Source: Planctomycetota bacterium (GTDB taxonomy: Bacteria > Planctomycetota > Phycisphaerae > WQYP01). Taken from it: 29,367 nucleotides of DNA. Below the pieces are notes generated by a model that was not told the DNA's origin, did no database searches, and saw only the letters and a list, made by a program, of their open reading frames with translations. Position numbers and translations under genes: made by a program. Positions 1 to 29,367 of this stretch are shown piece after piece (the first letter of the stretch is position 1; every line of letters begins with the position of its first letter). Where the stretch lies: positions 1 to 29,367 of the forward strand of contig JAJZGH010000019.1 in the NCBI GenBank assembly GCA_021798635.1. Reading direction: 5' to 3'.

Positions 1-1
1 A

Positions 2-514
2 GAATTAGCCCGTTTATTCAGACAATGGCACACCACGGAAGGCAGGAAACTGGTGCGTTCCAAACTGGCAGAACTGATCCCGCACCGCCTGGCGGATATG
101 TTCTGCCGCCTGGCGGAGATTGATTCCCAGCAGGTCTGCGCTAACCTGACAAACCGGCAGATGCAGGACCTCATAGAGCGGCTCAAAGCAACAGCCTTTA
201 CCATTTACGCCACGCGCGGCTTCAAGGAAGCCATGGTCACTGCGGGCGGCGTGCGCCTGGATGAAATCAATCCCAACACCATGCAATCACGCATAAATCC
301 CCAGCTATTCCTGGCCGGCGAAGTACTGGACCTCACCGGCCCCAGCGGCGGCTACAACCTGCAACTCGCCTTTTCCACCGGCTACCTTGCGGGCATCCAC
401 ATCGCCCGCCAGCTACACGCAAATGCTCAGATTTCTCTCCATCAAGGTTCCACAGTTCCAGCCCAGTCCGCCAACTTCAACGATCTGATCCGCGCGAACT
501 CGCGAGTATTGTGA
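2..514 (+). CDS. HI0933/BaiN-family NAD(P)/FAD-dependent oxidoreductase, C-terminal part (gene cut by window edge)
   Basis: The frame is open from the left edge, so only the last ~170 residues are visible and the true start lies outside the window; the internal GTG at 53 is not a convincing start. The segment ARGFKEAMVTAGGV, then GEVLDLTGPSGGYNLQLAF and STGYLAG, is the FAD-binding C-terminal signature of HI0933-like flavoproteins (YhiN/BaiN group, normally ~400 residues). Members are predicted flavin oxidoreductases; BaiN is linked to bile-acid reduction, but most have no known substrate. The family normally ends ~10-15 residues after the GGYNLQ segment, whereas this protein continues ~40 residues. 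The last 24 codons lie antisense to the end of vapC, so the tail is probably read-through into inserted DNA. Family call firm; specific function unknown. Confidence 0.85.
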   Translation, partial: ELARLFRQWHTTEGRKLVRSKLAELIPHRLADMFCRLAEIDSQQVCANLTNRQMQDLIERLKATAFTIYATRGFKEAMVTAGGVRLDEINPNTMQSRINPQLFLAGEVLDLTGPSGGYNLQLAFSTGYLAGIHIARQLHANAQISLHQGSTVPAQSANFNDLIRANSRVL

Positions 515-846
515 GTGACGAGCGTTAAATGATTAGCCGCAGCCACAGCCGCAGTCACCAAGTCCCGCTCGCCGATGGGATTGCTCCGCAGAGCAAACCT
601 GAACTCGGCATGTTTACAAGCTGTCTCACTGTCGAACGGCAGGATCGTCAAAGGCTCCAGAAAGGCATTTACTTGCGTCGTTGCCTTTTCAGCATGTTTA
701 CACTTCATAGCCCCGAAGTGTAGTTCCGCCTGGGTCATGGCGCTGATGACCACGTCGTCAGGGCTTTCCTGAAGAAGCCGCTCCAAAACCCCCATGCGTT
801 GCTTGAGAGCAAAAATGCAAATATCGGTATCCAGAATATATTTCAA
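442..846 (-). CDS. vapC: VapC-type PIN-domain ribonuclease toxin
   Basis: A 134-residue PIN-domain protein, the usual length for VapC toxins, which are Mg-dependent endoribonucleases that cleave tRNA or rRNA when freed from VapB. The acidic active-site residues are all present: D6 and D8 in the N-terminal LDTDI, E41 in the AELHFG motif, and D95 in IGERDLVTAA, followed by the THNTREF segment with N113. The start is a TTG at 846-844 that overlaps the TGA stop of the upstream antitoxin by 2 nt, a typical translational coupling for this module. No separate ribosome-binding site is needed. Its 3' end overlaps the 3' end of the convergent flavoprotein gene by 73 bp. Codon composition does not look unusual. 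The toxin appears intact. Confidence 0.93.
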   Translation of the reverse strand: MKYILDTDICIFALKQRMGVLERLLQESPDDVVISAMTQAELHFGAMKCKHAEKATTQVNAFLEPLTILPFDSETACKHAEFRFALRSNPIGERDLVTAAVAAANHLTLVTHNTREFARIRSLKLADWAGTVEP

Positions 847-1082
847 ATTGGCTCCCGCTCGGCCGACGTCGGTAGAGCCTTGGGTCGCTTAAAGTCAGTG
901 GGCATGTGCGCAAAGCCGGCGGCATATCCCTTCGGCCATTGGCGCTTTACCGCAGGCTCCAGAATCAGCGTATTGCCGACCTTCTTCACAGTGACCTCTG
1001 TTGCCGTAAGCCGAAATGCCTTGGGAAGGCGCACAGCCTGGCTGGGACCACTCCAAAATACCTTCGCTTTGCCCTGCAACAT
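843..1082 (-). CDS. vapB: VapB-type antitoxin (AbrB/MazE-like swapped-hairpin DNA-binding)
   Basis: A 79-residue protein with an N-terminal AbrB-like fold: KAKVFWSGPSQAVRLPKAFR followed by VTVKKVGNTLILEP, the classic VapB DNA-binding module. The C-terminal ~35 residues would be the disordered, toxin-binding part that wraps around VapC. It binds and neutralises VapC, and the complex normally represses its own promoter. ATG at 1082 is preceded by AGAGGTG at good spacing. A sigma70-like promoter and an AT palindrome lie just upstream, which supports autoregulation. It is transcribed with vapC and overlaps it by 3 nt. Confidence 0.93.
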   Translation of the reverse strand: MLQGKAKVFWSGPSQAVRLPKAFRLTATEVTVKKVGNTLILEPAVKRQWPKGYAAGFAHMPTDFKRPKALPTSAEREPI

Positions 1083-1100
1083 AGTGACACCTCTTCAGGA

Positions 1101-1132
1101 ATATATATACCATATATATCGCGGCTTTACAA
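1101..1132 (-). promoter_or_regulatory. vapBC promoter with overlapping palindromic operator
   Basis: On the minus strand, TTGTAA (1132-1127) and TATATA (1109-1104) are separated by 17 bp, a good sigma70-like pair ~20 nt upstream of the vapB start. The -10 lies inside a palindrome made of two 8-bp ATATATAT arms (1101-1108 and 1112-1119) around a 3-bp centre. An operator overlapping the -10 is where VapB-VapC complexes usually bind. Promoter and operator are predictions. Confidence 0.6.
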
Positions 1133-1332
1133 TCGCCATTTCGCGCACCACTTTCGATCAAGCGGGCGTCGTATGAATTTGTGATATTCCTATAACAATT
1201 TTAACGTTGTTTTGTGCCCCCCCCGCAGCGGGCGGACGAAAAAATTGATGGCACATATAAAGATTTAGACATATATCAAGTAGCGCTCTGCATCATGCAT
1301 GCGAGCGCCTCGAAGGCCGGAAGCCCATCGTT

Positions 1333-1359
1333 CATCCGCGTTATCCGCGAAATCCGCGG
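1333..1359 (+). repeat. Dispersed ATCCGCG-type intergenic repeat, copy 1
   Basis: Three successive units: ATCCGCG-TT, ATCCGCG-AA and ATCCGCGG. The same arrangement recurs at 14282-14314, 14437-14468, 28933-28963 (reverse) and 29223-29245, always between genes. Confidence 0.8.
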
Positions 1360-1453
1360 TCTCTTCCCATTCAATACTTCGGTGCAGCGATGGTAATGGA
1401 TCTTTTAATTATCATTGCTCTACTCCTAAATAAGAGCCTTACAATTTTATGAA

Positions 1454-1474
1454 GCCGGAGATAGACTTTCCGGC
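1454..1474 (-). terminator. Hairpin downstream of the beta-propeller PEP-CTERM gene
   Basis: GCCGGA (1454-1459) and TCCGGC (1469-1474) form a 6-bp stem with a 9-nt loop, 22 bp past the stop at 1497. On the minus strand the following sequence is only moderately T-rich, so this is a weak terminator candidate. Confidence 0.4.
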
Positions 1475-1496
1475 AAAAATCACGTTGCCGGGCGAT

Positions 1497-2597
1497 TCAG
1501 GCTACGGGGTGACTTCCCGACCTTTTCCCGCGCTTCAGCGCCACCCCCGCGAATCCCAGCGCGAACAATGCCAGTGCCGTCGGCTCGGGAACTGCGTATC
1601 CGGTTTGATACACAATTGTTGCCGGCTGGCTGGAGAAAATATTTGCCATGCTGGCGAACAGGTACTGGCCCGTGGCATCGGTGGTAAGCGCATTGGTTTG
1701 ATCTGGGATGTTGAATTGCCCAACGCTGGCAAAAGTAGAGGTATTGTAAATTGTAACGGCAGTTGGGTAGACGTAGTGAGACACGTATGCCAAGCTGTCA
1801 TCGGGGCTGAACGCCATATTGGAAGGATATGGACCGGTGCCAAATTCTCCCAGCGTGCTGAAATTGCTTGCCTGCATCAACGCGACTGCATACAGCGCAC
1901 CATTGGGCTGCGCGATCCATTTCCCGCTATGGCTGAGCACCACGCTATGCCCATTGGAACCGGTGTTAATCTGCCGCAGAAGCGTGATGTTAGCGGTGGA
2001 CACATCATAAGCGAAAAGTGTGCTGGGGCTTAAACCCTGCTCTCCATAATAGAGTGTGCCCAAGTCCGGGGAAATCTGAAAAGTTCCATAGTACAAGAAG
2101 CCAGTAAAATCCGACCCTGTGGTCGCTCCCGTGAGCGCGTTGATTTGCTGAATCCGGGTATATTGCGATGCTGCGTCCAGAACAAACAGGCGATTGCCTG
2201 ATCCGGCGGCGATCTCATAGGGAGCGGAGGGTGTTGTGATGGTCCGTGTGATGTCCAACGACTGGGTGCTGATGGTTGCGACCCGGCTACTGCCCGGCTC
2301 CGCCACATACAGGGACTGCCCATCCGGGGATAGTGCGATCCCCTCTGGTGCGGTGCCCAGGCCGATCTCGTCGGCCGCCAGCGTTTTTGTGTTGATTACC
2401 TCAATAGCATCCAATGAGGGCACGGATGCGTACACGTATGGCTGGTTAGGATCGGTCAGTAGCGCGTAGCTCTGAAAGGGGAAAGTTGCAGCAATATCGC
2501 CCATCGTGCCGGCCAGCGCCTTGCCCGCACCCGGCACTAATACCATCAGAGCACTAAAAACCAGCGTCATTTTATGGATTTCAGTCCTATTGATCAT
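1497..2597 (-). CDS. Secreted beta-propeller-like protein with PEP-CTERM sorting signal
   Basis: 366 residues. The N-terminus has a basic start and a hydrophobic stretch ending in GKALA (signal peptide, cut near residue 30). The body has repeated blades of the YVTN/lactonase-like beta-propeller type, for example APEGIALSPDGQSLYVAEPG and SNMAFSPDDSLAYVSHY, each with a serine-proline-D/N-G-like turn. The C-terminus is VPEPTALALFALGFAGVAL plus a basic tail, a PEP-CTERM signal recognised by an exosortase. The protein is therefore expected to be exported and processed at the envelope. The start ATG at 2597 is preceded by GGAG at 12-9 nt upstream. That site lies in the 11-bp duplication made by the adjacent IS, so the gene keeps its ribosome-binding site but has lost its native upstream DNA. 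No enzymatic residues are evident; a structural or binding role is likely. Confidence 0.88.
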   Translation of the reverse strand: MINRTEIHKMTLVFSALMVLVPGAGKALAGTMGDIAATFPFQSYALLTDPNQPYVYASVPSLDAIEVINTKTLAADEIGLGTAPEGIALSPDGQSLYVAEPGSSRVATISTQSLDITRTITTPSAPYEIAAGSGNRLFVLDAASQYTRIQQINALTGATTGSDFTGFLYYGTFQISPDLGTLYYGEQGLSPSTLFAYDVSTANITLLRQINTGSNGHSVVLSHSGKWIAQPNGALYAVALMQASNFSTLGEFGTGPYPSNMAFSPDDSLAYVSHYVYPTAVTIYNTSTFASVGQFNIPDQTNALTTDATGQYLFASMANIFSSQPATIVYQTGYAVPEPTALALFALGFAGVALKRGKRSGSHPVA

Positions 2598-2598
2598 A

Positions 2599-2609
2599 GT
2601 TTGTACTCC
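2599..2609. repeat. Left target-site duplication of the IS4-family element
   Basis: GTTTGTACTCC, identical to 3935-3945 on the other side of the element. On the minus strand it supplies GGAG, the ribosome-binding site of the PEP-CTERM gene starting at 2597. Confidence 0.93.
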
Positions 2610-3934
2610 AGTAGTGTCCGGTTAAAAATCCCATAAAACAAGCTGTTTTGAGGGCAGATCCCCGTGGGCAGTCGCATTTTCTCCCGCAAACACCTCTTTT
2701 ATTGGGGTTTTATCGAATATTGAGACGCTTAATGTTTGCAGAATTGTGTAGGGGCTGGCCTTGATGCCCCAGCGTTCTCTTGCTATGGCCACGAGAATGT
2801 AAACGCTGATGGCAATCCATATTTGGGTCTTGACGGCATTTTCACTTGTCCCGTAGAACGCCTTGATGCGCAGATGCTGCTTGATCCATTTGAAAAACAG
2901 TTCAATCTGCCAACGCGAGCGGTAGAGTTCTGCGATGACCATGGGTGGGAGTGTAAAATTATTGGTGAGAAACACCAGCGTCTTACGGTGCTGCTGGTCC
3001 CAGTACCGAATACGGCGAAGAGCAGATGGGTGCCCTTTGGCCGCGTAGAACCACTTTAGGGAAATGGTTTGATCGCATCTTACGCCGCTGGTTTTATCCA
3101 CAGGGCGTGATTGGATGCGTTTGAAGCGGAGGTTCTTTTTCGAGCGGGTAACAAAGAATGCACCGCTGGTTGTCCAGCGGTAAAGCCTGGCGAAATCAAG
3201 GTAGCCTCGATCTATCAGATAGAAAGCTCCGGGTTCGGGCGTGATCTCATCAAGAAACCGCACATCGTGCATTTTAGCGGGTGTTATGCGAATAAACGTG
3301 GGAATATTTCCACGCAGATCCATTTGCGTGTGGAGCTTCATTGCGTTCTGTGTGGTCTTGTAGCTGGCCCACGGGAATAGTGACATGCACAGATCAATCG
3401 TCGTGGAATCAATTGCATAGGTGATATGGTCCAAGTCAACGCGGAATTTATCCTTGGCGTAAAGTTGGCGCGCTTCGCCGATAAGAACCTGGGCCAGGTC
3501 GGCGTAGATACGCCAGTCACGAGATTCGTTGGCGTCTGCCAATGTGCTGCGCGATACACGTCCACGAATTCCCATGTGGTAGAGTTCACGATCGTGCGAA
3601 CGCAGGCACGCAACGATATCACGGAGGCTCTCGCGGTAGGTCAGTTGGGCAAAAGCCATGCAGAGGAATTGATCGAGACAGGAGAACCTCCGCGTGCGGT
3701 GGTTGCCATGATAATTCGAAACGCACTTACGAAACTGGTGAAGGGGAATCTGTCCGGCAAGTTGAGAAAATAACGTCTGTCCTGAGTTCATCGCGTGGAG
3801 CCTTTCGAAAAAAAGGCTCCAAAAATGGGATTTGCCAGGTAGGCAGTTCAAATCGATTACGACTGCAACCGCGCGCAAATGCAGTAATATAAGGCCTGCC
3901 GCCCACTTCTGTGATTTTTTAACCGGACACTACT
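2610..3934 (-). mobile_element. Complete IS4-family insertion sequence (1325 bp)
   Basis: The ends are matching inverted repeats. The left reads AGTAGTGTCCGGTTAAAA from 2610 inwards and the right gives the same sequence read backwards from 3934; they match over ~22 bp with a single one-base gap. Direct copies of GTTTGTACTCC flank the element (2599-2609, 3935-3945), an 11-bp target duplication within the range known for the IS4 family. A single transposase gene fills most of the length, and its stop codon lies within the left inverted repeat. Ends and coding frame are intact, so it may be active and recently inserted. Confidence 0.95.
2622..3791 (-). CDS. IS4-family DDE transposase
   Basis: 389 residues from the ATG at 3791, which follows AAAGGCTCC; an in-frame extension to 3878 lacks a good ribosome-binding site and homology. 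The N-terminal part (TLFSQLAGQIP, then RFSCLDQFLCMAFAQLTYRESLRDI) matches the DUF4372-type start of IS4 transposases. The catalytic triad is visible: D128 in AIDST, D194 in LIDRGYLD, and E297 within the perfect Y-(2)-R-(3)-E-(6)-K signature YRSRWQIELFFKWIK. The enzyme cuts and rejoins the element's ends. No frameshift or stop breaks it. Confidence 0.95.
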   Translation of the reverse strand: MNSGQTLFSQLAGQIPLHQFRKCVSNYHGNHRTRRFSCLDQFLCMAFAQLTYRESLRDIVACLRSHDRELYHMGIRGRVSRSTLADANESRDWRIYADLAQVLIGEARQLYAKDKFRVDLDHITYAIDSTTIDLCMSLFPWASYKTTQNAMKLHTQMDLRGNIPTFIRITPAKMHDVRFLDEITPEPGAFYLIDRGYLDFARLYRWTTSGAFFVTRSKKNLRFKRIQSRPVDKTSGVRCDQTISLKWFYAAKGHPSALRRIRYWDQQHRKTLVFLTNNFTLPPMVIAELYRSRWQIELFFKWIKQHLRIKAFYGTSENAVKTQIWIAISVYILVAIARERWGIKASPYTILQTLSVSIFDKTPIKEVFAGENATAHGDLPSKQLVLWDF

Positions 3935-3945
3935 GTTTGTACTCC
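3935..3945. repeat. Right target-site duplication of the IS4-family element
   Basis: GTTTGTACTCC, identical to 2599-2609. Removing the IS and one copy restores the sequence between the two neighbouring PEP-CTERM genes and rebuilds the GGGAG ribosome-binding site of the downstream gene. Confidence 0.93.
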
Positions 3946-4008
3946 CAAATTAAACTTATACCGTTTCCGCGATAAGAAACCTGCGATACCGCCGCATTCG
4001 AGATCATT

Positions 4009-7000
4009 TCATTCTTTCCATGTCGGATTTCTTCGCATCCGGCGCTTCAGCGCCAGCCCCGCGAATCCAATCGCCCACAATGCCAGTGCCGTCGGCTCGG
4101 GAACTGCGGGTGCGGCAAAGACGAGCGATGGATCGAACGTCGCGCCGGCAGTCGTCGGCGTTACGTCCAGCGCCACATCGACCGTGAGATTCTGATTGGT
4201 CAACAGATTCCCGATCGCCGTGCCCAGATCGAGAGGATTGTCGGTGAAATAGCCATCGGCGGCGGCGAAACTGGCGAAATTCTCAGTGATGCCCGCCGAG
4301 CCATTGTTGAGGGTAATGGAAAATGCCACGGTGCCGTTACCCGTGTAATTGGCTGATCCAAGGCCGACAATCAGATGCTGGGATGGATTCATCATCAAGG
4401 CAGGATTAATACTCCAGTCAACCTCACTGTGATATGCGGTAGTCGAACCAATGTACATATCTTCGGTTGCCAGCGTCATTACACCCAGCACCGCGTCGCC
4501 GGCGCTGGTGACCGCGCTGTGTACATTGGGCGTGATAACGCTGCCAACATCGCTGCTGCTCGGCAATGCCGTCACAAAGGCGGCGGCCTGAATGCCGGCA
4601 GCCAACCCTTCACTACGGGCGGCACTTTCCGCGTTGGCAAACGCCTCGGCGTGGGTGGTGTTCCCGCTGATCACCGGTGCACTGGCGACGGCGATTACGC
4701 TGCTTGCCGTTCCACCGCGAGACGATGCCGTGGCAGTGGCCGACCCACCCAAACCGGTTCCGTACGCGTCCGCAGTCGCCGGGCCGCCGACAACGCTTGC
4801 GCCTGAAAGGAGCCAGTTGCCGGAGGCACCGCCGACCGCTACAGCTTTCGCAATTACGGCGCTTGATGCAAGGCCCGTTGCGGTTGCGGAGGCAATTGCG
4901 CCGCCGGGGACCCCGGGTACTTCATTGTAGCTGAAATAACCTCCGCCGTTGCCGCCCGTAGCCGATGCTACAACATTGGCCGAACTGTCTCCCAGAATAG
5001 CCCCGTTTGCTGAAGCCAGAGCGTCTCCGGAGCTTCCTCCGTACAGAGTGAAATCAGGCCCATTTCCGTAACCAACGGCACCGCCATAACCACCCTGGGC
5101 CACGGAATCAATATTAAGTGATCGGGGCGCGTCGGAGGAACTGGCGGTAAACGCAAGGGCGCTGGTTGCGTCACCACCCGCGCCACCGTTGCTCCCCGTA
5201 GCATTGCCCCCCGCCCCTCCGATGGCGGTTTGGTCAAGAGTCAGGTTTCCGCTTGTAATCCCCGTGACGGCGTTGGCTAACGCCTCGCTGGCTCCAGTAC
5301 CAGCGTAGGACGAAGGATTGGAAGAATACCCACCTCCACTTCCACCGGTTACAATTGCCGCGACGGCCACGTCCCCAGAGGCAGACTGCCCAAACACGGA
5401 TCCGACCGCGGCAACGCCTCCATCCGTCGCGCTAGCCGGTCCAAATGTGGTCCCAGCCCCACCGGTAGCCGAGGCCATAACGCTAACTGAGGCTGCACCG
5501 AAGACGTGCGCCGTTGCGCCGGCTAAGGCGGTCCCTCCGGTCGTCGAATTGAAAGAACTGGTCGGCGAGTTAAATACGCTTCCACCAGCGCCGCCCAGGG
5601 CGGACGAATCAAGGACTACGCTCTGCGGCGAGTTCGTGGCGGTGGCTGTAAAGTTAAGGTCGCTCTGCGCGTTGCCTGCGGAACCCGGGGTTGCATCATA
5701 CGTGTCGCCCGCGCTGCCGCCCACCGCGGTTTGCCGCAGCACGAGATCGCCGCTGGTGGCCCCTGTAACGGCGTTAGTGAGCGCCTCGTCGGCACCGTTG
5801 CCACCGTTGCCGGTCACGCCAATGCCCGCCATGCCCGAACCACCGTTGCCCCCGACGACGGTCGCGGAAACCGTGACCGCCCCAGAAGCGGATTGGCCCG
5901 AAAGTGTGCCGATTGTCGCGTCACCTCCGTTTTCTCCCACCACCGGATCGCCACCGCCGCCCGAGCCGGTTCCTCCCGTCGCTGTAGCGGTGACACTGAC
6001 AGTTCCCCCGCCCGACGACTGACCCGAGGCATTGCTGACCGCAGCCCCGGCACCGTTACTTGCCCCCGCGATCGCCGAGACCACAACGTCCCCGCCCCCC
6101 GTTGAAACTGCGGTCGCGGAGCCGACTGTTCCCGTCCCCCCCATTTTGCCCAGACCTCCCTCCGCAACCGCGTCGACGGTCACTGTATCGGGACCGTCGT
6201 TGCGGCCGCTGGCGCTGGCATAGCCCGCACCGCCCAGACTATCTCCACCGGAGCCGTACCCCCACGCGTATACAGAGACGGCGGAATGCCCCGCCGAAGT
6301 TCCCGTGGAAACGCCAATTGCCGTAGCAGTTCCCAGCGCGCCGGTCCCCCCCGGGTTGTTAACGATGGTGATAGTGCTACCGCTTCCGGAGGTATTTCCC
6401 CCTGTGCCAACGGGGTTGGCTAGGTAGGAATTGGCGGCAGCGAACGAATAAATATTCCCTGCCCCCGTCAAGCTGATATTCGCGGCGGCGCTTCCATTTG
6501 CGCCTTGGACACTCGGGAGAATCCACGAGACCACACCTCCCGTGGCATAACAGGTTCCGTTCAGGGAGGAAGGGCCACTCTCGTCGACCGTAAGATTGTT
6601 ATACGCACTCCCCGCTGTAGAACCTGAAATGCTGGTGGCCCCCCCTCCGGTCGCGGCTTGGGTCAGCGTCAGGTTCCCGGTGGTACTGCCGCTGACAGCG
6701 TTAGTCAATGATACGCTTCCGCCGTTGCCACCAGGGCTGCCGCTTCCGCCATCTCCACCCATCAGAGTAACGCCAACAGTTACGTTTCCCCCGCCTGTCG
6801 ATTCGCCAAAAATCGGATCCGTACCAAGCGAGGCGGTGCCGCCGTTGCCCCCACCCGTTGCGATATTTGAACCCAGCGCTCCAGATGGACTATAGCCGCC
6901 ATTCCCTGCAAGTCCGGCAGCGCGGAGCGTGAGGTCGCCTGTCGCATATACCGAGCCGGACTCGACCGTCGCATTTCCACCGTCGCCGCCGACGCCGGCC

Positions 7001-7458
7001 TTTCCTGCAGCGACGCTGGGGGCACCGTTGAGGCCCGCGAGACTGAAGGCGGGAGCTCCACCGCCGACCCCGCCGTCGCCACCCGTGGCTGTCAATACGG
7101 CGCTGACAGATCCTGAAATCGGATTGGATGCCGTCCCGGCGTTGACCGCGACGGCTGCGTTACCGCCTGCGCCGCCCGCACCGCCCAGACCGCCGCTGCT
7201 GGTGGTGGAGTATCCGGTACCTCCCGCCCCTCCCGTGGCCGTAGCGTCGTAGGTGGTATCTGTGCTGCCTGATAAGACGACCGCCGCGTTTTCGCCATCG
7301 CCGCCGCTGGGGCTTGAGGCCGCGCCGGTTGAGCCTGCCACACCGACCTGTGTCACCACGTCCGCCGACACCGCACCAATAGTTGCAAGAGAGCCTGCCA
7401 TGGCCACGGTCGCGCAGGCCATCAACAGGGCTTTACGACTGAACATCTGATTCGACAT
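4009..7458 (-). CDS. Gly/Ala-rich GGxG-repeat secreted protein with PEP-CTERM signal
   Basis: 1149 residues. The start ATG at 7458 has GGAAGG upstream. Residues 1-32 form a signal peptide ending in AVSA. Residues ~35-930 are very rich in Gly, Ala, Ser and Thr, with constant TGGxGG and SASGxVxVSA motifs and almost no Cys or Trp. This composition recalls mycobacterial PE_PGRS repeats and predicts a glycine-rich or beta-helical extracellular fibre. A larger module is repeated: LTNAVSGSTTGNLTLTQAATGG-like segments start near residues 251, 560 and 727. A different, non-repetitive domain spans ~935-1115. The C-terminus VPEPTALALWAIGFAGLALKRR is a PEP-CTERM signal with a basic tail. It is probably an exosortase substrate at the cell surface or in extracellular matrix. 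No enzyme motif is seen. It shares an upstream TGGTCACGTA motif with the next PEP-CTERM gene. Confidence 0.88.
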   Translation of the reverse strand: MSNQMFSRKALLMACATVAMAGSLATIGAVSADVVTQVGVAGSTGAASSPSGGDGENAAVVLSGSTDTTYDATATGGAGGTGYSTTSSGGLGGAGGAGGNAAVAVNAGTASNPISGSVSAVLTATGGDGGVGGGAPAFSLAGLNGAPSVAAGKAGVGGDGGNATVESGSVYATGDLTLRAAGLAGNGGYSPSGALGSNIATGGGNGGTASLGTDPIFGESTGGGNVTVGVTLMGGDGGSGSPGGNGGSVSLTNAVSGSTTGNLTLTQAATGGGATSISGSTAGSAYNNLTVDESGPSSLNGTCYATGGVVSWILPSVQGANGSAAANISLTGAGNIYSFAAANSYLANPVGTGGNTSGSGSTITIVNNPGGTGALGTATAIGVSTGTSAGHSAVSVYAWGYGSGGDSLGGAGYASASGRNDGPDTVTVDAVAEGGLGKMGGTGTVGSATAVSTGGGDVVVSAIAGASNGAGAAVSNASGQSSGGGTVSVTATATGGTGSGGGGDPVVGENGGDATIGTLSGQSASGAVTVSATVVGGNGGSGMAGIGVTGNGGNGADEALTNAVTGATSGDLVLRQTAVGGSAGDTYDATPGSAGNAQSDLNFTATATNSPQSVVLDSSALGGAGGSVFNSPTSSFNSTTGGTALAGATAHVFGAASVSVMASATGGAGTTFGPASATDGGVAAVGSVFGQSASGDVAVAAIVTGGSGGGYSSNPSSYAGTGASEALANAVTGITSGNLTLDQTAIGGAGGNATGSNGGAGGDATSALAFTASSSDAPRSLNIDSVAQGGYGGAVGYGNGPDFTLYGGSSGDALASANGAILGDSSANVVASATGGNGGGYFSYNEVPGVPGGAIASATATGLASSAVIAKAVAVGGASGNWLLSGASVVGGPATADAYGTGLGGSATATASSRGGTASSVIAVASAPVISGNTTHAEAFANAESAARSEGLAAGIQAAAFVTALPSSSDVGSVITPNVHSAVTSAGDAVLGVMTLATEDMYIGSTTAYHSEVDWSINPALMMNPSQHLIVGLGSANYTGNGTVAFSITLNNGSAGITENFASFAAADGYFTDNPLDLGTAIGNLLTNQNLTVDVALDVTPTTAGATFDPSLVFAAPAVPEPTALALWAIGFAGLALKRRMRRNPTWKE

Positions 7459-7478
7459 AATTTTCCTTCCGAGCTAAA

Positions 7479-7489
7479 ATACGTGACCA
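7479..7489 (-). promoter_or_regulatory. Shared upstream motif TGGTCACGTA (copy at the GGxG-repeat gene)
   Basis: TGGTCACGTA on the minus strand, ending ~20 nt before the start at 7458. The same 10-mer lies at the same distance from the start of the next PEP-CTERM gene (10195-10205). Conservation of position suggests a promoter or regulator site, but no known factor is identified. Confidence 0.4.
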
Positions 7490-7542
7490 GAATAAACTCG
7501 CTTAGATGATTCACGATAAAACCTTGCCGTTGCCGGATTACA

Positions 7543-10173
7543 CTACGCCGCCGACTGCATCGGATGTTTTCTCCGCTTCAGCGCCAGCCCCGCGAATCCC
7601 AACACAAACAGCGCCCACGCTGCCGGCTCGGGTACCGCGGTGACCAGAATTTCACCGGCGTGGCTGTAATCCAGCACATAGCCGGGGGTTATGTCGGTGA
7701 ATGTCCCGGTTAACGCGCCGGTGTAGTTGATTATGTCATAGGGCGTGGTGAAGGTACTTCCGGCCAGTTGCGATAGCGACAGGGCGGAGCCGGAATCTAG
7801 TTGCAGGCTGCCGCTAACTGATAATAGTCCGCTTGCCCCGGCGGAGCCAAGCTGAATATCCAATGCACTGCCTGAGGCCATTTCCACCCCGTCGGGTAGA
7901 GAAGAATAGGCTGCCGCGGCCACAATTTTCCCCCCGGAAAATGCCTGTAATATTCCGTGGTTGGTCCAAAGTCCCATCGAGTTTGGAATTGTGGATAGGG
8001 TCGCAGTGTCACCCGAATAGGCCGTTACCGAGCCGTAATTTGCGTCCAGGCTCACGCTAAGTGACTCGCCTGAAACCGTCGCTGAACCAGCGTTGATGGT
8101 TCCGTCATTGGTCGTCGAAATCAGCATTGCATTGTTTCCCCCGGAACCGGCCAGGCCATTGATGACCCCCGTCTGGGTCAAAGTCAAACCGGCTGAACCC
8201 TGCACCTGCGACCCATCGGCGAATAAGTTGATGGTCCCGTCATAGGATTGGTTCGGGTTATTCTGGTGGCTGAAATATATGGAATCTGATGCTCCGGTTA
8301 TGTTGACTGCATAGCCGTTGGCCTCAAGTCCCACGCTATTGCCGGCAACGGAATCAATGCCCAGATGCATCGAACCGCTTATATTGTAATCAGATCCCAG
8401 CGTCACGTTTTGTAACACCAGGAAGTTTGCCTCGAGATAGGGCGTTCCATTCCTTTGCGTCAGGACGGTTAGCTCGCCGCCCTCAATTCGGGGCAGGGCG
8501 TTCAGGCCGATGGAGGAATCGGTCGTATGCCATACTCCGCTGGAGGGACCAAAGACAAGGTTGTTACCCGTGTTAATCAGTGTACCGGTAAAATTCACCG
8601 TGGCTCCGTTGGGATTGAATACGCCATTGGCACCCGAACTGGCCAGGCCAACGTCGGCGGCGTGGAATACACCATCCAGGTTGATTGTTGCGCCGGCGAC
8701 TGCCTGAATTGTCCCGGTGTTGGACCAGGTGCCACTGAGATTTAATCCGTCCCCGGCCCCAATCTGAATCGAATTCGAATTGGACCAGGTGCCCGAAAGC
8801 GTAACATCGGCACCTGCTGCGGAATTAGCACCCAGTGCGTTGGCAGTTGTAATGGTCCCCGTATTGTTCCAGTTGGTCGCCAGCGGATCGGCGGCCGTGG
8901 AATTTTGCCCCAGGAATAAACCGGACCCACCATACACGGTTATCGCGCCGCTGTTGGAGAAATTTGGGCCAACAAAATCCGCGGTAACACCGGCTACGGT
9001 GGATGATCCTACGTTAATGCTGCCGGTGTTGGTCGAACTAATCAACGCGCCACCGTTGGCGTTGATGGTCCCGGTGCCACCGCTTTGTGCCGAGCCGTAG
9101 AAAATAAAATCGTGGCTGGCAATGTCGACCGTGCCGTTATTGGTCCACGAACCGTTGAAATCCAATGTTGCCCCGCCGGAGTTTGTCAGCCCCGCGGCGT
9201 TGCTGGTCTGGATCAGGCCGTCGTTGATCCAATTGGCGGACGAAATATCCAAGGAGCTTCCGCTGTAGACGGTGACCACGCCGCCAGCGGCATTGGTGAA
9301 GGATGTGGAGTTGATCACATTGTGCCCACTGCGCAAACTGATGTTTCCGTTGTTCGTAACATCTTTCCCGGTAATGGCAACACCGCCGGCAACACTGCTG
9401 ATAGTCGCCGTTGAGCCGATCGTCAGCGATCCGGCGGCGTTCACCTGGCCGGCTACGTCCAGGGCACCGTTGTCGATGACCTCGCCGACATCCGTGCCGC
9501 CGGATGTTGTGGCGTCTTGAAAGTTCACCGGAACGCTGTAAAAGTTAAGCGTGTTACCGTTGAGGTCGATTCCCTGGGCAGAAGAAGCCGAGTTGACAAT
9601 ATTTAATGTCGTGCCGGCACCCGACGCGAAATAGCCGCTTACCGTAAGGTCACTAAGCAACGTGACATTTTGCAATGTTCCACTGCCGTCGGATGCCATG
9701 GTGATAGCGGAGTTGGCAGCATTTGAAAGCACGTCAACGCCGGCGTTTGCAATCTCCCCGCCAAAAAGCCAGAGGTTCTGGTTTGCCGTGCCTATCGTCA
9801 GCACACCGGAGGCACCGGCGTTGTCCGGCTGCGCGAGGTTCAATACGCCGCCTGAGCCAATTGAAAGCGACTGGTTACCCGATCCGAGTGTCAGGCTATC
9901 CACGTTTACACTGGTTCCCAAGCCGACAGAACCGGGCGAAATGGTCGCATCGTACACAGTGCCCGCCGGCGCACCATTATTGGGGTCGTTGGGATTGCTG
10001 GACCAGTTGGCGGCTGTGGCCCAATCACCACCTCCTGCTGCGCCGGTCCATGTTGCCGTGACAGTGGTGTATGTGGTAGATGCGTTGGCGACCATGGGCC
10101 GCAGCGCTCCCAGGGAAATCGCAGCGCATGACAACAGCAATGCCTGGCGTCGGTAAGAGATTCTGCTGAACAT
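7543..10173 (-). CDS. Large secreted beta-strand repeat protein with PEP-CTERM signal
   Basis: 876 residues from the ATG at 10173, chosen because GGGAG lies 8 nt upstream; an ATG six codons earlier (10191) has no such site. The N-terminus has a basic region and hydrophobic core ending in MVANA (signal peptide). It is followed by the motif TATWTGAAGGGDW...NWSSNP, shared with the neighbouring 1215-residue protein and common at the N-terminus of planctomycete/verrucomicrobial PEP-CTERM surface proteins. The body is a succession of short Gly/Asn/Ser/Thr-rich strands (WNNTGTI, WSNSNSI, WSNTGTI, WTNHGIL) of autotransporter-like beta-helix type. The last ~100 residues (from LDIQLGS to VPEPAAWALFVLGFAGLALKRRK) nearly duplicate the end of the neighbour. 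Expected to be an exosortase-processed surface protein. No catalytic motif is visible. Confidence 0.88.
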   Translation of the reverse strand: MFSRISYRRQALLLSCAAISLGALRPMVANASTTYTTVTATWTGAAGGGDWATAANWSSNPNDPNNGAPAGTVYDATISPGSVGLGTSVNVDSLTLGSGNQSLSIGSGGVLNLAQPDNAGASGVLTIGTANQNLWLFGGEIANAGVDVLSNAANSAITMASDGSGTLQNVTLLSDLTVSGYFASGAGTTLNIVNSASSAQGIDLNGNTLNFYSVPVNFQDATTSGGTDVGEVIDNGALDVAGQVNAAGSLTIGSTATISSVAGGVAITGKDVTNNGNISLRSGHNVINSTSFTNAAGGVVTVYSGSSLDISSANWINDGLIQTSNAAGLTNSGGATLDFNGSWTNNGTVDIASHDFIFYGSAQSGGTGTINANGGALISSTNTGSINVGSSTVAGVTADFVGPNFSNSGAITVYGGSGLFLGQNSTAADPLATNWNNTGTITTANALGANSAAGADVTLSGTWSNSNSIQIGAGDGLNLSGTWSNTGTIQAVAGATINLDGVFHAADVGLASSGANGVFNPNGATVNFTGTLINTGNNLVFGPSSGVWHTTDSSIGLNALPRIEGGELTVLTQRNGTPYLEANFLVLQNVTLGSDYNISGSMHLGIDSVAGNSVGLEANGYAVNITGASDSIYFSHQNNPNQSYDGTINLFADGSQVQGSAGLTLTQTGVINGLAGSGGNNAMLISTTNDGTINAGSATVSGESLSVSLDANYGSVTAYSGDTATLSTIPNSMGLWTNHGILQAFSGGKIVAAAAYSSLPDGVEMASGSALDIQLGSAGASGLLSVSGSLQLDSGSALSLSQLAGSTFTTPYDIINYTGALTGTFTDITPGYVLDYSHAGEILVTAVPEPAAWALFVLGFAGLALKRRKHPMQSAA
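7567..7872 (-). repeat. C-terminal PEP-CTERM cassette, DNA repeat copy A
   Basis: About 305 bp encoding the last ~100 residues (GSAGASGLLSV... to ...FAGLALKRRK). It is highly similar to 10281-10587, including long identical DNA runs around the codons for SGSALSLSQLAGSTFTT and GYVLDYSHAGEILVTAVPEP. This indicates duplication or gene conversion between the two neighbouring genes. Confidence 0.85.
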
Positions 10174-10194
10174 TTTTTCACTCCCAATCAAAAG

Positions 10195-10205
10195 TTACGT
10201 GACCA
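10195..10205 (-). promoter_or_regulatory. Shared upstream motif TGGTCACGTA (copy at the 876-residue PEP-CTERM gene)
   Basis: Minus-strand TTGGTCACGTAA ends ~21 nt before the start at 10173. It matches the site at 7479-7489 in both sequence and position, although the surrounding bases differ. Confidence 0.4.
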
Positions 10206-10254
10206 AAAAAGAAACAATCAAACAATCTGCGGCAGCCCTGCATATTTCTCAATT

Positions 10255-13200
10255 TCATGCACGGACGGCCCGCTTCGCAATTTTTCTCCGCTTCAGCGCC
10301 AACCCCGCGAATCCCAGCGCAAACAACGCCAGTGCCGTCGGTTCCGGTACGGCGGTAACCAGAATTTCACCGGCGTGGCTGTAATCCAGCACATAGCCGG
10401 GGGTTACATCGGTGAATGTCCCGAACAATCTGCCGGTGTAGTTAACAATGTCATAGGACGTGGTGAAGGTGCTGCCCGCCAACTGTGATAGCGATAAAGC
10501 CGAGCCGGAATCCAATTGCAGGCTGCCATCCACGGTCAGCAGGCCGCTGGCACCCTTGGAGCCAAGTTGAACATCCAATGCGCTGCCGGAGGCAAAAAGC
10601 ATGCTTGTGTTGGTGGGGGAAGTTGTCGACACCGGGACGATATTTAACTGGCCGCCGCTGGCTATTTCCACATTTCCCGTGATGGGAAAAAAGCCGACGG
10701 CGATTTTACTGGCCGTACCCGCGGCGACATCAAGGGTGCTGCCGACTTGCGGCTCCAAACTGCTGTCCACCGTCGCCCCGGTCAACATTAATGTGGTGCC
10801 GGCAGTGAGATATATAGTGTTGCCGCTAACGGTGGTGTTGGTCAGGGCCAGAGTTCCGCCATTGGTGGCTTCGAGGATCTGGTTGTTAACCACGGTGCCG
10901 CCGTTAATTTCCAGTATGCCCCCGGCTACATCGGCATTGATAGTTCCGTCATTGGTCAGGGTGCTGATGCCCTTTAGTGAGCCCGTCCCGGAAATGGCAC
11001 CGCCGGCTGTCAGAGTGTACCCGTTGCCCTGAAGAACGCTGGCCCCGTTGAGCACGGTTTGGACACCCAAATCTGCTGCGCCCGCCAGTGCCAGTGTTGC
11101 CGAGCCGGTGCTGTCGCCCACATTGATCGCGGAGTTGCCACCGTTGCTACCGATGAAACCTTCAATATTTAATGTCGCGGCATGGGCAATCTTCATCGTG
11201 CTTATAGTAAATAGCACACTGGTGGTACCGGCATTATTGATCAGGCTGGCAGCGCCGGCAGCCACGGTAATCACGCTGCCGGTGGAGGCGTCCAGCGAAA
11301 CTCCATTGAGGGTGGCTCCGCCGAGCACCAAGCTGCTGCTGCCATCGAGAGACAACTGGTTGTAGGCATTGCTGCTATTGACCGTCGTATTGGTCAAGGC
11401 CAGCATACTGCCGTTGATGGCCTCGAGCGTTCCTTTACCAGCCACGGTGGTGCCGTCAATTTGCAGTGTGCCGCCGTTGGTGGCTTCGAGGATCGCGTTG
11501 TTGACCAAGTTCGTGCTGCCAATTTCCAGCGTCCCGCCCGTCACATCACCATCGATAACACCGTCGTTGGTCAAGGTGCTCATTCCCTTCAGCGTGCCGG
11601 CACCGGAAATCCCTCCAACTGTCAGTGCGTAACCGTTGCCCTGAATAACACTGGCTCCGTTGAGTACCGTTGGCGTGCCCAAATTTGCTACACCCGCCAG
11701 CGCCAGCGTGGCCGAGCCGGTGCTGTCACCGACGTTAATCACACCGTTGCCACCGCCGTTGCCAATGGAACCTTCAATATTTAACGTCGCAGTGCCCGCA
11801 ATGTTCACTGTGCCTTGGGTGGTAAACGGTCCGGAACCGCTATTGTTTATCAGGCTGGCGGTGCCCGCGGCCACGGTAATCACGCTGCCGACATAGGCGT
11901 TCAGCGAAACTCCATTGAGCGTGGCACCGCTAAGCATCAGAATGCTGGTGCCATCGAGCGATATCTGATTGATGTTGCTGCCACTGCTGCTTACCGTCGT
12001 ATTGGTCAACGCCAGAGTTCCGCCATTGGTGGCTTCAAGCGTGTGATTGTTAGTCACGGTGCCGCCATCAATTTCCAGCGTGCCGCCGGAAACGTCGGCG
12101 TTGATAATGCCGTAGTTGGTTAAGGTGCTGATGCCCTTCAGTGTGCCGGTACCGGAAATCCCTCCAACGGTCAGAGCATAACCATTGCCCTGAATGACAC
12201 TGGCCCCGTTGAGCACCGTTGAGGTGCCCAAATTTGCTACACCCGCCAGCGCCAGCGTGGCCGAGCCGGTGCTGTCACCGACGTTAATCACCCCGTTGCC
12301 ACCGCCGTTGCCAATGGAACCTTCAATATTTAACGTCGCAGTGCCCGCAATGTTCACTGTGCCTTGGGTGGTAAACGGTCCGGAACCGCTATTGTTTATC
12401 AGGCTGGCGGTGCCCGCGGCCACGGTAATCACGCTGCCGACATAGGCGTTCAGCGAAACTCCATTGAGCGTGGCACCGCTAAGCATCAGAATGCTGGTGC
12501 CATCGAGCGATATCTGATTGATGTTGCTGCCACTGCTGCTTACCGTCGTATTGGTCAACGCCAGAGTTCCGCCATTGGTGGCTTCAAGCGTGTGATTGTT
12601 AGTCACGGTGCCGCCATCAATTTCCAGCGTGCCGCCGGAAACGTCGGCGTTGATAATGCCGTAGTTGGTTAAGGTGCTGATGCCCTTCAGTGTGCCGGTA
12701 CCGGAAATCCCTCCAACGGTCAGAGCATAACCATTGCCCTGAATGACACTGGCCCCGTTGAGCACCGTTGAGGTGCTCAAATTTGCGACACCCGCCAACG
12801 CCAGCGTTGCCGAGCCGGTGCTGTCACCGACGTTAATCACACCGTTGCCACCGCCGTTCCCAATGGAACCTTCAATATTTAACGTCGCAGTGCCCGCAAT
12901 GTTCACCGTGCCTTGGGTGGTAAACTGGCCCGAATTAGTGTTGTTTATCAGGCTGGAAGCACCGGCAGCCACCGTAATCACGCTGCCGGCGGAGGTGTTT
13001 ACATCAACTCCAATGAGCGTGGCTCCGCTAAGCAGTGCATGGCTGCTGCCATCGACAAATATCTGACTCGTGTTGTTGGCACTGCTGCTTACCGTCGTAT
13101 TGGTCAAGGTCAGCGTCCCGCCATTAATGGCTTGAAGCGTCCCGCTGCCACTCACAGTGCCCCCAAGAATTGTCAATGCACCGCCGCTGGTGGCTTCGAT

Positions 13201-13902
13201 CGTTTGATTATTGACCACAGCGCCGCCATCAATTTCCAGCGTGCCGCCGGAAACGTCGGCGTTGATAATGCCGGAGTTGGTCAACGTGCTGATGCCGGTC
13301 AGCGTGCCAGTACCGGAAATAGTAGTGCCGCTGTCCGCAGTTACCGCAAAACCGTTACCATTTATGCTGCTATTACTGTCTGCCAGAGACACAGTGCCAT
13401 TTCCCGAGAAAGTGAGATTGGTATTGGCGATCAATGCGCTGGTGCTGGTGGACACGGCGGCGCTACTACCGATGTTAATCGTTCCACCATTTTGACTAAG
13501 TGTTCCGCCCGTCGTCAGACTGGAATTATTAATAATGTTGATGGTTCCGTAGTTTGTGAATGTACCCGGGCCGACATTCAATACTGGTGCTCCACCTGAG
13601 CCGGTGGACAGAGTTCCATTTCGGCCGATAATTAAACCAGCTATCGACGTTGAAACATCCAGCACAGCAGTCGGAGTGGTCGTGATCAGGACTACGTAAT
13701 TGAATCCATCATTACCGTTATCGGGAAAGGTGGCCGGCGAGGGTGTACCGGGACGATAGCTCCAATTTGCCGGGTTACTCCAACCACCGCTTCCGCCGAC
13801 CCACGTAGCAGTATACGGGGAAGCCGCCACCGGCAGCGCCATCAGGCACGCCGCAACGCAGGACGTTAATACGGTTCCGCGAATAGAAGCTCTCGCAGGC
13901 AT
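10255..13902 (-). CDS. Very large tandem-repeat beta-strand protein with PEP-CTERM signal
   Basis: 1215 residues. ATG at 13902 follows AAGGGAG at ideal spacing. The signal peptide ends near LPVAA. It is followed by TATWVGGSGGWSNPANWSY, the same N-terminal motif as in the 876-residue neighbour. The body consists of ~183-residue repeats built from lines such as INVGDSTGSATLALAG, LNGASVIQGNGY, TLTNYGIINADVSGGTLEI and LEATNGGTLALTNTTVSS. Residues ~377-560 and ~560-743 are identical or nearly so; other copies are more divergent. The C-terminus is the shared cassette ending VPEPTALALFALGFAGLALKRRK plus a basic tail. The predicted fold is a long beta-helix, exported and sorted by an exosortase, perhaps an adhesin or matrix protein. 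Binding partners are unknown. Confidence 0.9.
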   Translation of the reverse strand: MPARASIRGTVLTSCVAACLMALPVAASPYTATWVGGSGGWSNPANWSYRPGTPSPATFPDNGNDGFNYVVLITTTPTAVLDVSTSIAGLIIGRNGTLSTGSGGAPVLNVGPGTFTNYGTINIINNSSLTTGGTLSQNGGTINIGSSAAVSTSTSALIANTNLTFSGNGTVSLADSNSSINGNGFAVTADSGTTISGTGTLTGISTLTNSGIINADVSGGTLEIDGGAVVNNQTIEATSGGALTILGGTVSGSGTLQAINGGTLTLTNTTVSSSANNTSQIFVDGSSHALLSGATLIGVDVNTSAGSVITVAAGASSLINNTNSGQFTTQGTVNIAGTATLNIEGSIGNGGGNGVINVGDSTGSATLALAGVANLSTSTVLNGASVIQGNGYALTVGGISGTGTLKGISTLTNYGIINADVSGGTLEIDGGTVTNNHTLEATNGGTLALTNTTVSSSGSNINQISLDGTSILMLSGATLNGVSLNAYVGSVITVAAGTASLINNSGSGPFTTQGTVNIAGTATLNIEGSIGNGGGNGVINVGDSTGSATLALAGVANLGTSTVLNGASVIQGNGYALTVGGISGTGTLKGISTLTNYGIINADVSGGTLEIDGGTVTNNHTLEATNGGTLALTNTTVSSSGSNINQISLDGTSILMLSGATLNGVSLNAYVGSVITVAAGTASLINNSGSGPFTTQGTVNIAGTATLNIEGSIGNGGGNGVINVGDSTGSATLALAGVANLGTPTVLNGASVIQGNGYALTVGGISGAGTLKGMSTLTNDGVIDGDVTGGTLEIGSTNLVNNAILEATNGGTLQIDGTTVAGKGTLEAINGSMLALTNTTVNSSNAYNQLSLDGSSSLVLGGATLNGVSLDASTGSVITVAAGAASLINNAGTTSVLFTISTMKIAHAATLNIEGFIGSNGGNSAINVGDSTGSATLALAGAADLGVQTVLNGASVLQGNGYTLTAGGAISGTGSLKGISTLTNDGTINADVAGGILEINGGTVVNNQILEATNGGTLALTNTTVSGNTIYLTAGTTLMLTGATVDSSLEPQVGSTLDVAAGTASKIAVGFFPITGNVEIASGGQLNIVPVSTTSPTNTSMLFASGSALDVQLGSKGASGLLTVDGSLQLDSGSALSLSQLAGSTFTTSYDIVNYTGRLFGTFTDVTPGYVLDYSHAGEILVTAVPEPTALALFALGFAGLALKRRKIAKRAVRA
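10281..10587 (-). repeat. C-terminal PEP-CTERM cassette, DNA repeat copy B
   Basis: Counterpart of 7567-7872 in the adjacent gene. The similarity fades upstream of the codons for LDVQLGSKGASG, so the shared block is a defined 3' cassette and not whole-gene duplication. Confidence 0.85.
11675..12223. repeat. 549-bp tandem repeat, unit 1
   Basis: Matches 12224-12772 across the whole 549 bp with, by eye, a single difference (A at 11743 versus C at 12292). The length is 183 codons, so the reading frame is kept. Confidence 0.95.
12224..12772. repeat. 549-bp tandem repeat, unit 2
   Basis: Near-identical to unit 1, with silent positions unchanged, which points to a recent duplication or homogenisation. 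Confidence 0.95.
12773..13110. repeat. Partial, diverged copy of the 549-bp unit
   Basis: Continues the same phase (GTGCTCAAATTTGC at 12773) but accumulates substitutions from ~12795 and loses alignment near 13110. A similarly diverged copy precedes unit 1 at ~11040-11674. Confidence 0.8.
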
Positions 13903-13944
13903 GGCTAACTCCCTTCAAGATTATGGGCAATAAACGATAGATGT

Positions 13945-13973
13945 AGCGTACATCCAATTTCGCAAAGGGTCAA
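13945..13973 (-). promoter_or_regulatory. Possible promoter of the 1215-residue PEP-CTERM gene
   Basis: Minus-strand TTGACC (13973-13968) and TACGCT (13950-13945) are 17 bp apart, ~43 nt upstream of the start. The -35 is good and the -10 is poor. Confidence 0.3.
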
Positions 13974-14082
13974 GAACATTTTCGAGTGTGTGTTGTGCCG
14001 AGTGTGTGCGCCGTATAGATTTATTATGGTCCTATAACGGGAAAGAACAGCGGATTGCGCTGCGAACGCGGATGCGGCGGGA

Positions 14083-14325
14083 ATCGGGCTGCGGCCCGAT
14101 TAGAGCAGGAGACAGGTGAAAGTAGAGCAGTAGAGCAAATTCGGCTGGCGCATAAGAGTGGCTGTCGCCGGGACAATCCAACGCCACCTGCGGTCTACGC
14201 TCAACTCTCTACTTTCCGTTCTCAAGTCCGGTATTGCCTATGTGAGTTTTCAAATTTGAGATTTTTGTGAATCCCGCCATTCATCCGCGCAATCCGCGTA
14301 ATCCGCGGTTTTTTAAACGTTTTTT
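14083..14325 (+). repeat. Composite intergenic repeat (inverted relative to the copy at 28930-29160)
   Basis: Ordered modules: the hairpin ATCGGGCTGCGGCCCGAT (14083-14100), AGAGCAGG with GTAGAGCAG units, GGCTGTCGCC...CCTGCGGTCTAC, CTACTTTCC, TTTCAAATTTGAGATTTTTG, and finally the ATCCGCG repeat running into T6. The same modules occur in the same order on the opposite strand near the right edge. Confidence 0.85.
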
Positions 14326-14384
14326 TTGGACGGTATTCCGACGTACCGGATTTTAGCTGCAAGTCGACATGGATCCCTGTTCCA

Positions 14385-14405
14385 CCGGCACATTAAATGT
14401 GCCGG
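14385..14405. terminator. Strong symmetrical hairpin downstream of the receiver gene
   Basis: Two perfect 10-bp arms (CCGGCACATT and its complement) around one base. It lies 110 bp past the receiver stop on the minus strand. There is no T-run directly after it, so it could be a terminator, a processing site or a protein-binding palindrome. Confidence 0.4.
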
Positions 14406-14436
14406 CTAACATAACGGTTTTTCGCCATCGGTATTT

Positions 14437-14468
14437 ATCCGCGTCATCCGCGAAATCCGCGGTTTTTT
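14437..14468 (+). repeat. Dispersed ATCCGCG-type repeat followed by T6
   Basis: ATCCGCGTC, ATCCGCGAA, ATCCGCGG then TTTTTT. Same family as 1333-1359. Confidence 0.8.
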
Positions 14469-14515
14469 AATCGCCTTTTCTGAATCACACCCCGCGTGCC
14501 GGAATTCCAGTGCCC

Positions 14516-15025
14516 TTACGTCGACGCCGCGACAGGGTGGCCTGCCAGCGGTGCAAAACTGCGCATGGGTGGTTTGGCACTTTGACTGGGGTTGGGCCGC
14601 ACGAAGCTGCACCAGAAGCCGGGGATTTTATACAGGCTTGTCAACAACTCATGAGCGCGAATTTCCCGCGGCAAAATTAAATCCACCGCTGTGCCCATCT
14701 CACTGGAGATAACCTCTTTACCCGATTGATGGGTCAGCAACACAAGCCGCAAATGTTCGAACCGCGGGGTGCTCCTGACTTCGCGCACCAGTTCCCGCCA
14801 CGGCATATCCGTCATGGTATCGCTGAAAATCAAGGCATCGGCGGCGATTTTCCCGCAATGCGGGGTCCCGGAACCCAGATATTCCAGGGCCGCTTTACCC
14901 GTTGGCAAACCGACGAGTTTGTTATAAATTCTGGATTCGGTGAATGCTTCCACCAGGCCCATTAAATGCCCGACATCTTCTTCCACAATCAAAAAGCTCA
15001 TGATCTCAAAAGGCGTATGCGTCAT
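14516..15025 (-). CDS. Single-domain response-regulator receiver protein (Rcp1-like, partly degenerate)
   Basis: 169 residues. ATG at 15025 follows CAGGAG; an internal ATG at 15001 is the alternative. The fold follows a CheY-like receiver: FLIVEED (acidic pocket, E15-E16-D17), LIFSDTMTDM with the probable phospho-acceptor D69, and LVLLTHQ with T98. It ends LYKIPGFWCSFVRP, which matches the FW...V..P ending of Rcp1-type regulators. The conserved lysine before proline is replaced: LILP gives L118, where active receivers have K-P. Phosphorylation signalling may thus be altered. A ~30-residue basic/proline tail follows the domain. There is no output domain and no neighbouring kinase. It may act by protein-protein contact. 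Confidence 0.75.
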   Translation of the reverse strand: MTHTPFEIMSFLIVEEDVGHLMGLVEAFTESRIYNKLVGLPTGKAALEYLGSGTPHCGKIAADALIFSDTMTDMPWRELVREVRSTPRFEHLRLVLLTHQSGKEVISSEMGTAVDLILPREIRAHELLTSLYKIPGFWCSFVRPNPSQSAKPPMRSFAPLAGHPVAAST

Positions 15026-15227
15026 TCAATGCGGCTCCTGAAAAATTAACAGTGTCCTTCGGCTTTGCCTTCCCCGGCAATGCGGTGGCGAGCAACTGCT
15101 CCTGGTTCAAAATGGAGCGAATTCCTGCGCGCGGCGGCAGGTTACGCGGCCATTTCGGTGGCGATGGGAAAATTATCGGCACAATTTCCAACTTGCTTCA
15201 AAAATTAAAGCCGCGTAATTTACGTTC

Positions 15228-16010
15228 ATGAAGGAAATGCCTGCATTACGAATTATTATCCTCGGCTCCGGCACGTCCGCCGGCGTCCCCATGATCGGCT
15301 GCCACTGCCCGGTATGCAGCAGCTCCGATAAGCGTGATCAGCGCACGCGGTGCAGCATTCTTGTTTCCTATAACAGCAAATCCGTCCTGGTGGATACCAC
15401 CCCTGAACTGCGCCTTCAGGCGGTTGCCAATAAAGTAGATCTGATTCATGCGGTGGTTTTTACGCACGGCCATGCTGATCATATTTTCGGCCTGGATGAT
15501 GTCCGACGTTACAACACGCTGCTGGGATCCCCGCTGCCCGTGTACGCCGCCGATGCCACAATGCGGACGCTGCAAAAAGCTTTCAGTTATGCCTTCATCC
15601 GCCGGAATGAAACCGGGGTTTATCGCCCGGAACTGGAGCCGATAATAATCGACGGTCCGCAGGAAATCTTCGGCGTCACCTGGCGGCCCATAGCCTTGCC
15701 GCATGGGCGGGTATCCGTGCTGGGCTTCCGTATCGGAAACTTCGCCTACTGCACAGATTGTGCCGATATTCCCGCAGCCTCGCGTGCCCTGCTGCAAAAC
15801 TTGGATACACTAATTATTGATGCGTTGCGCCCCCGGCCCCACCCCACGCACCTCTCTTTTTCCCAAGCCCTGCAGATCATTGATGATCTGAAACCGCGGC
15901 GGGCCTATTTCACCCATCTATCCCACGACGCCCGCCATGAGGATATCGAACGCGACTTGCCCCCGAACGTACACGTCGCCCACGACGGCCTGATTCTGGA
16001 AATTCCTTAG
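15228..16010 (+). CDS. MBL-fold metallo-hydrolase, PhnP-like phosphodiesterase family
   Basis: 260 residues, the usual length. Near the N-terminus, LGSGTSAGVPMIGCHCPVC contains the GTSxGVP loop and three cysteines (C25, C27, C30) that in PhnP-like enzymes hold a structural zinc. The metal-binding THGHADH motif is at 79-85. Further metal ligands are likely in ALPHG, the YCTDCADI segment and THLSHD near the C-terminus. PhnP cleaves cyclic ribose phosphodiesters in phosphonate breakdown, but no phn genes are nearby, so the substrate here is unknown. The start is uncertain: ATG 15228 or the ATG three codons later (15237), neither with a strong ribosome-binding site. The 3' end overlaps the convergent membrane-protein gene by 4 bp. 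Confidence 0.88.
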   Translation: MKEMPALRIIILGSGTSAGVPMIGCHCPVCSSSDKRDQRTRCSILVSYNSKSVLVDTTPELRLQAVANKVDLIHAVVFTHGHADHIFGLDDVRRYNTLLGSPLPVYAADATMRTLQKAFSYAFIRRNETGVYRPELEPIIIDGPQEIFGVTWRPIALPHGRVSVLGFRIGNFAYCTDCADIPAASRALLQNLDTLIIDALRPRPHPTHLSFSQALQIIDDLKPRRAYFTHLSHDARHEDIERDLPPNVHVAHDGLILEIP

Positions 16011-16621
16011 CCCAAAATCCCCGAGCGCTGCATATCGAGAATCCATTGGGGCGTTTCCTGGATATAGTCAATCATTTCCTTTTGGCGGCGGTTGTAATAC
16101 CACGCCAGGTAGCCCTGCCAGCCGATACCGAATATCCCCACCGAAGCGTAGGCTCCGTAGAGCATTAGTTTTATCATGGGCATCATCTGCTGTTCCGCGA
16201 TACCAAGGTTGCTAAGCGTGGCACCGGTGGAGGCCAAATCCTTGTCGGTTCCCAATGCGATGGTCAGACACCACCAGGCGCTAATGACCACGAACATGGC
16301 ACCGAGCAACATCTGATTCCGACTAAGGGTTCGGAAAACATCCGGATCCATTCGGCGGATTCGCTGTTCACCGCGATGTTCAATAACCCCGCCCACAATC
16401 ATCCACACGCCCATGATCAAAGAAGAAATGCTGATGCCGCCCCAACAGGAGAACATCGCGGTCACCACCCCCATCAGGATCAGCCCGACATATTCGCGAT
16501 GGGCGACGCGAGCAGCGCGCCAAAGCTGCGAGGCATGCATACGGGCCTCACCAATTTGCGCCAGTTGCTCCTGCGAGAGCGGGCCGGCGTTTTCATCTGA
16601 ATCCGCAGATCGTTTCATCAT
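16007..16621 (-). CDS. Small integral membrane protein of unknown function
   Basis: 204 residues from ATG 16621, which follows AGGGA at 5 nt; the open frame extends upstream to 16717 but without a ribosome-binding site. A charged N-terminus of ~45 residues precedes hydrophobic segments: VGLILMGVVTAMFSCWGGIS, SLIMGVWMIVGGVI, LLGAMFVVISAWWCLTIALG and LMLYGAYASVGIFGIG. This gives four membrane spans, with a positively charged cytoplasmic-type end (YYNRRQKEMIDYIQ). I do not recognise a family. It is convergent with the metallo-hydrolase and its stop codon lies inside the other's end. Nothing in the sequence gives its function. Confidence 0.72.
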   Translation of the reverse strand: MMKRSADSDENAGPLSQEQLAQIGEARMHASQLWRAARVAHREYVGLILMGVVTAMFSCWGGISISSLIMGVWMIVGGVIEHRGEQRIRRMDPDVFRTLSRNQMLLGAMFVVISAWWCLTIALGTDKDLASTGATLSNLGIAEQQMMPMIKLMLYGAYASVGIFGIGWQGYLAWYYNRRQKEMIDYIQETPQWILDMQRSGILG

Positions 16622-16964
16622 GCCATTCCCTATCAGCCGAAGTCGGTCCGGCAGCCGCGCTACAGCATAGCGGATTTCCGGAATTTCCGGCACTGCGCGT
16701 GTCGGTGGATGCGGCAAGGTTTCCGGGCAACGCGCCCGCGCCGGGAAACCTCACATAGCCGCCGGCCATGCCGGTGGTGGAACGCACCTCGACCGCACCC
16801 CGCTTCCTCTGGACCAGACGGTGCGATCTACCTTTGATTATGCGCCATTTCTGCCCTGCCCGGAAAATTTGCCACGCCCAGTTGCAGGCGTGACAGAGCA
16901 CTGGAAAAAGCGTAAACTGCGTGGTCTGGAAATTGTTGAAAGCCCGGAAGGATTCAATACACGC
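16622..16964. other. Divergent intergenic region containing a small mobile element
   Basis: Between the membrane protein and the helicase. Half of it is the inverted-repeat element at 16707-16879. Both neighbouring genes have frames that extend into this region, but those extensions coincide with the element and are probably not translated. Confidence 0.65.
16707..16879 (-). mobile_element. Small non-autonomous (MITE-like) element, copy A
   Basis: 173 bp. Inverted ends are GGATGCGGCAAGGTTTCCGG on the left and, on the opposite strand, GGGCGTGGCAAATTTTCCGG on the right. The interior, read on the minus strand, aligns along its full length with copy B (24667-24840), sharing for example TCCACCACCGGC and GCCGGCGGCTATGTGA. 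The left end is more diverged and I find no target duplication, so this looks like the oldest copy or one with an altered end. Confidence 0.8.
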
Positions 16965-19900
16965 ATGACCACGAACTTGGGCGAATATACCGGGAACTTC
17001 ACCGCCGATGACATTGCCAGAGCGCGGCAATATTTTTCCGAGAAACGGGTCAGCCGCATCGAATTTGATCCCGTTACGTCCATGATTTCCGGCATCGTTA
17101 AAGAAGATGATAACACCCTGTTTACCGTGAAAATCCTTGTACAGCAATTGCCCGGCGGACGGATACACCTGCTGCCGGTTTGTGAATGCGGCTCAATGAA
17201 AAGATGCCATCACGTACCGGCGGTGCTGATTGCCATCGGTGGTGCGGAAACCATTACACTTTTCCTCAGGGAGGTGGCGGAACAGGAAGCCTATTTCCGG
17301 CGCCATCCGGAAGCCCGCCCCGATCTGTCGGCACTGATGCCCGCGCCGCAAGCCCCCGATCGCCGCGCTGCCGAGCCGGAGGGCAGGGAATCACTGCCCT
17401 GGGAAGTTCAGCAATGGCAGTCGCAACTGCGGAGCATTCAGGAACCCGGTGAATCCCGGCAAACAGTGCGAAAACAAAAACCGGCCCATACACGCATTGT
17501 CTATCTTCTGGAAGCCAGCCCACGCCAGCGCCATCTGCTGGAATTCTCCATATTAAAAGTGACGGTTACAAAAAAAGGCACCCTTTCGGCACCGCGCACC
17601 TATACGCCTTCCTTTCAGAGAAAATTCGGCCGGGATGTTACAGATGATGATGTGTACATATTCCGCATGTTATGCGGAGTTGACCCGGACAATCCGTCTC
17701 CGGTCGGCGCTATTTACGACGACTTTTCAACCAAGATTCTCGAAACAATGGTCGCGACCCAGCGCTGCTATTTCGAGAACCTCAAGGCTCCTCTGACCTG
17801 GGATAAGCCCCGCCCGGGAAAGGCCGCCTGGATGACCGATAGCGACCTCCGGCAGCACACCAGTATTACCGTGGAACCGCCGGGGCAAGTTTTTATCGGC
17901 TCACCGATGCTGTATCTGGACGCCGCCGCCAACACCATCGGACCGGTTAAAATGCAGGTTCCCGTGAACGTTGCGCAAAAGTGGCTCTCCGCCCCGCCGA
18001 TTGAGCCGCGATACCATAAGGCCATTGCCGAGTTTTCGACCGCCCTGCATTTACCTGCCCCGCCGCCAATTCCGGAAGCTACCCCGCTTAAAACAGTGAC
18101 CCAATCGGTCTTAACATTGCACAGCGGATTATGGCGCGGTGCGGCAAGCTTCACCACGCCGGAAGCTGCGGAAATGGACGAATTTGTGCATTGGGGAACG
18201 GTTCATTTTAACTACGGCCCGGTGCGCGTATCAGGCGGTAACCACGCCGCCATACTGGATAAATTTATTGATGGACAGCGCTATCAGATTTCCCGCGACA
18301 CGGCTCTGGAGAAGCAGCGTACCGAACAGTTGCGTTCTGCGCGGCTTCTTCTAAAGGACCCGCGGGAATTGATGGTCCCGGAAGAGTATCCAACGGAGCT
18401 TATCTGGACACTGAATTCCAGTCATCTGGCCAACTGGCAGAATTGGATGTCGGCAGCCATGCCCGCGCTGGAGCAGCAAGGCTGGACAATTGAATATGAC
18501 GCATCATGCAAATTGCGCCGGGCGGAAATCGAAGACTGGTTTATGGATACCAGCGCTGCCGATGAATCTGACAACGACTGGTTTAACGTGGATCTGGGCA
18601 TCGTTGTTGACAATGAGCGGATCAGCCTGGTTCCGCTGCTGCGGAAAATATTTATCGCACGCGGGGAACAATCGCGCGATCGGTTCCTGAAAGAACCGCT
18701 GGAAATTCAACTTCCCGACGGGCGGTATGTGCGCCTGGAACCCCAGCGCCTGGAACGCATTCGCGATCTGCTGTTGGAATTATTTGATGCAAACGGCAGC
18801 GGGCCGCTGCGAGCGGATCGCCTCCGGGCGGCGCAGTTCGCAGGCGTGGATGGCTGGCATTGGTCAGGCAGTCAACAGGTGCGCGATCTGATTCATCGCA
18901 TCCGCACCGCCTCCACTACAGCCACAGAACCGCCGCCGGGGCTGGAGGCGACACTGCGTCCATATCAGCAGCATGGTCTGACATGGCTGCAATTTTTAAG
19001 GGATTGTAATCTTTCAGGCATACTGGCCGATGACATGGGCCTGGGAAAAACCGTTCAAACCCTGGCTCATCTGTTGTGTGAAAAACAGGCCGGTCGGCTG
19101 GATCGGCCCGCGCTGGTGGTAGCGCCCACCAGCCTGATGGGAAACTGGCGGCAGGAGACCCAGCGCTTCGCACCAGCCTTGCGGGTGCTGATCCTGCATG
19201 GCTCCGGGCGGAAAGAACATTTTGAACAGTTAAGTCAATATGATCTGATTGTCACCAGTTACCAACTGCTGGCGCGGGATGAAGAATTTCTAACCAAGCA
19301 ACCTTATCATCTGGTGATTCTGGACGAAGCGCAGATGGTAAAAAACCCCAATACCCTGTACGCCCAGGCCGCGCGGAAACTGGTTACCCGCCACCGCCTG
19401 GCCTTAACCGGAACGCCCATGGAAAATCACCTGGGAGAACTCTGGGCGATTTTTGATTTCCTGATGCCGGGCTTTCTGGGAAATAATCGGCAGTTTAGGC
19501 AGTTGTACCGCGACCCAATCGAAAAGCTTGGTGACAGCTCACGGCGCAAGGCGCTTGCGCAGCGCATTGCACCCTTGATACTGCGGCGAAGAAAAAGCGA
19601 AGTGGCCCTGGAGCTGCCGCCAAAAAATGAAATGGTTCAGGAAATTGAACTCTCCGGTGCCCAGCGGGATTTATATGAAAGCATCCGGGTCACCATGGAA
19701 AGCCACGTCCGCGATCAGATCGCCAACATGGGGCTGGCCCGCAGCCACATTTTTATCCTCGAAGCGTTGCTGAAATTGCGGCAGGTGTGCTGCGATCCGC
19801 GACTGCTGAAGCTGCCCAGCGCGCAAAAGGTCACGGAATCGGCCAAACTGGAATGGCTGGAGCAAACCCTGCCTTCCATGATTGAAGACGGACGGAAAAT

Positions 19901-20351
19901 TCTCCTTTTTTCCCAGTTTACCAGCATGTTGGAACTCATTGAAAAGAAACTCGGGGATCTGAAAATCAAATTTGTGCGCCTTACCGGTGACACCCGTGAC
20001 CGCGATACACCGGTTCGCAGTTTTCAGCGCGGCGAGGTGCCGGTGTTTTTAATCAGTCTCAAGGCCGGCGGGACCGGATTGAACTTGACCGCGGCGGACA
20101 CGGTGATTCACTATGATCCGTGGTGGAATCCGGCGGTGGAAAATCAGGCCACCGATCGGGCGCATCGCATCGGTCAGGATAAAACGGTGTTTGTCTACAA
20201 GCTTATCACCCAGGGCACCGTGGAAGAAAAGATCCAGGCCCTGCAAAAGCGCAAGCGCGAGCTGGTGGCCGGCCTGCTGGATGACACCGGCCAAACGCCA
20301 TTGAAACTCGGAGATGAAGAACTCCGCGCACTTTTTGCACCGCTGGGATAA
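16965..20351 (+). CDS. SNF2-family helicase/ATPase with N-terminal SWIM zinc finger
   Basis: 1128 residues from ATG 16965 (MTTNLGEYTG). GAAGGA lies 12 nt upstream. The frame stays open back to a GTG at 16821, but that stretch is the mobile element; GTG 16890 is another option. A SWIM zinc finger C-x-C-x5-C-x-H (CECGSMKRCHH) is at ~73-83, followed by a long central region. The SNF2 motor has ADDMGLGKT near 685 (ATP binding), LVILDEAQ near 785 (Mg/ATP hydrolysis), LTGTPMEN, SQFTSM, then LKAGGTGLNLTAADTV near 1035 and DRAHRIGQ near 1065. Such proteins move along double-stranded DNA and remodel protein-DNA complexes; bacterial members are linked to transcription recycling (HepA/RapA) or repair. 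The exact role is unknown. No nuclease domain or defence partner gene is adjacent. Confidence 0.93.
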   Translation: MTTNLGEYTGNFTADDIARARQYFSEKRVSRIEFDPVTSMISGIVKEDDNTLFTVKILVQQLPGGRIHLLPVCECGSMKRCHHVPAVLIAIGGAETITLFLREVAEQEAYFRRHPEARPDLSALMPAPQAPDRRAAEPEGRESLPWEVQQWQSQLRSIQEPGESRQTVRKQKPAHTRIVYLLEASPRQRHLLEFSILKVTVTKKGTLSAPRTYTPSFQRKFGRDVTDDDVYIFRMLCGVDPDNPSPVGAIYDDFSTKILETMVATQRCYFENLKAPLTWDKPRPGKAAWMTDSDLRQHTSITVEPPGQVFIGSPMLYLDAAANTIGPVKMQVPVNVAQKWLSAPPIEPRYHKAIAEFSTALHLPAPPPIPEATPLKTVTQSVLTLHSGLWRGAASFTTPEAAEMDEFVHWGTVHFNYGPVRVSGGNHAAILDKFIDGQRYQISRDTALEKQRTEQLRSARLLLKDPRELMVPEEYPTELIWTLNSSHLANWQNWMSAAMPALEQQGWTIEYDASCKLRRAEIEDWFMDTSAADESDNDWFNVDLGIVVDNERISLVPLLRKIFIARGEQSRDRFLKEPLEIQLPDGRYVRLEPQRLERIRDLLLELFDANGSGPLRADRLRAAQFAGVDGWHWSGSQQVRDLIHRIRTASTTATEPPPGLEATLRPYQQHGLTWLQFLRDCNLSGILADDMGLGKTVQTLAHLLCEKQAGRLDRPALVVAPTSLMGNWRQETQRFAPALRVLILHGSGRKEHFEQLSQYDLIVTSYQLLARDEEFLTKQPYHLVILDEAQMVKNPNTLYAQAARKLVTRHRLALTGTPMENHLGELWAIFDFLMPGFLGNNRQFRQLYRDPIEKLGDSSRRKALAQRIAPLILRRRKSEVALELPPKNEMVQEIELSGAQRDLYESIRVTMESHVRDQIANMGLARSHIFILEALLKLRQVCCDPRLLKLPSAQKVTESAKLEWLEQTLPSMIEDGRKILLFSQFTSMLELIEKKLGDLKIKFVRLTGDTRDRDTPVRSFQRGEVPVFLISLKAGGTGLNLTAADTVIHYDPWWNPAVENQATDRAHRIGQDKTVFVYKLITQGTVEEKIQALQKRKRELVAGLLDDTGQTPLKLGDEELRALFAPLG

Positions 20352-20374
20352 ACGGTGATTCGCATACGAACCGT
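20352..20374 (+). terminator. Hairpin directly after the helicase stop codon
   Basis: ACGG (20352-20355) with TTCG (20359-20362) pairs to CGAA (20367-20370) with CCGT (20371-20374), an 8-bp stem with a 3-nt bulge and CATA loop. No T-run follows, so termination is only possible. Confidence 0.35.
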
Positions 20375-20410
20375 AAGCGCACTCCGGCGTGGCCCGGCAG
20401 GAAAAAAGAG

Positions 20411-20515
20411 GGCAGTTGGTGCCCCCACTTGTAGAGCACCGGATGATAATCCGGTGGTTGATCCAGTGCCGCCGGGGCGGACGGGGTTACGGGTTACAGG
20501 TTACGGGTTACAGAG
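20411..20515 (+). repeat. Arm A of inverted repeat, tRNA-like core plus GTTACGGGTTAC units
   Basis: GAGCACCGGATGATAATCCG resembles a tRNA D-stem edge and anticodon arm: a CCGGA/CCGG-type stem around TGATAAT, which would give an Ile GAT anticodon. It is followed by three GGTTAC units. The acceptor and T arms do not form, so it is not a functional tRNA gene. Its inverted partner is at 20581-20680. Confidence 0.6.
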
Positions 20516-20580
20516 GAGTTTGGGAGTTTCCGGAAGCGTCGCCGCTCTCCTATTCTGCCCGCCAGGGTAAACCTGCCCGC

Positions 20581-20680
20581 TCCCTGTAACCTGTCCCCCG
20601 TAACCCGTAACCTCGGCCCGCAAACCCGCCACCGGGTTATCACCACGGTGCTCGATGACGCGAGGATGCCCCAAGTTGCC
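20581..20680 (-). repeat. Arm B of inverted repeat, tRNA-like core plus GTTACGGGTTAC units
   Basis: On the minus strand: GGCAACTTGGGG, then CGAGCACCGTGGTGATAACC CGGTGG, then GGTTACGGGTTACGGG and GGTTACAGG. The module order is the same as in arm A (GGCAGTTGG, GAGCACCG.TGATAA.CCGGTGG, GGTTACGGGTTACAGG). Confidence 0.6.
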
Positions 20681-20688
20681 AAACATCG

Positions 20689-20704
20689 TCCCGGCGCGCC
20701 GGGA
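20689..20704. terminator. Perfect GC palindrome after the DUF58 gene
   Basis: TCCCGGCGCGCCGGGA, 16 bp, 15 bp beyond the stop at 20719. It can fold only with a tiny GCGC loop and has no T-run; a terminator or binding site is possible. Confidence 0.3.
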
Positions 20705-20718
20705 TCGCAACCCGGTAA

Positions 20719-21924
20719 TTACCCGGACAGGCTCTCAGGGGCTACGGCAGCAAAGTCCGCCATTGCGCCGGCGGGGCCGGGTTGGGATGGGAAATAGAGC
20801 CAGTATTGGCTGTCCGGATCGTCCATACATAGCAGCGTGTAATTGCAGCCGGCGGGCACCATATCAAGGCGCGCGGTTTTTTCCGATAGCGCTATGACCA
20901 CGTGCTCCGCTTCACGGGACATACGATCTTCCTGAAGAGGATCTGCGGTGGGGCCATCGGGCGAGATGGCGGCCAGGTCAATGGTGGCCAGGGCTTCCAG
21001 AAGTATCTGGCGCTGACTGCGACCGGCGGTGATCAGGGTGGGTACGGATCGGCTATAACCGGTAATCTGCATGCCAACGGAAAAGTGGTCCATTAAGCCG
21101 CGGCACATCCAGGCGGCGGCCAATTCAATGGCCCGTTCGGCCAGAGCGGGGCCGTTGGGTACGGTTGCCCATGGGCGTAAATCCAGCGTGATAACAATGG
21201 TGGGCGGGGTGTCGGTGGTCATTTCCCGGACCATCAACTGTCCGGTGTGAGCGCTGCGGCGCCAGTGAATAGATCGGATGGCATCCCCGGATTGATATTC
21301 ACGAAGCCCAAAAAATTCGTCCGATCCGCCGCGCCGGGGAGAAGTTGTTGATCCGCCGGAGCAAAACGTGCGCGAGCGGGCAAGCAGTTCGCGGTTAAGC
21401 ATGCCGATACGCGGATAGACGGTGATACGGCGTGGTGCCCGAATATGCACCGCCCGGTTCAGGAAGCCGAAGGGAAATGAACAGCAGACTCTCTGTTCAC
21501 GCAGTTCGACAATTCCGCGATGCGTGGGCACCAGATGGGTCATCACCAGCGTGGTCTGCCCCGGCCCGAGGTGCAGGCAATAACCTTCGGGAACAACCGA
21601 GACGGCTCCCAGGAAGCGCGCCTCGGTAATACGAATAGCGCAGGAGGGCCAGAGGATTTTATGGTTCACCAGGCGGTAATGCACTTCCATGGGTTCACCG
21701 GCTACCGCGTGCGCACTGACCGATCGCGTGACTTCCAGCCGCCGCAGAAGTAAATCGCCCAATACTGCGGAGACCAAAAGGGTTCCCAGGACAATTCCCA
21801 GCGCCCAGAATAGAACATTGTTTTGACTGTTGAGAGCCGCGATAAGTACAAAGCAGGTAACGCCGGCGAAGACAAACCCGGTAAAGGTCAGCTCGTAATA
21901 CGTCATGTGCCGGTGTTTTCGCAT
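20719..21924 (-). CDS. DUF58 domain membrane protein (MoxR partner)
   Basis: 401 residues from ATG 21924, which has AAGGCGGT upstream; a TTG at 21975 would add 17 residues. Two hydrophobic spans near the N-terminus (LTFTGFVFAGVTCFVLIAAL and VLFWALGIVLGTLLVSAVL) are followed by a cytoplasmic or periplasmic region. The DUF58 signature is FFGLREYQSGDAIRSIHWRR, then TPPTIVITLDLR, which resembles the start of a von Willebrand A fold. DUF58 proteins are almost always encoded next to MoxR ATPases, as here (66 bp downstream of moxR), and are thought to act with them in maturing or assembling protein complexes at the envelope. The specific client is unknown. It is the last gene of the probable TPR-moxR-DUF58 operon. 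Confidence 0.88.
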   Translation of the reverse strand: MRKHRHMTYYELTFTGFVFAGVTCFVLIAALNSQNNVLFWALGIVLGTLLVSAVLGDLLLRRLEVTRSVSAHAVAGEPMEVHYRLVNHKILWPSCAIRITEARFLGAVSVVPEGYCLHLGPGQTTLVMTHLVPTHRGIVELREQRVCCSFPFGFLNRAVHIRAPRRITVYPRIGMLNRELLARSRTFCSGGSTTSPRRGGSDEFFGLREYQSGDAIRSIHWRRSAHTGQLMVREMTTDTPPTIVITLDLRPWATVPNGPALAERAIELAAAWMCRGLMDHFSVGMQITGYSRSVPTLITAGRSQRQILLEALATIDLAAISPDGPTADPLQEDRMSREAEHVVIALSEKTARLDMVPAGCNYTLLCMDDPDSQYWLYFPSQPGPAGAMADFAAVAPESLSG

Positions 21925-21990
21925 GACTGCGGACCGCCTTGAAAATATTTGCTTTTCCGCCTTGCAGGCGGCCAAGCAACGGGCGCAGAA

Positions 21991-22917
21991 CTACATGGGA
22001 CAGGGAATATTCTGCAATAATTCCTGCATGATACGCACAGCGGTAGTAATATCACCGTTGGCCATGTAACTCTTGGTAATAACCCGGTGCGAGCAAACAG
22101 GAACCACCATTTCCTTGATGTCATCGGGTGTGACGTAATCGCGTTTATTCACCAACGCCAGAGCCTGCACCGCATGGGTAAGTGCTAAAGAACCGCGGGG
22201 TGAAATACCCGTATGCAAAAGTTCGTGCGTGCGTGTGGCAGTGACGATATCCAGCATGTATTCCAGCAGCAGCGGGTCAATTTTCACCTGCCCCGCCTGC
22301 CCCTGCAGGGCTTCCACTTCTTCGCTGGAAAGTACCGGGTCCAGGGTATCAAGCCGATGCTGGCCCGGCTGCTCGCGCAAGATGGCCAGTTCACGGTCGC
22401 GTTCGGGATAACCGAGCTGAATCCGCAGCAGGAACCGGTCCAGCTGATTTTCCGGCAGGAAATAGGTGCCTTCAAATTCAAAGGGATTCTGGGTGGCCAC
22501 GACCATAAAGGGGCGGGGAAGCTGGAGGGTCTGGCCGTCAACGGAGACGGAATTTTCGTTCATCGCCTCCAGGAGACTGCTTTGGGTGCGTGGCGTGGTG
22601 CGGTTAATTTCGTCCGCCAGAACAATATTGGCGAAAATGGGACCGGGCTTAAAAGTGAATTCCTGTCGTTCCTGATTGTAGACCGATACGCCGAGAATAT
22701 CGCTGGGCAGCAGATCGGGCGTAAGCTGGATGCGGCTGAACTGGCAGTTGATACTGCGGGCCAGGGCCCTGGCAAGAACCGTTTTTCCCACACCGGGAAC
22801 ATCTTCAATCAGCACATGGCCGCGGGCCAGTAACCCCACAAGCAGGTGTGTGACCACTTCGGGACGACCGAAGAAAACCGTTTGGATATTTTTTCGCAGT
22901 CTTTCCAGCGGATTCAT
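21991..22917 (-). CDS. moxR: MoxR-family AAA+ ATPase
   Basis: 308 residues, the normal length. Walker A is DVPGVGKT near 39-46, Walker B is IVLADEINR near 98-106, sensor 1 is ATQNP, and the sensor-2/arginine region is GISPRGSLAL. All identify a MoxR ATPase of the chaperone-like type. ATG at 22917 follows AGGA. It lies 66 bp after the TPR lipoprotein gene and just before the DUF58 gene, the usual gene order of such modules, although no VWA (BatA/BatB) genes follow. MoxR proteins use ATP to help assemble or activate protein complexes. Client unknown. Confidence 0.95.
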   Translation of the reverse strand: MNPLERLRKNIQTVFFGRPEVVTHLLVGLLARGHVLIEDVPGVGKTVLARALARSINCQFSRIQLTPDLLPSDILGVSVYNQERQEFTFKPGPIFANIVLADEINRTTPRTQSSLLEAMNENSVSVDGQTLQLPRPFMVVATQNPFEFEGTYFLPENQLDRFLLRIQLGYPERDRELAILREQPGQHRLDTLDPVLSSEEVEALQGQAGQVKIDPLLLEYMLDIVTATRTHELLHTGISPRGSLALTHAVQALALVNKRDYVTPDDIKEMVVPVCSHRVITKSYMANGDITTAVRIMQELLQNIPCPM

Positions 22918-22983
22918 GCGTTTTGTATTCCTGTCTCGCCCGGATCGGGGCGGTGATTGGCACAGGCCCGAAGTTCCGCGGCC

Positions 22984-23973
22984 TTAGTGCGATGATTGCG
23001 AAAAACGCCGGACCAGCTTTTCAATCAGCGGCTGATCCGGATTCAGTTCGAGACTCTTACGCCAGTAGGCAATTGCTTTGCGGCGCAGCGCCGGATCACC
23101 ACCCTGAGATTGTAAAGCCATGGCCATATCTACAACCCCAAGACCGTTGAGCGCGGGCGGATAATCAGCTTTGAGCTTCAATGCGGCGTGATACGCGGCC
23201 CTGGCTTGCGGCAGATTGCCCATACGATAATAGGCATACCCCAACCGTTCCTGCACCAAGGCGGACGGAGCGAGTTTGCCCGCGGTTTTAAGCACCCGCG
23301 ACGCCATGGCATACTGTTTACCATTGAGGTACACCGCCGCCATATCCAGATATATCGCTGATTGATGGGGCTTTAACTCCAGGCTGGATTTGAAATAATG
23401 CAGAGCTTTTCGACCATAATGCGGGTCAACATTGGCAGCCTCGGCGTATATGGCACCCAGGTTAGCCAGAGACGAAAATGACCGGGCACCGTTGGCCAGC
23501 GCGCGACGACCGTAAATAACGCCAAAGATCGGCTGGCCGGTCTGGGCGTAGGCCACGGCCAGATTCATCGTAGCATTGCCATTTTTCGGTTCAACCTGCA
23601 ACGATTGCTGATAGGCGGCCACGGCACTTTGAAAGTTATGGACCGCCTGAAAGCTTACACCCAGTTCATACCAACCGTGAAAGCTTTTGGGATTTAATTT
23701 GACGGCGTGCTGATAATCATGAATTGCGTTATGCTCCTGTCCCTGTTTGCGATAAATATCACCGCGGGCTTCATAAGCCAGTACCATATTCGGATTCTGT
23801 TTAATTGCCTGGGTGAGTTCGGCGAGGGCCTTTTGTGTCTTTCCGCTTTCAATATCTAACTGGCCGTGCACATAATGACTGATGGCCGTTGAGGAGTTGT
23901 TCTGGCTGGTGCATCCGCCAAGCCAGAGAGAACCGGCCATCGCCAACGGTAAAAGAAGAAAACGTTTCGTCAT
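22984..23973 (-). CDS. TPR-repeat lipoprotein
   Basis: 329 residues from ATG 23973, preceded by GAGGGG; the frame runs up to 24030 without a ribosome-binding site. The start MTKRFLLLPLAMAGSLWLGGC is a lipoprotein signal with lipobox LGGC. At least seven tetratricopeptide repeats follow, with the usual W/Y..LG......A...Y..AL...P pattern (for example WYELGVSFQAVHNFQSAVAA and ALNGLGVVD). It is probably anchored to a membrane facing the periplasm and serves as a docking scaffold. It is upstream of moxR and DUF58 with short spacing, consistent with one operon and joint function. TPR scaffold proteins are common partners of MoxR modules. Confidence 0.88.
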   Translation of the reverse strand: MTKRFLLLPLAMAGSLWLGGCTSQNNSSTAISHYVHGQLDIESGKTQKALAELTQAIKQNPNMVLAYEARGDIYRKQGQEHNAIHDYQHAVKLNPKSFHGWYELGVSFQAVHNFQSAVAAYQQSLQVEPKNGNATMNLAVAYAQTGQPIFGVIYGRRALANGARSFSSLANLGAIYAEAANVDPHYGRKALHYFKSSLELKPHQSAIYLDMAAVYLNGKQYAMASRVLKTAGKLAPSALVQERLGYAYYRMGNLPQARAAYHAALKLKADYPPALNGLGVVDMAMALQSQGGDPALRRKAIAYWRKSLELNPDQPLIEKLVRRFSQSSH

Positions 23974-24237
23974 GAGAGAAACCCCTCGGCAACAAAAATG
24001 CCTGCTAATAACACCACATCCAGTCCGCACGCCGGCGGCGGAACCGAAAACCGCCGCCCGGATATACCAATTTTTACAATCGGCAATCCGCTTATCGGGC
24101 CAACCCAGTCATTATCGGCTCAAAAATGAAAACCGGCCAATAAAAGTTACGGGCATGGGTCCGCGTGCGACAATTGCCGTGGCAAGAACCGTGGAAATCA
24201 ATCCTAATTTGCAGGCTTGACAGCGCACTAGAACCCG

Positions 24238-24456
24238 TTATTGCGCCGGCACAGGTTTGTCAGACAACTGCGTGGGCCGATTGAGCATCAGGACTTGCTC
24301 GGCATTATCCGGAACCTGCAGCCAATCTGTCGCCATGGCGTGGTCAATGCGAACAGCGTTTTGCCCCGGCGTGTCGGTGAGGGTTTGACATCCCGCCAAC
24401 ATCGGCAAGACAGCCGCTGCGCCAACGATAAGTAAAAGTGTCGCATACCGCTTCAT
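24238..24456 (-). CDS. Small lipoprotein of unknown function
   Basis: 72 residues from ATG 24456, which has a perfect GGAGG at 7 nt; the upstream in-frame ATG (24480) is less good. MKRYATLLLIVGAAAVLPMLAGC is a clear lipoprotein signal with lipobox LAGC. The mature part is only ~50 residues, with no known domain (QTLTDTPGQNAVRIDH... to ...KPVPAQ). It stands 265 bp upstream of the TPR lipoprotein on the same strand and may be a separate unit with its own promoter. Such short lipoproteins are often envelope stress or anchoring proteins, but nothing specific can be said. Confidence 0.75.
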   Translation of the reverse strand: MKRYATLLLIVGAAAVLPMLAGCQTLTDTPGQNAVRIDHAMATDWLQVPDNAEQVLMLNRPTQLSDKPVPAQ

Positions 24457-24505
24457 GCAATAGCCTCCAAAGCAAGACATCCGCCCCGCGGTTAAATCGG
24501 GTAGT

Positions 24506-24533
24506 TTTTATCCGCCCACGCTCTGCGTGTCAA
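24506..24533 (-). promoter_or_regulatory. Sigma70-type promoter for the small lipoprotein gene
   Basis: Minus-strand TTGACA (24533-24528, perfect) and ATAAAA (24511-24506) are 16 bp apart, ~50 nt upstream of the start at 24456. Confidence 0.5.
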
Positions 24534-24658
24534 ATAAATTGTCCGTAAAACCGGTTAATTTCAGATTCCGAACCCCGGTGGTCCGGAGGGTTCAACCGAT
24601 TCTAGTTTTTCATTTTCCCACAAAAGCGCCAATATATCCAGCGAGCGCGTGGCGAATC

Positions 24659-24666
24659 AGCTAATG
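24659..24666. repeat. Left 8-bp target duplication of MITE-like copy B
   Basis: AGCTAATG, identical to 24841-24848 on the other side of the element. Confidence 0.85.
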
Positions 24667-24840
24667 CGACGTGGCATGTTTTCCGGGCGGGACTGAAATA
24701 CGGCGAAATCATGGGCAACTCGCACCGTTTGGTCCAGCGGCGGCGGGGTGCGAACGTGGTGCATTCCACCACCGGCAGAGCCGGCGGCTATGTGAAGTTT
24801 ATCCGCACGGCGCGCGTTGCCCGGAAATATTGCCACGCCC
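24667..24840 (+). mobile_element. Small non-autonomous (MITE-like) element, copy B
   Basis: 174 bp. The right end read inward on the minus strand is GGGCGTGGCAATATTTCCGG; the left end is GACGTGGCATGTTTTCCGGG, giving terminal inverted repeats of ~21 bp. AGCTAATG flanks it on both sides. The interior is homologous along its length to copy A in the opposite orientation. No transposase is encoded, so mobilisation would need an enzyme from elsewhere. It sits 2 bp beyond the stop codon of the PEP-CTERM gene, and the right target copy contains that stop codon. Confidence 0.88.
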
Positions 24841-24848
24841 AGCTAATG
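24841..24848. repeat. Right 8-bp target duplication of MITE-like copy B
   Basis: AGCTAATG. CTA at 24843-24845 is the TAG stop codon of the minus-strand PEP-CTERM gene. Confidence 0.85.
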
Positions 24849-26537
24849 TGCCCTTGTGCGTCGCAACAGCAGCAGACCGCCAACGGCAAACAGTGCCAGA
24901 GCTGCCGGTTCCGGCACCGCGATTTCCGCAATCTGCGTTCCCCATTGGCTGGAACTGATCGCATATTCCTGAAAGGTCCAGAAAATATTGGGATTCGTGG
25001 GATCCAGCCACGTGGAACTGTAATCGCCCCAGCGATTGGCCCCGGAGTTTCCATAAGCTGCCAGCCCCGCATGCAGCAGCAGCGGGCTGCCAAGGGTGAT
25101 ATTCGTACCGTTTAAATTCCCGATCAGGGCATACGCGCTGGGATACATAGTTCCGCTTTCGGTAAAACCGATAACCACTTTGCCCAGAGAATTCACCGCG
25201 ATGGAGCCGAAATAAAGTGAATTATTCGGATCCGAGATCACGCCTTCCGCCAGAATAGTCGGCGCGTTACCGGTACCAGGCGTGGAAACCGGTGCTACTT
25301 CAAACCAGCGCAATGCCGACAGGCCGCTGTTCGTGGGGTTCAACACCGATTGAATCCCCCAGATATGACCGCTGCTGTCGGTGGTCAGACTGCTGCTCAA
25401 ACGGTCATCATTGGTGTCAATCGTCGCCGAAGAACCCGGTTGCGTGGCGTTGACCGGTTCGCCGGACTGGTAGTTGAACGGCACCAGACCATAATTGGTG
25501 TCCAGTCCACCGGAACTGCTGACGGCCGCAATCCGCGTTTCGTTGAGATTCTGCGTAAACGTGCCGCCGGTCCCGGACGCATCATAATTGGAAAAAAGAT
25601 ACGAGGCCTTACCCGCAGCATTTAGATCATTCACCGGCTGATTGGTAAAGCCCAAGTTATTAAAGGACTGATACGTCAGCGCGCTGTTGGCATTGAAATT
25701 GGATGTTGTGGGATTTGTACCCGTCAGGGCGCTTTTATTCACCACGAGCACTGATTCATACGCCGGGCTTGAAGCAAACTGGTTCTGGGAATTAGGTACC
25801 GTGAAATTATTGGCCGCTATCGTGACATAGTTCGAGGTAATTCCCAGGGTCGGAAAATCCGCAAAAGTCTTTCCATAACTCGCCTCGCTGGTGGTCAGCG
25901 ATGGGTTCGTCGGCTGATAGGCTCCAACCTTAAATCCGGTGAATCCGTCCAGCGGATTGGAATTTCTCGACACCGCCAAAAGAAGATCATTCGTCTGGCT
26001 TACCTTACCCGTGGAACTGTTTTCCATCACATCAATGCTGCTGGCAAACCAATGTCCGGAACTCGGGTCGTAAATCACCCGCGGATCAGAGACAAATGAG
26101 CCATATCCGCTGCTTGCCGTCGGCAATGCGACACCCGATGTAGTCCAGAAGTTTGATAACGATTCGCTCAAAAGCGGCGTCCCTACACCATTGATATTGA
26201 CGCTGGGGGTCAGGCTGTAGACGCCATAATATCCGTTGATCAATTGGACAATATTGTTCGGACCCACCGCCCCGTTGGTGTCCGGCGGCGTGTAGCCGGA
26301 ATTGCTGGACGTACCGGCGGTAAAGCTCTGCACCACCGCGCCATATGCGCCGGCGGAACTGATGGCGGATAATGCGTCCGTGCCACCATGGGACGTAATA
26401 TCCACTCCCATTGGCGGACCATTGTCGCCTACGACCGCATCCGCAACCCCCGCCCCCACCGCCAATGCCATCCCCGCCGGCACCAGAAGCGCCGCTGCGG
26501 AAATCATCCCCAGCAATTTCACACCATTCCTGATCAT
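24843..26537 (-). CDS. Secreted protein with PEP-CTERM signal (fifth, distinct family)
   Basis: 564 residues. ATG at 26537 has GAGGAT 7 nt upstream. A signal peptide (LLGMISAAALLVPAGMALA) is followed by GYTPPDTNGAVGPNNIVQLINGYYGVY. This PPDTNGAVGPxxxV motif is a hallmark of a family of large bacterial secreted proteins with a beta-propeller-like body (SDPRVIYDPSSGHWFASSID, DNDLLLAVS-like strands, SLYFGSIAVNSLGKVVIGF). The C-terminus VPEPAALALFAVGGLLLLRRTRAH is a PEP-CTERM signal, differing in DNA and protein from the four clustered genes. It is expected to be exported and exosortase-processed. The function is unknown; no catalytic motif is recognised. The stop codon lies inside a target duplication of the neighbouring mobile element, and the coding frame is intact. 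Confidence 0.88.
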   Translation of the reverse strand: MIRNGVKLLGMISAAALLVPAGMALAVGAGVADAVVGDNGPPMGVDITSHGGTDALSAISSAGAYGAVVQSFTAGTSSNSGYTPPDTNGAVGPNNIVQLINGYYGVYSLTPSVNINGVGTPLLSESLSNFWTTSGVALPTASSGYGSFVSDPRVIYDPSSGHWFASSIDVMENSSTGKVSQTNDLLLAVSRNSNPLDGFTGFKVGAYQPTNPSLTTSEASYGKTFADFPTLGITSNYVTIAANNFTVPNSQNQFASSPAYESVLVVNKSALTGTNPTTSNFNANSALTYQSFNNLGFTNQPVNDLNAAGKASYLFSNYDASGTGGTFTQNLNETRIAAVSSSGGLDTNYGLVPFNYQSGEPVNATQPGSSATIDTNDDRLSSSLTTDSSGHIWGIQSVLNPTNSGLSALRWFEVAPVSTPGTGNAPTILAEGVISDPNNSLYFGSIAVNSLGKVVIGFTESGTMYPSAYALIGNLNGTNITLGSPLLLHAGLAAYGNSGANRWGDYSSTWLDPTNPNIFWTFQEYAISSSQWGTQIAEIAVPEPAALALFAVGGLLLLRRTRAH

Positions 26538-26668
26538 AAGAATATCCTCTCAACTCAAAGCGGCCAGATAAGATAAAACCCTCGTCACTCCCGCAGCCGT
26601 TACCGGCCAACCCCGCCTCCCATTCTATCCAGCCGCTGCGCGATCGCCAACTTTGGTATGACACATTA

Positions 26669-26676
26669 ATATGACG
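26669..26676. repeat. Left 8-bp target duplication of MITE-like copy C
   Basis: ATATGACG, identical to 26805-26812. Confidence 0.85.
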
Positions 26677-26804
26677 GGGCGTGGCAATTTTTCCGGGCGG
26701 GGTAAAAAAGCCCCCTTTTCAAAGGAATGCTGAAGCCCGCCGGGATAAACCCGGCGGCTCGCCGGTCGAGTTGATGTGGGGTGCCCGGAAAAATTTCCAC
26801 ACCC
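26677..26804. mobile_element. Small non-autonomous (MITE-like) element, copy C (different interior)
   Basis: 128 bp. The ends are GGGCGTGGCAATTTTTCCGG (left) and, on the opposite strand, GGGTGTGGAAATTTTTCCGG (right): 22-bp inverted repeats with two mismatches. Perfect ATATGACG copies flank it. The interior is unlike copies A and B; it contains a CCCGCCGGG/CCCGGCGG hairpin (around 26736-26757). The same ends with a different cargo suggest that a shared transposase recognises only the ends. Confidence 0.88.
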
Positions 26805-26812
26805 ATATGACG
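26805..26812. repeat. Right 8-bp target duplication of MITE-like copy C
   Basis: ATATGACG, identical to 26669-26676. Confidence 0.85.
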
Positions 26813-26869
26813 CATTGGGCATGAACGCGCCAGTGTCCAAAACCTTCTAACTCCCAACCCCCAACCCTG

Positions 26870-26970
26870 TCACTGCCACCTGTAACCTGTCACCTGTAAC
26901 CCAGGTCGGTAACCCAGGTCGGCTCCCAACTCCTGCGTTCTAACTCGTCGTCGTCCCCTGTAACCCAGGA
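26870..26970. repeat. CTGTAACC/GTAACCCAGG mosaic repeat
   Basis: CCTGTAACCTGTCACCTGTA, then two copies of GTAACCCAGGTCGG, and later CCTGTAACCCAGG. It is related to the GTTACGGGTTACAGG units at 20481-20515 and 20583-20613. Confidence 0.7.
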
Positions 26971-27061
26971 AGGCGGGCCGCGATTGGTGAAAAAGGTTAT
27001 AGTACATGTACATGCTGAAGATTGTGATTCGGCATATTGCGGCGGCTAGCCGGGAGTGGTT

Positions 27062-27586
27062 ATGACAAGCGTAAAAATGTCTCCAAAGCCCCTGGTGGGC
27101 ATTGTGATGGGAAGTAAATCGGACTGGCCTACCATGCAACATGCGGCGGAAATACTGCACGTGCTGGAAATACCATGTGAGGCCAAAGTGGTTTCCGCTC
27201 ATCGGATGCCCGTGGATATGATCGCTTATGGACAGCAGGCGGCGGCGCGGGGAATCGGCGTAATTATTGCCGGTGCCGGCGGCGCAGCGCATTTGCCGGG
27301 CATGATTTCCGCGGTAACCATTCTGCCGGTATTGGGAGTGCCGATTCAAAGTGCCGCCCTTAATGGGTTGGATTCCCTGCTTTCAATCGTGCAGATGCCC
27401 GGCGGCGTGCCGGTGGGAACATTGGCGATCGGCAAAGCCGGGGCGATCAATGCGGCGCTTCTGGCGGCGGCGATATTGGGATTATCCGATGAAGGAATAC
27501 GGAATCGCTATGCCGCGTACCGCGCATCCATCACCGAAAAAGTGCGGGGTGAAACATTGGATGCCATACCCGCAGCACCACAATAA
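27062..27586 (+). CDS. purE: N5-carboxyaminoimidazole ribonucleotide mutase
   Basis: 174 residues from ATG 27062, with GGGAG 6 nt upstream; the GTG two codons earlier is not preferred. It converts N5-CAIR to CAIR in purine synthesis. Signatures: GSKSDWPTM near the N-terminus (substrate-binding loop), [27 protein letters not shown] and [10 protein letters not shown], all typical of class I PurE, which works together with PurK. The length is normal. purK follows 48 bp later on the same strand, so the two are probably co-transcribed. Confidence 0.97.
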
Positions 27587-27634
27587 CATAAATACGAGCC
27601 GACGTTCTTGATGTAGAAAATCTAACAGGTACCC

Positions 27635-28810
27635 ATGAAGTCACCACTTGAATCCATCCCGCAGCAACCCATTCTTCCGTCGGAACTTATTACCGTGCTG
27701 GGCGGAGGCCAACTGGGTTCCATGTTGTGCGAGGCGGCCAAGCGCATGGGTTATCGCACGTTTTGTGTTTCCAGCCATGAAACCGATCCGGCCCGGCGCT
27801 GGGCGGATCATCACCTGATTGCCGATCCTGGGGAACCAGCCACGGCAGCGCGAGTGGCGCGCCAAAGTGCCGTGCTGACGGTTGAAGCGGAATCCATTGA
27901 TCCGGTAGCTCTGGAAGCCGCCGCTAATTCGCCGTGCCGTGTGTCCCCATCGGCGGACGTCCAGCGCACGGTGCGCGACCGGCGGCTGGAAAAGCTGTTC
28001 CTCCGCGATCACGGTCTGGCGGTTGGCCCGTTTGCCATAGCGGAATCTGCCAGGCAGATAAGCGAAGCGGCGGAAACGCTCTTTGCCGCAGGGGCCAAAA
28101 AGATTGTGGCTAAAACCGCCCGTGGCGGTTACGACGGTAAAGGGCAGCGGTGGCTGCATTCCGCTGATGAATCCGCGGACACATGGGAAGCATTGGGATC
28201 CACACCGCTGGTGCTGGAAAGCGGCATTGATTTTGTGGCGGAAGCGTCCGTGATTGTGGCGCGATCGGCGGATGGCCGCATGACACATTTTCCGATCTTT
28301 CAAAACGAACATCGGCGCGGGATCTTATTTCAAACCCGCATGCCCGGCGATTTCCCGCCCGCCACGGCCGCCAAGGCGATTCAGTTAGGCCGCAACACGG
28401 CGGAGGCGTTGGGCGTGGTGGGACTGCTGGGGGTGGAAATGTTTATCCTTCCGGATGGAGATGTCTACATTAATGAATTGGCGGCCCGCCCGCACAATTC
28501 CGGGCATGTGACCATGCGCGCCGCCAGCCGCAGTCAGTTTGAAATGCACATTGCCGCCATTTGCGGCCTCCCCCTGCCGGAAATTCAGACCGTGCAGCCC
28601 GGGGTGATGACCAATTTACTGGGCGATTTATGGTTGCACGGCGAACCGGATTTCGCCAAAGTACTTGCCGATGGCCGCGGTATGATTCACCTGTATGGCA
28701 AAACCCCACGGCCCGGCCGCAAAATGGGCCACATGATTCACACGGCCCCAACACTGGCTGAAGCTCAGCAAGCGGCCAACGCCGCGTTTGCGATGCTGGA
28801 AAGGCCGTAG
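27635..28810 (+). CDS. purK: N5-carboxyaminoimidazole ribonucleotide synthase
   Basis: 391 residues, the usual length. It makes N5-CAIR from AIR, ATP and bicarbonate, the substrate of PurE. It is an ATP-grasp enzyme: TVLGGGQLGSML at the N-terminus, KTARGGYDGKGQ in the ATP-grasp lid, EASVIVARSADG, and EMFILPDGDVYINELAARPHNSGH with the metal-binding E and N, then GVMTNLLGD. The start ATG 27635 follows AGGT at 6 nt. The frame is intact, and no neighbouring purine genes lie downstream. Confidence 0.97.
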   Translation: MKSPLESIPQQPILPSELITVLGGGQLGSMLCEAAKRMGYRTFCVSSHETDPARRWADHHLIADPGEPATAARVARQSAVLTVEAESIDPVALEAAANSPCRVSPSADVQRTVRDRRLEKLFLRDHGLAVGPFAIAESARQISEAAETLFAAGAKKIVAKTARGGYDGKGQRWLHSADESADTWEALGSTPLVLESGIDFVAEASVIVARSADGRMTHFPIFQNEHRRGILFQTRMPGDFPPATAAKAIQLGRNTAEALGVVGLLGVEMFILPDGDVYINELAARPHNSGHVTMRAASRSQFEMHIAAICGLPLPEIQTVQPGVMTNLLGDLWLHGEPDFAKVLADGRGMIHLYGKTPRPGRKMGHMIHTAPTLAEAQQAANAAFAMLERP

Positions 28811-28929
28811 TTCCCTGTCACAGCAAGAAATTCGGGTGGGCAGCGTGGACGTGCGGCAAAGGAGCTGTTGTTCAACAACGGATCCAAACTAAAATTCCAG
28901 CACGCGATGTGCAATCCAAAATAGAGCGA

Positions 28930-29160
28930 AAAAAACCGCGGATTCCGCTGATTTCGCGGATAAAAGCCGGGCTTCGCAAAAATCTTAAATTTGAAATTTG
29001 AAATCTCGCAGTTCGCGATATCTAAAGCGTGAGAATGGAAAGTAGAAAGTAGACCGCAGGCTGGCGTTTTTCTGGGCGACAGCCTCGCTTTTGCATCACC
29101 CTTATCTGCTCTACTGTTCAACTCTCTCCGTTCGCCTGCTCTATCGGGCCGCAGCCCGAT
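28930..29160 (-). repeat. Composite intergenic repeat, inverted copy
   Basis: Read on the minus strand it has the same module order as 14083-14325: the hairpin ATCGGGCTGCGGCCCGAT, AGAGCAGG, GTAGAGCAG, GGCTGTCGCC, CCTGCGGTCTAC, CTACTTTCCATTCTCA, TTTCAAATTT...GATTTTTG, then the ATCCGCG repeat and a T-run. Confidence 0.85.
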
Positions 29161-29196
29161 GTGCTCTACTTTCAACTTTCTAAATTCCCCTGCTCT

Positions 29197-29214
29197 ATCG
29201 GGCCGCAGCCCGAT
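29197..29214. repeat. Extra copy of the GC hairpin module
   Basis: ATCGGGCCGCAGCCCGAT, identical to 29143-29160, with TGCTCT next to both. It shows that the modules also occur singly. Confidence 0.8.
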
Positions 29215-29222
29215 TTCCCCCT

Positions 29223-29245
29223 ATCCGCGTTATCCGCGAAATCCG
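29223..29245 (+). repeat. Dispersed ATCCGCG-type repeat, right-edge copy
   Basis: ATCCGCGTT, ATCCGCGAA, ATCCGG; a shorter version of the 1333-1359 repeat. Confidence 0.75.
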
Positions 29246-29272
29246 GTGCGTCAGTGAAACCGTCTGTGTCTC

Positions 29273-29292
29273 ATGAACTGAAAGGAGTTCAT
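29273..29292 (+). promoter_or_regulatory. Hairpin that would cover a GGAG sequence, right edge
   Basis: ATGAACT (29273-29279) pairs perfectly with AGTTCAT (29286-29292) around GAAAGG. GGAG spans the loop and the stem, and an ATG follows at 29294, but that frame stops after two codons. It may be part of a structured RNA or of an element that continues beyond the window. Confidence 0.3.
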
Positions 29293-29367
29293 CATGGAAT
29301 GATCCGTTAGCCATGTAGCCAACCGGGCGTTGTCGGGAGCAATCCCCGCGACGAAGCCCCGGATTGG

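Follow-up and report, generated by a model that had tools for sequence, protein, structure and literature searches.

Which enzyme moves a short element that has the ends of two neighbouring copies and an interior of its own? This question is raised by copy C, which lies in a 29,367-nucleotide stretch of planctomycete DNA (contig JAJZGH010000019.1, hereafter the window, meaning the whole stretch that was analysed). Inspection of the sequence identified copy C as a 128-bp element (26677-26804) that is short, has no transposase gene and carries terminal inverted repeats, and a perfect 8-bp duplication brackets it. We consider, with a probability of roughly 0.87, that copy C is a MITE with the same ends as an insertion sequence (IS) from other genera of the family, which is ISKra4-like (p-MULT 4, prokaryotic Mutator type). 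It was most likely cross-mobilised by an enzyme of this ISKra4 type (p-MULT 4), and the arrangement of ends and interiors suggests mobilisation in trans.

Copy C and its surroundings

The features of copy C and of its neighbours, copies A and B, are listed in Table 1. The initial annotation had described copy C as having the ends of A and B, a perfect 8-bp target duplication and an unrelated 84-bp interior with a GC hairpin, and our analysis bore this out: the three copies are related by the 22-bp end pattern, the 8-mer is exact on both sides, the interior length is exact, C falls in another interior cluster, and the hairpin core was located. Copies A and B have a common interior in opposite orientations, which is not that of C. 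Each has one end with no mismatch to the end pattern and another with three; the duplication of B agrees at 8/8 positions, and the flanks of A agree at 1/8.

Table 1. Coordinates of copies A, B and C in the window, and elements with overlapping transposase frames
Feature	Position or locus	Strand	Remark
Copy A, 173 bp	16707..16879	-	A/B-type cargo; inverted relative to B; no recognisable duplication
Left target-site duplication, copy B	24659..24666	.	AGCTAATG
Copy B, 174 bp	24667..24840	+	A/B-type cargo
Right target-site duplication, copy B	24841..24848	.	AGCTAATG
Left target-site duplication, copy C	26669..26676	.	ATATGACG
Left 22-bp terminal inverted repeat, copy C	26677..26698	+	GGGCGTGGCAATTTTTCCGGGC
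Interior of copy C, 84 bp	26699..26782	+	C-type cargo; cluster of 30 elements from 3 genomes; by alignment
REP-like hairpin core, copy C	26735..26758	+	GGGATAAACCC; GC-rich stem, then tail GGCTCGC
Right 22-bp terminal inverted repeat, copy C	26783..26804	-	read inward GGGTGTGGAAATTTTTCCGGGC
Right target-site duplication, copy C	26805..26812	.	ATATGACG
Second transposase frame offset +1 (or -2) at CTTTTTCCCCC	L009, L131, L132, L133, L136		genomes G025, G043, G001, G003, G010

The RNA fold of copy C, in which the ends are paired, was more stable than those of all 200 shuffles (z -4.2). A reading of copy C as a terminator was rejected, with 0 terminator-like sites in 26400-27100, and an Rfam scan of the whole window gave no family that reached its gathering score. 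One promoter-like site, against 0.4 expected, lies to the left of copy C; its first hexamer begins at 26650, which leaves 26 bp to the junction. The available text of PMC3942029 describes targeting of promoters 13-17 bp from the junction; with the site 26 bp away, such targeting is unsupported at copy C, the one locus looked at. A composite unit formed by B, the gene and C was likewise unsupported, since its outer 8-mers (AGCTAATG and ATATGACG) agree at 4/8 positions, and the apparent 2-kb end pairs, seen at L012 and L018 and between B and C in the window, read as pairs of separate MITEs.

Several other repeats were observed in the window. An IS4-family insertion sequence with 20-bp perfect ends (CAGTAGTGTCCGGTTAAAAA) occupies 2609-3935 and encodes a 418-residue transposase (NF033592, 274.1 bits, above cut-off). 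A repeated segment at 1526-1603, 4038-4115, 7569-7646 and 10284-10361 lies at the ends of large reverse-strand ORFs and translates, by eye, to a VPEPTALALFALGFAG-like sequence, as in PEP-CTERM sorting signals. Coding repeats spaced about 549-615 bp apart were seen at 10820-13331, inside a reverse-strand ORF of 1215 residues. In addition, an ATCCGCG-type dispersed repeat is present as four copies of 23 bp (1334, 14283, 14437 and 29223), two of them identical, and CTGTAACCTGTCACCTGTAACCC-like intergenic repeats lie at 20583-20606 and 26879-26902 and also in some loci of relatives.

Spread of the ends, target-site duplications and interiors

The nearest genome examined, G001, shares 51% of the sampled words of the window, and the 22-bp end occurs there 81 times with no more than one mismatch; the one-ended places that were inspected by eye in G001 mostly read as truncated copies of the same families. 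At the same threshold, the end was found in 18 of 41 related genomes, namely 18/25 of the same family and 0/16 others, and the reversed-pattern control gave 0 matches in all 41. Across the class, 298 genomes were compared with the exact end, and 18 contained it (18/28 in the nearest family, 0/270 elsewhere).

Target-site duplications were counted for 93 two-ended elements from 12 genomes, G001 included. An element had to have both ends, with no more than six mismatches together and no more than two in the better end, and a length of 61-259 bp; copies with one end or with heavy decay were left out, as were duplicate loci and elements flanked by less than 14 bp. The G001 sample consisted of places with an end at no more than one mismatch, taken as 52 stretches, and loci outside G001 were mostly picked for having both ends listed, so that those loci are biased to intact copies. 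An exact 8-bp duplication was found for 43 of the 93 elements, and an exact 9-bp duplication for five others (MITEs at L004, L021, L088, L106 and L188), none being counted twice; exact flush repeats of 4, 5, 6, 7 or 10-12 bp were seen in none of the 93. At least six of eight bases were in common in 64/93 elements, and when left and right flanks were mismatched, in 47 of 8556 pairs; among the elements the number rose to 71/93 when at least 7/9 was admitted as well. For G001 only, the exact 8-bp duplication was found in 17/45 elements, the exact 9-bp duplication in two, and agreement at 6/8 or better in 29/45; at most two of the 16/45 elements below 6/8 have an exact 9-bp repeat. No strong motif was found in the 43 target 8-mers. 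Given that the five 9-bp elements are distinct from the 43 and that the mismatched pairs gave no exact 9-bp repeat (0/8556), the enzyme apparently duplicates 8 bp and, in fewer cases, 9 bp of the target, and duplications of 8 or 9 bp are what the available text of PMC3942029 gives for the superfamily. The initial annotation had staked its reading on further copies of the ends and on 8-bp duplications beside them. Both were found, and the 8-bp duplications that it ascribed to the transposase hold for most copies, with a few of 9 bp to be added.

Single-linkage clustering divided the interiors into seven clusters of 30, 24, 23, 8, 4, 3 and 1 elements, of which the third (23 elements) is probably several types. 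The cluster of copy C extends over three genera, with 25 elements in G001, four in G023 and one in G015, and weaker C-like matches (77-82%) were found in G004. When ten MITEs were compared with IS-bearing sequences, the matches lay at the ends and spanned 22 to 37 bp; the sole other listed match was of 21 bp of the L014 MITE to L135, away from the transposase match of L135. Because similarity to an IS did not extend beyond the first 22 to 37 bp in the interiors tested, copy C would be of the MITE type that is formed by ends around other DNA. Note that another repeat, AAAAGGTGTCAGGTACCTTT-like and near-palindromic, was seen beside or within MITE remnants at L088 and L104 of G001.

A candidate parent insertion sequence

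The initial annotation had suggested a search for a full-length IS bounded by the MITE ends, and such an element was found in a relative: that at L009 1749-3314 is 1566 bp long, has one mismatch in each end and is flanked by a duplication (TTTTTGAA) that agrees at 8/8 positions. It belongs to another genus of the family, not to that of the window, and was the only IS found with both matching ends; other close IS copies have one visible end, lying at contig ends or being decayed. Close transposases (at least 79% identity, short fragments aside) occur in G025, G043, G024, G044, G018 and G012, with a MITE-type end of 0 to 4 mismatches beside them, and transposase relatives, weak ones included, in 21/28 family genomes. 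The left end of copy C agrees with the IS end of G018 at 27/27 bp and with that of G025 at 23/24.

The L009 transposase matched ISKra4 (NF033572) at E 2.5e-42 and 145.5 bits, below the NCBIfam cut-off of 205 bits, as were two other second-frame scores (157.4 and 137.2 bits); despite these scores, ISKra4 was the best family listed for each second frame. The N-terminal part, in a separate frame, gave no match on its own, and the UPF0236 match of the transposase exceeded its cut-off. The residues D151, D247, D268, H271 and E361 were invariant across 45 transposase sequences, and ISCth4 ranked first for the predicted fold in both Foldseek and VIA-align; residues and predicted fold are both of the Mutator-type DDE kind. 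A PDB sequence search with the transposase profile returned nothing at E<=1. The VIA-align list held no ISL3, IS1595 or ISAs1 rows, an absence that is uninformative on those families. The initial annotation had looked to ISL3-, IS1595-, IS256- or ISAs1-like enzymes; the enzyme found is instead ISKra4-like (p-MULT 4), to which IS256 is related according to the available text of PMC3942029.

In five elements (Table 1) the transposase is encoded in two overlapping frames. These elements represent three lineages, the proteins of G001/G003 and of G010 each being about 40% identical to that of G025, and the conserved run CTTTTTCCCCC may be a sign of programmed frameshifting or slippage. As far as the available text of PMC3942029 goes, the ISKra4 family or p-MULT 4 (groups ISAzba1, ISMich2 and ISKra4) has in common with the elements described here a Mutator-type DDE transposase, inverted ends within 18-39 bp and 8- or 9-bp duplications, and one of its groups also has the transposase in two overlapping frames. 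On the other hand, the frameshift of ISMich2 in that text is -1, as against +1 (or -2) here, and the transposase described here scores below the curated ISKra4 cut-off.

We propose that the transposase would bind the 22-bp ends and cut or copy out any DNA enclosed by two such ends, and that the excised or copied DNA would be joined to a target, the stagger being 8 or 9 bp; since such an enzyme would act on any DNA between two ends, the interior would be free to vary. A similar situation is that of MITEAba12, which, in the part of PMC6382973 available, is also short and gene-free, has the ends of a full IS and occurs in many copies over related genomes, and its mobilisation in trans was inferred there. 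However, the parent of MITEAba12 is ISAba12, its duplications are 9 bp and it has one conserved interior of about 113 bp, in contrast to the seven interior clusters here. A literature search, with most subscription journals outside its scope, returned nothing in its partial texts on such elements linking ISKra4 and MITEs, and ISMich2 together with miniature inverted repeats was not found. Titles and the starts of abstracts on Planctomycet/Verrucomicrobi miniature inverted repeats mention no such elements, the excerpts retrieved for RAYT and MITE were from REP papers only, and the search on bacterial MITEs with 8-bp duplications yielded MITEAba12, compared above.

Empty sites, hairpin and alternative readings

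Sites without the element were found in relatives. At L089, the joined flanks minus one 8-mer align without gaps to G003, G005, G007 and G008, each with a single, diverged 8-mer at this position, and G004 has a small deletion there (empty and gap-free in 4/5 relatives). Opposite L097, G007 has a single exact 8-mer and no element, and opposite L111:3018 and L126 it has single diverged 8-mers, also element-free; G003 has a single GAATATTT opposite L121:7640. The site of copy C in G003 is no clean empty site, since the neighbouring sequence is absent together with the MITE. For the comparison of G001 with G007, 26 of 45 G001 elements had any flank match in 1.07 Mb of G007, and 12 of these 26 sites were inspected, only some being judgeable on both sides.

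The hairpin of copy C was also found elsewhere. The pattern GGGATAAACCCNNNGGCTCGC occurs in 12/41 relatives, 42 times in G001 (many within MITEs) and 28 times in G002, and the reversed pattern gave no match. By a simple motif rule, 29 of 60 inspected hairpin places lie outside MITE sequence, at least two of these 29 resembling C-type pieces; in 25 of the 29 every stem position is paired (G-T allowed), with 11 different triplets represented, which is compensatory change. On G001:C132, five hairpins lie on both sides of a Y1-like ORF of 214 residues, one of them overlapping the listed 5' part of the ORF, and the protein scores below the cut-offs of REP_Tyr_transpos and Y1_Tnp. Similarly, hairpins at 61888, 62712 and 62802 of G011:C23 lie around a sub-cut-off Y1 match at 62192-62494. 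The cargo of copy C thus includes a REP-like palindrome. Like the GTAG/CGTC REPs with their RAYTs, as presented in the available part of PMC3733652, it is a palindrome with a constant tag, dispersed and, at the two loci above, near putative (Y1-like) tyrosine-transposase genes; unlike them, it has the tail GGCTCGC (GCGAGCC on the other strand) in place of GTAG or CGTC, and is also carried inside a MITE.

The hairpins around Y1-like genes raise the question of whether the elements are themselves repeats of the REP/BIME-like kind, which a tyrosine transposase (RAYT/IS200-like) would have spread, the ends being incidental. We regard this as very improbable, given the exact 8-bp (in some cases 9-bp) duplications flush with the ends, the empty sites, and the inspected examples of other interior clusters, which have no hairpin motif; RAYT/IS200-like tyrosine transposases are not expected to make target duplications. 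The same duplications and empty sites refute the view that the inverted repeats arose by chance or are artefacts in the assembly of metagenome bins, and we put its probability as negligible. The draft genomes consist of many contigs, and some ends in G008 are close to contig tips, but the reversed-pattern control was zero, and in the separate assembly G001 all three copies (A, B and C) have the flanks that they have in the window.

The driver of the MITEs in the genus of the window deserves separate consideration. In the eight genomes of the genus of G001, no intact close transposase with MITE ends was found, which is weak evidence because the draft genomes are incomplete. The close type was found there only as a decayed tail with its end in G004, and the close IS may have been lost or may be absent from the drafts. 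Among full-length homologues in that genus, the best ones, from G001 and G003, show 41-42% identity and differ in their ends, and further distant matches (about 36% or less) were found in G005, G007 and G003. The former two are a sister IS of 1589 bp, one end of which is GGGTGTGCCCGTTTTTATCGGGAA and whose copies are 97.5% identical; since its 8-bp duplications differ between G001 and G003 (AAATTAGA and TTTCAAAT), it has moved. It has the layout GGG.GTG.C in common with the MITE ends, and might now drive the MITEs of this genus by tolerating diverged ends. We consider this unlikely, though with an appreciable chance, because the left end of copy C fits IS ends of the distant genera as described above, and the same comparison listed no resident-IS match at E<=0.01.

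A further possibility concerns sites occupied by different elements. Among 214 ends compared over six genomes, seven sites were common to different species (our own count, from 12 rows). Four hold the same MITE type, all among G005/G007/G008, as expected from vertical descent. The other three, all involving G001, hold different types; at two of them the positions agree to the nucleotide, and at the third they differ by about 9 bp. One of these sites is empty in G003, with its single GAATATTT, and has the C type in G001 and a 139-bp type in G008; G007 holds a 119-bp type there, outside the rows of this comparison because its left end is gone. At a second site, where one flank was compared, a 171-bp type was seen in G008 and a truncated A/B type in G001. 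Different types at one nucleotide are more simply explained by repeated insertion at a favoured site. That the ends act as a cassette frame, with the interior exchanged between species at a fixed site by end recombination or same-nucleotide reinsertion, seems improbable to us. Note that the 119-type MITE of G007 (L247, about 11640-11790) has a 23-bp flanking repeat, GAATATTGGCTCTTCTGGCCGAC, in place of 8 bp.

Read as a MITE with ISKra4-like ends, copy C belongs to a well-known sort of mobile DNA, and the hairpin repeat in its interior is unusual. Two separate repeat systems, one a DDE-type MITE and the other a REP-like palindrome, are joined in one 128-bp element, and one kind of ends carries all seven interior clusters. 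If the pattern of shared sites holds up, these genomes would allow in-place swapping of MITE interiors to be tested. For this family of uncultured planctomycetes, the analysis provides a likely IS parent for a large set of small repeats.
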